From: Ruminococcus bromii
Lineage (GTDB): Bacteria; Bacillota; Clostridia; Oscillospirales; Acutalibacteraceae
DNA length: 64,000 bases
Direction: 5' to 3'
Assembly: GCF_002834235.1 (NCBI RefSeq)
Contig: NZ_NNBY01000037.1
Location: 1-64,000 of the forward strand
The notes beneath the pieces were generated by a model, which was given only the letters and a program-made list of their open reading frames with translations, did not search any database and was not told the origin of the DNA. Positions 1-64,000 of this stretch are shown here, piece by piece. A program made the position numbers and the translations under genes. How positions within the stretch are numbered: the stretch's first letter is position 1; every line of letters begins with the position of its first letter.

Positions 1-2
1 CT

Positions 3-1205
<1,203 letters not shown>

Positions 1206-1262
1206 TTGAATTTCCTATTGTAAGACTGTTAACGGCGTTGACAGATTAAAAAAATAATTTTT

Positions 1263-1293
1263 CGCCTCTCGGTTTTCCGAGGGGCGTTTTTTT
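1263..1293 (+). terminator. Rho-independent terminator of the first scaffoldin gene
   Basis: A ten-base stem (CGCCTCTCGG / CCGAGGGGCG, one G:U pair) with a four-base loop is followed by seven T. Confidence 0.88.
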
Positions 1294-1412
1294 ATATCGT
1301 AATGTTGTGAAAATCAGTTTGAATTATAATTTCTAAAATATCATTTCTTTAAAGGCGAGTCTGCAATTAATTTTTTTCACATAAATTTCACCGAGAATTG
1401 TTAAAATATTGA

Positions 1413-1441
1413 TTGAAATTTTAGTCTTAATGATATATAAT
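1413..1441 (+). promoter_or_regulatory. Promoter of the gene at 1471
   Basis: TTGAAA (1413-1418), a 17-base spacer, then TATAAT (1436-1441), 30 bases before the start codon. This fits a housekeeping sigma factor. Confidence 0.75.
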
Positions 1442-1470
1442 AGGGATATCAAACTAAAGGAATGAAAAAA

Positions 1471-2346
1471 ATGTCTAAAAAAATCAAAAATATGCTTTCA
1501 ATTCTCTTCGTGGCTGTACTTACCGTGTCAGCATTCTGTATTCCTGCAAGTGCTGCCGAGGATGACCTTACAATCAGCATTTCAACAGATGAAAAGGATT
1601 CCGTAACAGCTAAAGCCGGCGATACGGTAAAGTATGCTATTTATATGACCGATACAAAAGAAGAAGTAATCGGAGCCGCAATGAGTTTCTTTTACAACGA
1701 TGAATATTTGAAGTTGAATGCCGATTCAATAAACTGTGAAAGCTTTAAAAATGCGATTGGCAACCCTAAACTTAAGAATTTTTACACCTTTACATGGACA
1801 GATGTTCAGAATCCCGTAAAGCTTAACGGTGACAAGGCTCTTGTTTCTGCTGAATTCAAGGTACTAAAGGGAGGCAAAACCGATCTTTCATATTTCATCT
1901 CGGATATGTACGGCGATGATATGACATATCTCAAATCATATAAAATCACCTGCAAGCTTTGGGTGAACGGTAAAGAGGTTGAGGATAGTGCCGTTCCGAT
2001 AGTAAATAATGATACGGCAAATTCCGAAAAAATTCAGGGCGATTTTGTAAATTACATTGACGGAATGGGCGAGGAAAACTCACCTAACAAAGACGACCAT
2101 AAGTCGGTAGTTGTTGAGAAAAAGTACATCTCAACTCAGCAGAATAGTCAGGTTGTAGATGTTACAAAGGTTGTTGAGGGCTCTGCAAATGGTTCGGGTT
2201 CAAACACGACATTAATTATTATAATTGCAATTGTTGTTGTTTTGATTGCCGCAGGTGCAATTATTTTCGTAAAGAAAAAGGACGAAAAAAAGAACAAAGC
2301 GGCGGACAATAATGCAATGTCGGACGACGCAGATGCGGATAAATAA
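1471..2346 (+). CDS. Membrane-anchored protein with a cohesin-like domain
   Basis: 291 residues. An in-frame ATG at 1462 abuts the AAAGGA ribosome site (1456-1461), so the ATG at 1471 with a 9-base spacing is the better start. A signal peptide ends near ASAAEDD. The exported part (about residues 30-150) resembles a cohesin/type II beta-sandwich: AGDTVKYAIYMTD, then GAAMSFFYNDEYLKL and ALVSAEFKVLKGG. A polar stretch leads to one transmembrane segment (NTTLIIIIAIVVVLIAAG) and a charged cytoplasmic tail. It has no T-G sorting motif, so it should be held by the membrane rather than by sortase. It has its own promoter and terminator between two wall-anchored starch proteins. A cell-bound dockerin receptor is plausible, but the cohesin call rests on pattern only. 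Confidence 0.68.
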   Translation: MSKKIKNMLSILFVAVLTVSAFCIPASAAEDDLTISISTDEKDSVTAKAGDTVKYAIYMTDTKEEVIGAAMSFFYNDEYLKLNADSINCESFKNAIGNPKLKNFYTFTWTDVQNPVKLNGDKALVSAEFKVLKGGKTDLSYFISDMYGDDMTYLKSYKITCKLWVNGKEVEDSAVPIVNNDTANSEKIQGDFVNYIDGMGEENSPNKDDHKSVVVEKKYISTQQNSQVVDVTKVVEGSANGSGSNTTLIIIIAIVVVLIAAGAIIFVKKKDEKKNKAADNNAMSDDADADK

Positions 2347-2391
2347 AACAGATAAATATCTTTTATAGGAAAATTTTTTATAATACAAGCT

Positions 2392-2428
2392 AAATACACA
2401 AAATTGCGATTGCAATTTTGTGTATTTT
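2392..2428 (+). terminator. Terminator after the cohesin-like membrane protein
   Basis: A near-perfect inverted repeat (ATACACAAAATTGC / GCAATTTTGTGTAT) is followed by a T run. Confidence 0.85.
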
Positions 2429-2453
2429 TTTGTTTTAAGCTTTTTGAAAAAGA

Positions 2454-2482
2454 TTGCAATTTTGAAAATTTTGTTATATAAT
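2454..2482 (+). promoter_or_regulatory. Promoter of the gene at 2529
   Basis: TTGCAA (2454-2459), a 17-base spacer, TATAAT (2477-2482). The leader is short and carries a strong GGAGGAG ribosome site at 2516-2522. Confidence 0.75.
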
Positions 2483-2528
2483 GATTCCATACCGATAGAA
2501 ATCGGAAATTTTTTTGGAGGAGATTCAA

Positions 2529-3608
2529 ATGTCAAAAAAACTTATCAGTATCATAGTGTCATGCGCTCTCGTTCTTTCACTTGCTCTTGTAGGTGTGATC
2601 GGCGTTTCCGCAGCTATTGATACAAACGGTCGTTATGTCCCAAGTGAGGGCGTAAAAGAAACACACAAAGTTTACTTCCTTATGCCTGAGTCATGGAAGA
2701 GTGAAAAGTACAATGCTAATGATGCAGGTGCATACTGGTGGAACGGTTCAGACGCATGCGGCTCTCTTGACGGTACAACAGTAGGTCCTGCTTGGCCGGG
2801 CTATGAGATGCAGGTTGAAAATGCTGAAAATAACATCTTCTATCTTGACCTTCCTACAGATGTTCCTAATATTGATTTCAACAACTACCTTAACGGCGGT
2901 GAAAGGACAGTAGACGAAAAAACAGGTAAAGTAACTTTCCAGTTCGGTGAGGAACAGTTTAAGGCTGCTAAGCAGACTGTTGATGTTCTTTGCCAGTACT
3001 ATTCGGAAGGCGACAATGCTTATTATGACGAATTGCTTGACGGTGAATTCTGGGCAAAGGCTCAGGAAGCATTTGACGGTAATGACAAGACATTCTTCGG
3101 TAATTTTGCTGACAACTTCTTTGAGGATCCTGAGTGGGGTATCTCAATGAGATTGAATGACATGATTTATGTTACAGACCCTAACAACACTTCTGTAAGC
3201 GTCACAGGTAAGGAAACATATGCCGGTGAGTTCTACTTCTACTATGGTCTTAACGAAGAAACAGGCAAGTACGAGTACGGTTCACTTCCTAACTATGATA
3301 TGGCTAAGGAAGCAGGTCTTGTTCAGACAGTAGATAAGAATGCTGCACCTGCTACACCTGATCAGGCTGCAACAACAGCTCCGTCAAGTGACAAGAAAGA
3401 TGACAACAAGACAGATTCTACAAAGAACACAGTTCCTACTGCAGGTCAGAACCCAACATCTTCTGCAAACGCAGTTTCAACTGCTGACACAGCAAAGAGC
3501 ACAGACAACGGAACAGTTCAGACAGGTGCTACAACAGCAGCTGCAGTTCTCGCAGTTCTCCTCGTTGCAGGCGGTGCAGTTCTTTACACACGCAAGAGAT
3601 TTGAATAA
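2529..3608 (+). CDS. Wall-anchored putative starch-binding protein (CBM26-like)
   Basis: 359 residues. The ATG at 2529 is chosen because GGAGGAG lies 6-8 bases upstream; the TTG at 2514 would sit upstream of that site. Order: signal peptide (about residues 1-28), then a module starting RYVPSEG with a CBM26-like pattern (HKVYFLMPESW, AGAYWWNGSD, AWPGYEM, LDLPTDV, FNN). It is interrupted by an acidic insertion of roughly 100 residues and ends FYFYYGLNEE...YGSLP. A Ser/Thr/Lys linker and the anchor TVQTG plus hydrophobic segment plus RKRFE complete it. The module is paralogous to the one in the next gene, which lacks the large insertion. No catalytic domain is visible, so a starch-adhesion role is inferred. 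Monocistronic. Confidence 0.72.
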   Translation: MSKKLISIIVSCALVLSLALVGVIGVSAAIDTNGRYVPSEGVKETHKVYFLMPESWKSEKYNANDAGAYWWNGSDACGSLDGTTVGPAWPGYEMQVENAENNIFYLDLPTDVPNIDFNNYLNGGERTVDEKTGKVTFQFGEEQFKAAKQTVDVLCQYYSEGDNAYYDELLDGEFWAKAQEAFDGNDKTFFGNFADNFFEDPEWGISMRLNDMIYVTDPNNTSVSVTGKETYAGEFYFYYGLNEETGKYEYGSLPNYDMAKEAGLVQTVDKNAAPATPDQAATTAPSSDKKDDNKTDSTKNTVPTAGQNPTSSANAVSTADTAKSTDNGTVQTGATTAAAVLAVLLVAGGAVLYTRKRFE

Positions 3609-3632
3609 TCTTAAATAATTATACATAATTAT

Positions 3633-3666
3633 TTGATGCCCTCCGCTTTGGAGGGCATTTTTGCTT
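3633..3666 (+). terminator. Terminator of the gene at 2529
   Basis: Stem ATGCCCTCC / GGAGGGCAT with a short loop, then TTTTTGCTTTT. Confidence 0.88.
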
Positions 3667-3802
3667 TTATTGCTGGAAAAATTTGCAGTTGTTTGTACTG
3701 TCTTTGTTCGCATAAGACCTAATAAAGATATTTTATAAAACAGTACAGTGATTTTTGGTGATTATTACAATAGGTTTCAGACGCCAAAATGCCCTGTAAC
3801 AC

Positions 3803-3831
3803 TTGATTTTTTCTGAGTTTTATACTATAAT
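3803..3831 (+). promoter_or_regulatory. Promoter of the gene at 3883
   Basis: TTGATT (3803-3808), 17-base spacer, TATAAT (3826-3831). Confidence 0.7.
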
Positions 3832-3882
3832 AGTCATGCTGATACAAGTATGGTGTCGGAAAATCATAAGGAGGAAATACAA

Positions 3883-5487
3883 ATGTCCAAAAAAGTTATC
3901 AGTCTTTTATTGGCTGTTATGCTCACAGCGGCAATGATTGTGGTTGCTGCAATAAGCGTTTCTGCTGATACGGACGATGAAGGCAGTTATGTGCCTTCTG
4001 AGGGCACTGAAACCTACCATATATATTTCTGTAAGCCTGATGACTGGGAAAACAAATATACATCTGATGCAGGTGTTTATTGGGAAAACGGTTCGGATAC
4101 TCCTTCAGCGTGGCCGGGTTATTCAGCTCGCAATGCTGATATCAAAAATGTTTACTGTTCTGATGTACCGACCGATGTTGATAAAGTAATCTGGAACAAC
4201 GCTCTTAAGGGTACAGACGATCCGACAAATCCTGAATATAAACTTGCTTATCGAACAACCGATATTAATTTTAAGGGTTATGATAAAGGCGAGTCTGATT
4301 ATTATCCCAACGGTGTTGAAAGCTTTGACAATATGATTTATATTATCAATCCTGAATTTACTTCCGAGAACGATAAGGATGAATTGATTTTTACCGGTGA
4401 GTGGTTCTACTACTACGGTAACGGTGAATACGGCAATGCTCCTAAAAAGGCAGACCTCAAGGCCGGCGATTATTACGGCAAAGACGGTGTGTTCCCGACA
4501 GAGTACAATCCATCGCGTGAGGAAACAACAGCCGAATCAACAACAGAGGTTGTAACAGAATCGGAAACAACCGAGTCTGCAACTGATGCCCCCGTTGCAA
4601 CAGAGGGTACAACATCACCTGCTGAATCTTCACTTGCTCTTACAGTAAATGCAACATCAAATTACTTCCCAATGGCAAGTGCAAAGTATAATGCAGTTAC
4701 AAATCAGGTAACGGTTACATATAATATGCAGTCTCCAAAGAATGTGCTTGACACGCAGTGGCACATTTCTTATGACCCTTCAATCCTTTCGGTTGCTGAT
4801 GTGAATACTGCTAAGTCGGTTTGCCCGACGATGGACGGCAGAGGTGTATATGTAAACTTCAAGAATAAGTCGGAAGGCGTTGGTTATGTAAGATTCGGTG
4901 CAAGTAATCTCGGTCTTTATGACTTTAGCGAAAAGACGCTTTTTGCGACAGTTGTTTTTGATGTTAAAGACGTTTCAAAGGTTGCCCCTGTTTCTACAAC
5001 GGTTGACCTTGTTGTTGAGGTACTTCGTGTTTCGGAAGTAAATCCGGACACAGAAATGACTGACGGTTCAAAAGAAGTTATTCTCGTTGATAAAGAAGTA
5101 GTTAAGAAAGCTCCTGTTGCTGCGGCAGTAAAAAATGATCTTTCAACTGAGCTTACTCCTTCAACCTATGCAGAACCGACAACAGCCGAGCCTTCAACCG
5201 CAGAGTCATCTACTGAGGCTACTAAGGCTACAGAGGAAACGCAGGAATCAACTAAGGATACAATTGCTCCTGTAACTTCACAGGATGCAACATCTGTAAC
5301 ACAGCCTGTAACAAAGAAAATCAGCTCAACATCCGACACTCCGGATACATCTGACAACGGCAACAATAACAATGCAAATGCTGCTGTTCAGACAGGTGAA
5401 GCTCCTTTGGCTGTTGTAATTCTTACACTTCTCATCGGCTCAACTTGTGTAATGTTCGTTCTTCGTAAGAAAGAAGAAATCCTTTAA
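3883..5487 (+). CDS. Wall-anchored scaffoldin with CBM26-like and cohesin-like modules
   Basis: 534 residues. The start at 3883 follows AAGGAGG at 3868-3874; an upstream in-frame ATG at 3850 lies before that site. Signal peptide to about residue 27. The N-terminal module (about 30-200) has the CBM26-like pattern YHIYFCKPDDW, AGVYWENGSD, AWPGY, DVPTDVDKVIWNN, and ends WFYYYGNGEYG. A Thr/Glu linker leads to a cohesin-like module (about 249-402; LTVNATSN, LDTQWHISYDPSIL, NLGLYDF) paralogous to that in the first gene. A second TTAEPSTAES linker and the anchor AVQTG, hydrophobic segment and RKKEE tail follow. The architecture predicts a protein that grips starch and also holds a dockerin partner at the cell surface. 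The binding functions are inferred. Confidence 0.75.
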   Translation: MSKKVISLLLAVMLTAAMIVVAAISVSADTDDEGSYVPSEGTETYHIYFCKPDDWENKYTSDAGVYWENGSDTPSAWPGYSARNADIKNVYCSDVPTDVDKVIWNNALKGTDDPTNPEYKLAYRTTDINFKGYDKGESDYYPNGVESFDNMIYIINPEFTSENDKDELIFTGEWFYYYGNGEYGNAPKKADLKAGDYYGKDGVFPTEYNPSREETTAESTTEVVTESETTESATDAPVATEGTTSPAESSLALTVNATSNYFPMASAKYNAVTNQVTVTYNMQSPKNVLDTQWHISYDPSILSVADVNTAKSVCPTMDGRGVYVNFKNKSEGVGYVRFGASNLGLYDFSEKTLFATVVFDVKDVSKVAPVSTTVDLVVEVLRVSEVNPDTEMTDGSKEVILVDKEVVKKAPVAAAVKNDLSTELTPSTYAEPTTAEPSTAESSTEATKATEETQESTKDTIAPVTSQDATSVTQPVTKKISSTSDTPDTSDNGNNNNANAAVQTGEAPLAVVILTLLIGSTCVMFVLRKKEEIL

Positions 5488-5510
5488 CGGCTGATAAAGA
5501 CTAATAATTA

Positions 5511-5543
5511 AGAGGGCTGACCAAACAAAGGTCAGCCCTCTTT
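5511..5543 (+). terminator. Terminator of the gene at 3883
   Basis: Twelve-base perfect stem (AGAGGGCTGACC / GGTCAGCCCTCT) with a seven-base loop and a short T run. Confidence 0.85.
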
Positions 5544-5582
5544 CTGTGCTGTGATTGAGGTTTAAAATTCTGATAAAAATAC

Positions 5583-5618
5583 AAAAAAAACAGCTCCACC
5601 GTAAATAGTGGAGCTGTT
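5583..5618 (-). terminator. Terminator of rpmB
   Basis: Read on the minus strand, the ACAGCTCCAC / GTGGAGCTGT stem is followed by eight T. It converges with the terminator at 5511. Confidence 0.85.
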
Positions 5619-5633
5619 TCGTAATCTGTAAAA

Positions 5634-5822
5634 TCAGTTAGCTCTGGTAACCTTACCTGAACGCAAACAACGGGTGCAAGCATATACACGCTTTGGTGAA
5701 CCGTCAACAATAGCCTTAACACGCTGTACGTTGGGCTTCCATGTTCTGTTTGATCTTCTGTGTGAGTGAGATACCTTAATACCGAACTTTACATCCTTAC
5801 CGCAGAATTCACATTTTGCCAT
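5634..5822 (-). CDS. rpmB: 50S ribosomal protein L28
   Basis: 62 residues, the usual L28 length. The start MAKCEFCGKD and the body (SHSHRRSNRTWKPN) match bacterial L28. Two CxxC pairs (C4-x2-C7 and CTRC near residue 49) mark the zinc-binding form of the protein rather than the zinc-free form. An AGGAGG-type ribosome site lies just upstream on the minus strand. It stands alone, divergent from the M50 protease gene and convergent with the scaffoldin gene. Structural component of the large ribosomal subunit. Confidence 0.96.
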   Translation of the reverse strand: MAKCEFCGKDVKFGIKVSHSHRRSNRTWKPNVQRVKAIVDGSPKRVYACTRCLRSGKVTRAN

Positions 5823-5934
5823 GCGTCTGCACCTCCTTAAAGAAAACTAATTCTATTTCTAACTTTGTTATAATAACAGAAAATGAGAGAAAATGCAAGT
5901 GTTTTTTGAAAATTTCTTAACTTGTTTTTTGCTC

Positions 5935-5963
5935 TTGTAATTTTTGACGATATATTATATAAT
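5935..5963 (+). promoter_or_regulatory. Promoter of the M50-scp-rluB run
   Basis: TTGTAA (5935-5940), 17-base spacer, TATAAT (5958-5963), upstream of the gene at 6022. A TTGACG at 5944 is too close to the -10 to serve as its -35. Confidence 0.6.
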
Positions 5964-6021
5964 TAGGAATAAATATAGTTACACGATTGTTACCTAAAAA
6001 TTCAGATTTCAGGAGGCTCTT

Positions 6022-6720
6022 ATGCTCTCATTACTACTTAACGGCATCAGAAACGGCAACCTTGATTTCGGCTCGGTAATTGCCGAAATATTGGCTGTAC
6101 TCGTTATTATATTTTTAATTCTCCCGTTCCATGAATGGGCGCACGCTTTTACTGCGTCACTTCTCGGTGATAAGGCGGTAAAGGGCAGAGGCAGACTTTC
6201 GATTAATCCGCTCAGCCACATTGATCCTATGGGTGCTTTGTGTATGCTTTTGTTCGGATTCGGTTGGGCAAAGCCTGTTCCGATTGATCCGAGAAATTTT
6301 AAAAATCCAAAGGTTGGTATGGCAATCACCGCAATTATGGGTCCGATTGCAAATATCGTTGCCGCATTGGCAGGACTTCTCATTTATTATCCGATTATCC
6401 TTTTTACGGGTGCTTTTCCGCTTTCAACAATCGGCGATTACATTGTTCAGTTTTTAAGTTTCTATATTTCGTGCAATGTCGGACTTGCTGTGTTCAACCT
6501 TATCCCGATTCCGCCTCTTGACGGCTCAAAGGTTCTGTTCGTATTTTTACCCGACAAGGCTGTTGAATTCTTTTACAGATATCAGATGTACTTTTTTATC
6601 GGTCTTTTTGTTCTCTTGTATGTGGGAATTCTCAACACGCCGATTAACTGGCTCAGCAATCAGATTCTTGACTTCATCAGCTGGCTTGCAAGCCTGCCGT
6701 ATATGCCGTTTGTCGGTTGA
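6022..6720 (+). CDS. Site-2 protease family (M50) intramembrane metalloprotease
   Basis: 232 residues with about five to six membrane segments. The zinc motif HEWAH is at residues 37-41 in the first helices. The third ligand lies in the later PPLDGSK motif (Asp about 167), preceded by NLIPIPPLDG as in short M50 proteins such as YwhC. It lacks a PDZ domain, so it is not RseP. The family cuts membrane-embedded substrates; no substrate can be named here. AGGAGG lies just before the ATG. It is the first gene of a run ending at rluB, a neighbourhood common in Firmicutes. Confidence 0.9.
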   Translation: MLSLLLNGIRNGNLDFGSVIAEILAVLVIIFLILPFHEWAHAFTASLLGDKAVKGRGRLSINPLSHIDPMGALCMLLFGFGWAKPVPIDPRNFKNPKVGMAITAIMGPIANIVAALAGLLIYYPIILFTGAFPLSTIGDYIVQFLSFYISCNVGLAVFNLIPIPPLDGSKVLFVFLPDKAVEFFYRYQMYFFIGLFVLLYVGILNTPINWLSNQILDFISWLASLPYMPFVG

Positions 6721-6764
6721 TTTCAAAATCATTCGTAACATCAAATCATAACTGAAACTTATTT

Positions 6765-7538
6765 ATGGAAACACAACAACTTCAATACAAGCTGTCGGCA
6801 TTTGAAGGCCCTCTTGACCTTTTGCTGACGCTGATTTCTAAAAACAAAATAGATATTTACGACATCAGCATTTCCGAATTGCTCGACCAGTACATGGAGC
6901 AGATTAATATGATGCAGGAAAATCAGATGGATATCGCATCGGAATTTCTGACAATGGCGTCAAGGCTTGTTTATATCAAGTCTGTAATGCTCCTGCCAAA
7001 ATATGAGGAAGAGGCTGAAGAACTCAAGAAAGAACTTTCGGGACAGCTTCTTGAATATGCCGTTTGTCGTGAAATGGCGGCAAAGCTGGGCGATATTTAT
7101 GACTTTGACAGCTTTTACAGAGAGGCTTCTCCCGTTGAATTTGACTTGACTTACAACCGAATTCATCCGAGTGAGGATATCGCAAAGGCATATGTCAGCG
7201 CAGTCGGACGGGGCAAGCGTAAGCTTCCGCCGTCAAAAGACGCATTTTCGGGCATTGTGTCGCATAAAATCGTGTCGGTAAACAGTAAGATTATCCATCT
7301 TATGAGAAGGCTTTGGCACGGCAAAAGGCTTGAATATCACGAAATTTTTGAGGTGTGCGAGGGCAAAAGCGACCTTGTGGCAACATTTCTTGCAACGCTG
7401 GAGCTGGTAAAGGGCAAGCGTATCAGAATTGAGGGTAGCGGTGAAAATGCCGTTGTTCATATGATTGAGGATAAAAACGCAATGCCTTTGCCGCAGGTTG
7501 ACGAGGACGAAAACAATGAAAATGAGGAGGTGCAGTAA
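6765..7538 (+). CDS. scpA: Segregation and condensation protein A
   Basis: 257 residues, typical for ScpA (kleisin). The N-terminus YKLSAFEGPLDLLLTLISKNKIDIYDI is diagnostic in pattern (FEGPLDLLL). The C-terminal winged helix is around HEIFEVCEGKSDLVATFLATLELVKGKRI. ScpA bridges the Smc head domains and binds ScpB to form the SMC-ScpAB condensin that compacts and segregates the chromosome. Its stop overlaps the scpB start by one base, so the two are translationally coupled. Confidence 0.96.
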   Translation: METQQLQYKLSAFEGPLDLLLTLISKNKIDIYDISISELLDQYMEQINMMQENQMDIASEFLTMASRLVYIKSVMLLPKYEEEAEELKKELSGQLLEYAVCREMAAKLGDIYDFDSFYREASPVEFDLTYNRIHPSEDIAKAYVSAVGRGKRKLPPSKDAFSGIVSHKIVSVNSKIIHLMRRLWHGKRLEYHEIFEVCEGKSDLVATFLATLELVKGKRIRIEGSGENAVVHMIEDKNAMPLPQVDEDENNENEEVQ

Positions 7539-8152
7539 TGGCTGTTGAAAATATTCGTGGTGCGATTGAGGCGATTTTGTTCGCAAACGGTGCGTCGGTT
7601 GAATTTTCCCGAATAGCGCAGGCACTTGAAATTTCCGAAAAAAAGGTTAAAGAGCATATTTCTGCACTGATTGATGATTATGAGGCGTCAGGACGGGGCA
7701 TAACTATAATATTGCTTGACAATTCCTGTCAGATGGTTTCAAAAAAGGAATTTGCTCCGCAGATTCGTACCGTTATGGACTTGAGAAGAAACACTCCGCT
7801 TTCACAGGCGGCTCTTGAGGTTCTTGCAGTTGTTGCGTACAATCAGCCTGTTACAAAGGCTTTTGTCGAGCAGGTGCGTGGTGTTGACTGCAGTGGTGTA
7901 ATCGGCAGCTTGACAACAAAGGGACTTGTTGAAGAAAAGGGCAGACTTGAGCTACCCGGCAGACCGTTGCTTTACGGCACAACCGAAAACTTTTTGCGTT
8001 GCTTTAACATTTCAAGTCTTGACGAACTTCCTCCGCTCCCCGAGAGTGATGAGGACAAAGAGTCCGAAGAAAACGGTGAAGAACAGGAAAAGACTGAAAA
8101 CGGCAATGAGCAGATTGATTTGCTTGCCGATCAGCCTGTTGACAGGCAGTAA
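7538..8152 (+). CDS. scpB: Segregation and condensation protein B
   Basis: 204 residues. Two winged-helix domains are recognisable: IRGAIEAILFANGASVEFSRIAQAL at the N-terminus and TPLSQAALEVLAVVAYNQPVTKAFVEQVRGVD in the second. LEEKGR-like and GRPLLYGTTENFLRCF motifs follow. An acidic C-terminal tail (ESDEDKESEENGEEQ) is an extension of the core. A dimer of ScpB binds the ScpA linker in the condensin complex. A good GGAGG ribosome site sits inside the end of scpA. Confidence 0.96.
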   Translation: MAVENIRGAIEAILFANGASVEFSRIAQALEISEKKVKEHISALIDDYEASGRGITIILLDNSCQMVSKKEFAPQIRTVMDLRRNTPLSQAALEVLAVVAYNQPVTKAFVEQVRGVDCSGVIGSLTTKGLVEEKGRLELPGRPLLYGTTENFLRCFNISSLDELPPLPESDEDKESEENGEEQEKTENGNEQIDLLADQPVDRQ

Positions 8153-8171
8153 ATTTTAGGGGGAATTCCCT

Positions 8172-8792
8172 TTGCTTTGGCTATATATCCTACTCGGAAT
8201 TGTGCTGTTTATTGCGCTTGTGATGTTTATTCCGATTACTTTGCGTGCATCATATAAAGAGAAGTTTTGGTGTGCCGTGTATATCGGATTTGTAAAGCTT
8301 CAGCTTGTGCCGGCAAAACCCAAAAAGGAAAAGAAGAAGAAAAAAGCAAAAAAACAAACTCAGAAAACCGAACAACCTAAAAAAGCGACAGAAAAAAAGC
8401 CGAGCCTTATAAAAAAATACGGTATTGAGTGGCTTTTGAACCTGATAAAAAAAGTTGCAGAGCTTGCAGTATCTGCATTGCAGGACTTTTTCAGCCACAT
8501 ACTGGTTAAAAAATTGTCGCTGAGTATCAGCGTTGCAGGTGACGATGCGGCTGACACGGCTATAAAATACGGCAAATACTGTGCCGTTGTTTATCCGGCA
8601 GTAGGCACAATTGTCCGTGTTGTAAAATGCAAAGGCTACGGAGTTGACATAAATCCGAATTTTTCGGAAAAAGCAGAAACAGAAATTAACTTTGACTTTG
8701 CCGCAAGAATTTTCGCATTCCGACTTATCGGTCTTGCCGTTAAGCACGGAATCAAGGGGATTAAACTTCTTGCAGAAGTTAAAAATGATTGA
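8172..8792 (+). CDS. DUF2953 membrane-associated protein
   Basis: 206 residues. It starts with a TTG codon placed about 7 bases after an AGGGGGAA ribosome site. One N-terminal transmembrane helix (LYILLGIVLFIALVMFIPI) is followed by a Lys-rich stretch and a region that matches DUF2953 by position and pattern (IKYGKYCAVVYPAVGTIVRV). DUF2953 genes lie next to ytfJ in many spore formers, as here. A link to sporulation is therefore plausible, but the molecular role is unknown. Confidence 0.82.
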   Translation: MLWLYILLGIVLFIALVMFIPITLRASYKEKFWCAVYIGFVKLQLVPAKPKKEKKKKKAKKQTQKTEQPKKATEKKPSLIKKYGIEWLLNLIKKVAELAVSALQDFFSHILVKKLSLSISVAGDDAADTAIKYGKYCAVVYPAVGTIVRVVKCKGYGVDINPNFSEKAETEINFDFAARIFAFRLIGLAVKHGIKGIKLLAEVKND

Positions 8793-8822
8793 TATAAATA
8801 TTGTTGAAAAAGGAGAATGGCT

Positions 8823-9242
8823 ATGGAACATCCTATCGGCAGTTTAATGGATACCACAATGGAAAAAATCAAGGAAATGATTGATGTCAATACTATTATC
8901 GGCGAGCCTATAACTTCGCCTGACGGCACACTTATCATTCCTGTTTCAAAGGTAAGCTACGGCTTTGCGGCAGGCGGTTCGGATCTGCCTACCAAAAAGG
9001 AAAACAAAGACTGCTTTGGCGGCGGCAGCGGTGCAGGTGTGACAATTCAGCCTGTTGCATTTCTTACCGTTTATCAGGGTGATGTAAGACTTGTTTCCGT
9101 TGACAGGGACGAAGGTACAGCCGACAAGCTCGTTAATATGATTCCCGATGTTCTCAAAAAAGTAAAGGGAGTTTTCAAAAAGGATAAGAGCGAATCCGCA
9201 GACGATTTTTCCGAAATCACACAGGACGATATTGACGGCTGA
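8823..9242 (+). CDS. ytfJ: GerW/YtfJ family sporulation protein
   Basis: 139 residues from the ATG at 8823, which sits 7 bases after AGGAG. The in-frame ATG at 8817 is only one base from that site. The core HPIGSLMDTTMEKIKEMIDVNTIIGEPI, the Gly-rich FGGGSGAGVTIQPVAF and the basic/acidic tail match YtfJ. In Bacillus the family is needed for normal germination and is expressed in the forespore. It supports a spore-forming host. Cotranscription with the DUF2953 gene and the carboxypeptidase gene downstream is likely. Confidence 0.92.
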   Translation: MEHPIGSLMDTTMEKIKEMIDVNTIIGEPITSPDGTLIIPVSKVSYGFAAGGSDLPTKKENKDCFGGGSGAGVTIQPVAFLTVYQGDVRLVSVDRDEGTADKLVNMIPDVLKKVKGVFKKDKSESADDFSEITQDDIDG

Positions 9243-9293
9243 TTCGTAATATTGCAACACCCCTCGGCATAGATTTATGCAGGGGGTGTCCTT

Positions 9294-10418
9294 ATGAAAA
9301 AAATAATCTCGCTTGCGGTGTGCTTTGTTATGCCGTTTGTGCTTATGGGCGCAAAAACTGAGGAGGATACTCCTCCCACAACTTCTGCACAGGCATTTGT
9401 CCTGTACTGTCCCGATAACAACACGGTTATCTGTTCAAAAAATGCAGATGAAAGAATGAAGCCTGCGAGCACCACAAAAATTATGACATCTCTCATAACG
9501 CTTGAGGAGGCGGCATCCTGTAACAGCGAAGTAACCTTCAAACAGGAAATGGTTGCCGAGGGCAGTTCTATGTATCTTAAAGTCGGTGAAAAAGTCCGAC
9601 TTTCGGACCTTGCGTCAGGAATGATGATGGCGTCGGGTAATGATGCGGCGAATGCGGCGGCATATACGATTTCGGGCAGTCCCGAAAAGTTTTCACAATG
9701 TATGAATGAAAAGGCAAAGCAAATCGGTATGACGAATACCAATTTTGTAACGCCTAGCGGACTTGACGATGACAACCATTACTCAAGTGCAAAGGATATG
9801 GCTCTGCTTATGTCATATGCACTTGAAAATGACGATTTTGCAAATCTTACGGCTAAGAAGAGCGTGACCGTTGAATTTCTTGAACCGAAATCAAAGAAAA
9901 CCGCATATGCAAATCATAACAGGCTTTTGTCGCTTTATCCCTACTGTACAGGCGGAAAAACAGGCTATACAACGGTGGCAGGGCGGTGCCTTGTTTCCTC
10001 TGCAAAAAAAGACGGTGTAACGCTTGTGTGCGTCACTCTGAATGACCGTAACGATTGGAATGACCATATTTCTCTTTATGATTACGCTTTTGAAAAGTAC
10101 AGGGGAGTTGACTGCAAGGACGCTGACTTTTGTGCCGATATTCCGTGCGTGGGCGGTGATAAGGACAGCGTAACGGTTACAGGTGAGAAGAACAACACAA
10201 TCGTTTTAAAGCGTGAGGATTGCGATAAAATCAAGAAAAAAATCTTCATAGACAGCTTTTTGTATGCTCCGATTGAAAAGAACGAATCGGTCGGCAGAAT
10301 TGAATACACACTCGGCGGAAAGCTGCTTTATAAATGCAACATTGTTGCAGGCGAAAAGATTAAATCGGATAAAAAGAGTGTGTCAATATTTTCGGCAATA
10401 GGAAATCTGTTTTCGTGA
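9294..10418 (+). CDS. dacF: D-alanyl-D-alanine carboxypeptidase (peptidase S11)
   Basis: 374 residues with an N-terminal signal sequence. All three serine penicillin-binding motifs are present: S-x-x-K at S59 (STTK), S-x-N at S114 (SGN), and KTG at K222. The C-terminal beta-rich domain (about 285-370) is typical of PBP5-type enzymes. It trims the terminal D-Ala from peptidoglycan stem peptides outside the membrane. No obvious C-terminal amphipathic anchor helix was seen beyond the last residues (SIFSAIGNLFS). The position after ytfJ matches DacF-type, sporulation-linked carboxypeptidases, but DacB or DacA cannot be excluded. Confidence 0.88.
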   Translation: MKKIISLAVCFVMPFVLMGAKTEEDTPPTTSAQAFVLYCPDNNTVICSKNADERMKPASTTKIMTSLITLEEAASCNSEVTFKQEMVAEGSSMYLKVGEKVRLSDLASGMMMASGNDAANAAAYTISGSPEKFSQCMNEKAKQIGMTNTNFVTPSGLDDDNHYSSAKDMALLMSYALENDDFANLTAKKSVTVEFLEPKSKKTAYANHNRLLSLYPYCTGGKTGYTTVAGRCLVSSAKKDGVTLVCVTLNDRNDWNDHISLYDYAFEKYRGVDCKDADFCADIPCVGGDKDSVTVTGEKNNTIVLKREDCDKIKKKIFIDSFLYAPIEKNESVGRIEYTLGGKLLYKCNIVAGEKIKSDKKSVSIFSAIGNLFS

Positions 10419-10461
10419 CAGCTTAAATATACAGAAAATTTTAATAAAAAGGAATTTACAT

Positions 10462-11211
10462 ATGGCTAAAATTGAACCTATAAGACTTCAAAAATTCATA
10501 GCGCAATGCGGTATTGCGTCAAGGCGAAAGGCCGAGGAGCTTATTCTCGGCGGTCATGTCAAGGTGAACGGCAAAACCGCAATTCTCGGCGATAAGGTTC
10601 TTCCTACAGACAAGGTGTTTGTAAGAGGCAAGAGAATTGTTGTGCCGAAGGGCGGTAATTACCGATATATTATGCTCAACAAGCCCCGTGGATTCATTAC
10701 CACAATGAATGATGAGCGTGGCAGAAAGTGTGTTGCACAGCTTGTTGAAAATGTCGGTGAGCGAGTTTATCCGATAGGCAGACTTGACAAAGACAGCGAG
10801 GGTATGCTTGTTTTTACAAATGACGGTGACTTTGCAAACAAGGTTATGCACCCGAAAAACAATGTTTACAAGATTTACAGAGTAACCGTTCGACCGTCAA
10901 TTGACGAGGATCAGCTTGTAAAGCTTGAAACAGGCGTTGAGCTTGACGGCAGGAAAACCGCTCCTGCATATGTCCGTGTAATTCACAAGGAGCAGGGCAG
11001 AGTAGTTCTTGAAATGATTCTTCACGAGGGTAAGAACCGTGAAATCAGAAGAATGTGCGAGGCTGTCGGGCTTGAGGTTGCAAGACTCAAACGCACCCAG
11101 ATCGGCGGAGTAAAAATGGGTATGCTCAAACAGGGCGACTGGAGAGATTTGACCGAACAAGAGGTTAAAAAACTGCTTGCAAACCCGTTTTTAAACGGCA
11201 AACAGCTTTAA
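10462..11211 (+). CDS. rluB: Pseudouridine synthase, RsuA/RluB family
   Basis: 249 residues. The N-terminal S4 RNA-binding domain (IRLQKFIAQCGIASRRKAEELI) is followed by the catalytic domain with the GRLDKDSEGMLVFTNDG motif that holds the nucleophilic Asp. The C-terminal part has HEGKNREIRRMCEAVG. Proteins with this layout modify 23S rRNA near position 2605 (RluB) and are usually found after scpB in Firmicutes. It closes the gene run that starts at 6022. Confidence 0.92.
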   Translation: MAKIEPIRLQKFIAQCGIASRRKAEELILGGHVKVNGKTAILGDKVLPTDKVFVRGKRIVVPKGGNYRYIMLNKPRGFITTMNDERGRKCVAQLVENVGERVYPIGRLDKDSEGMLVFTNDGDFANKVMHPKNNVYKIYRVTVRPSIDEDQLVKLETGVELDGRKTAPAYVRVIHKEQGRVVLEMILHEGKNREIRRMCEAVGLEVARLKRTQIGGVKMGMLKQGDWRDLTEQEVKKLLANPFLNGKQL

Positions 11212-11339
11212 TTTTCCGTTTTTGAAAAATACTTCCGAAACGGTCAATCAAACTATTCGTTAATTTGACAATAAATTTACGGTTTTGGTGTAATAACTAT
11301 TAAATGTGTTCAAAATTAAAATAGTACAGCGTGTTTTTC

Positions 11340-11368
11340 TTGTACTTTTGAAGATTATAGAGTATAAT
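11340..11368 (+). promoter_or_regulatory. Promoter of the carboxyltransferase operon
   Basis: TTGTAC (11340-11345), 17-base spacer, TATAAT (11363-11368), about 70 bases upstream of the first start codon. Confidence 0.68.
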
Positions 11369-11440
11369 GTATGTGTAGAAAATTAGTATGCACGCTCAGT
11401 TTTCGTGCATATTCAATACATGGTATTGGAGGATTTTAAG

Positions 11441-12754
11441 ATGAGTATTGAAAAGATCAATCAGGCAAAGGCTGAAATTGCCGCAACTTCCGCTTATAAG
11501 ACAATTACGGCGTTTTTTGATGCAGACAGCTTTTGTGAAATTGATGCCTTTGCAAAATCCGGTGAAGGTTTTGCCGAGGTTGTTGCAGGCTTTGGAACAG
11601 TAGAAGGTATGCCTGTTTATGCGTTTGCACAGAACAGCGACATTTGCGGCGGTGCTATGAGTAAGGCACAGGCTGCCAAGCTTAAAAAGCTGTATGGTCT
11701 TGCACTCAAGACAGGCGCTCCTGTTGTAGGTTTCTATGACAGCGTTGGCGGCAGACTTAATCAGGGTACAGAGCTTCTCGCAGGTTGCGGTGATGTTCTC
11801 AATGCGGCTGCGTCACTTTCGGGTGTTGTACCGCAGATCTCGGTTGTTCTCGGCACTTGCCTCGGAACAAACGCTCTTAACGCCGCAAGCGCAGACATCG
11901 TTATCATGAGCAAAGACGCGCAGCTTTCACTTTCGGTAACAGGCAAGCATTCCGATGCCGCTTACAATGCTGAAAACGGTATTGCCTCAATCGTTTGTGA
12001 CGACGCAGACAAGGCAATCAAGGCTGCAAAGGAACTTATCCTTTATCTTCCGTCAAATAACCTCACAATGGCTCCTCAGTCATTTGAAGAAGCTCCTGCA
12101 GAGGACGGTTGCGGTTGTGTAGTCAGCAGAACAGTTGACGGCAACAGCATTGTAAAGCTCTTCAATGATTACGGCAAGGAAGCAAATGTTCGTTTTGCAA
12201 GACTCGGCGGTCAGGTTGTAGGTATTGTTGTTACAAAGGGCGAGGAGCTTGGTTGCAAGTCTGCAAACAAGGTAGCAAAGTTTGTTCGTTTCTGCGACGC
12301 TTTCTCACTCCCTGTTGTAACATTCGTAAACTGCCCGGGCTTTGAGTCAATCAAGTCGGCAACAAAGGCGTCAGCTGCTTATGCTGAGGCAACAACAGTT
12401 AAGATTTCTGTTGTTACAGGCAAGGCAATCGGTTCAGGCTATGTTGCTCTTGCAGGCACAGGCGCTAATGCAGATGTTGTTTACGCACTTCCCGATGCAG
12501 TTATTTCACCTGTTAATGTTGAGGCTGCCGCATTTATTATGGCTCCCGAAGTTATGAATGTTGCCACAGATAAGCAGGCTGAGGTTGCTCAGAAGTTTGC
12601 TGACGAGAATCTTTCTGCTTACAATGCCGCTCAGAACGGCTATGTTGACGGTATTGTTGAAGAAGCTCAGCTCCGTCAGACTCTTATTTCTGCTCTTGAT
12701 ATGCTCTCGGGCAAGCGTGTTTCAACACTTTCAAAGAAGCATTCAACTATCTGA
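11441..12754 (+). CDS. Short, divergent carboxyltransferase subunit (12S/MmdA-like)
   Basis: 437 residues from the ATG at 11441, which follows TGGAGG by 8 bases. Both crotonase-fold halves of biotin-dependent acyl-CoA carboxyltransferases are visible. N-half: SFCEIDAFAK, FYDSVGGRLNQG, SGVVPQISVVLGTCLG. C-half: FARLGGQVVGIVVTKG, VAKFVRFCDAFSLPVVTFVNCPGF, AYAEATTVKISVVTGKAIGSGY. Usual family members have about 510 residues, and the GGARIQEG and GPCAGGA motifs are altered here. It should move a carboxyl group between carboxybiotin and an acyl-CoA. The partner genes directly downstream are a biotin carrier and an oxaloacetate-type carboxyltransferase, so it may be the 12S part of a transcarboxylase. 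The acyl-CoA substrate is not clear. Confidence 0.78.
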   Translation: MSIEKINQAKAEIAATSAYKTITAFFDADSFCEIDAFAKSGEGFAEVVAGFGTVEGMPVYAFAQNSDICGGAMSKAQAAKLKKLYGLALKTGAPVVGFYDSVGGRLNQGTELLAGCGDVLNAAASLSGVVPQISVVLGTCLGTNALNAASADIVIMSKDAQLSLSVTGKHSDAAYNAENGIASIVCDDADKAIKAAKELILYLPSNNLTMAPQSFEEAPAEDGCGCVVSRTVDGNSIVKLFNDYGKEANVRFARLGGQVVGIVVTKGEELGCKSANKVAKFVRFCDAFSLPVVTFVNCPGFESIKSATKASAAYAEATTVKISVVTGKAIGSGYVALAGTGANADVVYALPDAVISPVNVEAAAFIMAPEVMNVATDKQAEVAQKFADENLSAYNAAQNGYVDGIVEEAQLRQTLISALDMLSGKRVSTLSKKHSTI

Positions 12755-12792
12755 TAAATGATTACTTGTTAAAATAAAAGGGGATACTAAAA

Positions 12793-13158
12793 ATGAAGAA
12801 TTTAAGAATTACAGTTAACGGCACAGCATATGATGTTCAGGTTGAAGAACTCGATGGCTCTTCAGCTCCCGCAGCAGCCGCTCCTGCTCCGGCAGCCGCT
12901 CCCGCTCCTGCAGCAAAGCCGGCAGCTCCCGCAGGCGCTCAGGGTTCTGTTGTTGTAAAGGCTCCTATGCCCGGTACAGTTGTTAATGTTGTCGTTTCGG
13001 CAGGACAGGCTGTTAAGGCCGGAGATGACCTCGTATTCATCGAGGCTATGAAGATGGAAACTCCCGTTAAGGCTCCGCAGGACGGCACAGTTGCAACAGT
13101 TGATGTTGCAAAGGGTGAGTCAGTTGACTCAGGTAAGGTTCTCGTAACACTTAACTAA
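12793..13158 (+). CDS. Biotin carboxyl carrier protein (1.3S-like)
   Basis: 121 residues. A short N-terminal beta region (LRITVNGTAYDVQVEEL) is followed by an Ala/Pro-rich swinging linker and a biotinyl domain (about 50-121) with EAMKMETP. The biotin-accepting Lys is residue 87. This is the form found as the carrier of Na+-pumping decarboxylases and of transcarboxylase, where it shuttles carboxybiotin between two carboxyltransferase subunits. It lies between both such subunits. No biotin carboxylase gene is near, which argues against an ATP-dependent carboxylase. Confidence 0.93.
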   Translation: MKNLRITVNGTAYDVQVEELDGSSAPAAAAPAPAAAPAPAAKPAAPAGAQGSVVVKAPMPGTVVNVVVSAGQAVKAGDDLVFIEAMKMETPVKAPQDGTVATVDVAKGESVDSGKVLVTLN

Positions 13159-13188
13159 TCAATAATTCGGAGAAAGGGATGCTGTAAA

Positions 13189-14592
13189 ATGGCAAAAAAA
13201 ATCAGAGTTACCGAAACTGCTCTGCGTGACGCTCATCAGTCACTCATTGCAACAAGAATGACAACAGAGGAAATGCTCCCTGTTCTTGACAAACTCGATA
13301 AAATCGGTTATTACTCACTCGAATGCTGGGGCGGTGCAACATATGACTCATGCCTCAGATTCTTAAACGAAGATCCGTGGGACAGACTCCGCACAATCAG
13401 AGAGCATTGCCCTAACACAAAGCTCCAGATGCTTTTCAGAGGACAGAATATGCTCGGTTATCGTCACTATGCCGATGACTGCGTTGAGTACCTTGTTCAG
13501 CGTTCAATCGCAAACGGTATTGACATTATCCGTATTTTTGATGCTCTTAACGACATCAAGAATCTTAAAACAGCTATCAAGGCCGCTAACAAAGAAGGCG
13601 GTCATGCACAGGTTGCTATCAGCTACACAACAGGTCCTGTATTCACAGATGAATACTATGTTGAGTATGCTAAGAGAATTGCAGACGCAGGTGCAGATTC
13701 AATCTGTATCAAGGATATGGCTGCTCTTCTTACTCCGACAAGAACCGAAAGCCTTGTAAAGGCTATCAAAGCCGCTGTTCCGGAGCTTCCGCTTCAGCTC
13801 CACACCCACTACACATCAGGTCTTGCATCAATGTGTCTTTTAAAGGGTGTTGAGGCAGGTGCCGACGGCATTGACACAGCAATCAGCCCACTCGCTCTCG
13901 GTACATCACACGCACCTACAGAGTCAATGGTTGCCGCTCTTTCAGGCACAGAGTTCGACACAGGTCTTGACCTTAAACAGTTCTCTGACATCCGTGCTTA
14001 CTTCATGACTCTCCGCGAGAAGTACATCAAGTCAGGACTTCTTGATCCTAAGATGCTCGCAACTGACGCTAACGCTCTTATCTATCAGGTTCCGGGCGGT
14101 ATGCTTTCCAACCTTCTTTCACAGCTTAAGCAGGCAGGCAAAGAGGACAAGCTTGACGAAGTTCTTGCAGAAGTACCCCGTGTTCGTAAGGATTCAGGTT
14201 ATCCTCCGCTTGTTACTCCGACATCACAGATTGTCGGCACACAGGCTGTATTCAATGTAATCACAGGCAAGCGTTATTCAATGTGCACAAACGAGTTCAA
14301 GGGACTTGTTGCCGGTGAGTACGGTACAACTCCAATGCCGATTGATCCTGAATTCCAGAAGAAGATTATCGGTGACAAGAAGATTATCAAAGGCCGTCCT
14401 GCAGATCAGCTTGAGCCTGAGCTTGATAAGCTCCGCGGCGAGATTGAGCAGTGGATTGAACAGCCTGAAGATGTTCTTTCTTATGCACAGTTCCCGAAGG
14501 TTGCCCTCGACTTCTTTGAAAAGAGAAGAAATGCCAAGGTTGGCATCAACGGCGACAAGCTTGACAAGAAAAATATGGTTCACCCAGTTTGA
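13189..14592 (+). CDS. oadA: Oxaloacetate/pyruvate carboxyltransferase subunit (OadA, 5S-like)
   Basis: 467 residues. The start TETALRDAHQSLIATRMTTEEML and the TIM-barrel features (LECWGGATYD, LFRGQN, RIFDALND) match oxaloacetate decarboxylase alpha and the 5S transcarboxylase subunit. The metal-binding HTH motif is at 205-207 and the Lys expected to be carbamylated is in CIKDMA (K175). It stops after the conserved C-terminal domain and carries no biotin domain, which is supplied by the separate gene upstream. It exchanges CO2 between pyruvate/oxaloacetate and biotin. No membrane beta subunit of a sodium pump is next to it. Confidence 0.88.
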   Translation: MAKKIRVTETALRDAHQSLIATRMTTEEMLPVLDKLDKIGYYSLECWGGATYDSCLRFLNEDPWDRLRTIREHCPNTKLQMLFRGQNMLGYRHYADDCVEYLVQRSIANGIDIIRIFDALNDIKNLKTAIKAANKEGGHAQVAISYTTGPVFTDEYYVEYAKRIADAGADSICIKDMAALLTPTRTESLVKAIKAAVPELPLQLHTHYTSGLASMCLLKGVEAGADGIDTAISPLALGTSHAPTESMVAALSGTEFDTGLDLKQFSDIRAYFMTLREKYIKSGLLDPKMLATDANALIYQVPGGMLSNLLSQLKQAGKEDKLDEVLAEVPRVRKDSGYPPLVTPTSQIVGTQAVFNVITGKRYSMCTNEFKGLVAGEYGTTPMPIDPEFQKKIIGDKKIIKGRPADQLEPELDKLRGEIEQWIEQPEDVLSYAQFPKVALDFFEKRRNAKVGINGDKLDKKNMVHPV

Positions 14593-14615
14593 TTTGACAA
14601 CTAAAATTAACATTT

Positions 14616-14651
14616 ATGCCACCTTCATTAACGAGGGTGGCATTTTTATTT
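14616..14651 (+). terminator. Terminator of the carboxyltransferase operon
   Basis: ATGCCACC / GGGTGGCAT stem followed by TTTTTATTT. Confidence 0.85.
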
Positions 14652-14687
14652 GAGCAGAATTATTTTGCTGAATTTTCATCAACTATA

Positions 14688-14716
14688 TTGCATTACATAT
14701 AATTTAGCGGTATAAT
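14688..14716 (+). promoter_or_regulatory. Promoter of the gene at 14787
   Basis: TTGCAT (14688-14693), 17-base spacer, TATAAT (14711-14716). Confidence 0.75.
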
Positions 14717-14786
14717 GAAGAAAATTAAATATCTGTTGTATATACCATTATTACAGATAGAATAAATAAAAGGTGAGGAAATAAAA

Positions 14787-15464
14787 ATGAAAAAACTTTT
14801 AACTGCATTGATAGCATTTGTAATGTGCTTTTCGGTTGTAACAACAGCTTTTGCGGCTACACCTGATGAAATATCAGAATCGGATGTTGCATCAGAAATC
14901 AGACAGGTGATGATAGATACATATTACGGTGGTAAAGAGCCTGAGTATCTCAACATTGAAATTGTTGGTTCAACAAGTGACGGCGGAGTATATTTTATGC
15001 ACAATGAAGGCTTTAGCCTTGATTATTCAATTGAAGAAACAATTGGTGACTATACTTATCATTACAACCATGGCGATGATGTTATGCTTTATAAGAATGG
15101 CAATGTTTACTCAATTAAAGAGGCTTATGAAAGCGGAGTTATTGATGATAGTATTCTTGAAGAATTGTCAAAAATGAATTTTGGTTTGGAATCTAATAAA
15201 CCGAATACAACTGTTCCTACTGAGCCTACAACTACGGTTGCAACAGTTGACGAACCTGTAACAGTACCCGATATAACTTCTGCAACTTCGGCAACTAAGC
15301 CTGTTTCAACAAGCGACACAGCTACAAATGACACACCGAACAATTCACAGAATAACAGCGGTGCTGTACAGACAGGACAGAACAGCGTTGCTGTAATTCT
15401 TCTTGTTGCAATGCTTGCAGGTTGTGCAGTAATTTTTGCAAAACGCAGAAATCATTTTGAGTAA
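14787..15464 (+). CDS. Small wall-anchored exported protein, unknown function
   Basis: 225 residues. A signal peptide (about 1-23, ending TAFAA) precedes a roughly 115-residue domain of unknown type, with features such as YYGGKEPEYLNIEIVG and YHYNHGDDVMLYKNG. A Thr/Pro/Glu linker (TTVPTEPTTTVATV) and an anchor follow: AVQTG, a hydrophobic stretch and AKRRNHFE. The linker and anchor closely match those of the scaffoldins at 3 and 3883, so it should be attached by the same sortase route. No catalytic or carbohydrate-binding motif was recognised. Confidence 0.75.
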   Translation: MKKLLTALIAFVMCFSVVTTAFAATPDEISESDVASEIRQVMIDTYYGGKEPEYLNIEIVGSTSDGGVYFMHNEGFSLDYSIEETIGDYTYHYNHGDDVMLYKNGNVYSIKEAYESGVIDDSILEELSKMNFGLESNKPNTTVPTEPTTTVATVDEPVTVPDITSATSATKPVSTSDTATNDTPNNSQNNSGAVQTGQNSVAVILLVAMLAGCAVIFAKRRNHFE

Positions 15465-15489
15465 TTTACAAATTAAATAATCCCTATAA

Positions 15490-15526
15490 AAGCCGTTCTC
15501 GTTATTGAGAGCGGTTTATTTATTTT
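15490..15526 (+). terminator. Terminator of the gene at 14787
   Basis: CCGTTCTC / GAGAGCGG stem (one G:U pair) followed by a T-rich tail. Confidence 0.75.
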
Positions 15527-15658
15527 AGCTTAAAAAATTTGTGATAGTTTATCAAGATGTATTGCTTTTTATATCATTTAATGTTACAATTAACTTGCAT
15601 AAAAATTTAGCAAAAGTTCTTAATAATGCGTAGAATATTTACAAAGTGAGGGATAACT

Positions 15659-17497
15659 ATGAAAAAGTTTTTACCTATAGCTATGGCGGCGGTAATGTCG
15701 ATGTCTGCGGTTGCGGTTTCGGCAGTTTCTGCAAATGCGGTTGAACCGCTTAACACACCCGTGCAGTATGCACAGGTTGCAAGGGCAAGCTTGGCTACTC
15801 CGAAAATATCAAAAGCCGAAAGTGTTTACGGCGGTGTAAAGCTTACATGGAACAAAGTGAACGGTGCGGCTAAATACAGAGTTTACTACAAGGGCCGTAA
15901 AGGTTGGACACGAATGGTCGATACAACTTCAACATCATATATCGACAAGGATGTTTCATCGGGCAGGAATTACACCTATACTGTAAGATGTATTTCTGCT
16001 GACGGAAAGAGCTTTACAAGCGGTTATGATTCAAAGGGGACAACCGTAAAATATATTGCCGCCCCCGAAATTTCAAAGCTTGAAAGCGTAAACGGCGGTG
16101 TGAAAATCTCTTGGGGCAAAGTAAGCGGTGCGACTAAATACAGAGTTTACTACAAGGGCAGTAAAGGCTGGACAAGAATGGTCGATACAACTTCAACCTC
16201 ATATATCGACAAGGATGTTTCATCCGGCAGAAATTACACTTATACGGTTAGATGCATTACATCAGACGCAAAGAAATTTACAAGCGGTTATAACCCGACA
16301 GGCAAGTCGGTAAAGTATGTCGCCACACCGAAAATTTCAAAACTTGAGGTTACATATGACGGCGTAAAGCTGACATGGAACAAGGTCGCAGGTGCAGAAA
16401 AATACCGTGTGTACTACAAGGACAGAAACGGTTGGACAAAGCTTGCCGATACAACAGGCACGACTATGCTTGATATGAATGTTGTTTCAAAGGAATTTGA
16501 TTTAAGCATTGATGATATTTATTACACGGTTCGTTGTATCAGCAAGGATGCCAAGAGTTTTACAAGCGGCTACGATTCAAAGGGTACGCCCATTGGCGAT
16601 CATCAGGATTGTCCCGAAATTTACAGCATTGGTGCAGTAAACAACGGTGTTGAAATGCATTGGACGGGAGATGCGCCAAAGTTCCGTGTTTATATTAAAG
16701 AAAACGGTTCTTGGAAGAGGATAGCAGAAACTTATGACAACTATTATGTTCACAAGAGTGCAAAGTCCGGCAGTAACACTTATACTGTAAGAGGTGTTTC
16801 AAAAGACGGTAAAAAGTTTACTACGATGTTTAACCCAACCGGTGTAACATACAGATATAAGACATCCGATAAAACAAGGGACGCTTATATCAATTATATG
16901 ATGAATCATCAGAGTGAATGGATGCCAAGCTTGGGAAGTGATCATAATTTGTCAGGTGTTATGTTTTTGGATTTCGACTTTGACGGAGTTCCGGAGCTTG
17001 TTGCACAAAAGGCTGATTCCAATGAGTATAGTTTCCATTCCGTTGTTTACAAATTTGAAGACGGTAAGTTAAAAAGAGTGGGAAATGTTAACGACGGTTT
17101 TGCGATATACTATAATAAAACTGCCAAAAAGTATGAGGTTCACGACCTAAAGATATCTTTAAATGTAGATGACGGTTACTATTGGTCGGGTAATTCAATA
17201 ATCACATACGACGGAGAGAATCTTTTTGCAAATATGTATTCGGCAAGAGGCGTAGGCGAAGAATCAAATGATAATATTTATTATAGATATTTTGACGGTA
17301 ATGACAAAAATATTTCACGGGCAAAATATAACGAAATTAACCTTAAACAGTTTAATAATTGTGTAAATGCACATATGTTTACCAAATTTATTGTGACAGG
17401 TTATGGTGATAACAGCGTATGGAGTGAGAATACTACAGCTGAGAATAAGCAGTCTTTGCTTGACGCTTATAATTCTTTCTCCTATGAGAAGTATTGA
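15659..17497 (+). CDS. Secreted protein with fibronectin type III-like repeats
   Basis: 612 residues with a signal peptide ending near VSANA. Four fibronectin III-like repeats cover about residues 45-400 (pattern PKISKxExxxGGVKLTWNK, AxKYRVYYKG, YTVRCIS, FTSGY). The first two repeats are nearly identical at DNA level, with an 88-residue (264-base) period. The last is more divergent. The C-terminal 200 residues are a separate domain with FLDFDFDGVPELV, like a calcium-binding FG-GAP/VCBS loop. There is no sortase motif or dockerin, so it is probably released or held non-covalently. Its function is not known; a role in surface interactions is a guess. Confidence 0.72.
   Translation: MKKFLPIAMAAVMSMSAVAVSAVSANAVEPLNTPVQYAQVARASLATPKISKAESVYGGVKLTWNKVNGAAKYRVYYKGRKGWTRMVDTTSTSYIDKDVSSGRNYTYTVRCISADGKSFTSGYDSKGTTVKYIAAPEISKLESVNGGVKISWGKVSGATKYRVYYKGSKGWTRMVDTTSTSYIDKDVSSGRNYTYTVRCITSDAKKFTSGYNPTGKSVKYVATPKISKLEVTYDGVKLTWNKVAGAEKYRVYYKDRNGWTKLADTTGTTMLDMNVVSKEFDLSIDDIYYTVRCISKDAKSFTSGYDSKGTPIGDHQDCPEIYSIGAVNNGVEMHWTGDAPKFRVYIKENGSWKRIAETYDNYYVHKSAKSGSNTYTVRGVSKDGKKFTTMFNPTGVTYRYKTSDKTRDAYINYMMNHQSEWMPSLGSDHNLSGVMFLDFDFDGVPELVAQKADSNEYSFHSVVYKFEDGKLKRVGNVNDGFAIYYNKTAKKYEVHDLKISLNVDDGYYWSGNSIITYDGENLFANMYSARGVGEESNDNIYYRYFDGNDKNISRAKYNEINLKQFNNCVNAHMFTKFIVTGYGDNSVWSENTTAENKQSLLDAYNSFSYEKY
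15835..16310 (+). repeat. 264-base in-gene tandem duplication (FnIII-like units 1 and 2)
   Basis: Bases around 15902-15990 recur around 16166-16254 with few changes, mostly silent. This points to a recent internal duplication or gene conversion in the secreted protein. Confidence 0.75.
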
Positions 17498-17526
17498 TTA
17501 TTTAAAAATTGATAAGTTTTAACTGC

Positions 17527-17564
17527 AAAAGGGTTCAGCCGTAAAAAGCTGAACCCTTTTATTG
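17527..17564 (+). terminator. Terminator of the FnIII protein gene
   Basis: AAAAGGGTTCAGC / GCTGAACCCTTTT stem. The symmetric A and T runs allow it to work in both directions. Confidence 0.85.
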
Positions 17565-17570
17565 CACAAC

Positions 17571-17602
17571 AAAAAACGGTTCAGCCAAATTGACTGAACC
17601 GT
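17571..17602 (-). terminator. Distal minus-strand terminator downstream of ilvC
   Basis: AACGGTTCAG / CTGAACCGTT stem; on the minus strand it is followed by six T. It is the last of three minus-strand terminators after ilvC. Confidence 0.75.
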
Positions 17603-17610
17603 TAATCTGT

Positions 17611-17846
17611 ACTATATTAAGCTTGGGAACAAGTAGTTGTAAATTATCACAAACTACCTACACGAACTACGAGCGAGGTACTCGCAAAAAGGGTAGCTCG
17701 AAAAAATTCAAGCTACCCTAAAATTATAACTATGTTAAGCTCGGGAATAAGTAGTTGTAAATTATCACAAACTACCTACACGAACTACGAGCGAGGTACT
17801 CGCAAAAAGGGTAGCTTGAAAATCAAGCTACCCTAAATTCGTACTA
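17611..17846. repeat. 117-base tandem repeat, two copies, each with a minus-strand terminator
   Basis: Units start near 17611 and 17728 (spacing 117 bases) and are almost identical. Each carries the GCTYGGG...CACGAACTA core (17622-17670 and 17739-17787), a GAGCGAGGTACTCGC hairpin and an AGGGTAGCT/AGCTACCCT stem with five T on the minus strand (17687-17719 and 17803-17834). A third, shortened core lies at 17853-17899. The 409-base gap between the FnIII gene and ilvC is filled by these elements. Confidence 0.85.
17803..17834 (-). terminator. Terminator of ilvC (proximal copy)
   Basis: Minus-strand stem AGGGTAGCTTGA / TCAAGCTACCCT followed by five T. It is duplicated at 17687-17719. Confidence 0.82.
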
Positions 17847-17906
17847 TGTAATGCTCGGGTGACAGAAATTTGAATATATCAAACTAACTTCACGAACTAA
17901 AAAACA

Positions 17907-18983
<1,077 letters not shown>

Positions 18984-19007
18984 TTAAAATATATGCTAAC
19001 TGTAAGA

Positions 19008-19499
19008 TTAAACGGAAACCGAAGCTGTGCCTCTGTCAATGGCAACAGTACCTGTTCTTACAATCTCACGGATACCATAAGGCTTGAGTAAGTCAACAAG
19101 CGTGTTGATGCGGCTTGCACATTCGCAGTACTCAACGGTAACTGACGAAGGGGATACATCAACGATTTTCGCCTGCATAATTTCAACCGTTTTGACAATT
19201 TCGGCTCTTTTTGAGGCGGCGCAGTGAACCTTGATTAATACAAGCTCACGGCTGATAAATTCGCCCTCATTAAGCCTTTTTACCTTAATAACGGGAATGA
19301 GCTTGTTGAGCTGTTTTTCAAGCTGTTCAACAATGTACTCGTCACCGTTTGCAACGATTGTGATTCGGGAAACCGACGGGTCCTGAGTAACACCTACTGC
19401 AAGTGAGTCGATGTTAAAACCTCGGCGAGAGAAAAGTCCCGAAATCTTTGAAAGAACGCCCGCCTGATTTTCAACAAGTATTGATAATGTATACTGCAT
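19008..19499 (-). CDS. ilvN: Acetolactate synthase, regulatory small subunit
   Basis: 163 residues, typical for IlvH/IlvN. The N-terminal ACT domain (YTLSILVENQAGVLSKISGLFSRRGFNIDSLAVG) binds the feedback inhibitor valine. The second half (IVKTVEIMQAKIVDVSPSSVTVEYC...) is the C-terminal domain of the family. It lies 12 bases after ilvB and should be cotranslated with the catalytic subunit. Confidence 0.96.
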   Translation of the reverse strand: MQYTLSILVENQAGVLSKISGLFSRRGFNIDSLAVGVTQDPSVSRITIVANGDEYIVEQLEKQLNKLIPVIKVKRLNEGEFISRELVLIKVHCAASKRAEIVKTVEIMQAKIVDVSPSSVTVEYCECASRINTLVDLLKPYGIREIVRTGTVAIDRGTASVSV

Positions 19500-19511
19500 T
19501 TTATCACCTCA

Positions 19512-21134
19512 TTAAATTGACGGAGTGTCGGGGTGAACATCGCAAACAAGAATGAACGGTTTTTCCGAATCAACAATACCCTTGATGATGTTTTCGGCTT
19601 CCTTGTTTGAATGAGCCTCTGCATGGTCAATGCCGTAAGCATCGGCAATCTTCAAGAAGTCGGGATCACCGTTGAGAATTGTTGCGGAGTGTCTGCCGCC
19701 GTAGTGTTTGTCCTGAAGTTCACGAACCATTCCGAGTCGTGCGTTTTTCATAATGATGATTTTAATTCCGAGCTGATTGCCTGCAATAGTCGCAAGCTCA
19801 TTAAGCCCCATCTGAAAACTGCCGTCACCGCAGATTACAATAACATCACGGTCGGGTCTTGCAAACTTTGCACCGATTGCAGCGGGAATTGAGTAACCCA
19901 TTGTACCCATACCGCCTGTTGTGAGGAATCTGCCCTCACGAATACGGAAGTTGTTTGCACACCAGATTTGATTTTGTCCTACATCGGCAACGAGAATTGC
20001 CTTTGAGCGGAACATTGCGCTGAGATGACCGACAAGTGTTCTCGGCTCAACAAAGCCGTCAAAAACGGGAGGCTCACGGTAAAGGTCTTTTTTCCAGTTC
20101 TTTACGGTTTCGCTCCACATTGTTGTAACCTTGTAATCGCCGATGCTGTCAAGCAGCATATTGATGACATTTTTCATATCGCCTACAATCGGAATTTCTG
20201 TTTTAACATTCTTACCGATTTCAGCAGGGTCAATGTCAATGTGAATTACCTTTGTGTTTTCACTCATCTGGTCGGGAGCCGCAACAGCTCTGTCACCGAG
20301 TCTTGCACCGCATACGATTACAAGGTCGGCTTCGTGAAGAGCACGGTTGGCAACAGCCTTGCCGTGAGTGCCGAGCATTCCGAGATAAAGCTCATGCTCG
20401 CTGGGCATAACACCGATGCCCATCATAGTTGAAATAACGGGGATACCCGTAGTTTCTGCAAATTTTTGAAGTTTAAGCTTGATACCCGAACTAAGCACGC
20501 CGCCGCCTGATACGATAACAGGACGCTTGCTTGCGTTGATGGCCTCAACAGCCTTTTTAACCTGAATTGCGTGTCCCTTAGTGTTCGGTTTGTAACCGAT
20601 AATGTTTACGCTTTCGGGATATTCAAAACTTTCAATTTCATTTTCCTGAATATCAACGGGAATGTCGATAAGTACAGGACCGGGTCTGCCGGTTGAGGCA
20701 ATATGGAAAGCCTCTTTGAAAACTCTCGGAAGGTCTTCTGTTTTGCTGACGAGATAACTGTGCTTTACAAACGGTTCACAAGCTCCCGTGATGTCAGCTT
20801 CCTGAAAGACATCTCTGCCGAGAAGGTCGGAACGAACCTGACCTGTAATGGCAACAATCGGAATAGAGTCCGTATAGGCGGTTGCAATGCCTGTGATGAG
20901 GTTGGTTGCACCGGGACCGGAAGTTGCCACGCAAACACCGGGACGATTACTGCATCTTGCATAGCCGCTTGCCGCATGAGCAGCGTTCTGTTCCTGACGA
21001 ACAAGAATGTGGGTAATGCTCGAATCGTAAACTTTATCGTAAAATGGGCAGATAGCCGCACCGGGATAACCAAAGACTATGTCAACGCCCTCGGCTTCCA
21101 AACATTTTACCATAATTTCAGCACCGCTGATCAT
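19512..21134 (-). CDS. ilvB: Acetolactate synthase, catalytic large subunit
   Basis: 540 residues. The N-terminal thiamine diphosphate domain holds GYPGAAICPFYD and the activating Glu in VRQEQNAAHAASGYAR. The FAD-type middle domain and the C-terminal ThDP-binding motif CGDGSFQMGLNELATI...KNARLGM are present. It condenses two pyruvates to acetolactate, or pyruvate with 2-oxobutyrate. Presence of the small subunit supports an anabolic role. The ribosome site AGGAGG is close upstream. The leader is only about 75 bases, too short for a T-box. Confidence 0.97.
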   Translation of the reverse strand: MISGAEIMVKCLEAEGVDIVFGYPGAAICPFYDKVYDSSITHILVRQEQNAAHAASGYARCSNRPGVCVATSGPGATNLITGIATAYTDSIPIVAITGQVRSDLLGRDVFQEADITGACEPFVKHSYLVSKTEDLPRVFKEAFHIASTGRPGPVLIDIPVDIQENEIESFEYPESVNIIGYKPNTKGHAIQVKKAVEAINASKRPVIVSGGGVLSSGIKLKLQKFAETTGIPVISTMMGIGVMPSEHELYLGMLGTHGKAVANRALHEADLVIVCGARLGDRAVAAPDQMSENTKVIHIDIDPAEIGKNVKTEIPIVGDMKNVINMLLDSIGDYKVTTMWSETVKNWKKDLYREPPVFDGFVEPRTLVGHLSAMFRSKAILVADVGQNQIWCANNFRIREGRFLTTGGMGTMGYSIPAAIGAKFARPDRDVIVICGDGSFQMGLNELATIAGNQLGIKIIIMKNARLGMVRELQDKHYGGRHSATILNGDPDFLKIADAYGIDHAEAHSNKEAENIIKGIVDSEKPFILVCDVHPDTPSI

Positions 21135-21216
21135 TATGTTTTGTCCCTCCTATCCTTATTTATTGTGAGCAAAAGGTGTTTTGTAACATTAAATATACCC
21201 TTTTGCTTTACCGCTA

Positions 21217-21245
21217 ATTATACAATAAATACCTTAAAAAGTAAA
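21217..21245 (-). promoter_or_regulatory. Promoter of ilvBNC
   Basis: On the minus strand: TTTACT (21245-21240), 17-base spacer, TATAAT (21222-21217). An imperfect CAAAAGG/CCTTTTG hairpin lies in the leader. Confidence 0.65.
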
Positions 21246-21331
21246 GAGCAGTATTGCCCATAAATTAAATTTTTTGCAGGATTTTGACAGATAATTTGCA
21301 AAATGAATTTTAATTGATTTTTACCGCCTGT

Positions 21332-22567
21332 TTACTGAAAATTTAAGTCGCTTAATTTTGTAAAGTATAGTTTTGAATTAAGATTACTTTTTTTGTCTGC
21401 ATTATCAGGAGTAGTTATTATCATCAAATTATCTTTTCCAGTTCTTGACATTGAGCCGATATAGTAGTTTTCTTCTTCAGGTTTGAATTTTGTTTTTTTC
21501 ATTGTTTTGTCAATGGTATTAAATAAGTATATATTCCGTTCTAAATCAACATCTTTAAATGATAAAACTGTATTATATCCTTTTTGTGGAGTTTGAGCCA
21601 TAGAGTAGGTGTCGTCAATGTTGTCAATCATATCGGATTTTTGCAATTTCCTGTCCCTTATGTAACCTATACATCTTGTCATACTAAAATTCTGATAGAT
21701 AAGGTAGTTGTTTCTAAAATCAAAGAACTGTACACCTTGAATCAGTTCATTTGAATCATCTGAAATATCGGATATATCATAGCTTTTGAGAAAATTCATA
21801 TCATAGTCATAGGTTTCTATTTTTAAAGAAACATCTGTTTCCGAAACACAGTCCAAAACCAAAAGGCAAATTGTTTTTGTGCTGTCGTCAATTGAAACTT
21901 TTCTTATAGTTTTTCCTACACAGTTCTTATCATCAAACTCTAAATATTTCAGTTGTTTAAACTTTTGCGTTTCGGTGTCATACAGTTCCAAAGAAGTACC
22001 GTTGTCTAGCACTTTTGTGATTATGACAAGATTGTCTGCACCTGTAATGGTATCATAGGGAAAACCGCCTTTGTCAGAAAAGACAGTAGTCATTTTGTTT
22101 TTATTAAGGTCTATATCAATAAATTCAAGGGTTCTGTTTTCTTCATCTGTAATGTCACCCGTGCTTGCCATAAAACATAAGTGATTATTTACATACGCTT
22201 TATCGTTAATTTGCATTGTCCAGTCTTTTATTGAGCCGAGTTTTATACTGCTCTTTTTGTCTAAATAGTATCTGTAGTATTCTATTTCATTCGGAGAAGT
22301 TTCGTTGATTTTTGAATATATGAGTCCATCCTCAGTTGGCATAAATGCATCGAAAAGATTTAAATTGTCAATCTTTTTATCGTTATAGTAAATCTCCAAA
22401 TCGTAATTAAATTCTGTTTCAGAATCTGTATCTGTATCAAGAGATAAATCATCTGTATCCGTTACGGTTGTTTGTTCAGTGGAATTATTGCTTGATGAAG
22501 AAGTGTTACATCCATATAATGAAAGTAAAAATAAAGCGGTTACTAATAATAAAAATATCTTTTTCAA
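21332..22567 (-). CDS. Lipoprotein, probable beta-propeller fold, unknown function
   Basis: 411 residues. The signal peptide ends in a lipobox with Cys about residue 20 (LLSLYGC), followed by a Ser/Thr/Asp-rich tether. The body is a series of beta-strand-like repeats (for example KAYVNNHLCFMASTGD, LEFIDIDLNKNKMTTVFSD, NLVIITKVLDNGTSLELYDTE) resembling DUF5050-type or six-bladed propeller proteins. It should be attached to the outer face of the membrane. The coding region is more AT-rich than the neighbouring ilv genes. No clear terminator separates it from the ilvB promoter region. Confidence 0.65.
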   Translation of the reverse strand: MKKIFLLLVTALFLLSLYGCNTSSSSNNSTEQTTVTDTDDLSLDTDTDSETEFNYDLEIYYNDKKIDNLNLFDAFMPTEDGLIYSKINETSPNEIEYYRYYLDKKSSIKLGSIKDWTMQINDKAYVNNHLCFMASTGDITDEENRTLEFIDIDLNKNKMTTVFSDKGGFPYDTITGADNLVIITKVLDNGTSLELYDTETQKFKQLKYLEFDDKNCVGKTIRKVSIDDSTKTICLLVLDCVSETDVSLKIETYDYDMNFLKSYDISDISDDSNELIQGVQFFDFRNNYLIYQNFSMTRCIGYIRDRKLQKSDMIDNIDDTYSMAQTPQKGYNTVLSFKDVDLERNIYLFNTIDKTMKKTKFKPEEENYYIGSMSRTGKDNLMIITTPDNADKKSNLNSKLYFTKLSDLNFQ

Positions 22568-22697
22568 ATTAATCTCTCCGAAGTTTATTTATCAGTTACA
22601 AGCACTGACAAAAATATTATAATTTATATAATTATAAAAGTCAATGATTTTAAAATACTATAATATAAGATTATGTTTAGAAAAATTTTGGCAAATG

Positions 22698-22735
22698 AAA
22701 GCACCGTGAAACTTGTGAAAGCTCACGGTGCTTTA
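22698..22735 (-). terminator. Probable terminator of the P-type ATPase operon
   Basis: AAAGCACCGTGA / TCACGGTGCTTT stem. The T tract on the minus strand is weak, so confidence is moderate. Confidence 0.55.
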
Positions 22736-22772
22736 TCATAATAAATAATAAATGATATGATTTGCAAAAAAA

Positions 22773-25097
22773 TCAATATTTCTTTTTGAGGAGTCTTGCG
22801 GCTATGAGGACGCAGACTACGCTGACGCCTGTGTCGGCGATAACGGACATCCAGATTTGTGCAAGACCGAATGCGGCGAGGATGATTACAAGAGCCTTGA
22901 TTGAGAGGGCAAAGATGATGTTGCCCTTGACAGTGTTGATAACACTTCTTGCAATTTTAATTGCCTTTGGAAGCTGTTTGAGTGTGCCTGATGCGAGAAC
23001 TGCGTCTGACGCTTCAATAGCGGCTTCACTGCCAAATCCCATTGCGATACCGCAGTCGCTTGCCGAAAGAACAGGGGCATCATTGATGCCGTCGCCTACA
23101 AAGCAAGCACCCTTGGATTTTGATTTCAAGCCCTTGAAAAGCTCAAGCTTTTGAGCAGGGAGAAGCTCTGCGTGACATTCGGAAAGTCCGAGTTCGTTTT
23201 TAACATTTTCGGCAGGCTGTTGTCTGTCGCCTGTGAGCATTACCGTGTTCTTGACACCGAGCGCTTTAAGCTGTGAGATAACCTCTTTTGCCTCAGGTCT
23301 TACTGTGTCACTGACATTGAGCGAACCGATAAGCTGACCGTCATAAATTACGAAAACAGAATCGTCTTTGTTTGCAATCTTTTTCTGTTCGTCCGAAAGA
23401 ATCTTTGAACCGCCGCACTGAATAGTTTTGCCGTTATAAACTGCGCTTGTTCCGTGACCGGCACTTTCGCTGTAGTCGGAAAGCTCGGGAAGTTCAAGAC
23501 CGTTTGCCTTTTCTCTGATTGCGGAGGCAATCGGATGAGCGGAATATTTTTCGCTTGCAGCGGCAAGAGCAAGAACTTCGTCGGCACTGTGTGAACCTAC
23601 GGGATTAACCTTGTTTACGCTGAGCTTGCCGCTTGTGAGTGTGCCTGTTTTATCGAATACGAATGTGTCTGCTTTTGCAAGAGCCTCAATATATTTTCCG
23701 CCCTTGATGAGTACACCAACTTCGGATGCAGCGCCGATACCCGAATAGTAGGAGAGAGGTACGGAAATAACAATAGCACACGGACATGACGCTACAAGAC
23801 AAACAAGCGCACGGTAGAGCCATTCGCTGAATGCTCCGAGTCCGCAAAGCGGAGGAATTACTGCGATTGCAGCTGCAATGAGTACAACAACAGGTGTGTA
23901 AACAGAGGCAAATCTTGAAATAAGCTTTTCGCTGTTGCCCTTTTGAGCGGCGGCATCTTCAACAAGTTGAAGAATTCTTGTTGCGGTACTGTCGCCGAAA
24001 TGCTTTGTGGTTTTGACGGTAATAAGGTTACTGCCGTTGATTGCACCGCTGAGTACCTCACTGCCCTCGCCTGCGTCAACAGGAAGGCTTTCGCCTGTGA
24101 GTGCCGATGTGTCGAGAGTTGTTTTACCTTTGATAATAATGCCGTCAAGCGGAACTCTTTCGTATGGCTTGACTTCAATGATACTTCCGATTTCAACGCT
24201 TTCGGCAGGAACAATCTGTTCCGCACCGTCAACAATAATTGTTGCTGTATCTGGACGAATGTTTGCAAGCTTTTCAATGTCACGGCGGGATGCGTCAACT
24301 GCTCGATCCTCAAAAATTTCACCGATAGAAAAGAGGATTGTTACCATTGCCGCTTCAACAAAATCTCCAAGACAGAATGCCGCAATTACCGCAACAGCCA
24401 TAAGCGTTGTTTCGTCAATTCTCAGCTTTAGAATGTTTTTTGCACCCTTGATAAATACCTTGTAACCCGAAAGAAGTGTTGCAACAAAACACGCTGCGAG
24501 TACAACATAATGAACAGCCGTAACACCGTCAAGTGTAAGGTGGAGAATTTCGGACACTACAGCAAGTACAATTGAAATTGCAAGGAAGATTGTGTCATGG
24601 TTGATTTTCTTTTTCGTGATTTCGGGTTCTGCCTTTGTTGTGATATCATTTTTCGGAGTTTTGTCAACAACGGTTACACCGTCCTCAATGCTGTCGCAAA
24701 TTGCCTGAATTTCGGAAACAGGATTCTGCTTTTCGCTTTTGAAATTGAGAAGTTTTGTCGCAAAATTAAAGCTTACATCCTCAAAGCCGTCTGTTTCTGC
24801 AATTTTAGCCTCAATCTTGCCTGCACAATGAGCACAATTGAGATTGTCTAAAGTGTAGGCGTATTTTTTGAGATTGGTTTTCGGAGTTTTGTCAACAACG
24901 GTTACACCGTCCTCAATGCTGTCGCAAATTGCCTGAATTTCGGAAACAGGATTCTGCTTTTCGCTTTTGAAATTGAGAAGTTTTGTCGCAAAATTGAAGC
25001 TCACATCTTCAAAGCCGTTTGTTTCTGCAATTTTGGCCTCAATCTTGCCTGCACAATGAGCGCAGTTGAGATTGTCAAGCTGATATTTGTACCTCAT
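22773..25097 (-). CDS. Zn/Cd/Pb-type P1B ATPase with duplicated metal-binding domain
   Basis: 774 residues. Two N-terminal HMA domains, each with NLNCAHCAGK (C12/C15 and C88/C91), are copies of each other with a 76-residue period. Downstream are the CPC transport motif (C438-P-C440), the phosphorylation site DKTGTLT (D482), and the GDGINDAPVLSASD hinge. The CPC motif and the SxxAxVxIxGG-like context indicate the ZntA/CadA class that exports Zn2+, Cd2+ or Pb2+. The gene lies 12 bases after an ArsR/SmtB regulator whose metal site favours zinc, so zinc efflux is the best guess. Eight membrane helices are expected. Confidence 0.92.
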   Translation of the reverse strand: MRYKYQLDNLNCAHCAGKIEAKIAETNGFEDVSFNFATKLLNFKSEKQNPVSEIQAICDSIEDGVTVVDKTPKTNLKKYAYTLDNLNCAHCAGKIEAKIAETDGFEDVSFNFATKLLNFKSEKQNPVSEIQAICDSIEDGVTVVDKTPKNDITTKAEPEITKKKINHDTIFLAISIVLAVVSEILHLTLDGVTAVHYVVLAACFVATLLSGYKVFIKGAKNILKLRIDETTLMAVAVIAAFCLGDFVEAAMVTILFSIGEIFEDRAVDASRRDIEKLANIRPDTATIIVDGAEQIVPAESVEIGSIIEVKPYERVPLDGIIIKGKTTLDTSALTGESLPVDAGEGSEVLSGAINGSNLITVKTTKHFGDSTATRILQLVEDAAAQKGNSEKLISRFASVYTPVVVLIAAAIAVIPPLCGLGAFSEWLYRALVCLVASCPCAIVISVPLSYYSGIGAASEVGVLIKGGKYIEALAKADTFVFDKTGTLTSGKLSVNKVNPVGSHSADEVLALAAASEKYSAHPIASAIREKANGLELPELSDYSESAGHGTSAVYNGKTIQCGGSKILSDEQKKIANKDDSVFVIYDGQLIGSLNVSDTVRPEAKEVISQLKALGVKNTVMLTGDRQQPAENVKNELGLSECHAELLPAQKLELFKGLKSKSKGACFVGDGINDAPVLSASDCGIAMGFGSEAAIEASDAVLASGTLKQLPKAIKIARSVINTVKGNIIFALSIKALVIILAAFGLAQIWMSVIADTGVSVVCVLIAARLLKKKY
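24651..25085 (-). repeat. 228-base in-gene tandem duplication encoding the HMA domain
   Basis: The two copies are offset by exactly 228 bases (for example the shared TTTCGGAGTTTTGTCAACA at about 24651 and 24879). They differ at only a handful of bases, mostly third positions. This suggests a young duplication. Confidence 0.88.
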
Positions 25098-25109
25098 ATG
25101 TCTCCCTCC

Positions 25110-25427
25110 TTATTCAAGAACATGGTCAAGTCCCATTTCTATGATTCGTTTCACATGGTCATCGTCAAGGCTGTAATAAATCTGCTTTCCTTCACGGCGA
25201 ACACGCACCAGCTTGTTCTGCCTTAACACACGCAGTTGGTGGGAAATTGTGCTTTGCTCCATGCTGAGAGCTTCAGCAATGTTGAGCACCGACATTTCAT
25301 TTTCCGAAATGGTGTACATAATGCGAAGTCGGGTTGAATCACCGAAAACCTTAAAAAGGTCTGCAAGCTCAAATAGCACATCAATGTCGGGCATTTCGGG
25401 AGTGGTTGTTTTTTCTTTGTTTTCCAT
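25110..25427 (-). CDS. ArsR/SmtB-family metal-sensing repressor
   Basis: 105 residues. The winged helix-turn-helix core (FKVFGDSTRLRIMYTI, EALSMEQSTISHQLRVLRQNKLV, REGKQIYYSLDDDHV) is typical. The helix-5 metal site is D-x-H-(10)-H-x2-E, with the spacing known for the zinc sensor SmtB (D104, H106, H117, E120). The cysteine helix-3 site of CadC (ELCVCD) is absent. It should release DNA when zinc binds and so derepress itself and the ATPase. An inverted repeat operator lies 44 bases upstream. Confidence 0.92.
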   Translation of the reverse strand: MENKEKTTTPEMPDIDVLFELADLFKVFGDSTRLRIMYTISENEMSVLNIAEALSMEQSTISHQLRVLRQNKLVRVRREGKQIYYSLDDDHVKRIIEMGLDHVLE

Positions 25428-25470
25428 AGGCGTCCCCTTTAATTTTATCTCAGGTTAATAGTTATACTTG

Positions 25471-25496
25471 AACATATGAAGATATGCTCATATGTT
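25471..25496 (-). promoter_or_regulatory. Candidate ArsR/SmtB operator
   Basis: AACATATGA (25471-25479) and TCATATGTT (25488-25496) are perfect 9-base inverted arms with an 8-base centre. Read as a 12-2-12 element, 10 of 12 positions are symmetric, which is the form used by SmtB/CadC regulators. It lies between the repressor start and the AT-rich promoter region. Confidence 0.78.
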
Positions 25497-25572
25497 AATT
25501 ATAATATAGCATTCCCTTTTTAAAAAGTCAATAGACACACACGAAAAAATGTAATGTTTTTTTGATTTTTTA

Positions 25573-25611
25573 CAAAAAAACAGCGGCAAAAGCATTTGCT
25601 TTCACCGCTGT
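25573..25611 (-). terminator. Terminator of the membrane protein gene at 26347
   Basis: Stem CAGCGG...CCGCTG with an inner AAAGCA/TGCTTT arm; the minus strand then has seven T. Confidence 0.85.
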
Positions 25612-25630
25612 GAGTACAGAATATTTTGTT

Positions 25631-26347
25631 TTATGCCATTCCGAAATAACTGAGAATATTGAATCCTGTCGGCATCGGAATTGTAAACATATATATAGTG
25701 GCAAGAATAAAACCTGCAACTGCAACACCGAGCACAATTCTTCTGTTCGGAAGATTCTTGAATGTGCCTACGATACCGAGCATAAAGAGTACAACCGAGT
25801 AAATTACGCTTACAAGACCGAATGCGTCACCGTTTGCGTTATCTTTCTTACCTTGTTCAAGAAGTTTGTCCGACTCTTCAATTGTAGCTTGTGCCTCTGC
25901 AAAATAACTTTCGGTGTAACCGTCCTTCATAAACGGAGTTACATTTTCCTTTTGATCCATTGCCCAATTAATTGCCTCAAGAAATTCTTCTGTACAGTTA
26001 TCACTCATAAGCTGATCAATTTGGTACTGATATTTTTCCATTTCCGCTTTATCGTTTTTAGATTCCGCATATTGGTAATTAAGGTTTGCCTCATTGATGT
26101 CATTCCATGTGATCATATCCTGCATAAGATTTTGAGAAGCCTCATTCCACATCGAGTTGCCCTCTGATGAGAGGTTGTTGCTTTTTGTGTAGTTAGTCGC
26201 CTGATTTCCGCCGTGAAGTGAACCTATCCACGATGCCCATGCTGTGGCGAGTGCGGTTATTCCGAGAAAAATCGCAACAATAATTTCAATTTTTTCTTCA
26301 CTGCTTCTTTTACTTATTTTTTTCGGTTCTTTTGCTGTTTCGCTCAT
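25631..26347 (-). CDS. Three-helix membrane protein, unknown function
   Basis: 238 residues from the ATG at 26347, which has GGAGG 8 bases upstream; a longer reading to 26419 has no ribosome site. One N-terminal transmembrane helix (IIVAIFLGITALATAWASWIG) is followed by a roughly 110-residue polar helical region rich in Asn/Glu, then two C-terminal helices (LVSVIYSVVLFMLGIVGTF and VLGVAVAGFILATIYMF). It looks like a DUF4337-type protein in layout, though this is not certain. It has its own terminator and no informative neighbours. Confidence 0.7.
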   Translation of the reverse strand: MSETAKEPKKISKRSSEEKIEIIVAIFLGITALATAWASWIGSLHGGNQATNYTKSNNLSSEGNSMWNEASQNLMQDMITWNDINEANLNYQYAESKNDKAEMEKYQYQIDQLMSDNCTEEFLEAINWAMDQKENVTPFMKDGYTESYFAEAQATIEESDKLLEQGKKDNANGDAFGLVSVIYSVVLFMLGIVGTFKNLPNRRIVLGVAVAGFILATIYMFTIPMPTGFNILSYFGMA

Positions 26348-26419
26348 TCTGAATCCTCCGTTAATTAAAAATTTGCCGCAATGCCTTAATTTTGTCGTTA
26401 TTATATTGTAAAAGGACAC

Positions 26420-27029
26420 TTGCCGACTGATTCTGTTTCAATCATAATTGATAAAAGTTTTAAATTCAATGCAAGTGGCAGTAAAGTCTTTTTTTCGGCA
26501 TAATAATCATTTTGTCTGTGATTTTTAAAAAAATTTACCTTTAGATATTTTTGTTTTATTCGTTTGATTTGCAAAGAATAAATATATACGATAGATTTGC
26601 CTGCAAATTTTCAATTAAGAAAATATAATAACTGTTTCAATTTGTAATAATTTTACAAAAAATCGCTTTGATTAATTACTTCTTTTTAGGAAAAAACGGT
26701 TTTAAAAAGCATGGTTGGTTATATTAAAAACAAAAAAAGCAACAAATTAATAATTTGAGTACAACTTGCCCAAAAATAGATTACAGTTTTATTATTCCGT
26801 TGACTTTACTACAATTTTGTAGTATCATTTTCTGTAAGAGAATTGTTAAATTACATCTGCGTAACCGAGTGGGTTCGTTTTTAATAAAATATAACAAATT
26901 AGTTCTCATTATGAATTTTAGATTCGTATAATTTTTGATTTTTACTTATACACTATATAGATATACATTTTCAGATATTTAGCTTATTTAGTTAAAAGTA
27001 TCTTCTACACATTAATTGGGGTGTAACAA
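26420..27029. other. AT-rich intergenic region without a recognised gene
   Basis: About 610 bases, very AT-rich, between a divergent membrane protein gene and murA. I see no ORF, tRNA or riboswitch pattern. A CACTTGC...GCAAGTG pair near 26418-26484 and many A/T tracts are the only visible structure. The murA promoter should lie in its right part but cannot be fixed. Confidence 0.6.
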
Positions 27030-28322
27030 TTGGAGAAGTTCGTAGTTACCGGCGGAAAGCCATTATCGGGTGAAGTGACAATCAGCGGTGCGAAAAATGC
27101 AGCCGTTGCAATTATTCCGGCAGTTATTCTTTGTGATGAACCGTGCCAGATTGAAAATATTCCTAACATCAGCGATGTATCACTCATCAGCAGAATTCTT
27201 CAGCAGATGGGTGCTAATGTAAGACGAATCAACCGTTCGTCCTTATATATTGATCCTACAAAAATCCGCACATGCAATGCTGTGACCGACCTTGTAAGAG
27301 GTATGAGAGCATCATATTATCTCCTCGGCGCACTTTTGGGCAAGTACGGCAAGGCTAAGGTGGCTCTTCCGGGCGGCTGTAACTTTGGCGTGCGTCCGAT
27401 TGACCAGCATCTTAAAGGCTTTGAGGCTCTCGGTGCGACAACTCAGCTTGTTGACGGTGCGATTATAGAGGCAGAATGCGACAGCCTTGTCGGTACACAT
27501 GTGTACCTTGATGTTGTGTCCGTTGGTGCAACAATGAACATTATGCTTGCCGCATCAAAGGCAAAGGGACAGACCATTATTGAAAATGCCGCAAGAGAAC
27601 CGCATATTGTTGACCTTGCGAACTTCCTTAATTCAATGGGTGCGGATGTCAGGGGCGCAGGTACGGATGTTATCAAAATCCGTGGCGTTGAGTATCTTCA
27701 CGGCATTACTTATTCGATTATTCCCGACCAGATTGAGGCAGGAACATATATGTGTGCCGCCGCCGCAACAAGAGGTTGTATTACGGTGAAGAATATTACA
27801 CCGAAGCATCTTGAATCAATCAGCGCAAAGTTGCGTGAGATGGGTGTTAAGATTACGGAATATGATGAGGCTCTCAAGGTTGATGCGTCATCTGCTCCGC
27901 TAAAGCGCTGTAATATCAAGACAATGCCGCATCCCGGCTTCCCGACAGACTGTCAGCCGCAGTTTGCCGCATTGCTTATGAGCGTTCCCGGAACAAGCAT
28001 CATCAACGAGAATGTTTGGGATAATCGCTACCAGTATGTCAGCGAGCTTATCAGAATGGGTGCGCAGATTTCTGTTGAGGGCAGACTTGCAATCATTGAG
28101 GGCGGTGTTCCGCTCACAGCGGCTCCCGTTAAGGCAACCGACCTTCGTGCAGGTGCGGCTATGATTATTGCCGCTCTTGAAATTAACGGTACAACAGAGA
28201 TTTCAAATATTCAGTTCATTGAGCGTGGATATGAAGATGTTGTTGAAAAGTTCAGAGCACTTGGTGCAGATATCAAAAAGGTGTATTTTACAGGAGACAA
28301 CGAGCAAGAGCTCGGTGCCTGA
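27030..28322 (+). CDS. murA: UDP-N-acetylglucosamine 1-carboxyvinyltransferase
   Basis: 430 residues; it begins with TTG after a weak GGGGTG site. The catalytic Cys sits in LPGGCNFGVRPID (C117), so this is the fosfomycin-sensitive Cys form. Other conserved parts are GAKNAAVAIIPA at the N-terminus, PDQIEAGTYMCAAAATRG, and PGFPTDCQPQFAALL. It transfers enolpyruvate from PEP to UDP-GlcNAc, the first committed step of peptidoglycan synthesis in the cytoplasm. A terminator follows. Confidence 0.96.
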   Translation: MEKFVVTGGKPLSGEVTISGAKNAAVAIIPAVILCDEPCQIENIPNISDVSLISRILQQMGANVRRINRSSLYIDPTKIRTCNAVTDLVRGMRASYYLLGALLGKYGKAKVALPGGCNFGVRPIDQHLKGFEALGATTQLVDGAIIEAECDSLVGTHVYLDVVSVGATMNIMLAASKAKGQTIIENAAREPHIVDLANFLNSMGADVRGAGTDVIKIRGVEYLHGITYSIIPDQIEAGTYMCAAAATRGCITVKNITPKHLESISAKLREMGVKITEYDEALKVDASSAPLKRCNIKTMPHPGFPTDCQPQFAALLMSVPGTSIINENVWDNRYQYVSELIRMGAQISVEGRLAIIEGGVPLTAAPVKATDLRAGAAMIIAALEINGTTEISNIQFIERGYEDVVEKFRALGADIKKVYFTGDNEQELGA

Positions 28323-28343
28323 CTAAAATTTAATTAGAATTCA

Positions 28344-28374
28344 AAGCCGTTTTCTTTGTGAGAACGGCTTTTTT
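28344..28374 (+). terminator. Terminator of murA
   Basis: AAGCCGTTTTC / GAGAACGGCTT stem followed by a T run. Confidence 0.85.
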
Positions 28375-28444
28375 GTGAGGTAATTTACAAATTTTAAAAT
28401 TTGTGTTATCATATTCGTTATACTAAAGATAAGGATTGATTGTT

Positions 28445-29233
28445 TTGGCAAGAGCAGTACCGCTGTTCAGCGGAAGTAAGGGTAACAGCTACTACATAGG
28501 TTCGGCAAGCGAAGGCGTACTGATTGACGCAGGTCGTTCATGTAAGCAGATTGAAAATGCCATGCTTGCAAACGGACTTGATATGGGCAGTATCGGGGCG
28601 GTTTTTATAACTCACGAACACACAGACCATTGCAGTGCGTTGCGTGTGCTTGCAAAGCGTTACGGCTTTAAGGTGTATTCAAGTCTTGGTACGCTCAATG
28701 CTTTGAGGGCAGGTAATAAGCTTGATCCAAACACAGATGCAGATGTTATAACTGACGAGGTTGTAATCGGCAATATGCGTGTTCAGCGAATTGACACCCC
28801 CCACGATGCGGCGGAAAGCTGTTGTTACCGTGTTACTGCTCCCGACGGAAAATCCGCACTTATAGCAACCGATATGGGCGTTATGTTGCCCGATGTCAGA
28901 ACTGCTGCAGAGCAGAGCGACTTTGTTGTGCTTGAGTCAAATCACGATATCAATATGCTCAAAAACGGATTTTATCCTTATCCGCTAAAGCAGAGAATCC
29001 TTTCAAACAGAGGACATCTTTCAAATGAGGCTTGTGCAAAAGAACTTGTTAACCTTGTTGAAAAGGGAACTTTAAGACTTATGCTCGGCCATCTCAGCGA
29101 AGAAAATAATACCGTTCCGCTTGCAATGTCAACATCCGTAGACCTGCTCACATCAAACGGAATGAAGTACAAAAGCGATTATTCGCTTGATGTTGCTCCG
29201 AGTGTAAGCACAACAAAAGCCATCATCTTTTAA
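28445..29233 (+). CDS. yycJ: MBL-fold metallohydrolase, YycJ/WalJ type
   Basis: 262 residues from the TTG at 28445, 9 bases after AAGGA; a TTG at 28436 touches that site. The motif THEHTDHCSALRVLAKRYG is the metal site of the family, and SGSKGNSYYIGS near the N-terminus and GHLSNEAC/GHLSEENN supply further ligands. YycJ is linked to the WalRK cell-wall regulon in Bacillus and may act as a 5'-3' exonuclease. Here it is not next to walRK but is followed closely by rlmH, an arrangement common in Firmicutes. Confidence 0.9.
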   Translation: MARAVPLFSGSKGNSYYIGSASEGVLIDAGRSCKQIENAMLANGLDMGSIGAVFITHEHTDHCSALRVLAKRYGFKVYSSLGTLNALRAGNKLDPNTDADVITDEVVIGNMRVQRIDTPHDAAESCCYRVTAPDGKSALIATDMGVMLPDVRTAAEQSDFVVLESNHDINMLKNGFYPYPLKQRILSNRGHLSNEACAKELVNLVEKGTLRLMLGHLSEENNTVPLAMSTSVDLLTSNGMKYKSDYSLDVAPSVSTTKAIIF

Positions 29234-29254
29234 CCTTAAACAAACAAGAGGAAT

Positions 29255-29740
29255 ATGATTAAGATTAACATAATTTGTATCGGCAAAATCAAAGAAAAAT
29301 ATTTTACCGACGCAATTGCAGAGTATGCAAAACGCTTGACCGCATTTTGTAAATTCAATATTATTGAGCTTTCGGAAGAACGCATTAAGAGCAACATACC
29401 GAATAGGTCGCAGATTGATGAGGTTATTTTCTCTGAGGGAAAACGAATCATGCAAAAAATTTCGCCTTCGGATTATGTTGTTGCAATGTGTATTGAGGGA
29501 AAGTCTATGTCGAGTGAGGAGCTTTCAAAGCTGATTGACAATGCGTCCGTAAGCGGAAAAAGCACCGTTGATTTTATTATCGGCGGTAGCTACGGGCTTG
29601 ACGAATCGGTTAAAAAACGGGCAGATGTCCGTCTTTCAATGAGCAGAATGACCTTTCCTCACCAAATGGCAAGAATGATTTTAAGCGAACAGATTTACCG
29701 TGCGTTTGAGATTTCATCAAACGGTAAATATCACAAATAA
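29255..29740 (+). CDS. rlmH: 23S rRNA (pseudouridine1915-N3)-methyltransferase
   Basis: 161 residues, the full length of the SPOUT-class enzyme. The N-terminus IKINIICIGKIKEKYFTDAIAEYAKRL and the knotted C-terminal region (FIIGGSYGLDESVKKRAD, FPHQMARMILSEQIYRAFEI, GKYHK) are diagnostic. It methylates Psi1915 in helix 69 of the 50S subunit. It sits 21 bases after yycJ. Confidence 0.97.
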   Translation: MIKINIICIGKIKEKYFTDAIAEYAKRLTAFCKFNIIELSEERIKSNIPNRSQIDEVIFSEGKRIMQKISPSDYVVAMCIEGKSMSSEELSKLIDNASVSGKSTVDFIIGGSYGLDESVKKRADVRLSMSRMTFPHQMARMILSEQIYRAFEISSNGKYHK

Positions 29741-29754
29741 TTTACGGAGTTACT

Positions 29755-31494
29755 ATGGCGCTTGACGGAATTTTTTTAAGACATATTAAAAGTGAAATAG
29801 AAAAAGAGGCTCTCGGTGCAAGGGTGTCGCAGATTTATCAGCCGAACAGAGAGGAGCTTGTGTTCGGGTTGAGAACATTTTCCGGCAACAAAAAGCTGTT
29901 GCTTTCTGCACGAGCAAATTCACCGAGAGTGAACTTTTGTTTCTCAACACCCGAAAATCCTGCACACCCTCCGATGTTCTGTATGCTTTTGCGAAAAAGG
30001 ATCGGCGGCGGAAAGCTTGTGGGACTTCGCCAGAACGGTTGCGACCGTGTTCTTATGCTCGATTTCGAGTGCGTGAACGAACTCGGCGATACTGTGATGA
30101 TAACTGTTGTATGCGAAATTATGGGTATGTACAGCAACATAATTATTGTCGATTCAAACGGCGTCATCATCGATTCATTAAAGCGTGTAGATCTTACAAT
30201 GAGCAGTAAAAGACTTGTACTGCCGAATATAAAATACGAACTTCCCGAATCGCAGAACAAGCTGAATCTGCTTAAATGTTCGGTGCTTGATGTGTGTACA
30301 GCCGTAAAAAATCTTGACACGGAAATGCCGCTTAACAAGGCGCTGTTAAGGACAATTGAGGGTGTTTCTCCGATTGTATGCCGTGAGATTGAATACAAGG
30401 TTATGGAGGGCGCAACAAACAGAATTGAGGGCGTGCTTTTTGACCGACTCGCAGTTGAAATTGAAAAGCTGAAAAGCGTTTGCAGCGATTGTTCGGGCAA
30501 GCCTGTTGTGGTTTATCGTGAGGACGGCAAGCCTATGGACTTCTGCTTTATGAATGTTGAGCAGTACGGCGATTTTGCAAAGGTTGAGAGTAAGGAAAGC
30601 TTCTCCGATTTGCTTGACGGATTCTATGAGGCTCGTGACAGTCGTGACAGAATGAGGGTGAAATCACAAAGCCTTACAAAGCTTTTGAACAACACACTTG
30701 AAAGGCTTGCACGAAAAATTGCAAAGCAGAAGAGTGAGCTTGAACGCTGTGCAGACCGTGAGCATCTTCGCATATGCGGTGACCTTTTACAGGCAAATAT
30801 CTATCGCATTGAGCGTGGTGCGGAGTATGTTGATGTTGAAAACTTTTACGATGAGAACAACGCAATTTTACGCATAAAGCTTAATCCGGCAATCTCACCT
30901 TCGGCAAATGCCCAGAAGTATTACAAGGATTACCGCAAGGCTAAAAATGCCGAAATTATGCTCAAAGAACAGCTTGAAAAGGGCAGGGAAGAGCTTGATT
31001 ATATTAACTCGGTTCTCGATACGGTTGACCGTGCGGAGAATGAAAAAGACCTTGCGCAAATTCGTGAGGAACTTACCGAGCAGGGCTATCTCAAGGTTCA
31101 AAAGGGCAAAAAGCCCCGTCAGACAACTTTGCCGCCGCTCGAATTTGAATCAAGCGACGGTTTTAAAATCCTTGTAGGAAGAAACAACCGCCAGAATGAT
31201 AAGCTGACTTTGAAAACAGCGTCAAAGAACGATATGTGGCTGCACACAAAGGATATTCACGGTTCTCATGTAATTGTTGTTTCGGACGGCAAAGAGATTT
31301 CCGACACGGCAATCTACGAGGCGGCACGGCTTGCGGCATATCACAGTAAGGCGAGAAACAGCAGTCAGGTTCCCGTTGACTGCACATTTGTTCGCTATGT
31401 GTCAAAGCCAAACGGCTCAAAACCGGGTATGGTGATTTATGTCAACAACAAAACCCTGTATGTAAAACCGTCACAAACGGTTGAAAAGCAGTAA
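29755..31494 (+). CDS. rqcH: Ribosome-associated quality control protein RqcH (NFACT family)
   Basis: 579 residues with the NFACT order: NFACT-N (MALDGIFLRHIKSEIEKEALGARVSQIYQP), a helix-hairpin and coiled-coil middle (about 290-430, Lys/Glu-rich), and NFACT-R at the C-terminus (DMWLHTKDIHGSHVIV, then AAYHSKARNSSQVPVDCTFVRYV). It recognises peptidyl-tRNA on split 50S subunits and adds alanine tails. Older annotations call it a fibronectin-binding protein. It lies 14 bases after rlmH. Confidence 0.94.
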   Translation: MALDGIFLRHIKSEIEKEALGARVSQIYQPNREELVFGLRTFSGNKKLLLSARANSPRVNFCFSTPENPAHPPMFCMLLRKRIGGGKLVGLRQNGCDRVLMLDFECVNELGDTVMITVVCEIMGMYSNIIIVDSNGVIIDSLKRVDLTMSSKRLVLPNIKYELPESQNKLNLLKCSVLDVCTAVKNLDTEMPLNKALLRTIEGVSPIVCREIEYKVMEGATNRIEGVLFDRLAVEIEKLKSVCSDCSGKPVVVYREDGKPMDFCFMNVEQYGDFAKVESKESFSDLLDGFYEARDSRDRMRVKSQSLTKLLNNTLERLARKIAKQKSELERCADREHLRICGDLLQANIYRIERGAEYVDVENFYDENNAILRIKLNPAISPSANAQKYYKDYRKAKNAEIMLKEQLEKGREELDYINSVLDTVDRAENEKDLAQIREELTEQGYLKVQKGKKPRQTTLPPLEFESSDGFKILVGRNNRQNDKLTLKTASKNDMWLHTKDIHGSHVIVVSDGKEISDTAIYEAARLAAYHSKARNSSQVPVDCTFVRYVSKPNGSKPGMVIYVNNKTLYVKPSQTVEKQ

Positions 31495-31512
31495 GATATT
31501 TTAATAAAAATT

Positions 31513-31542
31513 AAACGGAGGGCAAGACGCTCTCCGTTTTTA
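31513..31542 (+). terminator. Terminator of rqcH
   Basis: AACGGAG...CTCCGTT stem followed by TTTTAT. Confidence 0.8.
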
Positions 31543-31600
31543 TGTTAATTTAATTGTTTTTAACGGGCGGTAAAATCGAATGTAAAAATTCGTATTTTAG

Positions 31601-31710
31601 GGGTGCAGAATTTGAACTCATACCCTTCAAAATTTGCACCTGCCCCCTTCAGAATTTGAACCCGTCCCCTTCAGATTTTGAAGGGGACTACTTCAGAATT
31701 TGAAGCCTAA
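31601..31710. repeat. Five tandem 22-base units
   Basis: Units start at 31601, 31623, 31645, 31667 and 31689. The shared part is CTTCAGAATTTGAA with a variable C/G-rich half (for example CCCTTCAGAATTTGAACCCGTC). They sit in the roughly 300-base gap between the convergent ends of rqcH and the radical SAM gene. There are no spacers, so this is not a CRISPR array. Confidence 0.85.
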
Positions 31711-31802
31711 TAATACCCATAGAAAAAGACTAAGAGAATAATACCAAGTAAACAATACCAATTGAAAAATGAAGAGGAATTCAGATGACCGAACTGACAA
31801 AA

Positions 31803-32681
31803 TTATCCTTCAAAATCCCATTCGGGGACATAGCTTTCATCTGCGGAAGAAAGCTCCTGTGTAAAGCCGTCAATTTCCAGTCGCATCATTTCAAGCTTTA
31901 CCTTGTCATATTCTCTGCGTGTGATTTTACGGTTAATTCGTGAAAACTCCCTGTCGTTGACCTTGCCCATAGGAATGTACTGACACATAAGACTTAACAA
32001 AACCTGATCGCCGAATCTGCGTTTTACAATATCAAGCACTTCAAGACTGTTCTTTGTGTGGGCAGGCAAAATCAGATGCCTTACGATAACGCCCTTTTTC
32101 ATAATGCCGTCATCGTCAAACTGAGGCAGACCAACCTGAAAAGTCATTTCGTGAATTGCGGCAACAGCCGTGTTGACATAATTCGGTGCAGAAGAGTATT
32201 TTACCGCAAGAAAATCATCTGCATATTTAAAGTCGGGAAGATAAATGTCAACAAGTCCGTCAAGCATACTGAGAGTTTTCGGACTTGTGTATCCGCTGCA
32301 GTTATATACAATCGGAATTCTCGGTTTGTAAATTTCAAGACTTTTAACAACAGCGTGTGCAAAATGGTCAGCCGTTACAAGGTTGATGTTATGCACTCCC
32401 TTGTCCTCAAGTTCTTTGTAACATTCGGCAAGTCTTTCGGGAGTGATTGTTCTTCCTCCGTCCTCGTTTGAAATTTCGTAGTTCTGGCAGTACACGCATC
32501 TCATTGTACAGCCCGAAAAGAAAACAGTTCCGCTGCCCTTTGTGCCGCTTATGCACGGTTCTTCGCCATAGTGCGGAGCAACCCTTGCAACAACGGGCAG
32601 TTCTCCCATTTTACAAAATCCGTTTCCGCTGTGGGCAGTACGAACCGCACCGCATTTTCTCGGACATAAATTGCAAATCAT
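31803..32681 (-). CDS. Radical SAM protein, PflX-like
   Basis: 292 residues. The radical SAM cluster is C58-x3-C62-x2-C65 (CTMRCVYC). A second Cys group near the N-terminus (C3, C6, C10, C23) is typical of the PflX subgroup and could hold another cluster. YEISNEDGG and the SAM-binding region (INLVTADHFAHAVVKSLE, IVYNCSGYTS) fit the family. Such proteins are annotated as putative pyruvate-formate-lyase activating enzymes, but no glycyl radical enzyme is near, so the target is unknown. Confidence 0.87.
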   Translation of the reverse strand: MICNLCPRKCGAVRTAHSGNGFCKMGELPVVARVAPHYGEEPCISGTKGSGTVFFSGCTMRCVYCQNYEISNEDGGRTITPERLAECYKELEDKGVHNINLVTADHFAHAVVKSLEIYKPRIPIVYNCSGYTSPKTLSMLDGLVDIYLPDFKYADDFLAVKYSSAPNYVNTAVAAIHEMTFQVGLPQFDDDGIMKKGVIVRHLILPAHTKNSLEVLDIVKRRFGDQVLLSLMCQYIPMGKVNDREFSRINRKITRREYDKVKLEMMRLEIDGFTQELSSADESYVPEWDFEG

Positions 32682-32771
32682 GATATCACCTTATTGTCTG
32701 ATATATAATGTCTGATAGAACATTAAACACTATTGTACCACGATTATGACAAAAGTTAAAGTCTTTGCAAA

Positions 32772-32987
32772 TTAAAGTGTGAAATCAGTAAGATAATCTT
32801 CGATGATATCATCAAGCTGGCAGAGTTCAAGCTCAAGTTCGTTGCACATTTCGACAAGCTCCGTCATTTCACGAAAGCTTTCGCTGATTCCCGACACGGA
32901 TTTTATAAGCTTTTTGCCGCAAAATGCGCTTATCCCAAAGGTGTTAAACCCGTCTTCGGATGTATGATTCAATATGTAGGTTATCAT
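32772..32987 (-). CDS. DUF6514 small protein
   Basis: 71 residues, acidic. The pattern YILNHTSEDGFNTFGISAF followed by a helix rich in Glu/Leu (MTELVEMCNELELELCQLDDIIEDYL) fits the DUF6514 family of small Clostridia proteins. The function is unknown. It has a GGAGGG ribosome site on the minus strand (32992-33000 region) and stands alone. Confidence 0.75.
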   Translation of the reverse strand: MITYILNHTSEDGFNTFGISAFCGKKLIKSVSGISESFREMTELVEMCNELELELCQLDDIIEDYLTDFTL

Positions 32988-33475
32988 TTTTTCCCTCCGG
33001 ATGACAACCGGTCACAAGATAATAATACTATTATGTTGCGATATTGTCAATATTATTACAAAAATATTGTTAAGTTGTAAACAAATGGTGATGTATCAGT
33101 AATAAATTGTACATAATGACAAATGAATGTAAACCACAGTTAAAGAATTATATAACAATAAAAACTTTAGTTCGATAAAATCTTAATAATATGTAACAAA
33201 GTATTACATATGGTATATAATTTCAGTGCAGTCAGATTTTTCGGCAAACGGCAAATAACATATCAACGACAGTTAACTGCTGAAATATTGCAATAACAAT
33301 AGTTAATCATTGCTTTGCGTCAGTCTTTATTTGTGCATAATGTATAAAAAGCATTCTTAAAGTTTGGCTTTAGGATGCTTTTTTAGTTCTCAATAGGAAA
33401 AATACGGCATTTATAAATGTTAAAATATAGTTATCGTACGGTACTCTGTGCGAAATAATATTTAGGAGTGAAAAT
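32988..33475 (+). other. 488-base leader/intergenic region upstream of the pullulanase gene
   Basis: AT-rich. It contains a possible promoter (TATAAT at 33216-33221 with a weak -35) and an imperfect terminator-like hairpin with a T run at 33349-33384, about 90 bases before the pullulanase start. The stretch between them has no ORF. It may be a leader with a transcription-attenuation step or a separate small RNA. AGGAGTG at 33462-33468 serves the pullulanase. Confidence 0.5.
33349..33384 (+). terminator. Terminator-like hairpin upstream of the pullulanase gene
   Basis: AGCATTCTTAAAG / CTTTAGGATGCT stem with one bulge, a five-base loop and six T. No protein gene ends before it on the plus strand. 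Confidence 0.6.
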
Positions 33476-36400
33476 ATGAGACTACGCAAACCATTATCGA
33501 TTCTTCTTTCTCTGTCCATGATTGCAGGTATGTCGGCCTTTGCCTCAAATGCGGCAGTAACAAGCGATGAATCGGTTTCAGCAGGCAATTATTACAATGC
33601 AAATTATCTTGAAAGCTATGCAAGCAAAGCGTATAACGAATCGGGACTCGGCTCAGTGTACAGCAAAACTTCCACAACATGGAAAACCTGGTCACCTGAT
33701 GCGTCATCCGTAAAGCTCAAGCTCTACACAACAGGTTCTGACAACGAGGCGGGCGCTTCGGCAATCGGCACCTATGATATGAAAAAAGACAGCTCAACAG
33801 GTGTTTGGTCACTTAATCTGAGCGGTGATTACAAAAACAAATATTACACATATCTTGTAACAGTAAACGGCACAACCAAGGAAACACAGGATGTTTACTC
33901 ACAGGCTGTCGGTGTAAACGGCAACCGTACAATGGTTGTTGACCTTGACTCAACCGATCCGAGCGGTTGGTCGGACGATAAGCATGTTCTCTTTAACAGC
34001 GCATCCGAGGCGGCTGTATGGGAAGTTCATGTGCGAGATTTTTCAGTTTCCAAAAACTCGGGTGTGAGTGAGGATAACAAGGGTAAGTACCTTGCATTTG
34101 CCGAGGGCGGCACAACTCTTAATTCAGACACAAGTTCATCAGCCGTTTCAACAGGCATTGACTACCTTGTTGAGCAGGGCATTAACTGCGTTCAGCTTAT
34201 GCCTGTTTATGATTACGGTTCGGTAAAGGAAGATGTTGCAAGTTCTTCTTCAAACCGTAACTGGGGTTATGATCCGGTGAACTATAACGCTCCCGAGGGT
34301 TCATATTCAACAAACCCATATGACGGCAACACAAGAATCACTGAGTTCAAGCAGATGATTCAGGCTCTTCATGACAGAGGAATTTCAGTTGTAATGGATG
34401 TTGTTTACAACCACACATTCTCAACCGATTCCTGCTTTAACAGAACTGTTCCGGGTTACTACTACAGAATGCATTCATCATCAGCATATTCAAACGGTTC
34501 AGGCTGCGGTAACGAAACTGCGTCAGATAAGCTGATGTACAGAAAGTATATGATTGAATCCGTAAAGTATTGGGCGGAGGAATACCACATTGACGGTTTC
34601 CGTTTTGACCTTATGGGTATTCACGATATCACAACAATGAACGATATCCGTTCTGCTCTTGACGGACTTTATTCAGACGGTTCGGGTAAAAAGATTCTCA
34701 TGTACGGTGAACCGTGGACAGGCGGTTCAGTTGCAATTTCCGACGGTTGCTCGCAGTCAAAGGCAGGTTCGCTCAACCCAAGAGTAGGTATGTTCTGCGA
34801 CAGCTACCGTGATGCAATTAAGGGAAGCACAGACGGTTCCGATAAGGGATTTGTTCAGGGCAACACCGATAAGGCCGGAACGGTTGCAAACGGTGTAACC
34901 GGCAAGGGCTTTTCGGCTCAGGCTCCTTCACAGACAATTGCTTATGCCGACGCTCACGATAACCTTATCCTCTGGGATAAAATTGTAAAGAGTAACGGCT
35001 CATCAAGCTGGAATTCAACATCTTCATCACTCAGGGGACAGGTTAAGAAAGTAATGGGACTTCTCCTTACTTCACAGGGTATCCCGTTTATGACGGCAGG
35101 CTCGGAATTTTGCCGTACAAAACAGGGTGATACAAATAGTTACAAATCAAGCGACGCAATAAATGAGATTGATTGGTCAAGAGTAAAGACCTACTCGGAT
35201 GTTGCCGCTTATTACAAGGGACTTCTTGAAATCAGAGAAAACTATTCTCCGATGAAGAGTTCAACATTCAACACTCCTTCATTCCAGTCAACACACGGTG
35301 ATGTTGTTGCTTACACATATTCAAACAACAAGTCAAATGAGTGGGGCAAGGTTTGTGTTCTTGTAAACGCAAGTTCAACAAATGATTGGCCGATTACACT
35401 TGACGGCAGTGGCTGGACAGTAGTTGCAGACGGTACGACGGCAGGTCTTAAAAGTCTTGGCACAGTTTCGGGCAACACATATACAGTCCCCGCAAACAGC
35501 GCCTGTGTGCTCGTTCAGAGTTCAACATTCAACAACCTTAAGGTTAGTGAAAAAACATTCGGTACGGTAACAATTAAACATATTGATGACAGCGGAAATG
35601 TTCTCAAAACATCAACAGCAAAATATGCAGACGGTACAACATACCGTACTTACCCCGACACAACCATCCTTTATGACTATACTCTCAAGGATACTCAGGG
35701 TGTAACTTCGGGTACTGTTACAGGCGGAAAGAACTACAATGTAACTTATGTTTACAGCTCCAGCGGTATTCGTTCAGGCTATGTTACGGTAAATTATGTT
35801 GACGAAAACGGTGAGTCAATTAAGGATACCGTTTCAACAAAGTATCGTGAAGGCGACAGCTACAGCGTTCCGTTCACATCAATTCAGGGCTATCAGCTCG
35901 ACACAGACAAGTATCCTGCCAACACGACAGGTACATTTAACGGTACGAACACAACCATTAACTTTGTTTATAAGGCACTTGACAGCACAAGTTCGGTTGT
36001 TCACTACTATAACTCAAACAACTGGTCAAATGTTCGTTGCTATGCTTACACAGACGGCGGCGAAGAGCCTAACGGCAAGTGGAACAACGCAACTGTTATG
36101 ACAAGTGAGGGCAACGGATGGCTCAAATGCACAATTCCTGCACCAAGCTCATATGTAATGTTCCACACAAACTCACAGCAGGAGCCGGGTGCAAACGAGA
36201 CAGGCTACCTTGTTTCGGGCGAGGCATGGGTTCAGAATAAGAAACTCAGCTTTAGCAGCAAGGTTATCACAAGCCACATTGACGCCGCAACAGGTGAAAA
36301 GATTGCCGATGATGAAATTTTAATTCAGTCAAAGGTTTCTTCAGACGATACATACAAAACTTCTCCGCTTTCGGGCAGAACAGATGTTATTGCTCCCGTA

Positions 36401-37177
36401 AATGCGTCAGGCAACCTTTCATCGGGTATTATCAATGTTGTTTATCTTTACACATCATCGGAGCGTCCTTCAACTGCTCCTTCAACGGTAACTCCTACCA
36501 CAGCCCCCGTTACACAGCCGACGGAAAAAATCCTTATCGGTGATGTTAATCTCAACGGTGCGATTAATGTACTTGACGCAACAGCAGTTCAGAAGTACAT
36601 TGTGAAGCTTATAACACTCTCAGATAAGGCTCTTATCGCGGCCGCAAGATGTGACGCTGACGGCGAGGATGATATCGTAAGCGTTAAAGATGCAACATAC
36701 ATTCAGATGTATGTCACAAAGCTTGACGGTCACGGAAATGTCGGCACTTATTATGAGCCGGAAGTTACTCCGACAACCGCCCCTGTTACCGAGCCGGCAA
36801 CAGAAGAGCCGACAGTTGCTCCGACAACCGTTCCTGCAACAACAGCTCCTGTTACAGAGCCAACAACCACTCCGTCATCAACCTATACAGTTAAGTTTAC
36901 GGATTCACTCAACTGGGATGGTACACTCTACTGCTACTCATGGGCTGAAGACGGTACATCTACAAAATCATGGCCGGGCGTTGCGATGACATATCTCAAC
37001 ACAAATGACTATGGTCAGAAGGTTTACTCGGTTGAAGTTCCGAAAACTGTAGATTACATTATTTTCACCAACGGTTCGAGTCAGACCATTGATATCGGTT
37101 TTGACGGCACTTCGCTCAATTATTATACAGAGTCGCAGTATGATTCACAGGGTCATGCTTATGTCGGCACATGGTAA
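33476..37177 (+). CDS. Dockerin-bearing type I pullulanase (GH13_14-like), amylosome enzyme
   Basis: 1233 residues, secreted (signal peptide to about 28). Order: CBM48-like domain (about 60-165); GH13 catalytic domain with NWGYDP (about 263), DVVYNH (307-314), GFRFD nucleophile D378, acid/base E412 in MYGEPW, D495 in AHDN; MucBP-like modules at about 698-760 and 768-835; CBM26-like module (about 841-925); a third MucBP-like unit (about 929-1000); dockerin (about 1018-1086) with two Ca-loop helices (GDVNLNGAINVLDATAVQKY and CDADGEDDIVSVKDATYIQMY); a Thr/Pro linker; and a C-terminal CBM26-like module (WPGVAM, DYIIFTNG). It should cleave alpha-1,6 bonds in starch/pullulan and dock onto cohesin scaffoldins. 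It resembles R. bromii dockerin pullulanases such as Amy10/Amy12; which one, if either, is unresolved. Confidence 0.93.
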   Translation: MRLRKPLSILLSLSMIAGMSAFASNAAVTSDESVSAGNYYNANYLESYASKAYNESGLGSVYSKTSTTWKTWSPDASSVKLKLYTTGSDNEAGASAIGTYDMKKDSSTGVWSLNLSGDYKNKYYTYLVTVNGTTKETQDVYSQAVGVNGNRTMVVDLDSTDPSGWSDDKHVLFNSASEAAVWEVHVRDFSVSKNSGVSEDNKGKYLAFAEGGTTLNSDTSSSAVSTGIDYLVEQGINCVQLMPVYDYGSVKEDVASSSSNRNWGYDPVNYNAPEGSYSTNPYDGNTRITEFKQMIQALHDRGISVVMDVVYNHTFSTDSCFNRTVPGYYYRMHSSSAYSNGSGCGNETASDKLMYRKYMIESVKYWAEEYHIDGFRFDLMGIHDITTMNDIRSALDGLYSDGSGKKILMYGEPWTGGSVAISDGCSQSKAGSLNPRVGMFCDSYRDAIKGSTDGSDKGFVQGNTDKAGTVANGVTGKGFSAQAPSQTIAYADAHDNLILWDKIVKSNGSSSWNSTSSSLRGQVKKVMGLLLTSQGIPFMTAGSEFCRTKQGDTNSYKSSDAINEIDWSRVKTYSDVAAYYKGLLEIRENYSPMKSSTFNTPSFQSTHGDVVAYTYSNNKSNEWGKVCVLVNASSTNDWPITLDGSGWTVVADGTTAGLKSLGTVSGNTYTVPANSACVLVQSSTFNNLKVSEKTFGTVTIKHIDDSGNVLKTSTAKYADGTTYRTYPDTTILYDYTLKDTQGVTSGTVTGGKNYNVTYVYSSSGIRSGYVTVNYVDENGESIKDTVSTKYREGDSYSVPFTSIQGYQLDTDKYPANTTGTFNGTNTTINFVYKALDSTSSVVHYYNSNNWSNVRCYAYTDGGEEPNGKWNNATVMTSEGNGWLKCTIPAPSSYVMFHTNSQQEPGANETGYLVSGEAWVQNKKLSFSSKVITSHIDAATGEKIADDEILIQSKVSSDDTYKTSPLSGRTDVIAPVNASGNLSSGIINVVYLYTSSERPSTAPSTVTPTTAPVTQPTEKILIGDVNLNGAINVLDATAVQKYIVKLITLSDKALIAAARCDADGEDDIVSVKDATYIQMYVTKLDGHGNVGTYYEPEVTPTTAPVTEPATEEPTVAPTTVPATTAPVTEPTTTPSSTYTVKFTDSLNWDGTLYCYSWAEDGTSTKSWPGVAMTYLNTNDYGQKVYSVEVPKTVDYIIFTNGSSQTIDIGFDGTSLNYYTESQYDSQGHAYVGTW

Positions 37178-37201
37178 TCATTTGTAAATAAGTAAAAATA
37201 T

Positions 37202-37248
37202 AAGTCGGCAAGACAGTACGCAAATTAAACTGTCTTGCCGACTTTTTA
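37202..37248 (+). terminator. Terminator of the pullulanase gene
   Basis: AAGTCGGCAAGACAGT / ACTGTCTTGCCGACTT stem followed by TTTTTA. Confidence 0.9.
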
Positions 37249-37482
37249 TGTTTGAAGTAGGGGCGTTCATCGGACGCCCGCCTTGATGAAATTTTTTGTT
37301 TAATAAAATGTTTTGAGGAGATGAAAATAGTGTGTAATCTGTACGGGAGAACCGTGTTATCCCGTGGGTAATCGTACAAATTATATGATATATTTAAGTA
37401 TATAAATGTCGCAAATATATTGTTTTACTGTAGCGGCGAACCGTGTCCTCCTGTCTGAAATATAATCGCAATGCTATCAATC
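37249..37482. other. Intergenic stretch with short palindromic repeats
   Basis: Between the convergent pullulanase and mnmA genes. It holds a GTAGGGGCGT...ACGCCCGCC hairpin (37257-37283) and a degenerate CTGTAGCGGCGAACCGTGT relative (37428-37446), both of the dispersed palindrome type also seen at 54531 and 63862. No ORF is supported. Confidence 0.6.
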
Positions 37483-37512
37483 TAAAAAGAGAGCGTGAAA
37501 TCACGCTCTCTA
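37483..37512 (-). terminator. Terminator of mnmA
   Basis: Minus-strand AGAGAGCGTGA / TCACGCTCTCT stem followed by five T. Confidence 0.87.
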
Positions 37513-37534
37513 AAATCATCATAATTATAAAACT

Positions 37535-38608
37535 TTATATAATCGTTCCGCCGCCAACTACATATTCACCGTCATAGAGGACCGCTGCCTGACCTTTTGA
37601 GATTGCTCTTTGCGGTTCGTCAAAGACAATGTGCAGGGTGTTATCGTCAATCTGTTCAACGATTGCGTCCTTTTCGGGCTGGCTGTAACGAACTCTCGCC
37701 TTGACTTTAATCGGCTTGTCGATTTTGTCACAGGTGATGAGGTTTATGTCCGTTGCATAAAGCTCCTTTGAGAAAAGCTCGTTGTTATCGCAGAGAATAA
37801 CCTCGTTGGTGTCAAGATTCTTTTCCTTAACATACATAGGGTGGGGAAGTGCAAGTCCAAGACCTTTTCGCTGACCTACGGTGTAACGGATAATTCCCTT
37901 GTGTTCACCGAGAATATGACCTTTGGTATCAACAAAATTACCGTTAGGATAAGTTCTGCCCGTGTACTGTTCAATGAATTTTGCATAGTCCCCGTCGGGA
38001 ACAAAGCAAATGTCCTGACTGTCGTGTTTTCGTGCGTTTATCAAACCAAGCTCATTTGCAATTTCACGCACCTTTTCCTTTGTATATGTGCCAAGAGGAA
38101 GAAGTGTTTTTGCAAGCTGTCTTTGTGTAAGACAGTACAGCACATAGCTTTGGTCTTTTGTGCTGTCAACCGATTTTTTCAGCAAATAGCGGTCTGCACC
38201 CTTGTCATACTCAATTGTTGAGTAATGCCCCGTGACAACGCAGTCAAAGTCAAGCTCTTCTGCGCGGCGAATGAGCTTTTCAAATTTGATAAAGCGGTTG
38301 CAGTCAATACAGGGATTCGGTGTTGTACCGTTTTCATAGGCTCTGATAAAGCGGTCGATTACATTTTTCTTAAAGCTGTCCTTGAAGTTATAGACATAGT
38401 AGGGAATGCCGAGTTTGAGGCAAACTCTCCTTGCATCATCAATGTCATCAAGAGAACAACAGGTTTTTTCTCGCTTTTCACCGATATCTTCGTTATCAAA
38501 GAGCTTGAGGGTAATGCCAGTTGCGTCATATCCCATATCCTTGGTAAGAAATGCGGCAACCGAGCTGTCAACTCCTCCGCTCATTGCAATCAATGCTTTG
38601 TTAGTCAT
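37535..38608 (-). CDS. mnmA: tRNA-specific 2-thiouridylase
   Basis: 357 residues. The N-type ATP pyrophosphatase P-loop is AMSGGVDSSVAA. The catalytic cysteines lie in NPCIDCNRFIKF and in DSQDICFVPDG. The C-terminal beta-barrel (YTVGQRKGLGLALPHPMYV, VRYSQPEKDA) is complete. It makes the 2-thio group of U34 in tRNA Lys, Glu and Gln, using sulfur relayed from a cysteine desulfurase. The gene follows nadA by 39 bases and is probably cotranscribed with it. Confidence 0.95.
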   Translation of the reverse strand: MTNKALIAMSGGVDSSVAAFLTKDMGYDATGITLKLFDNEDIGEKREKTCCSLDDIDDARRVCLKLGIPYYVYNFKDSFKKNVIDRFIRAYENGTTPNPCIDCNRFIKFEKLIRRAEELDFDCVVTGHYSTIEYDKGADRYLLKKSVDSTKDQSYVLYCLTQRQLAKTLLPLGTYTKEKVREIANELGLINARKHDSQDICFVPDGDYAKFIEQYTGRTYPNGNFVDTKGHILGEHKGIIRYTVGQRKGLGLALPHPMYVKEKNLDTNEVILCDNNELFSKELYATDINLITCDKIDKPIKVKARVRYSQPEKDAIVEQIDDNTLHIVFDEPQRAISKGQAAVLYDGEYVVGGGTII

Positions 38609-38647
38609 TTATTCCTCCCGAACAGATTTGCGTTCATAAGTAATTTA

Positions 38648-39562
38648 TCAGCCGAGTCTGATCATTTCGTCAATGCACTTTCTTGCGTCTGTGATAGTCT
38701 GATCGTCAAGCTTGATTTCTTCTCCGCCGTTGCTGTTAAGGCAGTTGTAAACATCAACAAGTGTTGTTGATTTCATATTCGGGCAGATGAGCTTTAATGT
38801 AAGACCGTAGAAATTCTTGTCCGGACATTCATACTGCAAATGTTCGGCAATGCTGATTTCTGTACCGATAATGAATTCCTTTGCATCGGATTTCTTTGCA
38901 TAATTCATTATGCCTGATGTTGAGCCGACATAATCAGCCATAGCAACAACTTCGGGAGTGCATTCGGGATGAACAAGAACGAGTGCGTTCGGATGAAGCT
39001 CCTTAGCTTTCTTAACATCATCAACATTTACGCAGGCATGAATCGGACAACCTCCGTTGAGAAGCTTGATGTTCTTGTCGGGACACTGCTTTGCAACATA
39101 GTCGCCAAGGTTGCAGTCAGGGATAAAGAGAATGTTTTTATTGTCAAGATTGTTTACGATTTTAACAGCCGATGAGCTTGTTACGCATACATCGCAAATT
39201 GTTTTGAGTTCTGCCGTAGTATTGATGTATGCAACAACTGTGTAATCGGGATACATTTTCTTAACCTGAGAAATAAGCTGTTTGTCCATCTGGTCTGCCA
39301 TACTGCAGCCGGCAACAGGCTGTGCAAGGTAAACAGTTTTTTCAGGTGAAAGAATTTTGCAGGTTTCAGCCATAAATCTTACACCGCACATAAGAATGTT
39401 CTTGTTTTCGGCTTTGCTTGCGTCAACACTCAGCTTGTAGCTGTCGCCTGTGTAATCTGCAATTTCAAGAATTTCATGCGCCTGATAGCTGTGGGCAAGA
39501 ATACAGACATCCTTTTCCTTTTTCAACTTGAGAATCTGTTCTTGTATTGATGAAATATTCAT
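38648..39562 (-). CDS. nadA: Quinolinate synthase A
   Basis: 304 residues, the usual length. Conserved elements: AHSYQAHEILEIADYTGDS, MCGVRFMAETCKILSP, YINTTAELK, VTSSSA, FIPDCNLGDYV and HPECTPEV. Cysteines in MCGVRF, VCVTSSS and LICPN positions can hold the 4Fe-4S cluster. It condenses iminoaspartate with dihydroxyacetone phosphate to quinolinate for NAD synthesis. Usual partners nadB and nadC are not adjacent; mnmA follows instead. Confidence 0.95.
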   Translation of the reverse strand: MNISSIQEQILKLKKEKDVCILAHSYQAHEILEIADYTGDSYKLSVDASKAENKNILMCGVRFMAETCKILSPEKTVYLAQPVAGCSMADQMDKQLISQVKKMYPDYTVVAYINTTAELKTICDVCVTSSSAVKIVNNLDNKNILFIPDCNLGDYVAKQCPDKNIKLLNGGCPIHACVNVDDVKKAKELHPNALVLVHPECTPEVVAMADYVGSTSGIMNYAKKSDAKEFIIGTEISIAEHLQYECPDKNFYGLTLKLICPNMKSTTLVDVYNCLNSNGGEEIKLDDQTITDARKCIDEMIRLG

Positions 39563-39602
39563 AATAGCTTTCCTTTCAAGGTAATTAAAATTACTCCCCC
39601 TT

Positions 39603-39631
39603 ATTATACATTTTCAGCAGTTTATATGCAA
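39603..39631 (-). promoter_or_regulatory. Promoter of nadA-mnmA
   Basis: On the minus strand: TTGCAT (39631-39626), 17-base spacer, TATAAT (39608-39603). Confidence 0.75.
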
Positions 39632-39728
39632 TAGCTTTCGGTGTAAAAAAGCTGTATTTTTTGCGTTTTTAACAAGAAACAGCCCATATTTTTGGTTGTA
39701 TTGAAAAAATATTTTTGTTCCTTTAGAC

Positions 39729-39757
39729 TTTACACATAAATGAATATGTGCTATAAT
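39729..39757 (+). promoter_or_regulatory. Promoter of the small anchored protein gene
   Basis: TTTACA (39729-39734), 17-base spacer, TATAAT (39752-39757). Confidence 0.72.
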
Positions 39758-39823
39758 TAAGTATAATTTTTGAATAGTATTATATCCCAAAGTTAGAATG
39801 GGTTAAATTAGGAGGATTATGTG

Positions 39824-40324
39824 ATGAAAAAGACAATTGCTGTGTTATTTGCAGTTATGATGATGTTATTGTCGGCAGTTCCCGCATTTGCTGCCGCAAG
39901 TCCGGAACCGAGTACATTCAAATATAAGGTTGAAATTATTCCGACAGAGGGCGGTGACGGTGATTATAAGTTCACAACAGGTATTGACGAAAACGGCGAA
40001 CAGCATGTTTACATTGAGCCGATTCCTTATGACGGTTATGTTTTTGATCACTGGGAAATTTCGGGAGGTCCTTTCAGAACCGACAGCAAGTATACAGATC
40101 CTAATATGAATATTATTATTTCAGGTGACATTGTTTGTACTCCTTATTACCGTAAGGCAAGCAGCGGCGGCACAACAGGTCCTGTTGCTACAGCTACGGC
40201 AAAGAAAGATGATTCAACAACTTCACCAAAGACAGGCGCAAGCGATGTTGTACCGTATGCAATTTTAGTTCTTTCTCTTGCGGCTTGCGGTGCGGCTGTA
40301 TTTAAGCTTGTAAAGAGCAAATAA
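39824..40324 (+). CDS. Small wall-anchored protein with a SPKTG sorting signal
   Basis: 166 residues from the ATG at 39824, 8 bases after AGGAGG (a GTG lies one codon earlier). A signal peptide ends near PAFAA. The roughly 80-residue domain has GYVFDHWEISGG, the pattern of bacterial-repeat (Flg_new-like) beta modules. A Ser/Thr linker leads to SPKTG, a hydrophobic segment and KLVKSK. The gene immediately precedes the sortase, the placement of a dedicated or main substrate. Function unknown. Confidence 0.75.
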   Translation: MKKTIAVLFAVMMMLLSAVPAFAAASPEPSTFKYKVEIIPTEGGDGDYKFTTGIDENGEQHVYIEPIPYDGYVFDHWEISGGPFRTDSKYTDPNMNIIISGDIVCTPYYRKASSGGTTGPVATATAKKDDSTTSPKTGASDVVPYAILVLSLAACGAAVFKLVKSK

Positions 40325-40345
40325 TCCAACCTTAACTAAAAATCA

Positions 40346-40376
40346 AGAGACTTCTCATAAGGAAGTCTCTTTTTTA
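40346..40376 (+). terminator. Terminator of the gene at 39824
   Basis: AGAGACTTC / GAAGTCTCT stem followed by six T. Confidence 0.87.
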
Positions 40377-40464
40377 TTCATTAGATGTTTGAATATTAGG
40401 TTTTGTATTGCAGATGCAGTAGTTTGTAAATTGTAATAAAATTTTACTAACAAGTAATGATTAA

Positions 40465-40493
40465 TTGACATACTGACACAAAAATGATACAAT
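40465..40493 (+). promoter_or_regulatory. Promoter of the sortase-LCP pair
   Basis: Consensus TTGACA (40465-40470), 17-base spacer with an extended TGA, TACAAT (40488-40493). It covers the upstream ATG at 40484 and therefore rules that codon out as the start. Confidence 0.85.
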
Positions 40494-40516
40494 ATAACCG
40501 ATTGGGAGTTTTTGAT

Positions 40517-41326
40517 ATGAGCAGAAAAAGAAACAAATTTCTTATAGCTTTGATTATTTTGCTTGTGGCTGCAATTATCGGCACACTTGCGTACATAGTC
40601 GTTAAAAACTTAAATGAAAATAACGAACGAAAAAGTCTTGATAACATCGCAGGCTCGTATGCGTCAGGCATTGGAAACGGTACAACCTCTGCAACAGAAT
40701 CTGCAACAGAAGTGACTTCACCGTCAATCAATGTGAAAAAGGTCGAAAATCCGATTGATTTCAAATCGCTTCAACAGCAGAACAGCGACATTTATTCGTG
40801 GATTTACATTCCGAATACAAATGTAAATTATCCTGTTTTGCAAAGTCATCTTGACGATAACTTATATCTTGACCACGATATTTATAAGAATTACAGCTTT
40901 TCGGGCAGTATCTATTCGCAGATGTGCAACAAGCGTGATTATTCCGACAGAGTGACTGTGCTTTACGGTCATAATATGGCAAACGGCTCAATGTTTGCAA
41001 CGCTCCATCGCTTTTATGACGCCGATTTCTTTAACAAGAACAGGTACATCTATGTTTACACTCCCGACAGAAAGCTTACATACGAAATTGTGTCAGCTTT
41101 TGAATATGATAACCGACACATTATGAATTCGTTTGATTTTTCCGATGACAATGTATTTTCGGATTATCTCAATATGATTAAAAATCCACATTCTGTTTCT
41201 GTGAACAAGAGGAATACGGAGCTTACTACCGATGATAAAATTCTTGTTTTAAGCACATGCTTAAACAGCGGTGACGGAAGATATCTTGTGCAGGGAGTGC
41301 TGAAGAAAGATGAACCGACAAAATGA
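40517..41326 (+). CDS. Sortase, class B-like
   Basis: 269 residues; the start at 40517 follows GGGAG by about 9 bases. One N-terminal transmembrane helix (FLIALIILLVAAIIGTLAYIVV) places the enzyme outside the membrane. The catalytic triad is complete: H152 (LYGHNM), C248 (LSTC) and R255 (GDGRYLVQG). The SDIYSWIYIPNTNVNYPVLQ start of the fold and the long segment before the Cys are class B features. It should cleave the T-G bond of anchor signals. The only candidate substrates here carry SPKTG (39824) or VQTG (3, 2529, 3883, 14787). It overlaps the LCP gene downstream by 17 bases. Confidence 0.9.
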   Translation: MSRKRNKFLIALIILLVAAIIGTLAYIVVKNLNENNERKSLDNIAGSYASGIGNGTTSATESATEVTSPSINVKKVENPIDFKSLQQQNSDIYSWIYIPNTNVNYPVLQSHLDDNLYLDHDIYKNYSFSGSIYSQMCNKRDYSDRVTVLYGHNMANGSMFATLHRFYDADFFNKNRYIYVYTPDRKLTYEIVSAFEYDNRHIMNSFDFSDDNVFSDYLNMIKNPHSVSVNKRNTELTTDDKILVLSTCLNSGDGRYLVQGVLKKDEPTK

Positions 41327-42632
41327 AAGTTCGGCTGAGGCAACAACTGAAAATATAGAAAACAAGCTTGATCCGAATACACCGGAAATTCTTGAATCGA
41401 AAAGAGGAAAGAACAGTAAGGAGCATGTAAGCAATCCTTCAAGGTTGGATATAGAAGGTTATATTTTCAAGGACAGCAAGTTAATAAAGAAAAAGAAAAA
41501 AGTATATACAGATGTGTACGGTGTTGATTCCGACAGCATTGTCGTGAAGAGTAACACCACAAATCACTACAAAAAGCATAGATCAAAGTCGCATCATCAC
41601 CATTCAAAGCATCGAAAGATGAAAACCTGGAAAAAGGTGCTTTTGTCAATCGGCTGTACATTACTTGGTTTAATTATACTCACCGTAGGCACGGTTGCGT
41701 ATTTGATTTATCAGGGCGGAAACGAGCTGTTTAATACGGATATTCATGTTACCGCCCCACAGGGCATTGAAACCGAGGAAAACGGTAAGTATGTCGTATA
41801 CAACGGTGAAACATATCAGTTCAACGAAAAGGTGACGAATGTTCTGTGTATCGGTGTTGACAAGCGCAACCTTGACGAAAATAATAACAGCAAAGTCAAG
41901 GCGAGCGGAGGTCAGGCGGATGTGCTTATGCTTGTGTCAATCGACACTTCAAACGGTAAAATAACGCTCTTCAACATTTCGAGAGATTCGATGGTTGATG
42001 TCACAATGTATTCAGCAGGCGGTGCGTATGCCGGCACGGAAAAACAGCAGATTTGTCTTTCGTATTCATACGGTGACGGTAAGGAATCAAGCTGTGAAAA
42101 TACCGTAAATTCAGTTCAGAGGCTGTTCTATAACATTCCGATTAATACATACTTTTCGCTTGACCTTGACGGCATTTCCGCTCTCAACGACAGCGTCGGC
42201 GGTGTTGATGTTGTGTCACCCGAAACAATCGGGGAGTTTGTTGAGGGAGAAAGCTATCACCTTGTCGGACAGCAGGCTGAAAGCTTTGTCAGAACCCGTG
42301 ATACAAGCAAGACCGATTCAAACAATATGCGTATGCAAAGACAGAAGGTTTACATTCAGTCTTTTATGAATACGGTTCTTCAGCAGACAAAGGAAGATTT
42401 AACCACGCCGATTGATTTGTTCAATGCGTCCGCTCCGTATTCATGTACAAATCTTAACCCGTCAAAGGTGTCATATCTTGCTCAGCAGGCTGTGCTTGGC
42501 GGTATGAGCGGAATTGATATGGTTTCAGTCCCCGGTCAGGTTACAATGGGTTCAAAGTACGCAGAATTCAATGTCAGCGAGGCAGAATTTTATCAGCTGT
42601 TTTTGAGTATTTATTATACGAAAATAGAATAA
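41310..42632 (+). CDS. LytR-CpsA-Psr family protein
   Basis: 440 residues. A long cytoplasmic N-terminus contains a His/Lys-rich stretch (about 85-105, SHHHHSKHRK) before a single transmembrane helix. The LCP domain follows: NVLCIGVDKR, GGQADVLMLVSID, TLFNISRDSMVDV, and SFVRTRDTSKTDSNNMRMQRQK. Family members ligate wall teichoic acid or polysaccharide from undecaprenyl phosphate to peptidoglycan. It overlaps the sortase gene, so wall-polymer ligation and protein anchoring may be coordinated. Confidence 0.9.
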   Translation: MNRQNESSAEATTENIENKLDPNTPEILESKRGKNSKEHVSNPSRLDIEGYIFKDSKLIKKKKKVYTDVYGVDSDSIVVKSNTTNHYKKHRSKSHHHHSKHRKMKTWKKVLLSIGCTLLGLIILTVGTVAYLIYQGGNELFNTDIHVTAPQGIETEENGKYVVYNGETYQFNEKVTNVLCIGVDKRNLDENNNSKVKASGGQADVLMLVSIDTSNGKITLFNISRDSMVDVTMYSAGGAYAGTEKQQICLSYSYGDGKESSCENTVNSVQRLFYNIPINTYFSLDLDGISALNDSVGGVDVVSPETIGEFVEGESYHLVGQQAESFVRTRDTSKTDSNNMRMQRQKVYIQSFMNTVLQQTKEDLTTPIDLFNASAPYSCTNLNPSKVSYLAQQAVLGGMSGIDMVSVPGQVTMGSKYAEFNVSEAEFYQLFLSIYYTKIE

Positions 42633-42646
42633 TAATCAAACAAATA

Positions 42647-42690
42647 AAATGCATCAGATTCCAAGTAAGGTTCTGATGCATTTTTGTTTT
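42647..42690 (+). terminator. Terminator of the sortase-LCP pair
   Basis: AAATGCATCAGA / TCTGATGCATTT stem followed by T-rich sequence. Confidence 0.87.
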
Positions 42691-42725
42691 ATGTGCAATG
42701 CGGTTGTTGAATCGTGCGAATAATA

Positions 42726-42967
42726 ACAATTCTACGCTCGGGCATAATATGTTTTAATATCGCAAACTTTCTTCACGAATAGGGAACGGCGGCTCGCCCT
42801 AATTTAGAGCGAATAACCGTAATGATACGCTCGGGTGTAATATGTTTTGTATTTAAACAAATTGTCTTCACGACCGCAATTTTCCATTTTACATTTTCAA
42901 TTTTTTATTTAATTAACCTGTCTTCACGAACAGGGCGCAGCGACACGCTGCCGGCGGCTCGCCGTAA
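42726..42967. repeat. Dispersed intergenic repeat cluster (GCTCGGG...CACGA family)
   Basis: Core copies at 42736-42780 and 42829-42873, then a GACCGCAATTTTCCATTTT module and another CTTCACGAACAGG (42922-42934), ending in a GCCGGCGGCTCGCCGT palindrome. The right 140 bases recur inverted at 63862-64000. Related cores lie at 17622, 17739 and 17853. This fills most of the 379-base gap between two convergent LCP genes. Confidence 0.85.
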
Positions 42968-42997
42968 AAAACAGACAGCCGATAATTGGCTGTCTGC
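42965..42997 (-). terminator. Terminator of the LCP gene at 44193
   Basis: Minus-strand CAGACAGCC / GGCTGTCTG stem followed by six to seven T. Confidence 0.87.
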
Positions 42998-43011
42998 ATT
43001 TTGTTCAATAT

Positions 43012-44193
43012 TTAATTTGATGCGGAGGTTGTTTCTTTTGAAGAAGTGCCGCCTGTGAACAATTCTTCAAAAACGAAGCTTGCAAACTTCTTTCTCTGTT
43101 CTTCAAGGTCTGAAATTTTGATTGTTGATGTAATTGTACCGTTCCATGTTTCGGTTTTATCATCATAGTACCAAAGACCTTCTTCAGGAACATAATACTG
43201 TTCTACATCATAGGAAAGATATGTGAGAGCGTGAGAAACAAGCGCTGTGATTTCGTCCTTCTTGAGGTTTGTTGTTACAAGAGGACCGACAGAGCTTACA
43301 ATTGAAACAATCTGACCGAGGTCTGCACTTTTCATACTTGTGAACAAAGTTTCAAGAAGCTTTCTCTGTCTTGAGGTTCTGTCCCAGTCGTCACCGTCAA
43401 GACCGATTTCGTTGCCGTCCTCGCCCTTTGTAAGACCTCTGTTTCGAGCATACCAAAGAGCCTCCTGACCGTTGAGATGAACAGTACCGGGTGCGTCTGT
43501 GATAGTTGTTCTTGTATCAGCCTGATTGTTCTTGTACATCTGATAGTTGATGTAGTCAATTTCGTCCTGAGTAACTTCCATATCAACACCGCCGAGGGTG
43601 TCGATAATCTTCTTAAAGCTGTCAAAGTCAACAACCGCATAACGGTCAACCTTGATGCCGAAGTTTGCCTCAATTGTCTGAATTGAAAGCTTTGCTCCGC
43701 CGTAGTTATAAGATGCGTTGAGCTTGTCATATCCGTAACCGGGGATATAAACATATGTGTCACGCTGGAATGATGTCAGTTTAAGCTTTTTGTGGTTGTT
43801 ATCAATGGTCATCATGATCATTGTATCACTTCTGCCGTGTTTATCGCCGTTTGAATTGTCTTCGCCAAAGAGCATAACATTAAGCTCCTTGGAGTTCTGC
43901 AGAAGCTCTCCCTCTGAAAGTGAAAGGTTTGTTGCATCACTCTCAAGCGGAGCAACCGATGAGTTGGTTGCTACTGTGTTGTTGTTTGTGTCATCAAGCT
44001 CTTTGAAGTTGAGAGTGTCAAGAAATGAATAGTAGTAGAGCATTCCGCCGCCGCCCAACAGGAAGATTATTGAAAACACAAGGCAGAGAATTCTTTTAAG
44101 TCTGCCTTTTTTATTATATAATTTTTTGACCTGCTTATTTGAGCTTATGTCAACAAAATCGCTTTTCTGACTGTTTTTTTCGTAATTTGGCAT
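43012..44193 (-). CDS. LytR-CpsA-Psr family protein
   Basis: 393 residues from the ATG at 44193, which has GGAGGAG 6 bases upstream; the open frame to 44406 lacks a ribosome site. A basic cytoplasmic N-terminus, one transmembrane helix (ILCLVFSIIFLLGGGGMLYYY), a linker, and the LCP domain: NVMLFGEDNSNGDKHGRSDTMIMMTID, SFQRDTYVYIPGYG, ALWYARNRGLTKGEDGN...DWDRTSRQRK. The conserved Arg and Asp residues are in place. It is a second, divergently placed LCP protein facing the first across the repeat cluster. Role as in the family: attachment of wall polymers. Confidence 0.92.
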   Translation of the reverse strand: MPNYEKNSQKSDFVDISSNKQVKKLYNKKGRLKRILCLVFSIIFLLGGGGMLYYYSFLDTLNFKELDDTNNNTVATNSSVAPLESDATNLSLSEGELLQNSKELNVMLFGEDNSNGDKHGRSDTMIMMTIDNNHKKLKLTSFQRDTYVYIPGYGYDKLNASYNYGGAKLSIQTIEANFGIKVDRYAVVDFDSFKKIIDTLGGVDMEVTQDEIDYINYQMYKNNQADTRTTITDAPGTVHLNGQEALWYARNRGLTKGEDGNEIGLDGDDWDRTSRQRKLLETLFTSMKSADLGQIVSIVSSVGPLVTTNLKKDEITALVSHALTYLSYDVEQYYVPEEGLWYYDDKTETWNGTITSTIKISDLEEQRKKFASFVFEELFTGGTSSKETTSASN

Positions 44194-44353
44194 ATTACTC
44201 CTCCAATCGGGTAAAAAGCACACAATACATAAGTATAGTTTATTATACCATATGAGAATTTCTTTTAATGCTAAATTAGAATTAAAATCTGTCTTTTCGT
44301 AAAGTTTTAGCGAAAAATCTGACTGAAAATATTGATTTTTTTGTCGGTAACTG

Positions 44354-44941
44354 TCAATCCTGTTCATCAAGTGACAAATAGAAGGACGGAAGGAACTCTT
44401 TTTCAAACACCTCGTTTTCGGGCATATTCATGTTGTGAATTGATTTTTCGGTTGCCTCTTTTGCCTTTGAAAACTCGCTGTTGCCCATTTTTATTTCTTC
44501 AATACATTTTATGAGTGCGGAAAACTTGTCCGCCGCTTTTACATATTTTTTAAGTTCATCGTCACCTGCACCGTTCATTTTGATGATTTTATCCATATCG
44601 TCCTTAAAATCATCCGGAAGCATCGACACAAGCCTGTTGCCTGCCGTTGTTTCAATCTCCTTATAGGCATTTTTGATTTCGGGGTTGAAGTATTTTACGG
44701 GAGTCGGCATATCGCCTGTTATGATTTCGGTTGCATCGTGAAAAAGTGCGAGCAATGCGGCTCTTTCGGCATTGAGATTACCGCCGAAACGCTTGTTGTG
44801 AATCAAAACAAGGCAATGTGCAATCACTGCAACATCAAGACTGTGTTCACTGAGGTTTTCACAGCGTGTGTTGTTCATAAGTCCCCAACGGTTGATGTAC
44901 CTCATTCTTGAAAGCATTGCGTAAAAATGTGAAATATTCAT
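44354..44941 (-). CDS. yfbR: HD-domain 5'-nucleotidase, YfbR-like
   Basis: 195 residues, like E. coli YfbR. The metal site is formed by SEHSLDVAVIAH and the HD pair in LFHDATEIITGDMPTPVKY. YINRWGLMNNTRCENLSEHS at the N-terminus is characteristic. The enzyme hydrolyses deoxyribonucleoside 5'-monophosphates. It lies 160 bases upstream of the LCP gene on the same strand, and divergent from the YfhO gene. Confidence 0.9.
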   Translation of the reverse strand: MNISHFYAMLSRMRYINRWGLMNNTRCENLSEHSLDVAVIAHCLVLIHNKRFGGNLNAERAALLALFHDATEIITGDMPTPVKYFNPEIKNAYKEIETTAGNRLVSMLPDDFKDDMDKIIKMNGAGDDELKKYVKAADKFSALIKCIEEIKMGNSEFSKAKEATEKSIHNMNMPENEVFEKEFLPSFYLSLDEQD

Positions 44942-44973
44942 AGGTAGTTTCTCCTGTTTTTTGCTAAAAATTA

Positions 44974-45002
44974 GTGCAATTTGTATCGCATTATGTTATA
45001 AT
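44974..45002 (+). promoter_or_regulatory. Possible promoter of the YfhO-to-AlkD operon
   Basis: GTGCAA (44974-44979), 17-base spacer, TATAAT (44997-45002). A CTCTGC/GCAGAG hairpin at about 45030-45050 lies in the resulting leader. Confidence 0.45.
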
Positions 45003-45199
45003 GTAATCTAAATGCGAGTGTCCTCTGTTCTCTGCAAGCAAAGCAGAGCGTTGCTCGAATTGAATCTATTATGTAGGTGTCTTTTGAATAAATGACGGTG
45101 AAGGACATTTATATTACTGATTATACTATTCATAATTTAAAAGTAAAGAAATTATCGAAAAAAAGATTTTTTCAGACTTTTTGCTCCGTGGAGGGTTTT

Positions 45200-47659
45200 A
45201 TGCCGAGCAGAATTTTGCAAAAATATCCAACACAAAAACTATTCGGTTTGCGTGTTTTTCTTATATCAATTATAACCGCAACAGCACTTTTTCTACCGTT
45301 TATCATAATGGGTGGCGGTGTTTTCTATTATTACGGTGATTTCAATGTTCAGGAAATTCCGTTTTATCAGCTTGTGCATGACGCCGTAAGAAACGGTGAT
45401 ATGGGTTGGATGCACAATGTTGACCTCGGAACGGATATGCTCTCAAGTTTCAGCTTTTATCTTCTTGGCAGTCCGTTCTTTTGGCTGACAATTCCGTTCC
45501 CGAGTGAGGCTGTACCGTATCTTATCGGACCGTTGCTGATTTTAAAATTCGGCTGTGCGTCACTTTCCGCATATCTCTATCTGAAAAGATATGTGGCTGA
45601 CAGGAATTTTGCTCTTGTAGGCGGATTGCTGTATGCATTTTCGGGATTTTCAATCTACAATGTGTTCTTTTTCCACTTTCATGAACCGATGATAATGTTT
45701 CCGCTGTTGCTTGCGGCACTTGACGCATTCATCTATGACGGAAAAAGAATAGTGTTCGCACTTGCGGTATTCTCCGCTTGTGTTGTGAACTACTACTTCT
45801 TTGTGGGACAGGTTCTGTTCGTAATCATCTATTTTCTTATGATTACGCTTACCAAAACCTACAAATTTAAAGTTAAAAATTTTCTCTTGCTTGCGCTTGA
45901 GGTTATCATAGGATTCCTTGCAACGGCATTCATACTGCTGCCGTCAGTGCTCGGCTTAATGGGAAACCCAAGGCTTGCCGAGCTTCCGAACGGCTGGGAT
46001 TCGCTTGTCTACAGTCAACCGCAAAAATACTGGCTGATAATTTTAAGCCTGTTTTTCCCCGCAGATATGCCTGCGTTTCCTGTGTTCACACCCGGCTCAA
46101 ATTGCAGATGGGCGTCTGTTGCGGCATGGTTGCCGCTTGTCGGAATGACGGGAGTTATCGCATATTTTCAGGTTTGCCGAAAAAGCTGGCTCAAAAAGCT
46201 TCTTGCCGTGCTTGCGGTGTTTGCATGTGTGCCTGTTTTGAACAGTATGTTCCAGCTTATGAACAGCTCAATTTACTACGCAAGATGGTTCTATATGGGC
46301 GTGCTTATGCTTGTTCTTGCCACAATCAAGGCGTTTGAAAACAGAAAAACCGATTGGAACAGGGCGATTCGTTGGTCGGCAGGAATTACGGTAGGCGCAA
46401 CTCTGCTGATAGGTCTTATGCCTGTGAGCTATACGGATGAGGAGAGCGGCGATATTCAAAATACGGTTATCGGAACTCAGGCAACATTTGAACGCTATTG
46501 GCTCTATGTTCTTATGGCTTTGTTAAGTCTGCTTGCGTTCGTTCTCATAATCAAAAAATTCAGACGAAACAAAAAGAGATTTACGGTTATGCTCACTGTT
46601 GGTATCCTGAGCGTTTCGCTTTTTACCTCATATTTTATAATCGCCACAGGCTATTTCTCAAGCAGTAGTACAAATGCCATCAAAGAAGATATCATAAACA
46701 GGCGTGACGGTATCACAATTGCCGATATTGACAATGTTCGCAGTGATTTTTACGAATGTGTTGACAACACGGCAATGTTCTGGCAGATTCAGAGCATTAA
46801 CTGCTTTCAGAGTTCTGTTTCAACATCTATAATGCAGTTTTACGATGCACTCGGAATTACAAGGGATGTTGCGTCAAGACCTGACCTTGATGTATACGGA
46901 CTTCGCCCGTTTTTGAGTTGTAAGTATCTTTTTGATTACCGTGGCGACGGAAAATCGGGAAGTCTGAATTCATTCGTTGACGAAAACGGCAACACAAGAA
47001 TGCCGGGTTGGAAATATCTCAGAACGCAGAACCGTTTTGATATTTACCGCAACGAATACTACATTCCTATGGGATACACCTTTGATAAGTTCATTGCCGA
47101 AGAGGAATTTGACCTTGTGACGAACGCACACAAGTCCGAGGCTTTGCTCTACGCAATGGTTCTTCCCCGTGACCTTATGAAGAAGTATTCCGATATTACG
47201 GGCTACAGCGATGAAAAGTATAAGCTTTTGTACGGCAAACATCCGGAGGATTACGACAGCATTACGGAAAAGTTTGATTACAGTAATTCAGATTACAAAA
47301 AGGTTTGTAATCTCAGAGCCTTGAACAGTTGTACTTCATTTGAATATACAGATAACGGCTTTAAGGCTGTTTACAATAATAAAAAGGGTGACGATAACCT
47401 GTTGTTTTTCAGCGTTCCTTACAGCGATGGTTTTACCGCAACTGTAAACGGCAAGGCGGCAGATGTTGAAAAGGTTGACTACGGCTTTATGGCTGTTAAG
47501 ATTCCAAAGGGCGAAAAGTGTGACATTGTGTTCACCTACGAAACACCCGGATTTTCAACAGGTGTCAAAATCAGCCTTTGCGCATTCGGAGCATTTTTAA
47601 TCTACTGTGCGGTTATTGTGACCGTTAAAACAGTTAAAAAAAGAAAAAATAAAAACTGA
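45200..47659 (+). CDS. YfhO-family polytopic membrane protein
   Basis: 819 residues from the ATG at 45200, 5 bases after TGGAGGG; an upstream ATG at 45092 has no such site. About a dozen transmembrane helices fill residues 10-500. The first large loop (YYGDFNVQEIPFYQLVHDAVRNGDMGWMHNVDLGTD) holds the acidic residues expected in a GT-C-type lipid-linked sugar transferase. An extracellular domain of about 250 residues and a last helix follow. Bacillus YfhO adds sugar to lipoteichoic or wall polymers. It is the first of a cell-envelope operon. Confidence 0.85.
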   Translation: MPSRILQKYPTQKLFGLRVFLISIITATALFLPFIIMGGGVFYYYGDFNVQEIPFYQLVHDAVRNGDMGWMHNVDLGTDMLSSFSFYLLGSPFFWLTIPFPSEAVPYLIGPLLILKFGCASLSAYLYLKRYVADRNFALVGGLLYAFSGFSIYNVFFFHFHEPMIMFPLLLAALDAFIYDGKRIVFALAVFSACVVNYYFFVGQVLFVIIYFLMITLTKTYKFKVKNFLLLALEVIIGFLATAFILLPSVLGLMGNPRLAELPNGWDSLVYSQPQKYWLIILSLFFPADMPAFPVFTPGSNCRWASVAAWLPLVGMTGVIAYFQVCRKSWLKKLLAVLAVFACVPVLNSMFQLMNSSIYYARWFYMGVLMLVLATIKAFENRKTDWNRAIRWSAGITVGATLLIGLMPVSYTDEESGDIQNTVIGTQATFERYWLYVLMALLSLLAFVLIIKKFRRNKKRFTVMLTVGILSVSLFTSYFIIATGYFSSSSTNAIKEDIINRRDGITIADIDNVRSDFYECVDNTAMFWQIQSINCFQSSVSTSIMQFYDALGITRDVASRPDLDVYGLRPFLSCKYLFDYRGDGKSGSLNSFVDENGNTRMPGWKYLRTQNRFDIYRNEYYIPMGYTFDKFIAEEEFDLVTNAHKSEALLYAMVLPRDLMKKYSDITGYSDEKYKLLYGKHPEDYDSITEKFDYSNSDYKKVCNLRALNSCTSFEYTDNGFKAVYNNKKGDDNLLFFSVPYSDGFTATVNGKAADVEKVDYGFMAVKIPKGEKCDIVFTYETPGFSTGVKISLCAFGAFLIYCAVIVTVKTVKKRKNKN

Positions 47660-47698
47660 TAAAGATACAATCAGCATTTAAGTACGGAGGTATTTATT

Positions 47699-49060
47699 AT
47701 GTTTGGAAACAAAATACTTGACTTCAAAGACGAACTTTTAAAGGATCTTAACACACTTCTTTCTTTTGAATCGGTTGACGGTGAAAAGAATGACGAGTGC
47801 GATAATGCCTTGAATTTTATTCTTAAAAGAGCAGAAGATTTCGGTCTGACAGGGGAGAGAACAACCGACAAGAGCGGTCATATAACCTTTGGCGACAGCG
47901 GAAAGCTTTGCGGTGTGCTTACTCACCTTGATGTTGTTCCTGCGGGAAACAGCTGGAGCGTTCCGCCGTATGCGCTTACCGAAAAGGATGGCAGACTTTA
48001 CGGCAGAGGAATTGCAGATGACAAGGGTGCGGCTCTTGTTACTCTCTATTGTTTGAAAGCAATCAAGGACAGCGGTGTAAAGGGCGTGAACACTCTGCGT
48101 GCTATTTACGGCACGGGTGAAGAAACGGGTATGGAGGATATGGAAAATTATTTCAAGAAAAATCCACTTCCCGACATGGCATTCACTCCCGACAGCGACT
48201 ACGGCATTTGCTTTGCCGAAAAGGGTATTCTTCAGCTTGAAGTCAGCACACTTTTAAATAATGCAACAACACTCAGCCAGTTCCATGCAGGCAGAGCAGT
48301 TAATGCAGTTCCCGACAGAGCGTATGTAATGCTTGATTCATCAGACTATGACGAGCAGACTCTCATGCGCCTTGCAGACGCAAGTGACGGTGATTTTGAA
48401 TTTAATTACACTATTGACGGTCTTATGATAATCAGCCGTGGCAAAGCGGCTCATGCGTGTGAACCGGACAAGGGCTACAATGCCGCAGCGGCACTTGTTG
48501 ACCTTATCTCAAATGTTTACACAACAAAGGAAACAGGTTCAATCTGTTCATTTATTGACTACGCAATTAACAAGGAAACAAACGGCAGATCACTCGGTCT
48601 TAAAATGAGCGACGCTGTTTCGGGCTCGCTCACCGTAAACCTCAGCAGCGTGAATATTGAGGGACAGACCGCAAAGGCTGTGTTTGATATCCGTTATCCC
48701 GTTACCGTGAGCGGAAACAGAGTTCTCAAACAGTTCAAAAAGGTTGCAAAAATCAGCGACCTCAAGGTTACTGTTCTCAATCACGAAGAACCGCTTTATG
48801 CCGATAAGGACAGCAAGCTTGTAAAGCTTCTCTCTGACGCTTATGAAAGCGTAACAGGTGAAAAGGCTGAGCTTTATTCAACAGGCGGCGGAACATACGC
48901 AAGAATGCTCGGAGGTAACGGTGTTGCATTCGGTCCTGCATTCAAAAATGACGATGTTCGTATGCACAACGCAGACGAAAGTATGGACAAAGAGAATTTC
49001 TTTAAACACGCTCAGATTTGCCTTGAGGCAATGTACAGAATGTTTACTGACGGAGAATAA
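47699..49060 (+). CDS. pepV: M20-family dipeptidase, PepV-like
   Basis: 453 residues. Metal ligands: H76 (HLDVVPAG), D107 (ADDKGA) and the E141/E142 pair (GTGEETGMED); the late ligand His is in a VRMHNADES context near the C-terminus. The lid/dimer domain lies at about 185-380. PepV/Sapep enzymes cut Xaa-His and other dipeptides in the cytoplasm. It is 39 bases after the YfhO gene, so cotranscription is likely although the function is not obviously linked to the envelope. Confidence 0.88.
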   Translation: MFGNKILDFKDELLKDLNTLLSFESVDGEKNDECDNALNFILKRAEDFGLTGERTTDKSGHITFGDSGKLCGVLTHLDVVPAGNSWSVPPYALTEKDGRLYGRGIADDKGAALVTLYCLKAIKDSGVKGVNTLRAIYGTGEETGMEDMENYFKKNPLPDMAFTPDSDYGICFAEKGILQLEVSTLLNNATTLSQFHAGRAVNAVPDRAYVMLDSSDYDEQTLMRLADASDGDFEFNYTIDGLMIISRGKAAHACEPDKGYNAAAALVDLISNVYTTKETGSICSFIDYAINKETNGRSLGLKMSDAVSGSLTVNLSSVNIEGQTAKAVFDIRYPVTVSGNRVLKQFKKVAKISDLKVTVLNHEEPLYADKDSKLVKLLSDAYESVTGEKAELYSTGGGTYARMLGGNGVAFGPAFKNDDVRMHNADESMDKENFFKHAQICLEAMYRMFTDGE

Positions 49061-49102
49061 TGCGTTTCGTTATGAACAAATTCAGATGAAAAGGGAATGC
49101 TA

Positions 49103-49891
49103 ATGAATACGGAAAAAACTGTTAGAAAACAGGCAAAAAAGGTTCTTGAGGGAAATCGGTCGGTAATTATCTCAGAGGTAATGGTTGCTGTGCTTGCATT
49201 TTTGACAGGGCTGTTTGCGTTCAGCCTTGCAATGTCTGTGGCAGGACTTTATGATGTAAAAAATCCGAATCAGACTCAGCAGATGCTTACAATGATTTTC
49301 GGGCTTGTATTTTTTGCTTTTGTTGTTGTGTGTCTGCCGCTCATAAACGGAGTTTACAGAAGTGTGTGTAATGTAGTCAGAGGCAGAGAGTGCAGTCCTC
49401 TTGATGTTTTTTACTATTATAAAAAGCCGAAATTATTTTTTAAGTCTGTTATTCTTGATGTAATTTCAGTCGGCTTGTTTTTTATCATAAGCGGTCTGCT
49501 CAATGTGTTCAATTATCTTAGTGCGGTTTCGGATAAAATAATTGACAATTCACCCTCGCTCACGGCGGTTGTGGCTGTATTGCTTGTTTTGGCGTTTATC
49601 GTCAGCGCTGCGGTTGTTGTGGTGTGTTACATTATTTTTGTTCATTATACATTTTTGGCTTACGGTTTTAACGAACATCTGCCGCTCGGAATTTATCTTC
49701 CGAGAATGATGGCTTTTTCAATAAAGAACTTCATCCCCACAATAAAGCTGTTTATCGGTTTTATCGGCTGGGCGGCTTTGTGCTTTTTTGTTGTTCCGGC
49801 ATTTTATGCCGTACCTTATTTTCTGACAACCTCTGCAATGTCTGCAAAATGGTTGTTCGAGCTTGAAGGGAGCAGAGATATTATATGTTAG
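49103..49891 (+). CDS. Multi-pass membrane protein, unknown function
   Basis: 262 residues from the ATG at 49103, 7 bases after AAGGG (an ATG at 49097 is too close). Five to six hydrophobic helices are visible, for example VMVAVLAFLTGLFAFSLAM and AVVAVLLVLAFIVSAAVVVV. The RECSPLDVFYYYKKPKLFFKSVI segment is typical of DUF975-like/YihY-type integral membrane proteins. The last bases overlap the GT2 gene. No substrate or reaction can be given. Confidence 0.68.
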   Translation: MNTEKTVRKQAKKVLEGNRSVIISEVMVAVLAFLTGLFAFSLAMSVAGLYDVKNPNQTQQMLTMIFGLVFFAFVVVCLPLINGVYRSVCNVVRGRECSPLDVFYYYKKPKLFFKSVILDVISVGLFFIISGLLNVFNYLSAVSDKIIDNSPSLTAVVAVLLVLAFIVSAAVVVVCYIIFVHYTFLAYGFNEHLPLGIYLPRMMAFSIKNFIPTIKLFIGFIGWAALCFFVVPAFYAVPYFLTTSAMSAKWLFELEGSRDIIC

Positions 49892-50964
49892 TTTCACTTT
49901 GTATGATAGCCTATAACGAATCGAATGCTTTGAGCGGACTTTTCAGGGATATTGCACTTCAAGACTATCCGCATGATAAAATTGAGGTGGTATTTGTTGA
50001 CAGTATGTCAACCGATGATACTAAAGAGAAAATGGAAAAGTTCCGTGATACCGACTACGGCTTTTGGAATGTGTCCGTTGTTCAATGCGTAAAGCGTAAT
50101 CAGGCAACCTCATGGAATGCCGCTCTGATGACCGCAAAGGGCGATGTTATTATAAGAGTTGACGCTCACGCAAGAATTCCGAGAAATTTTGTTTCACGAA
50201 ATGTTTATAACATAAAGCAGGGCGAAAATGTAGTAGGCGGCGGCAGACCGAATATCACTTCAAATGTTTCAAGCTGGAAGCTTACTTTGCTTGCGGCTGA
50301 GGATTCTCTGTTCGGCAGCTCGGTTGCTTCGTACAGACGGCCGCTTGCGCAAAAGGAATATCTTGACAGCCTTTTTCATGCGGCTTACCGCAGAGAGGTT
50401 ATTGCTAAGGTCGGCGGATTTAACGAAAATCTCGGCAGAACCGAGGATAATGAATTTCACTACCGCATTAGAATGGCGGGCTACAAGATGTGCTGTTGCC
50501 CCGATATTATTTCGTATCAGCATTCACGAAACGACCTTCACGGAATGATAAGGCAGAAGTATTCAAACGGACGGTGGATAGGACTTACACTCTCGGAATG
50601 TCCCGGTTGTCTTTCATACTTTCACTTTGCACCGTTTCTTTTTGTAATGGCGCTTCTCGGCTGTTCCGTGCTTGCATTTCTCGGACTTCCGCTTTTTTTG
50701 TACATTCTTTTGATAATCTACGGAATGTTTGATATTGTAAACGCTGTCGGATGTTGCACAATGAAAAATGTTCAGCCTCAGTTTGTGTTTTTGCCGTTCA
50801 TTTTCCCGTTGCTCCATGTTGCCTACGGAATAGGTACGATTGTTGGTTTGATTCAGATTCCGTCATGGCGGAAGAAAATCAAAAACAGCGGTGCGAAAGA
50901 ACACATTGAAAAGGTAAAAAGAAAAATCAGGGAAAACACACTTCCCGGTCATTCATACAAATAA
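49885..50964 (+). CDS. Glycosyltransferase family 2, ExoA-like
   Basis: 359 residues. The GT-A start (VSLCMIAYNESNALSGLFRDI), VDSMSTDDTKEKM and the DxH-type sugar site IRVDAHARIP are followed by GGFNENLGRTEDNEFHYRIRMAGYK, as in ExoA of succinoglycan synthesis. Three C-terminal membrane helices (about 245-320) tether it. It probably transfers a sugar to a lipid-linked envelope glycan. The start codon overlaps the end of the upstream gene, and LicD follows. Confidence 0.9.
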   Translation: MLVSLCMIAYNESNALSGLFRDIALQDYPHDKIEVVFVDSMSTDDTKEKMEKFRDTDYGFWNVSVVQCVKRNQATSWNAALMTAKGDVIIRVDAHARIPRNFVSRNVYNIKQGENVVGGGRPNITSNVSSWKLTLLAAEDSLFGSSVASYRRPLAQKEYLDSLFHAAYRREVIAKVGGFNENLGRTEDNEFHYRIRMAGYKMCCCPDIISYQHSRNDLHGMIRQKYSNGRWIGLTLSECPGCLSYFHFAPFLFVMALLGCSVLAFLGLPLFLYILLIIYGMFDIVNAVGCCTMKNVQPQFVFLPFIFPLLHVAYGIGTIVGLIQIPSWRKKIKNSGAKEHIEKVKRKIRENTLPGHSYK

Positions 50965-51014
50965 TTTTTTGGGCGGATAATCTCCGCCCGTATTTGATAT
51001 TTACGGAGATACTT

Positions 51015-51884
51015 ATGACTGAAAAAGTAGAACTTACCCCCGAACTTTTGCGTGAGTTACAGCTTAAACAGCTTGATATGCTCGTGTATTTCAGGGACTT
51101 TTGCGAAAAGAACAATCTCACATTCTATCTCATCGGCGGTGCGTTAATCGGTGCGCTCAGAAACGGCGGATTCGTTCCGTGGGATGATGATGTTGATGTT
51201 ATGCTGCCACGAGAGGACTACGAAAAGCTGTACAAGCTTTGGCATGAACAGGGCGCAGACGGAAGATTTCGACTTCTCAAAACCGACAGCGATATGTTCA
51301 CGGGCAATATTTTTATGACCGTAACCGACACAAATTACACTATGGTCAAGACAAATCAGACCGAGGTTGATATTCCGCACGGACTTGTGCTTGATGTCTT
51401 TCCGCTTGATGTTTGTCCCGACAGCCGTTTTGCACGAAAAATGCAGTATGTGTGGACAATGCTTTATTCGCTGTTTCTGGCTCAGGTTGTTCCCGAAAAG
51501 CACGGCGGAATTGTGGGAGCAGGCAGTAAGGCTTTGCTTTCAATTTTCAGAGGAAAAAAGCTCCGAGAAAAGATTTGGAGAACTGCCGAAAAGCATATGA
51601 TTAAGTACAGGCTTGATAAAAACAAGTGTGTAACGGAGCTTTGTTCGGGCCCTCATTGGATGAAAATTGAGTATCCGAAACACATTTATTCGGGTGTTGA
51701 TTATGTCACATTTGAGGGCATAAAAATGCCGTGTATGTCTGGCTATGACGAGTATCTCAGAATGGTTTTCGGTGATTATATGCAGCTTCCGCCGGTTGAG
51801 GACAGAGTGCCACACCACGATATTGCATATCTTGACCTGAACTCACCGTGTGAAATTTATGACAGCAAAAGAAAGAATAAGTAA
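51015..51884 (+). CDS. licD: LicD-family phosphotransferase
   Basis: 289 residues from the ATG at 51015. The nucleotidyltransferase-like motif LIGGALIGALRNGGFVPWDDDVDVMLPREDYEKL is the hallmark of LicD. LicD enzymes attach phosphocholine or a related phospho-group to surface glycans, teichoic acid or capsule. Together with the GT2, YfhO and LCP genes it suggests a decorated wall polymer. The donor group is unknown; no choline uptake genes are in view. Confidence 0.9.
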   Translation: MTEKVELTPELLRELQLKQLDMLVYFRDFCEKNNLTFYLIGGALIGALRNGGFVPWDDDVDVMLPREDYEKLYKLWHEQGADGRFRLLKTDSDMFTGNIFMTVTDTNYTMVKTNQTEVDIPHGLVLDVFPLDVCPDSRFARKMQYVWTMLYSLFLAQVVPEKHGGIVGAGSKALLSIFRGKKLREKIWRTAEKHMIKYRLDKNKCVTELCSGPHWMKIEYPKHIYSGVDYVTFEGIKMPCMSGYDEYLRMVFGDYMQLPPVEDRVPHHDIAYLDLNSPCEIYDSKRKNK

Positions 51885-51899
51885 AAATAACGGTGCATT

Positions 51900-52625
51900 A
51901 TGGAGCTTATAAGAGATAATTGGAATAAAAATGACTATGATGATTTTGTAGAGGAACTTCGTTCATATGCCGATGAAAAGTACAGAAGCTTTCATTCCTC
52001 ATTGATTCCCGACAATGACAAGGGCTTTTTTATCGGAGTAAGAATGCCTGTTATGCGAAAGCTCGGCAAGGAAATTTCTAAGGGCAACGGACGCAGTTTT
52101 TTAGAGCAGACAACCGATAATTCTTATGAAGAAAAAACAATGCGAGGTATTGTAATCGGTTTGCTCAAAACCGAAAGCTATGAAGAATTTTTGATGTACA
52201 GCGATGATTTTGTACAGCGTATAGACAGCTGGGCGGTTTGCGACGGCTTTTGTGCAAATCTCAAAGAAACCAAAAAGTACAAATCAGAATTTTTTCCTCA
52301 TGTTTGTGAATACACAAAAAGCGACAATCCGTGGACAATTCGTGCAGGTCTTGTGCTGATGCTTGACTATTATCTTGAAGATGAGTACATAGACACGGTG
52401 CTTGAATGTTGTGACAATGCGAAAAATCCGCATTATTATGTGAGTATGGCAAGGGCATGGCTTGTTGCAACGTCACTTGCAAAGTGCAGAGAACAGACTA
52501 TGCGGTACATAAAGTCAAATTCGCTTGATAACGCAACCTTTAATAAAATGATTCGGAAATGCGTTGAAAGTTTCAGAATTGACGATGAAACGAAAAAATA
52601 TCTCAAAACACTGAAGAGATATTGA
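51900..52625 (+). CDS. DNA alkylation repair protein, AlkD-like HEAT-repeat
   Basis: 241 residues of helical HEAT-like repeats with the AlkD/AlkC pattern (FFIGVRMPVMRKLGKEIS, IDSWAVCDGFCANL, NPWTIRAGLVLMLDYYL, YYVSMARAWLVATSLAKC). AlkD excises bulky or positively charged alkylated bases. The Trp/Asp/Arg positions used by AlkD (W, D in SWAVCD; R in TIRAG) are present. It is the last gene of the run; an FMN riboswitch begins 37 bases later. Confidence 0.88.
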   Translation: MELIRDNWNKNDYDDFVEELRSYADEKYRSFHSSLIPDNDKGFFIGVRMPVMRKLGKEISKGNGRSFLEQTTDNSYEEKTMRGIVIGLLKTESYEEFLMYSDDFVQRIDSWAVCDGFCANLKETKKYKSEFFPHVCEYTKSDNPWTIRAGLVLMLDYYLEDEYIDTVLECCDNAKNPHYYVSMARAWLVATSLAKCREQTMRYIKSNSLDNATFNKMIRKCVESFRIDDETKKYLKTLKRY

Positions 52626-52661
52626 CAAATCCGAAAATCGGCATATAATATAATCAACAGT

Positions 52662-52777
52662 TGTCTTCGGGGCGGAGTGAAATTCTCCACCGGTGGTTAA
52701 AGTCCACTAACAGGTGCAAGCCTGCCGAGTCTGTGAAATTCAGACACCGACGGTTATAGTCCGGATACGAGAAGATG
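52662..52777 (+). promoter_or_regulatory. FMN riboswitch
   Basis: The RFN element is complete: TCTTCGGGGCGGAGTGAAAT, the CACCGGTGG and AGTCCACT arms, AGGTGCAAGCCTG, the CGAGTCTGTGAAATTCAGAC arm, CCGACGGT and AGTCCGGATACGAGAAGA. FMN binding should lower expression of ribU. Confidence 0.97.
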
Positions 52778-52815
52778 CGGCAGAACAGGCGGTTCGTCTG
52801 TTTTATTTTGGTACG

Positions 52816-52850
52816 CAATCCCGTTACATTTGTAGCGGGATTTTTCTTTT
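52816..52850 (+). terminator. Expression-platform terminator of the FMN riboswitch
   Basis: AATCCCGTTACA / TGTAGCGGGATT stem followed by TTTTCTTTT, about 40 bases after the aptamer. Confidence 0.88.
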
Positions 52851-52887
52851 CCCGACAACTCGAAATAATTTTTCAGGAGTGGTCGTA

Positions 52888-53550
52888 ATGACAAAATCAA
52901 AAGCAAAAACAATCAATTCAGACAACACGGCAAAGACAACAAAGCTTGCCGTAACCGCAATGCTTGCGGCACTTTCGGCAGTTCTTATGTTCTTTGAATT
53001 TCCTCTCGGATTCATCGCACCTTCATTCTATGAGTTCGATTTTTCCGAAGTTCCCGTTCTTGTCGGAACATTCAGTATGGGCCCGATTGCCGGTGTAGTA
53101 ATTGAATTTGTAAAAATTCTCGTTAAGTTTCTTATCAAAGGCACAAGCACAGGCGGAGTAGGGGAGCTTGCAAACTTCCTCATCGGCTGTTCGTTTATCC
53201 TGCCGGCAGGTTTCATCTACAAGTACAAAAAAACAAGAGTCGGTGCGATTGTCGGAATGCTTACGGGTACGGTTGCAATGGCGGCAATCGGTGTGGTTCT
53301 CAACACATTCGTGCTTGTTCCGCTCTACTCGTCATTTATGCCGCTTACAGAAATTATCAAAATGGGACAGGCAATTTTCCCTGCAATTGACGGTACATTT
53401 ACATTCTGCCTGTACTGCGTAGGTCCATTCAACATCATTAAGGGACTCATCATTTCGGTAGTTGTTTTCATAATCTACAAGCCGCTTTCAAGACTTATCA
53501 ACAGCCTCGATGCCCTTCTTACAAAGAAGAAAAAAGCAACGGTTCAGTAA
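52888..53550 (+). CDS. ribU: Riboflavin ECF transporter S component
   Basis: 220 residues; the ATG at 52888 follows CAGGAGTGG. Six membrane helices with the RibU pattern (LAVTAMLAALSAVLMFFEFPLGF, YEFDFSEVPVLVGTFSMGPIAG, IGCSFILPAGFIYKYKKT). RibU binds riboflavin/FMN outside and docks to the shared EcfAAT energy module, which is not encoded here. The upstream FMN riboswitch strongly supports the substrate. The N-terminal 20 residues are a basic extension. Confidence 0.95.
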   Translation: MTKSKAKTINSDNTAKTTKLAVTAMLAALSAVLMFFEFPLGFIAPSFYEFDFSEVPVLVGTFSMGPIAGVVIEFVKILVKFLIKGTSTGGVGELANFLIGCSFILPAGFIYKYKKTRVGAIVGMLTGTVAMAAIGVVLNTFVLVPLYSSFMPLTEIIKMGQAIFPAIDGTFTFCLYCVGPFNIIKGLIISVVVFIIYKPLSRLINSLDALLTKKKKATVQ

Positions 53551-53621
53551 ACCCGAAATTAATTTTTGGTTGACAAACAGCAAATTCAGGCGTATAATAG
53601 CATACGGTGTCGAAAGACATC

Positions 53622-53722
53622 TATCACAGAGTAGAAATTTGTGCGTGAAGTGTTTTGCGGACGGGGAGTTGCCGCAAGAACGAAAGGTTTATCCTGCGGT
53701 ACAGATTTCGCATCCCGCTGTT
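53622..53722 (+). promoter_or_regulatory. Tetrahydrofolate (THF) riboswitch
   Basis: The class consensus is visible in order: AGAGTAGA, GTGCGTGAAGTG, ACGGGGAGTTGCCG, ACGAAAGG, CCTGCGGTACA and GCATCCCGCT. It lies directly before a folate-type S component, which confirms the ligand class. The 3' strand CCCGCTG can also pair with CAGCGGG at 53741-53747. Confidence 0.9.
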
Positions 53723-53741
53723 ACTTTGGGACATATAATTC

Positions 53742-53772
53742 AGCGGGCAGAGCAATCTGTCCGCTTTTTTCT
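53742..53772 (+). terminator. Expression-platform terminator of the THF riboswitch
   Basis: GCGGGCAG / CTGTCCGC stem (one G:U) followed by seven T. Its 5' strand overlaps CAGCGGG, which can instead pair with the aptamer 3' end, so ligand-bound and free forms exclude each other. Confidence 0.85.
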
Positions 53773-53809
53773 TCCTGAAGCAACAACAGAGATTCAGGAG
53801 GTAAAAAAT

Positions 53810-54382
53810 ATGTCACAACTCAAAAAAATTCAAAGCTCTTTGCTTGAAATGAAGAGTATCTACGCTCTTGCGGCAATTGCAATGCTGCTTGCACTTCGTA
53901 TTGTTCTCGGATTTTTTGCAAACAGCACACTTCCGTTTTTCGGAAACAATGTAAAGCTCAGCGCAGCGTTCCTTCCCATAGCCGTAACAGGCGTAATGTT
54001 CGGACCGATTCCTGCCGCAATTGTCGGTGCTTTGGGAGATATTCTTTCATTTATCATTGCCCCGACAGGCGCATATTTTCCCGGCTTTACAATCAACGGC
54101 TTTATTACAGGTTTTATCTACGGTATGTTTCTTTATAAGAACAATGTAACTCCGCTCAGAGTTGTTCTTGCATGGTTTACAAATATGCTCTGCGTTGAAA
54201 CATTCCTTACGGCTTTTTGGCTTTACACACTCTACGGCGGCGGTTCAACACCGTACACAGTTTATCTTACAGCAAGATTCATCAGTGTTGCCGTTAAGTG
54301 CATTCCCGAGATTATTCTTGTGTTTGCTCTTGGTAAGCTTGTAGGTAAAATTCGTGTTCCGCACGCAATAAAGAGAACCTGA
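53810..54382 (+). CDS. folT: Folate ECF transporter S component
   Basis: 190 residues; the ATG at 53810 follows CAGGAGG by 8 bases. Six membrane helices (IYALAAIAMLLALRIVLGFF, KLSAAFLPIAVTGVMFGPIPAAIVGALGDILSFI, PGFTINGFITGFIYGMFLY) match the FolT family, and the THF riboswitch supports folate as substrate. Like RibU it needs EcfAAT from elsewhere in the genome. It has its own riboswitch and terminator, so it is regulated separately from ribU. Confidence 0.93.
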   Translation: MSQLKKIQSSLLEMKSIYALAAIAMLLALRIVLGFFANSTLPFFGNNVKLSAAFLPIAVTGVMFGPIPAAIVGALGDILSFIIAPTGAYFPGFTINGFITGFIYGMFLYKNNVTPLRVVLAWFTNMLCVETFLTAFWLYTLYGGGSTPYTVYLTARFISVAVKCIPEIILVFALGKLVGKIRVPHAIKRT

Positions 54383-54404
54383 TGAAAAACTAATGCAAAA
54401 TTTT

Positions 54405-54451
54405 AAGGTTGGAAATCGACTGCTCCCCGCAGTAGTTTCCAACCTTTTTTG
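54405..54451 (+). terminator. Terminator of folT
   Basis: AAGGTTGGAAA / TTTCCAACCTT stem with a GCTGCTCCCCGCAGT-like inner arm, followed by a T run. Confidence 0.88.
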
Positions 54452-54530
54452 TTTGTGCAGCGGCGGATAGTAACGGTACAATATTTGTAATTCAACTTGC
54501 TTTATAAATACAACAATGTCATTGTTAAAC

Positions 54531-54559
54531 TGTAGAGGCGAACCGTGTTCGCCTCTACA
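54531..54559. repeat. GTAGAGGCGAACCGTGTTCGCCTCTAC-type palindrome
   Basis: A 29-base near-perfect inverted repeat (TGTAGAGGCGAAC and its mirror) in the folT-glgA gap. Relatives occur at 37257 and 37428. Confidence 0.8.
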
Positions 54560-54606
54560 AATAAAATAAAAGTCGGAAAGCAAATTTGAAATCTGCTTTC
54601 CGACTG
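54559..54606 (-). terminator. Terminator of the glycogen operon
   Basis: Minus-strand AGTCGGAAAGCA / TGCTTTCCGACT stem followed by a T-rich tract. Confidence 0.85.
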
Positions 54607-54635
54607 AATTTTTGTTATAAAATTTGACTGCACGA

Positions 54636-56063
54636 TTAAGCCCATTTGAGGGTATCGTTGTAGAGATTGATGTAGTCCTGAGCCGAACGCTCCCAACTGT
54701 TGTCGCTCATCATAGCACGCCACATAAGCTGATGCCAACCCTGGTCGTCCTGAATGCCCCACAATGCTCGTCTTACGGCAAGCTGCATATCTGCACATTC
54801 ATAGTTTTTGAATGTGAATCCATTACCGTAGTTGTCGGCACTGTCGAAAACAGAGTCTTTAAGACCGCCAACCTCACGAACAACAGGAATTGTGCCGTAA
54901 CGGAGTGCAATCATCTGTGCAAGACCGCAAGGCTCCTGAGCAGACGGCATAAGGAAAATATCTGCGCCTGAGTAAATCTTTCTTGCAAGCTCGGGAACAA
55001 AGCCGTGACAGAAGCAAAGTCTGCCCGGATACTTAGCCTGCATATAGTTGAAGTAGTCCTCGTACTCCTTGTCACCTGAACCGAGAATTACAAACTGCAT
55101 ATTTTCTGTGTCCATAAGCTCCTCAAGACCCATTCTTACAAGGTCAAGTCCCTTGTGTGCAACAAGTCTTGTTACCATACCGACCAGCGGAACATCCCAG
55201 CGCTGTTCAAGACACAAACGCTCCTGCAAAGCACGCTTACATTCGCCCTTGCCGCTCATATCGTCCTTTGAATAGTTGCGATAAAGCTGATAGTCTGTTT
55301 CGGGATTGTAGCTTTCTGTGTCAATACCGTTCTTGATACCGCAAAGCTTGTAGTGACGAAGATTGAGTTCGTCATGAAGACCCCAACTGAACCACGGGTC
55401 TTTAATTTCAGCCGCATAGCTTGGAGAAACCGTTGAAACACGGGTAGCTGTTTCGATAGCACCCTTCATCATATTGAGTTTGCCGTTCATTTCAAGAATC
55501 TTTGTTTCGGATGCAGGAATGCCGACGCACTCTGTGTTAACTTCCCAGCCGTATTCACCCTGATACTGGATGTTGTGAATAGTGAACAGACTCTTAATGT
55601 TATAGTACCATGGTCTGTGTGAATAGAACAGATAGTAGTAAACAGGAACAAGAGCCGTCTGCCAGTCATTACAATGAATGATGTCGGGATGGAAATCAAT
55701 GTAAGGAAGCATTTCAAGAATTGCACGGGAGAAGAAAGCGAATCTTTCAGCGTCGTCATAATGACCGTAGAGAGTGCCTCTCTTGAAATAATATTCGTTA
55801 TCAATAAAATAGTATGTACAGTCATTCCATCTTGCCCAGAACAAACCGCAATACTGATGACGCCATGCAACCGGCACGGTAAAGTTTGTGATGAAGTTCA
55901 TGGAGTTTTTAAGTTCCTGCGGAATTGTGCCGTAAAGCGGAACAACAATTCTGCAATCCTGACCTTTTCTGCAAAGTGTGTGCGGAAGACTTCCTGCTAC
56001 ATCAGCAAGTCCGCCACTGCCGCAGAAAGGATTAGCCTCTGAAGCACAGTATAAAATTCTCAT
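54636..56063 (-). CDS. glgA: Glycogen synthase (ADP-glucose)
   Basis: 475 residues, GT5 family. SGGLADVAGSLP near residue 17 and EPCGLAQMIALRYGTIPVVREVGGLKDSV near 380-410 are the two nucleotide-sugar sites. The family Lys of the KTGGL motif is replaced here (CGSGGL), a variant I believe occurs in other Clostridia. MMKGAIETATRVSTVSPSYAAEI and HCNDWQTALVP are conserved. It extends alpha-1,4-glucan chains from ADP-glucose. It is the last gene of glgB-glgC-glgD-glgA, 28 bases after glgD. Confidence 0.95.
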   Translation of the reverse strand: MRILYCASEANPFCGSGGLADVAGSLPHTLCRKGQDCRIVVPLYGTIPQELKNSMNFITNFTVPVAWRHQYCGLFWARWNDCTYYFIDNEYYFKRGTLYGHYDDAERFAFFSRAILEMLPYIDFHPDIIHCNDWQTALVPVYYYLFYSHRPWYYNIKSLFTIHNIQYQGEYGWEVNTECVGIPASETKILEMNGKLNMMKGAIETATRVSTVSPSYAAEIKDPWFSWGLHDELNLRHYKLCGIKNGIDTESYNPETDYQLYRNYSKDDMSGKGECKRALQERLCLEQRWDVPLVGMVTRLVAHKGLDLVRMGLEELMDTENMQFVILGSGDKEYEDYFNYMQAKYPGRLCFCHGFVPELARKIYSGADIFLMPSAQEPCGLAQMIALRYGTIPVVREVGGLKDSVFDSADNYGNGFTFKNYECADMQLAVRRALWGIQDDQGWHQLMWRAMMSDNSWERSAQDYINLYNDTLKWA

Positions 56064-56091
56064 TGTAAGATTACCTCCTGTTTAAACAACT

Positions 56092-57204
56092 TTATACAAC
56101 AGATTTTTTAGCAATATAAATGGGGTACGAATCATATCCCATAAGTGATCGACCATCCTTGATGGTAACATCCTTATCTATGATAACATAGTTGAGGTTG
56201 GTATTGCAACCTATTTTTGTGTCCTGCATTACAATACAGTTAGAAAGCTTTGCGCCTTCGCCGACATAAACACCCTTTGAAATAACGCAGTTCTCAACCT
56301 CACCGTTGATAACACAACCCTGTGCAATGATTGAATTTTTCACATTGCTTGTAAGTCCGTAGCGTGACGGAGCGTCATCTCTTACCTTTGTATAGATAGG
56401 TCTTTGCGGATTGAAAAGCTCATCCCTTACTTCTTTTTTCATAAGATCCATATTGAACTCAAAGTAATCGTTGATTGAGCTGATTGCCGCACAGTAACCC
56501 TTATTTTCATAAGCATAAATACTGTATTTGCCCAGACTGCTCTGAAGAAGTCGCTTTACATCAAGCTGATTAACGCTGATGGCGTTTCGGATTTCACTCA
56601 TAAGAATGTCTTTCTTGATGAGAATAGAGCCGTATGCGTGGTTGAATACCTCTTTGTCAACAACACCGGGCTTTACAAAAATCTGATTTACCTTGCCGTC
56701 ATTGTCTACATCAAGGGTAATCGGTCTGTCATAGCCCTGCGGAATTGCATGATTCTTATATATAAGTGTAATGTCTGCCTTCTTCTTTGAGTGGAAGTCA
56801 AAAACATCTGTGTAATCAATGTTAGTAATTACATTGCCCTGTGAAATAAGCACATACTCCTCACGGCAATGCTCAATGTAGCCGTGCATATTGTAGATTG
56901 TTTCAACAAAGCTTGAAAAAGCCTTGCCGTCATATGGTGGGAGAATTGAAAGATTGCTCCTTCTCTTTGAAAGGTCATATGCACTGCCCGAACCCACATG
57001 ATCCATAAGTGACTGAAAGTTGCTTTTTGCAACTATGCCTACATTGCTGATACCTGAGTTTGACATATTCGAAAGGTCAAAGTCGATAATTCTGTATTTT
57101 CCGCCGATCGGAACGCTTGCAGTTGTTCTTGAAGATGCAAGCTCGGGGATTTTGTCGTCAAGTGTTGCCGCAAAGATGAAACCGAGTACATTATTACTTC
57201 TCAT
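56092..57204 (-). CDS. glgD: Glucose-1-phosphate adenylyltransferase, GlgD subunit
   Basis: 370 residues. It has the nucleotidyltransferase fold ([25 protein letters not shown]) but lacks the GlgC-type Gly-rich phosphate loop at the N-terminus ([18 protein letters not shown]), and it ends in a left-handed beta-helix. This matches GlgD, which pairs with GlgC in Firmicutes to form the active, more responsive ADP-glucose pyrophosphorylase. Its start overlaps the glgC end by 11 bases and has GGAGGTGG inside glgC. Confidence 0.95.
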
Positions 57205-58405
57205 TGCCGTCCACCTCCGTGTCGCTGTCTATCATGGTTTTTGCTTTGATAACGGTGTTTTCTTTGATAACGGTATTTGCACCGACAACAGTAATTCCCC
57301 AGTCGTCAATATTTTCCGTTTCTTCGGGGTTTTGTCCGACTTTTGCATTTTTGCCTACAACGGTGTTTTCGGCAATGATAGCAAACTGAACCTCGGCACC
57401 GTCCTCAATTACCGCACCGGGCATGATGATTGAAGAATTAATCGTAGCATTTTTACCGATTGTAACACCTGCAAAGAGAATTGAGAACTCAAGGTTGCCG
57501 TAAACATTGCATCCGTCGGCAACGAGTGAATTTTGGATTGACGCCTCGTTTGAAACATAGTGCGGAGGCATCATCGGGTTTCTTGAGTAGATATCCTTGA
57601 GGTCTAAAGTAACCTTTGGATCGAGAAGATCCATATTAGCCTCCCAAAGGCTGTCGATTGTTCCCACATCCTTCCAATAGCCTTCAAAAGGATATGCAAA
57701 CATACGCTCACCTGCGTCAAGCATGGCAGGGAGGACATCCTTACCGAAATCGTGGCTTGAACCCTCTTTGAATTCATCCTCCGTAAGATACTTTTTAAGT
57801 TCCTTCCAACTGAAAATATAGATGCCCATTGAAGCGTTAGTGCTTTTCGGATGAGCAGGCTTTTCTTCAAATTCGTAGATTGAGCCGTCCTCATTTGTGT
57901 TGAGAATACCGAATCTTGAGGCTTCTTCAAGCGAAACATCAATTACCGCAATTGTACAAGCGGCATTCTTTTCCTTATGATATTCAAGCATCTTGTTGTA
58001 GTCCATTTTATAGATATGGTCGCCCGAAAGGATGACCACATATTCAGGATTATAACGCTCAATGTAGTTGATATTCTGATAAATTGCATTGGCTGTTCCC
58101 GAATACCAGTCTGCACCGTCAACAGCCTGATAAGGGCTGAGACAGTTTACACCCGAGTGCATACTGTCAAGATCCCACGGCTGTCCGTTTCCTATGTATT
58201 CGTTAAGAACAAGAGGCTGGTACTGTGTGAGGATACCTACAGCGTCAATGCCTGAATTTACACAGTTAGATAACGGGAAATCAATAATACGATATTTGCC
58301 GCCAAACGGTACGGCAGGCTTTGCAAGCTTTTTGGTAAGCACGCCAAGACGAGAGCCTTGACCGCCGGCAAGCAGCATAGCCACTACTTCCTTTTTTGGA
58401 AACAT
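57194..58405 (-). CDS. glgC: Glucose-1-phosphate adenylyltransferase, GlgC catalytic subunit
   Basis: 403 residues. The catalytic loop [34 protein letters not shown], the [17 protein letters not shown] site and the [10 protein letters not shown] sugar-phosphate site are present. A beta-helix of hexapeptide-like turns forms the C-terminus. It makes ADP-glucose from ATP and glucose 1-phosphate, the committed step of glycogen synthesis. It lies 72 bases after glgB in the same operon. Confidence 0.96.
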
Positions 58406-58477
58406 CTTAAAATACCTCCGATATTTATTTTATTATCTTTATTAAACTTATTAATTACAGTCTTGTGACTGAAAATA

Positions 58478-60400
58478 TCAATTTTCTTTCTGAGCTTCAT
58501 CGGGTTCAAGTTCTTTTACACACCTCAGATAGATTACGCTGAGAGGTGGGAGAGTGAGTGAAAGTCCCTGATCAAAACCGTGAATTTTCATTACCTCGGT
58601 TTTGATATTATTACCGTTCACAACACCGCTTCCGCCGAAACGCTCTTCATCAGAGTTGAAAACCTCGTCATAAAGACCGTATTTAGGAACACCGATGCAG
58701 TATTCGTCACGCCTGATGGGCTGAAAATTACATACCGAAACAATTTCATCACCGTTTTTGTCGGTGCGCTTGAATGCAATAACGCTGTTTGTGTAATCGT
58801 CATGGTGAATCCAGTCAAAGCCTTTCCAGACCGTGTCAAGTTCGTAGAGCGGCTTGCAGTCAAGATAAAATTTGTTAAGCTCTTTAAAAAATGTTCTGAG
58901 CTTTTTATGCTTTTCAAATTCAAGCAAGTCCCATTGAATTGCCTCTTCGTGATTCCACTCGTCAAACTGTCCGATTTCAGTTCCCATGAACACGAGTTTC
59001 TTGCCCGGATGAGCGTACATATATGTTATGAATGCTCTCACGCCTGCAAACTGCTCGTCATACTTTCCGGGCATCTGCTTTATGAGTGAGCCTTTGCCGT
59101 GAGAAACCTCGTCGTGTGAAATCGGCAGAAGGAATTTTTCTGAAAAAGCATAATAAAAGCTGAAAGTAAGACTGTCATGATTGAACGGCCGCCACATCGA
59201 ATTGAGTGACATATAGTGCAGCATATCGTTCATCCAGCCCATGTTCCACTTGAAGTCGAAACCAAGACCGCCGTCCTCTATTTTATGAGTAAGCTTTGGC
59301 CATGATGTGTTTTCCTCGGCAAACATCATAACATCGGGGTGGTACATATGAACAGCCGTGTTGAGTCTTTTTACAAAATCAACAGCGTCAAGATTTTCTT
59401 TTCCGCCGAATTTGTTCGGTTCCCATTCACCCTCGGTTTTACCGTAATCAAGGTAGAGCATAGAGGAGAGTGCGCCGATTCTCAAACCGTCAATATGATA
59501 TTTGTCGAGCCAGAACATTGCGCATGAAACAAGAAAACTTGTAACCTCGAATCTTGCGTAGTTGAAAAGGCAGGTTCCCCATGAGTCACGCTTGCTTGTT
59601 TTTGGATCGTTGCTTTCATAAAGAGGTGAACCGTCAAACCTTGCAAGTCCGAAATCGTCCGTCGGAAAATTTGACGGAACCCAGTCAAGAATCACACCAA
59701 TGCCTTCACCGTGAAGCTTGTCAACAAAAGCCATAAAATCAGACGGTGTGCCATAGCGTGAAGTCGGGGCATAGTAGCCGGTTGTCTGAAAACCCCAGCT
59801 GCCGTCATAGGGATACTCCATAATCGGCATAAGCTGAACATGGGTGTAGTGCATCTCCTTTAGGTAGGGGATAAGCTCATCGGCAAGCTTTTGATAGTTA
59901 AAAAAGTTGCCGTCAGGATATTTTCTCCATGAGCCTGCATGTATTTCATAAATATTCATCGGTGACGATGAAATGTTGTTTTCTTTGCGTTTATTAAACC
60001 ATTCGCTGTCATTCCACGAATAGCTTTCTATATCATATACAACAGAGGCCTGACCTGGGCGGGTTTGAGCATGAAAAGCATACGGATCAGCTTTCATAAG
60101 CCTGTCGCCGTATTCGCTTTCAATGCAGTATTTGTATGTACAAAACTGTTTTACACCCTCGACAAACACTTCCCACACACCGTAACCGATGTTATACATA
60201 TAGTTTGCCTCGTTGTTCCAATTATTAAAATCGCCTGCAACCGAAACGCTCCTTGCGGTTGGCGCCCACACACGGAACACTACTCCGTTTTTGTCGTTAC
60301 GGTTCACGAGGTGTGCGCCCAAAAAATCATATGCACGCACTGAATCGCCGGTGTGAAAAACTTCAAGAGCCGGTCTTGCCTCGTTAAAGCTGTAATTCAT
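58478..60400 (-). CDS. glgB: GlgB-type branching enzyme homologue with altered active site
   Basis: 640 residues. CBM48-type N-domain (FRVWAPTARSVSVAGDFNNWNNEANYM), GH13_9 barrel and C-terminal beta domain are all recognisable and colinear with E. coli GlgB. However the nucleophile Asp of region II (LRVDAV, D405 in E. coli) is Gly309 here (LRIGAL, codon GGC at 59474-59476). The region I GH of DWVPGHFP is S243-N244. The acid/base Glu (EE at 362-363) and the third acid (HDEVSHGKG, D430) remain. It heads the operon and the frame is intact, so it is not an obvious pseudogene. Either it is a non-catalytic glucan-binding protein or it works in an unusual way; normal branching activity is doubtful. 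Confidence 0.9.
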   Translation of the reverse strand: MNYSFNEARPALEVFHTGDSVRAYDFLGAHLVNRNDKNGVVFRVWAPTARSVSVAGDFNNWNNEANYMYNIGYGVWEVFVEGVKQFCTYKYCIESEYGDRLMKADPYAFHAQTRPGQASVVYDIESYSWNDSEWFNKRKENNISSSPMNIYEIHAGSWRKYPDGNFFNYQKLADELIPYLKEMHYTHVQLMPIMEYPYDGSWGFQTTGYYAPTSRYGTPSDFMAFVDKLHGEGIGVILDWVPSNFPTDDFGLARFDGSPLYESNDPKTSKRDSWGTCLFNYARFEVTSFLVSCAMFWLDKYHIDGLRIGALSSMLYLDYGKTEGEWEPNKFGGKENLDAVDFVKRLNTAVHMYHPDVMMFAEENTSWPKLTHKIEDGGLGFDFKWNMGWMNDMLHYMSLNSMWRPFNHDSLTFSFYYAFSEKFLLPISHDEVSHGKGSLIKQMPGKYDEQFAGVRAFITYMYAHPGKKLVFMGTEIGQFDEWNHEEAIQWDLLEFEKHKKLRTFFKELNKFYLDCKPLYELDTVWKGFDWIHHDDYTNSVIAFKRTDKNGDEIVSVCNFQPIRRDEYCIGVPKYGLYDEVFNSDEERFGGSGVVNGNNIKTEVMKIHGFDQGLSLTLPPLSVIYLRCVKELEPDEAQKEN

Positions 60401-60450
60401 AAGAATTGCTCCTTGTTTAATATCTGTTGTTTGTTGATTGTTTGCTCACA

Positions 60451-60478
60451 CTTATATAATACCAAAATTATATGTCAA
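60451..60478 (-). promoter_or_regulatory. Promoter of the glg operon
   Basis: On the minus strand: TTGACA (60478-60473), 16-base spacer, TATAAG (60456-60451), about 50 bases upstream of glgB. Confidence 0.68.
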
Positions 60479-60609
60479 TTTCAAGCAAATTCAAAAAATT
60501 TAAAACTAATTTTTCGTGTATATTTTATAAACTGCGACTAAATGTTACATTTTAAAGCATAATTTTACGAATAAAGAAAAATAAGGATAAATATCTTCCG
60601 AAAAGGAAA

Positions 60610-60639
60610 ACAAAAAGGGCTGTCCAAAAAGGACAGCCC
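60610..60639 (-). terminator. Terminator of gap
   Basis: Minus-strand GGGCTGTCC / GGACAGCCC stem followed by five T and a T-rich tail. Confidence 0.88.
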
Positions 60640-60662
60640 AAAGAATAATCTGTAAATTCAGA

Positions 60663-61694
60663 TTAGCCAAGCTCAGCGAAATACTTAATTGTTCTTACCA
60701 TCTGGCTTGTGTATGAGTTCTCGTTGTCGTACCAAGAAACAACCTGAACCTCATAAAGATCATCAGCAATCTTTGATACCATTGTCTGTGTAGAATCGAA
60801 GAGTGAACCGAATCTCATACCGATTACATCTGAAGAAACGATCGGATCTTCGTTGTAACCGAATGACTCAGAAGCAGCAGCCTTCATAGCAGCGTTGATA
60901 CCTTCAACTGTTACATCAGAACCCTTAACAACAGCTGTAAGAATTGTTGTTGAACCTGTCGGAACAGGAACACGCTGTGCAGAACCGATGAGCTTACCGT
61001 TGAGCTCAGGAATTACAAGACCGATAGCCTTTGCAGCACCTGTTGAGTTAGGAACGATGTTAGCAGCACCTGCTCTTGCTCTTCTCTTGTCGCCCTTTCT
61101 GTGAGGACCGTCAAGAATCATCTGATCGCCTGTGTAAGCGTGGATTGTTGACATGATACCGCTCTGGATTTCTGCATACTTGTTAAGTGTGTCAGCCATA
61201 GGAGCGAGACAGTTTGTTGTACATGAAGCAGCTGAAATGATTGTATCGTCAGCTGTAAGAGTCTTTTCGTTTACGCTGTAAACGATTGTCTTGAGGTCGT
61301 TGCCTGCAGGAGCAGAAATAACAACCTTCTTAGCGCCGGCATCAATGTGAGCCTGGCTCTTTGCCTTTGATGTATAGAAACCTGTGCACTCGAGAACTAC
61401 ATCAACACCGAGTTCGCCCCAAGGAAGCTCAGCAGCGTTTGGCTTAGCGTAGATTGTGATCTCTTTGCCGTCAACGATGATTGAGCCTTCGCCGGCCTCA
61501 ACTGTGTGAAGGTTTTCACCGATCTTACCGCAGTAGCCGCCCTGTGCTGTATCGTACTTGAGAAGGTTTGCGAGCATAGCAGGATCTGTAAGATCGTTGA
61601 TAGCTACTACTTCGTAACCCTCAGCACCGAACATCTGTCTGAAAGCAAGACGACCGATACGGCCGAAACCGTTAATTGCAACTTTTACTGACAT
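60663..61694 (-). CDS. gap: Glyceraldehyde-3-phosphate dehydrogenase (type I)
   Basis: 343 residues. The NAD-binding start [19 protein letters not shown], the catalytic Cys158 in [12 protein letters not shown], the His in [10 protein letters not shown], and the C-terminal [15 protein letters not shown] are all intact. The Asp in AINDLTD suggests preference for NAD. It interconverts glyceraldehyde 3-phosphate and 1,3-bisphosphoglycerate. The codon choice is strongly biased toward preferred codons (for example GCA, GTT, GGT), as in highly expressed genes. It is monocistronic. Confidence 0.97.
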
Positions 61695-61728
61695 AAAAAA
61701 ATTCCTCCTAAAATTCTAAGGTGCTTCT

Positions 61729-61757
61729 ATTATATTACATTTTTTTCATTTCTTCAA
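61729..61757 (-). promoter_or_regulatory. Promoter of gap
   Basis: On the minus strand: TTGAAG (61757-61752), 17-base spacer, TATAAT (61734-61729). AGGAGGAAT follows as ribosome site. Confidence 0.75.
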
Positions 61758-61921
61758 TAGCTTGACAAAAATTTAACGAAAAATTTTTCACTTTTTTACA
61801 AATACGGTAAAAAACACGGTCACATTTTGCTTTTTTAAGGCAAATTTAAGCTGTAACCGTCAAAAAGCTGTAATCTTTTTTATTTCCGTAATAATTATCT
61901 GCAAAATTCCCGTGCTTATTC

Positions 61922-61950
61922 TTGACAATTTGGTTATTTTATTATAAAAT
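61922..61950 (+). promoter_or_regulatory. Distal promoter of rny
   Basis: TTGACA (61922-61927), 17-base spacer, TAAAAT (61945-61950). It predicts a leader of nearly 300 bases. A second TATAAT at 62128-62133 has only a weak -35. Confidence 0.65.
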
Positions 61951-61956
61951 TGTATA

Positions 61957-62252
61957 GTCCGCTGATGCGGATTTTGGCAAAAGTACAGTTTTTGACTTTT
62001 GCGACTTTTTTAATCAGACTCTTTAAAAGAGCCGTTATATATAGATATTTTTTATAATTTTTATGGCGTTTCGCCTTTTGAAACGTTCTGTGCAACCTGT
62101 ACGGTGTTTTGCGGTTGCGTATGTATATATAATGTATTAAAAATATTTACAAAGTAAAAATGAAAATTGAATATCTTTTTAACGGCACCTTTAAAGTCTA
62201 ATTGATTGGGAACTGTGAAATATTAAAAAATCAAACTAAGGAGGTGTCCAGA
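61957..62252 (+). promoter_or_regulatory. Long structured leader of rny
   Basis: Consecutive hairpins are visible: CCGC/GCGG (about 61959-61970), GCAAAAGT/ACTTTTGC (61977-62003) with a nearby T run, CTCTTTAAAAGAG (about 62020-62033), CGTTTCGCCTTTTGAAACG (about 62066-62085) and GCAACC/GGTTGC (about 62093-62119). No known riboswitch motif was recognised. The hairpin at 61977 could act as a weak terminator. Confidence 0.45.
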
Positions 62253-63806
62253 TTGCCATTGTGGATAAGTATTATCTGCATTGTCGCCGCAGTTGTTATC
62301 GGCGCAGGTGCAGGTATTTTCCTTGGAATTGCCATCCGCAAAAACACTGCCGAGAAAGAAATCGGAAGTGCTGAGGAGGAGGCAAAGAAGATTGTGGCTG
62401 ATGCAATCAAAACAGCCGAAGCAAGGAAAAAAGAAGTAGTCCTTGAGGGTAAAGACGAGGTTCATCGTTTCAGAAACGAGAGCGAGAAAGAAATTTCCGA
62501 TCGACGCAAGGAAGTTCAGCGTCAGGAGAGAAGAATCCAGCAAAAGGAAGAAACTCTTGACAAAAAGCTTGACAATATGGAACGCAAGGAAGAAAAGGTC
62601 AACAAAAAGCTTCGTGATGCAGATGCAAAACTCGAAGAAGTTGAAACTCTGAAAAAGAGCCAGTTTGAAATGCTTGAAAAAATTTCGGGCTACACGGCAG
62701 AACAGGCTAAAAGCTATTTGCTTTCACAGCTTGAAAATGAGCTTGCTCACGAGAAGTCGGTTAAGATTATGGAATATACCGAACAGCTAAAAGAGGAAGC
62801 AGACGACAAGGCAAGAAACATTATTTCGCTTGCAATTCAGCGACTTGCAGCTGAGCAGGTTTCAGAGGCAACAATTTCGGTTGTTCCTCTGCCCAATGAC
62901 GAGATGAAGGGCAGAATCATCGGTAGGGAAGGCCGTAACATCAGAGCCATCGAAACTCTTACGGGTGTTGATCTTATTATTGATGATACGCCGGAGGCTA
63001 TCACGCTCTCATGCTTTGAGCCTGTAAGAAGAGAAATTGCAAGAATTGCACTTGAAAAGCTTATTGCAGACGGCAGAATCCATCCCGCAAGAATTGAGGA
63101 GATGGTTGAAAAGGCAAGAAGAGAGGTTGAATCCGAAATCAAGCGTACAGGTGAGAGAGCCGTGCTTGACGCAGGTGTTCATAACATTCATCCGGAGCTT
63201 GTCAAGCTTCTCGGCAGACTTCGTTACCGTACAAGCTACGGTCAGAATGTACTTGATCACTCTCTTGAAGTTTCATACATTGCAGGTATGATGGCGAGCG
63301 AGCTTGGTCTTGATCCTACAATTGCTAAGCGTGCGGGTCTTTTGCACGATATTGGTAAATCCATTGACCATGAGGTTGAGGGAACACATATTCAGATTGG
63401 TGTCGATCTTGCCAAAAAGTATAAAGAAAGCGATGCTGTTATTCACGCTATTCACGCTCACCACGGTGATGTTGAGGCGAGAACAATTGTTGCCTGTCTT
63501 GTACAGGCGGCAGACGCTATTTCAGCCGCAAGACCGGGTGCAAGAAGAGAAAATGTTGAAAACTACATTAAGCGACTCCAGAAGCTTGAAGAGGTTGCGT
63601 CTTCTTTTGACGGTGTTGAGCGTACCTTTGCAATTCAGGCAGGCCGTGAGGTTAGAGTTATGGTTAAGCCTGAAATTGTCAATGATGAGCGTATGATTCC
63701 GCTTGCAAGAGATATCTGTAAAAAAATCGAAGAAGAGCTTGAATATCCCGGACAGATTAAGGTTAATATTATCCGTGAAAGCAGAGCGTCCGATTTTGCA
63801 AAATAA
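62253..63806 (+). CDS. rny: Ribonuclease Y
   Basis: 517 residues from the TTG at 62253, 8 bases after AAGGAGG; an upstream TTG at 62202 precedes that site. The order is an N-terminal membrane anchor ([22 protein letters not shown]), a long Glu/Lys/Arg coiled coil (about 30-190), a KH domain ([26 protein letters not shown]) and an HD domain ([21 protein letters not shown]). It is the membrane-bound endoribonuclease that starts mRNA decay in Firmicutes. The gene is preceded by a long structured leader and followed by a terminator. Confidence 0.97.
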
Positions 63807-63820
63807 AATATCTTGATTTT

Positions 63821-63861
63821 AACTACGGTTGACAGGACTATGTTGACCGTAGTTTTTATTT
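63821..63861 (+). terminator. Terminator of rny
   Basis: AACTACGGT / ACCGTAGTT stem with a roughly 18-base inner part, followed by TTTTATTTT. Confidence 0.75.
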
Positions 63862-64000
63862 TGTAGGGACGATATTATCCGCCGGTACGGCGAGCCGCCG
63901 TGCCTGATTCGTGTAGATAGGTTCATTAAATGAAAAATTGAAAATTGAAAATGGAAAATTGCGGTCGGGAAGATGGTTTGCAATATAAAAAACATATTAT
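63862..64000 (-). repeat. Inverted copy of the dispersed intergenic repeat (runs off the window)
   Basis: The reverse complement matches 42838-42967 through the shared blocks ATATGTTTT, GACCGCAATTTTCCATTTT, CAATTTTT, CACGAA and GGCGGCTCGCCGT. Because a similar 140-base unit is present twice in opposite orientation, it is a mobile or amplified non-coding element. Confidence 0.8.

Follow-up and report, generated by a model that had tools for sequence, protein, structure and literature searches.

The window, that is, the whole 64,000-nucleotide stretch of Ruminococcus bromii DNA that was analysed, contains a glycogen operon headed by an altered gene for the branching enzyme GlgB, whose product is here referred to as GlgB*. 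The features of the locus are listed below.

58478..60400, minus strand: glgB*, a catalytically degenerate GlgB paralogue of 640 aa, in a single uninterrupted frame

Protein domains of GlgB*: CBM48 at residues about 27-108, GH13 barrel at about 149-509, C-terminal all-beta domain at about 530-627

59474..59476, minus strand: Gly309 codon, at the position of the nucleophile Asp (G in 48/48 degenerate and D in 86/86 intact rows)

59669..59671, minus strand: Asn244 codon, at the position of the region I His (N in 48/48 degenerate and H in 86/86 intact rows)

57194..58405, minus strand: glgC, ADP-glucose pyrophosphorylase catalytic subunit, named by eye, with AGGQGSRL and GDH motifs kept

56092..57204, minus strand: glgD, a non-catalytic GlgC paralogue, with AATLDDKI for [11 protein letters not shown] for GDH

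54636..56063, minus strand: glgA, glycogen synthase, named by eye, in the same order in related operons

60467..60494, minus strand: sigma-70-like promoter match upstream of glgB* (consensus match; 2 found against a shuffle mean of 1.5, which is chance level)

60617..60639, minus strand: intrinsic-terminator-like stem-loop with a T tail, between the GAPDH gene and glgB* (1 found against a shuffle mean of 0.0)

The terminator-like stem-loop after the GAPDH gene suggests that glgB* starts its own transcript, and AGGAG was seen by eye 5' of its start codon. GlgB* leads the operon in all 13 placed loci, with glgC and glgD next in 13/13 and glgA as well in 12/13, the other being cut by a contig end. 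In five of the six placed genomes without GlgB*, the same operon is headed by an intact GlgB (L236-L238, L278, L279), and the sixth, G068, has a single intact GlgB far from glgC (L232). In G068 (L232) and G138 (L150) the single intact GlgB and glgC lie on different stretches, and GlgB* was not found in either genome; G010, rated 100% complete, possesses glgC and gave no GlgB match by protein or by intact motif. The GlgD of the window (56092-57204), in which neither the GGxGxRL nor the GDH motif of GlgC is present, is 99% identical to that of its nearest relative and 73-84% identical to those of the GlgB* operons in 12 of the 13. Its identity to the GlgD of the five operons led by intact GlgB is only 52-59%, a bigger drop than for GlgC or GlgA, and GlgD may have changed together with GlgB*.

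Residues 239-246 of GlgB* read DWVPSNFP, with Asn244 at the region I site, and residues 305-313 read GLRIGALSS, with Gly309 at the region II site. We take the catalytic set of E. coli GlgB to be Asp335, His340, Arg403, Asp405, Glu458, His525 and Asp526; at a constant offset of 96, Gly309 presumably corresponds to the nucleophile Asp405 and Asn244 to His340. Thus GlgB* lacks both the nucleophile Asp and the His of region I, and retains the acid/base Glu (region III) and the stabilising Asp (region IV). A reading made earlier from the sequence only had claimed just these two losses, and they are borne out by Gly309 and Asn244 in the 640-aa frame. It had also proposed an alignment with E. coli and Bacillus GlgB; among relatives from named genomes, His and Asp occupy the two sites in 80/80 (the best 80 of at least 596 candidate stretches), so Asn244 and Gly309 are not normal variation.

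In sequence family and predicted fold the protein resembles a branching enzyme. Six curated GlgB models match it, and the cut-offs of three are exceeded (score/cut-off: NF008967 874.8/577, NF003811 873/741 and TIGR01515 795.8/463.95), with GlgB* falling under those of NF009221, NF011293 and NF011294. Models of glgX and pullulanase score far below the GlgB models. The AlphaFold2 model has a pLDDT of 90.1 and its best structural matches are branching enzymes, namely 9u77 (Z 47.4, rmsd 1.6, 616 aligned) and, with Z of 44.8-47.3, 1M7X and 4LPC (E. coli), 5GQU (Cyanothece BE) and 21JH (Faecalibacterium FdBE2). Because the nucleophile is absent, GlgB* would not be expected to branch by the double-displacement mechanism.

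The draft state of the genome is the sole point in favour of a sequencing or assembly error behind the altered residues, and the probability of such an error is negligible. The altered residues recur in relatives whose proteins are 96, 94 and 93% identical and whose synonymous divergence from the window copy is 0.30-0.68, which rules out base calling as their source, as the sequence-only reading had anticipated in calling such an error hard to invoke. Moreover, the residues are common to 48 distinct proteins from separate genomes, and the same change in genomes across the genus refutes the error.

The sequence-only reading had also suggested looking for the substitutions in related genomes, and at least 55 of the 161 genomes of the genus were found to carry them, 48 as members of one clade. 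This count comprises 54 DNA-pattern matches to DWVPSNFP among the 161 genomes, minus G009 and G051, which read His, plus G001, G098 and G149, whose sequences deviate from the pattern and which were found instead as protein matches. We read 49 of the 55 as protein (48 in the tree, L218 being a fragment), and the remaining six (G030, G088, G152, G153, G154 and G158) were assigned by the exact motif alone. The degenerate form accounts for 28 of the 30 best matches in the genus, and 40 further loci hand-chosen from the match list comprise 19 degenerate and 21 intact ones. GlgB* was not detected in 106/161 genomes, among them 53 of the 81 with completeness of 90% or more and contamination of 5% or less, a subset in which the carriers are 27 pattern matches with G009 taken off and G098 and G149 added. 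Spread beyond the genus was considered and rejected: a family sample (398 genomes, 392 of them from other genera) gave five matches, three in the own genus and two with His, an order sample (394 genomes, 390 of them from other genera, partly the same genomes) gave three, two in the own genus and one with His, and neither gave an Asn match outside the genus. All these spread counts are lower bounds, since the one-mismatch pattern misses variants such as G001, G098 and G149.

In a quick tree of 130 GlgB proteins (SH-aLRT without bootstrap, no isoamylase rows), the 48 degenerate proteins form one clade with SH-aLRT of 100, nested among GlgB proteins of the same genus and unchanged after removal of 13 diagnostic or near-diagnostic columns. 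Rows aligned over less than about 500 residues (e.g. L218), duplicates and rows from named genomes below 52.5% identity were left out of this tree. Taken from these protein comparisons, the results show a loss of the active site that evidently arose once, within one genus, in the operon copy of glgB. Other members of the genus also have two further, distant types of second GlgB (L204-L209 with L219, and L210-L216), about 45-48% and 40-43% identical to the window protein, and the nucleophile and His are kept in 14/14 of those read.

We then compared the pocket of the 48 degenerate rows with 86 intact rows (84 distinct proteins), a set that left out 16 intact rows, namely the 14 most divergent second copies (L204-L216, L219) plus L188 and L189. 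Five changes relative to the intact rows, E189Q, A243S, H244N, D309G and R321K, are each found in 48/48 of the clade, followed by A312S (47/48), V311L (45/48), H271R (43/48) and V206T, I360F and V433S (42/48 each). Nine positions besides D309G and H244N are therefore shifted; among them Ser243 is not diagnostic, since it is found too in 2/5 distinct intact sister proteins (7 rows, two repeats). Of the seven GH13 signature residues, five persist in 47-48/48 members, namely Asp239 (47/48), Arg307 (48/48), Glu362 (47/48), His429 (48/48) and Asp430 (48/48), and so do, in 48/48, Trp202, Gln205, Tyr209, Trp274, Trp326, Asn329, Trp385, Asn386, Trp389, Gln478 and Trp482. With 176/627 columns invariant in the clade, an invariant site is nothing unusual; the notable point is that the clade is invariant for residues absent from the intact enzymes. 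A few members deviate further, with E362Q in L165, D239E and W240I in L133, and loss of Glu431 in 5/48 and of Glu481 in 3/48. Moreover, the window protein and 23 others of the clade have Phe for Tyr204, which we take to be the equivalent of E. coli Tyr300, whose mutation reportedly lowers activity. The 48-member alignment contains no new clade-wide carboxylate in the barrel, and a relocated nucleophile was rejected on this ground; the sole clade-wide carboxylate gained is Asp529 in the C domain (Asp in 47 and Glu in 1 of 48).

The coding sequences show that GlgB* is under purifying selection. Its dN/dS (Nei-Gojobori) has a median of 0.057, a range of 0.03-0.08 and a maximum of 0.078 in 16 pairs of the clade, against a median of 0.038 in 13 pairs of intact GlgB; we picked close pairs, of which some have branches in common and a few are saturated at synonymous sites. 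Neither a broken frame nor relaxed selection, as in a pseudogene, was found: the 48 rows are free of stops over the aligned protein, apart from residue 638 in two of them, where the sequences differ in terminal length. Across 20 genomes in which we read both copies, the mean p-distance is 0.292 for GlgB* and 0.137 for its intact twin (2.1 times); by region, the ratio is 3.0 for the barrel, 2.3 for the N-terminal part with CBM48 and 1.26 for the C domain. The constraint on GlgB* is thus eased but still strong and shifted towards the C domain, whose slow divergence points to a kept non-catalytic surface. Over 45 pocket sites the divergence is 0.073 in GlgB* against 0.002 in the active twin, and within the GlgB* barrel it is 0.073 for these sites against 0.280 for the rest, on a biased list, since the sites were hand-picked after seeing which ones differ.

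The intact twin is a stand-alone gene at C27:127914-129812 (L024), encoding 766 aa, which answers the proposal of the sequence-only reading to search the genome for a second GH13_9 enzyme. In its own genome and two relatives, no glgC, glgD or glgA lies within a stretch of about 15 kb around it (L233-L235). Its tail (L024:1081-1460) consists of more than 100 C-terminal residues very rich in Lys, Ala and Glu and is absent from GlgB*. An intact-type GlgB motif is present in 54/55 GlgB* carriers (33 by the 0-mismatch motif, 9 more by reading the copy and 12 by hit count only), the exception being G090, which is 76% complete, and the second copies of carriers are intact in 21/21 read. From its kept residues the twin is predicted to be able to branch. 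A GH57 branching enzyme, also sought at the suggestion of that reading, was not seen in the genome; the only two Pfam GH57 matches are weak and lie in open frames of 298 and 268 aa that read, in translation by eye, as polysaccharide deacetylases, and a GH57 substitute was rejected.

The sequence-only reading had proposed either a glucan-binding pseudoenzyme or branching by another protein. Both parts find support, the former in the look of a pseudoenzyme (conserved loss of nucleophile and His, with fold and frame kept) and the latter in the intact GlgB of L024; the binding of glucan is what we infer. Its further expectation of a nearly linear stored glucan, should no other GlgB exist, is not supported, because an intact GlgB is present in the same genome.

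We consider GlgB* to be, with somewhat better than even probability, a non-catalytic, glucan-binding GlgB paralogue that assists the enzymes of the glycogen operon or the intact twin. The sequences show that both the nucleophile Asp and the His of region I disappeared once from the operon copy of glgB, with an intact GlgB kept as a separate gene, and that purifying selection has since preserved GlgB* full-length with a fixed altered pocket. It would most likely hold an alpha-1,4-glucan chain, uncut, in the old donor cleft and at surface sites, acting as a glucan-binding partner of GlgA, GlgC/GlgD or the intact twin, a partnership that might tune where or how chains are elongated and branched. 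This mode of working would be like that of plant ISA2 and would parallel that of GlgD, the dead GlgC paralogue two genes downstream. Against it stand the evolution of GlgB* at about twice the rate of its twin with a somewhat higher dN/dS (0.057 vs 0.038), pocket sites far more variable than those of the active twin, and the few members that drift further. Since 106 of the 161 genus genomes show none, GlgB* is not needed for glycogen synthesis as such.

The same absence, which includes 53/81 genomes of high completeness, together with the faster evolution, could also be expected of a redundant operon copy on its way out and kept only by its place at the operon head. We regard such decay as very improbable, given dN/dS of 0.03-0.08, a frame free of internal stops in the 48 rows, bar residue 638 in two, and altered residues fixed in 48/48 across proteins down to about 61% identity. 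A structural subunit, in which the C-terminal domain and the CBM48 surface hold enzymes together and the old cleft is unused, is the least unlikely of the alternatives, though still doubtful. It would account for a C-terminal domain nearly as constrained as in the active twin, beside a barrel three times faster, and for the new clade-wide acidic Asp529, but not for the cleft Trp, Asn and Gln and the five catalytic-site residues still found in 47-48/48; moreover, the 45 pocket sites (hand-picked, biased) have diverged far less than other barrel positions (0.073 vs 0.280), and the CBM48 part is not spared, being 2.3 times faster than in the twin.

The retention of five of the seven signature residues in 47-48/48 and the fixation of five altered positions in 48/48, unlike plant ISA2, might instead reflect new catalysis, in which the remodelled pocket with the acid/base Glu and the stabilising Asp does another alpha-glucan reaction without an enzyme nucleophile, e.g. 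single-displacement transfer or phosphorolysis. We find this unlikely, since no new carboxylate is fixed in the barrel, the acid/base is lost in one member (E362Q, L165) and half have Phe for Tyr204. Besides, retention needs no chemistry, as the kept GH13 catalytic-site residues also take part in binding the sugar ring in subsite -1, and we know of no natural precedent for nucleophile-free chemistry in GH13. The stronger version, that GlgB* is changed and not dead, with the Glu and Asp plus Gln189, Asn244, Gly309, Ser312 and Lys321 acting on alpha-glucan by a mechanism new to the family, is slightly less likely still. GlgB* makes the question of why dead copies stay under selection testable in bacteria with small genomes and with recombinant proteins, in a setting where the dead GlgD lies in the same operon, relatives have the intact enzyme in the same place and the intact twin is in the same cell. 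It also bears on glucose storage by resistant-starch degraders of the R. bromii type, and counts of 'GlgB' in gut metagenomes can include proteins unable to branch by the known mechanism.

In the list of GH13 proteins of human R. bromii, Table 1 of PMC5814915 gives Amy10 with 1233-1234 aa, Amy13 with 639-641 and Amy14 with 762-767, and describes Amy13 as a CBM48-GH13 protein without a signal peptide and with the presumed function 'glycogen'. GlgB* is probably Amy13 and its twin Amy14, a match made by size, domains and the other GH13 proteins of the genome and not by accession. The lengths of the other GH13 open frames fit the list (stop to stop, so somewhat longer), and a pullulanase of 1233 aa in the window (33476-37177), with CBM48, MucBP and CBM26, fits the amylosome enzyme Amy10. 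As to a link with the amylosome, dockerins were found in 24/24 genomes, of which 12 carry GlgB* and 12 lack it, so having dockerins does not tell the two groups apart. The main text of PMC5814915 contains neither 'inactive' nor 'catalytic residue', and a limited search of open-licence literature found no report of a dead stand-alone GlgB or of the lost active site of Amy13.

GlgB* resembles the GlgB enzymes of GH13_9 in family models, the CBM48-barrel-C domain order, predicted fold, place in the glg operon and the kept acid/base Glu, stabilising Asp, Arg and cleft aromatics, and differs from them in having Gly for the nucleophile Asp and Asn for the region I His in 48/48. The structure of the Cyanothece D434A mutant (6KLF) represents a man-made change at the same position as Gly309. 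Among natural systems, ISA2 is, as described in PMC12510319, a non-catalytic isoamylase-type GH13 paralogue of plants kept beside an active enzyme; at least 4/5 catalytic residues vary in every protein examined there, and why selection keeps it is stated as not understood. GlgB* is likewise a conserved, probably dead GH13 paralogue in storage-glucan metabolism, with clade-wide nucleophile loss under purifying selection and an intact paralogue in the same genome. However, ISA2 belongs to the GH13_11 debranching lineage of plants, whereas GlgB* is of the bacterial GlgB family and keeps five of seven signature residues; that it is ISA2 itself was rejected, since GlgB models score far above glgX/pullulanase ones and the tree places it among GlgB proteins. 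GlgD, presented in PMC9093745 as an inactive modulating subunit of ADP-glucose pyrophosphorylase in Firmicutes, is likewise an inactive copy of a glycogen enzyme and shares the operon, but its fold and step are unrelated and it is described for Firmicutes at large, while GlgB* turned up in a single genus among the genomes sampled. Finally, an inactive bacterial branching domain as such is already in print: the section of PMC11046441 on Criblamydiaceae/Waddliaceae describes a GlgA-GlgB fusion with an inactive branching domain and GlgB2 alongside, which is similar in combining such a domain with another branching enzyme. Its inactivity is ascribed there to the gene fusion, in a broken GlgC-GlgA pathway, whereas GlgB* is a separate full-length protein with fixed substitutions in a complete glgC-glgD-glgA operon.
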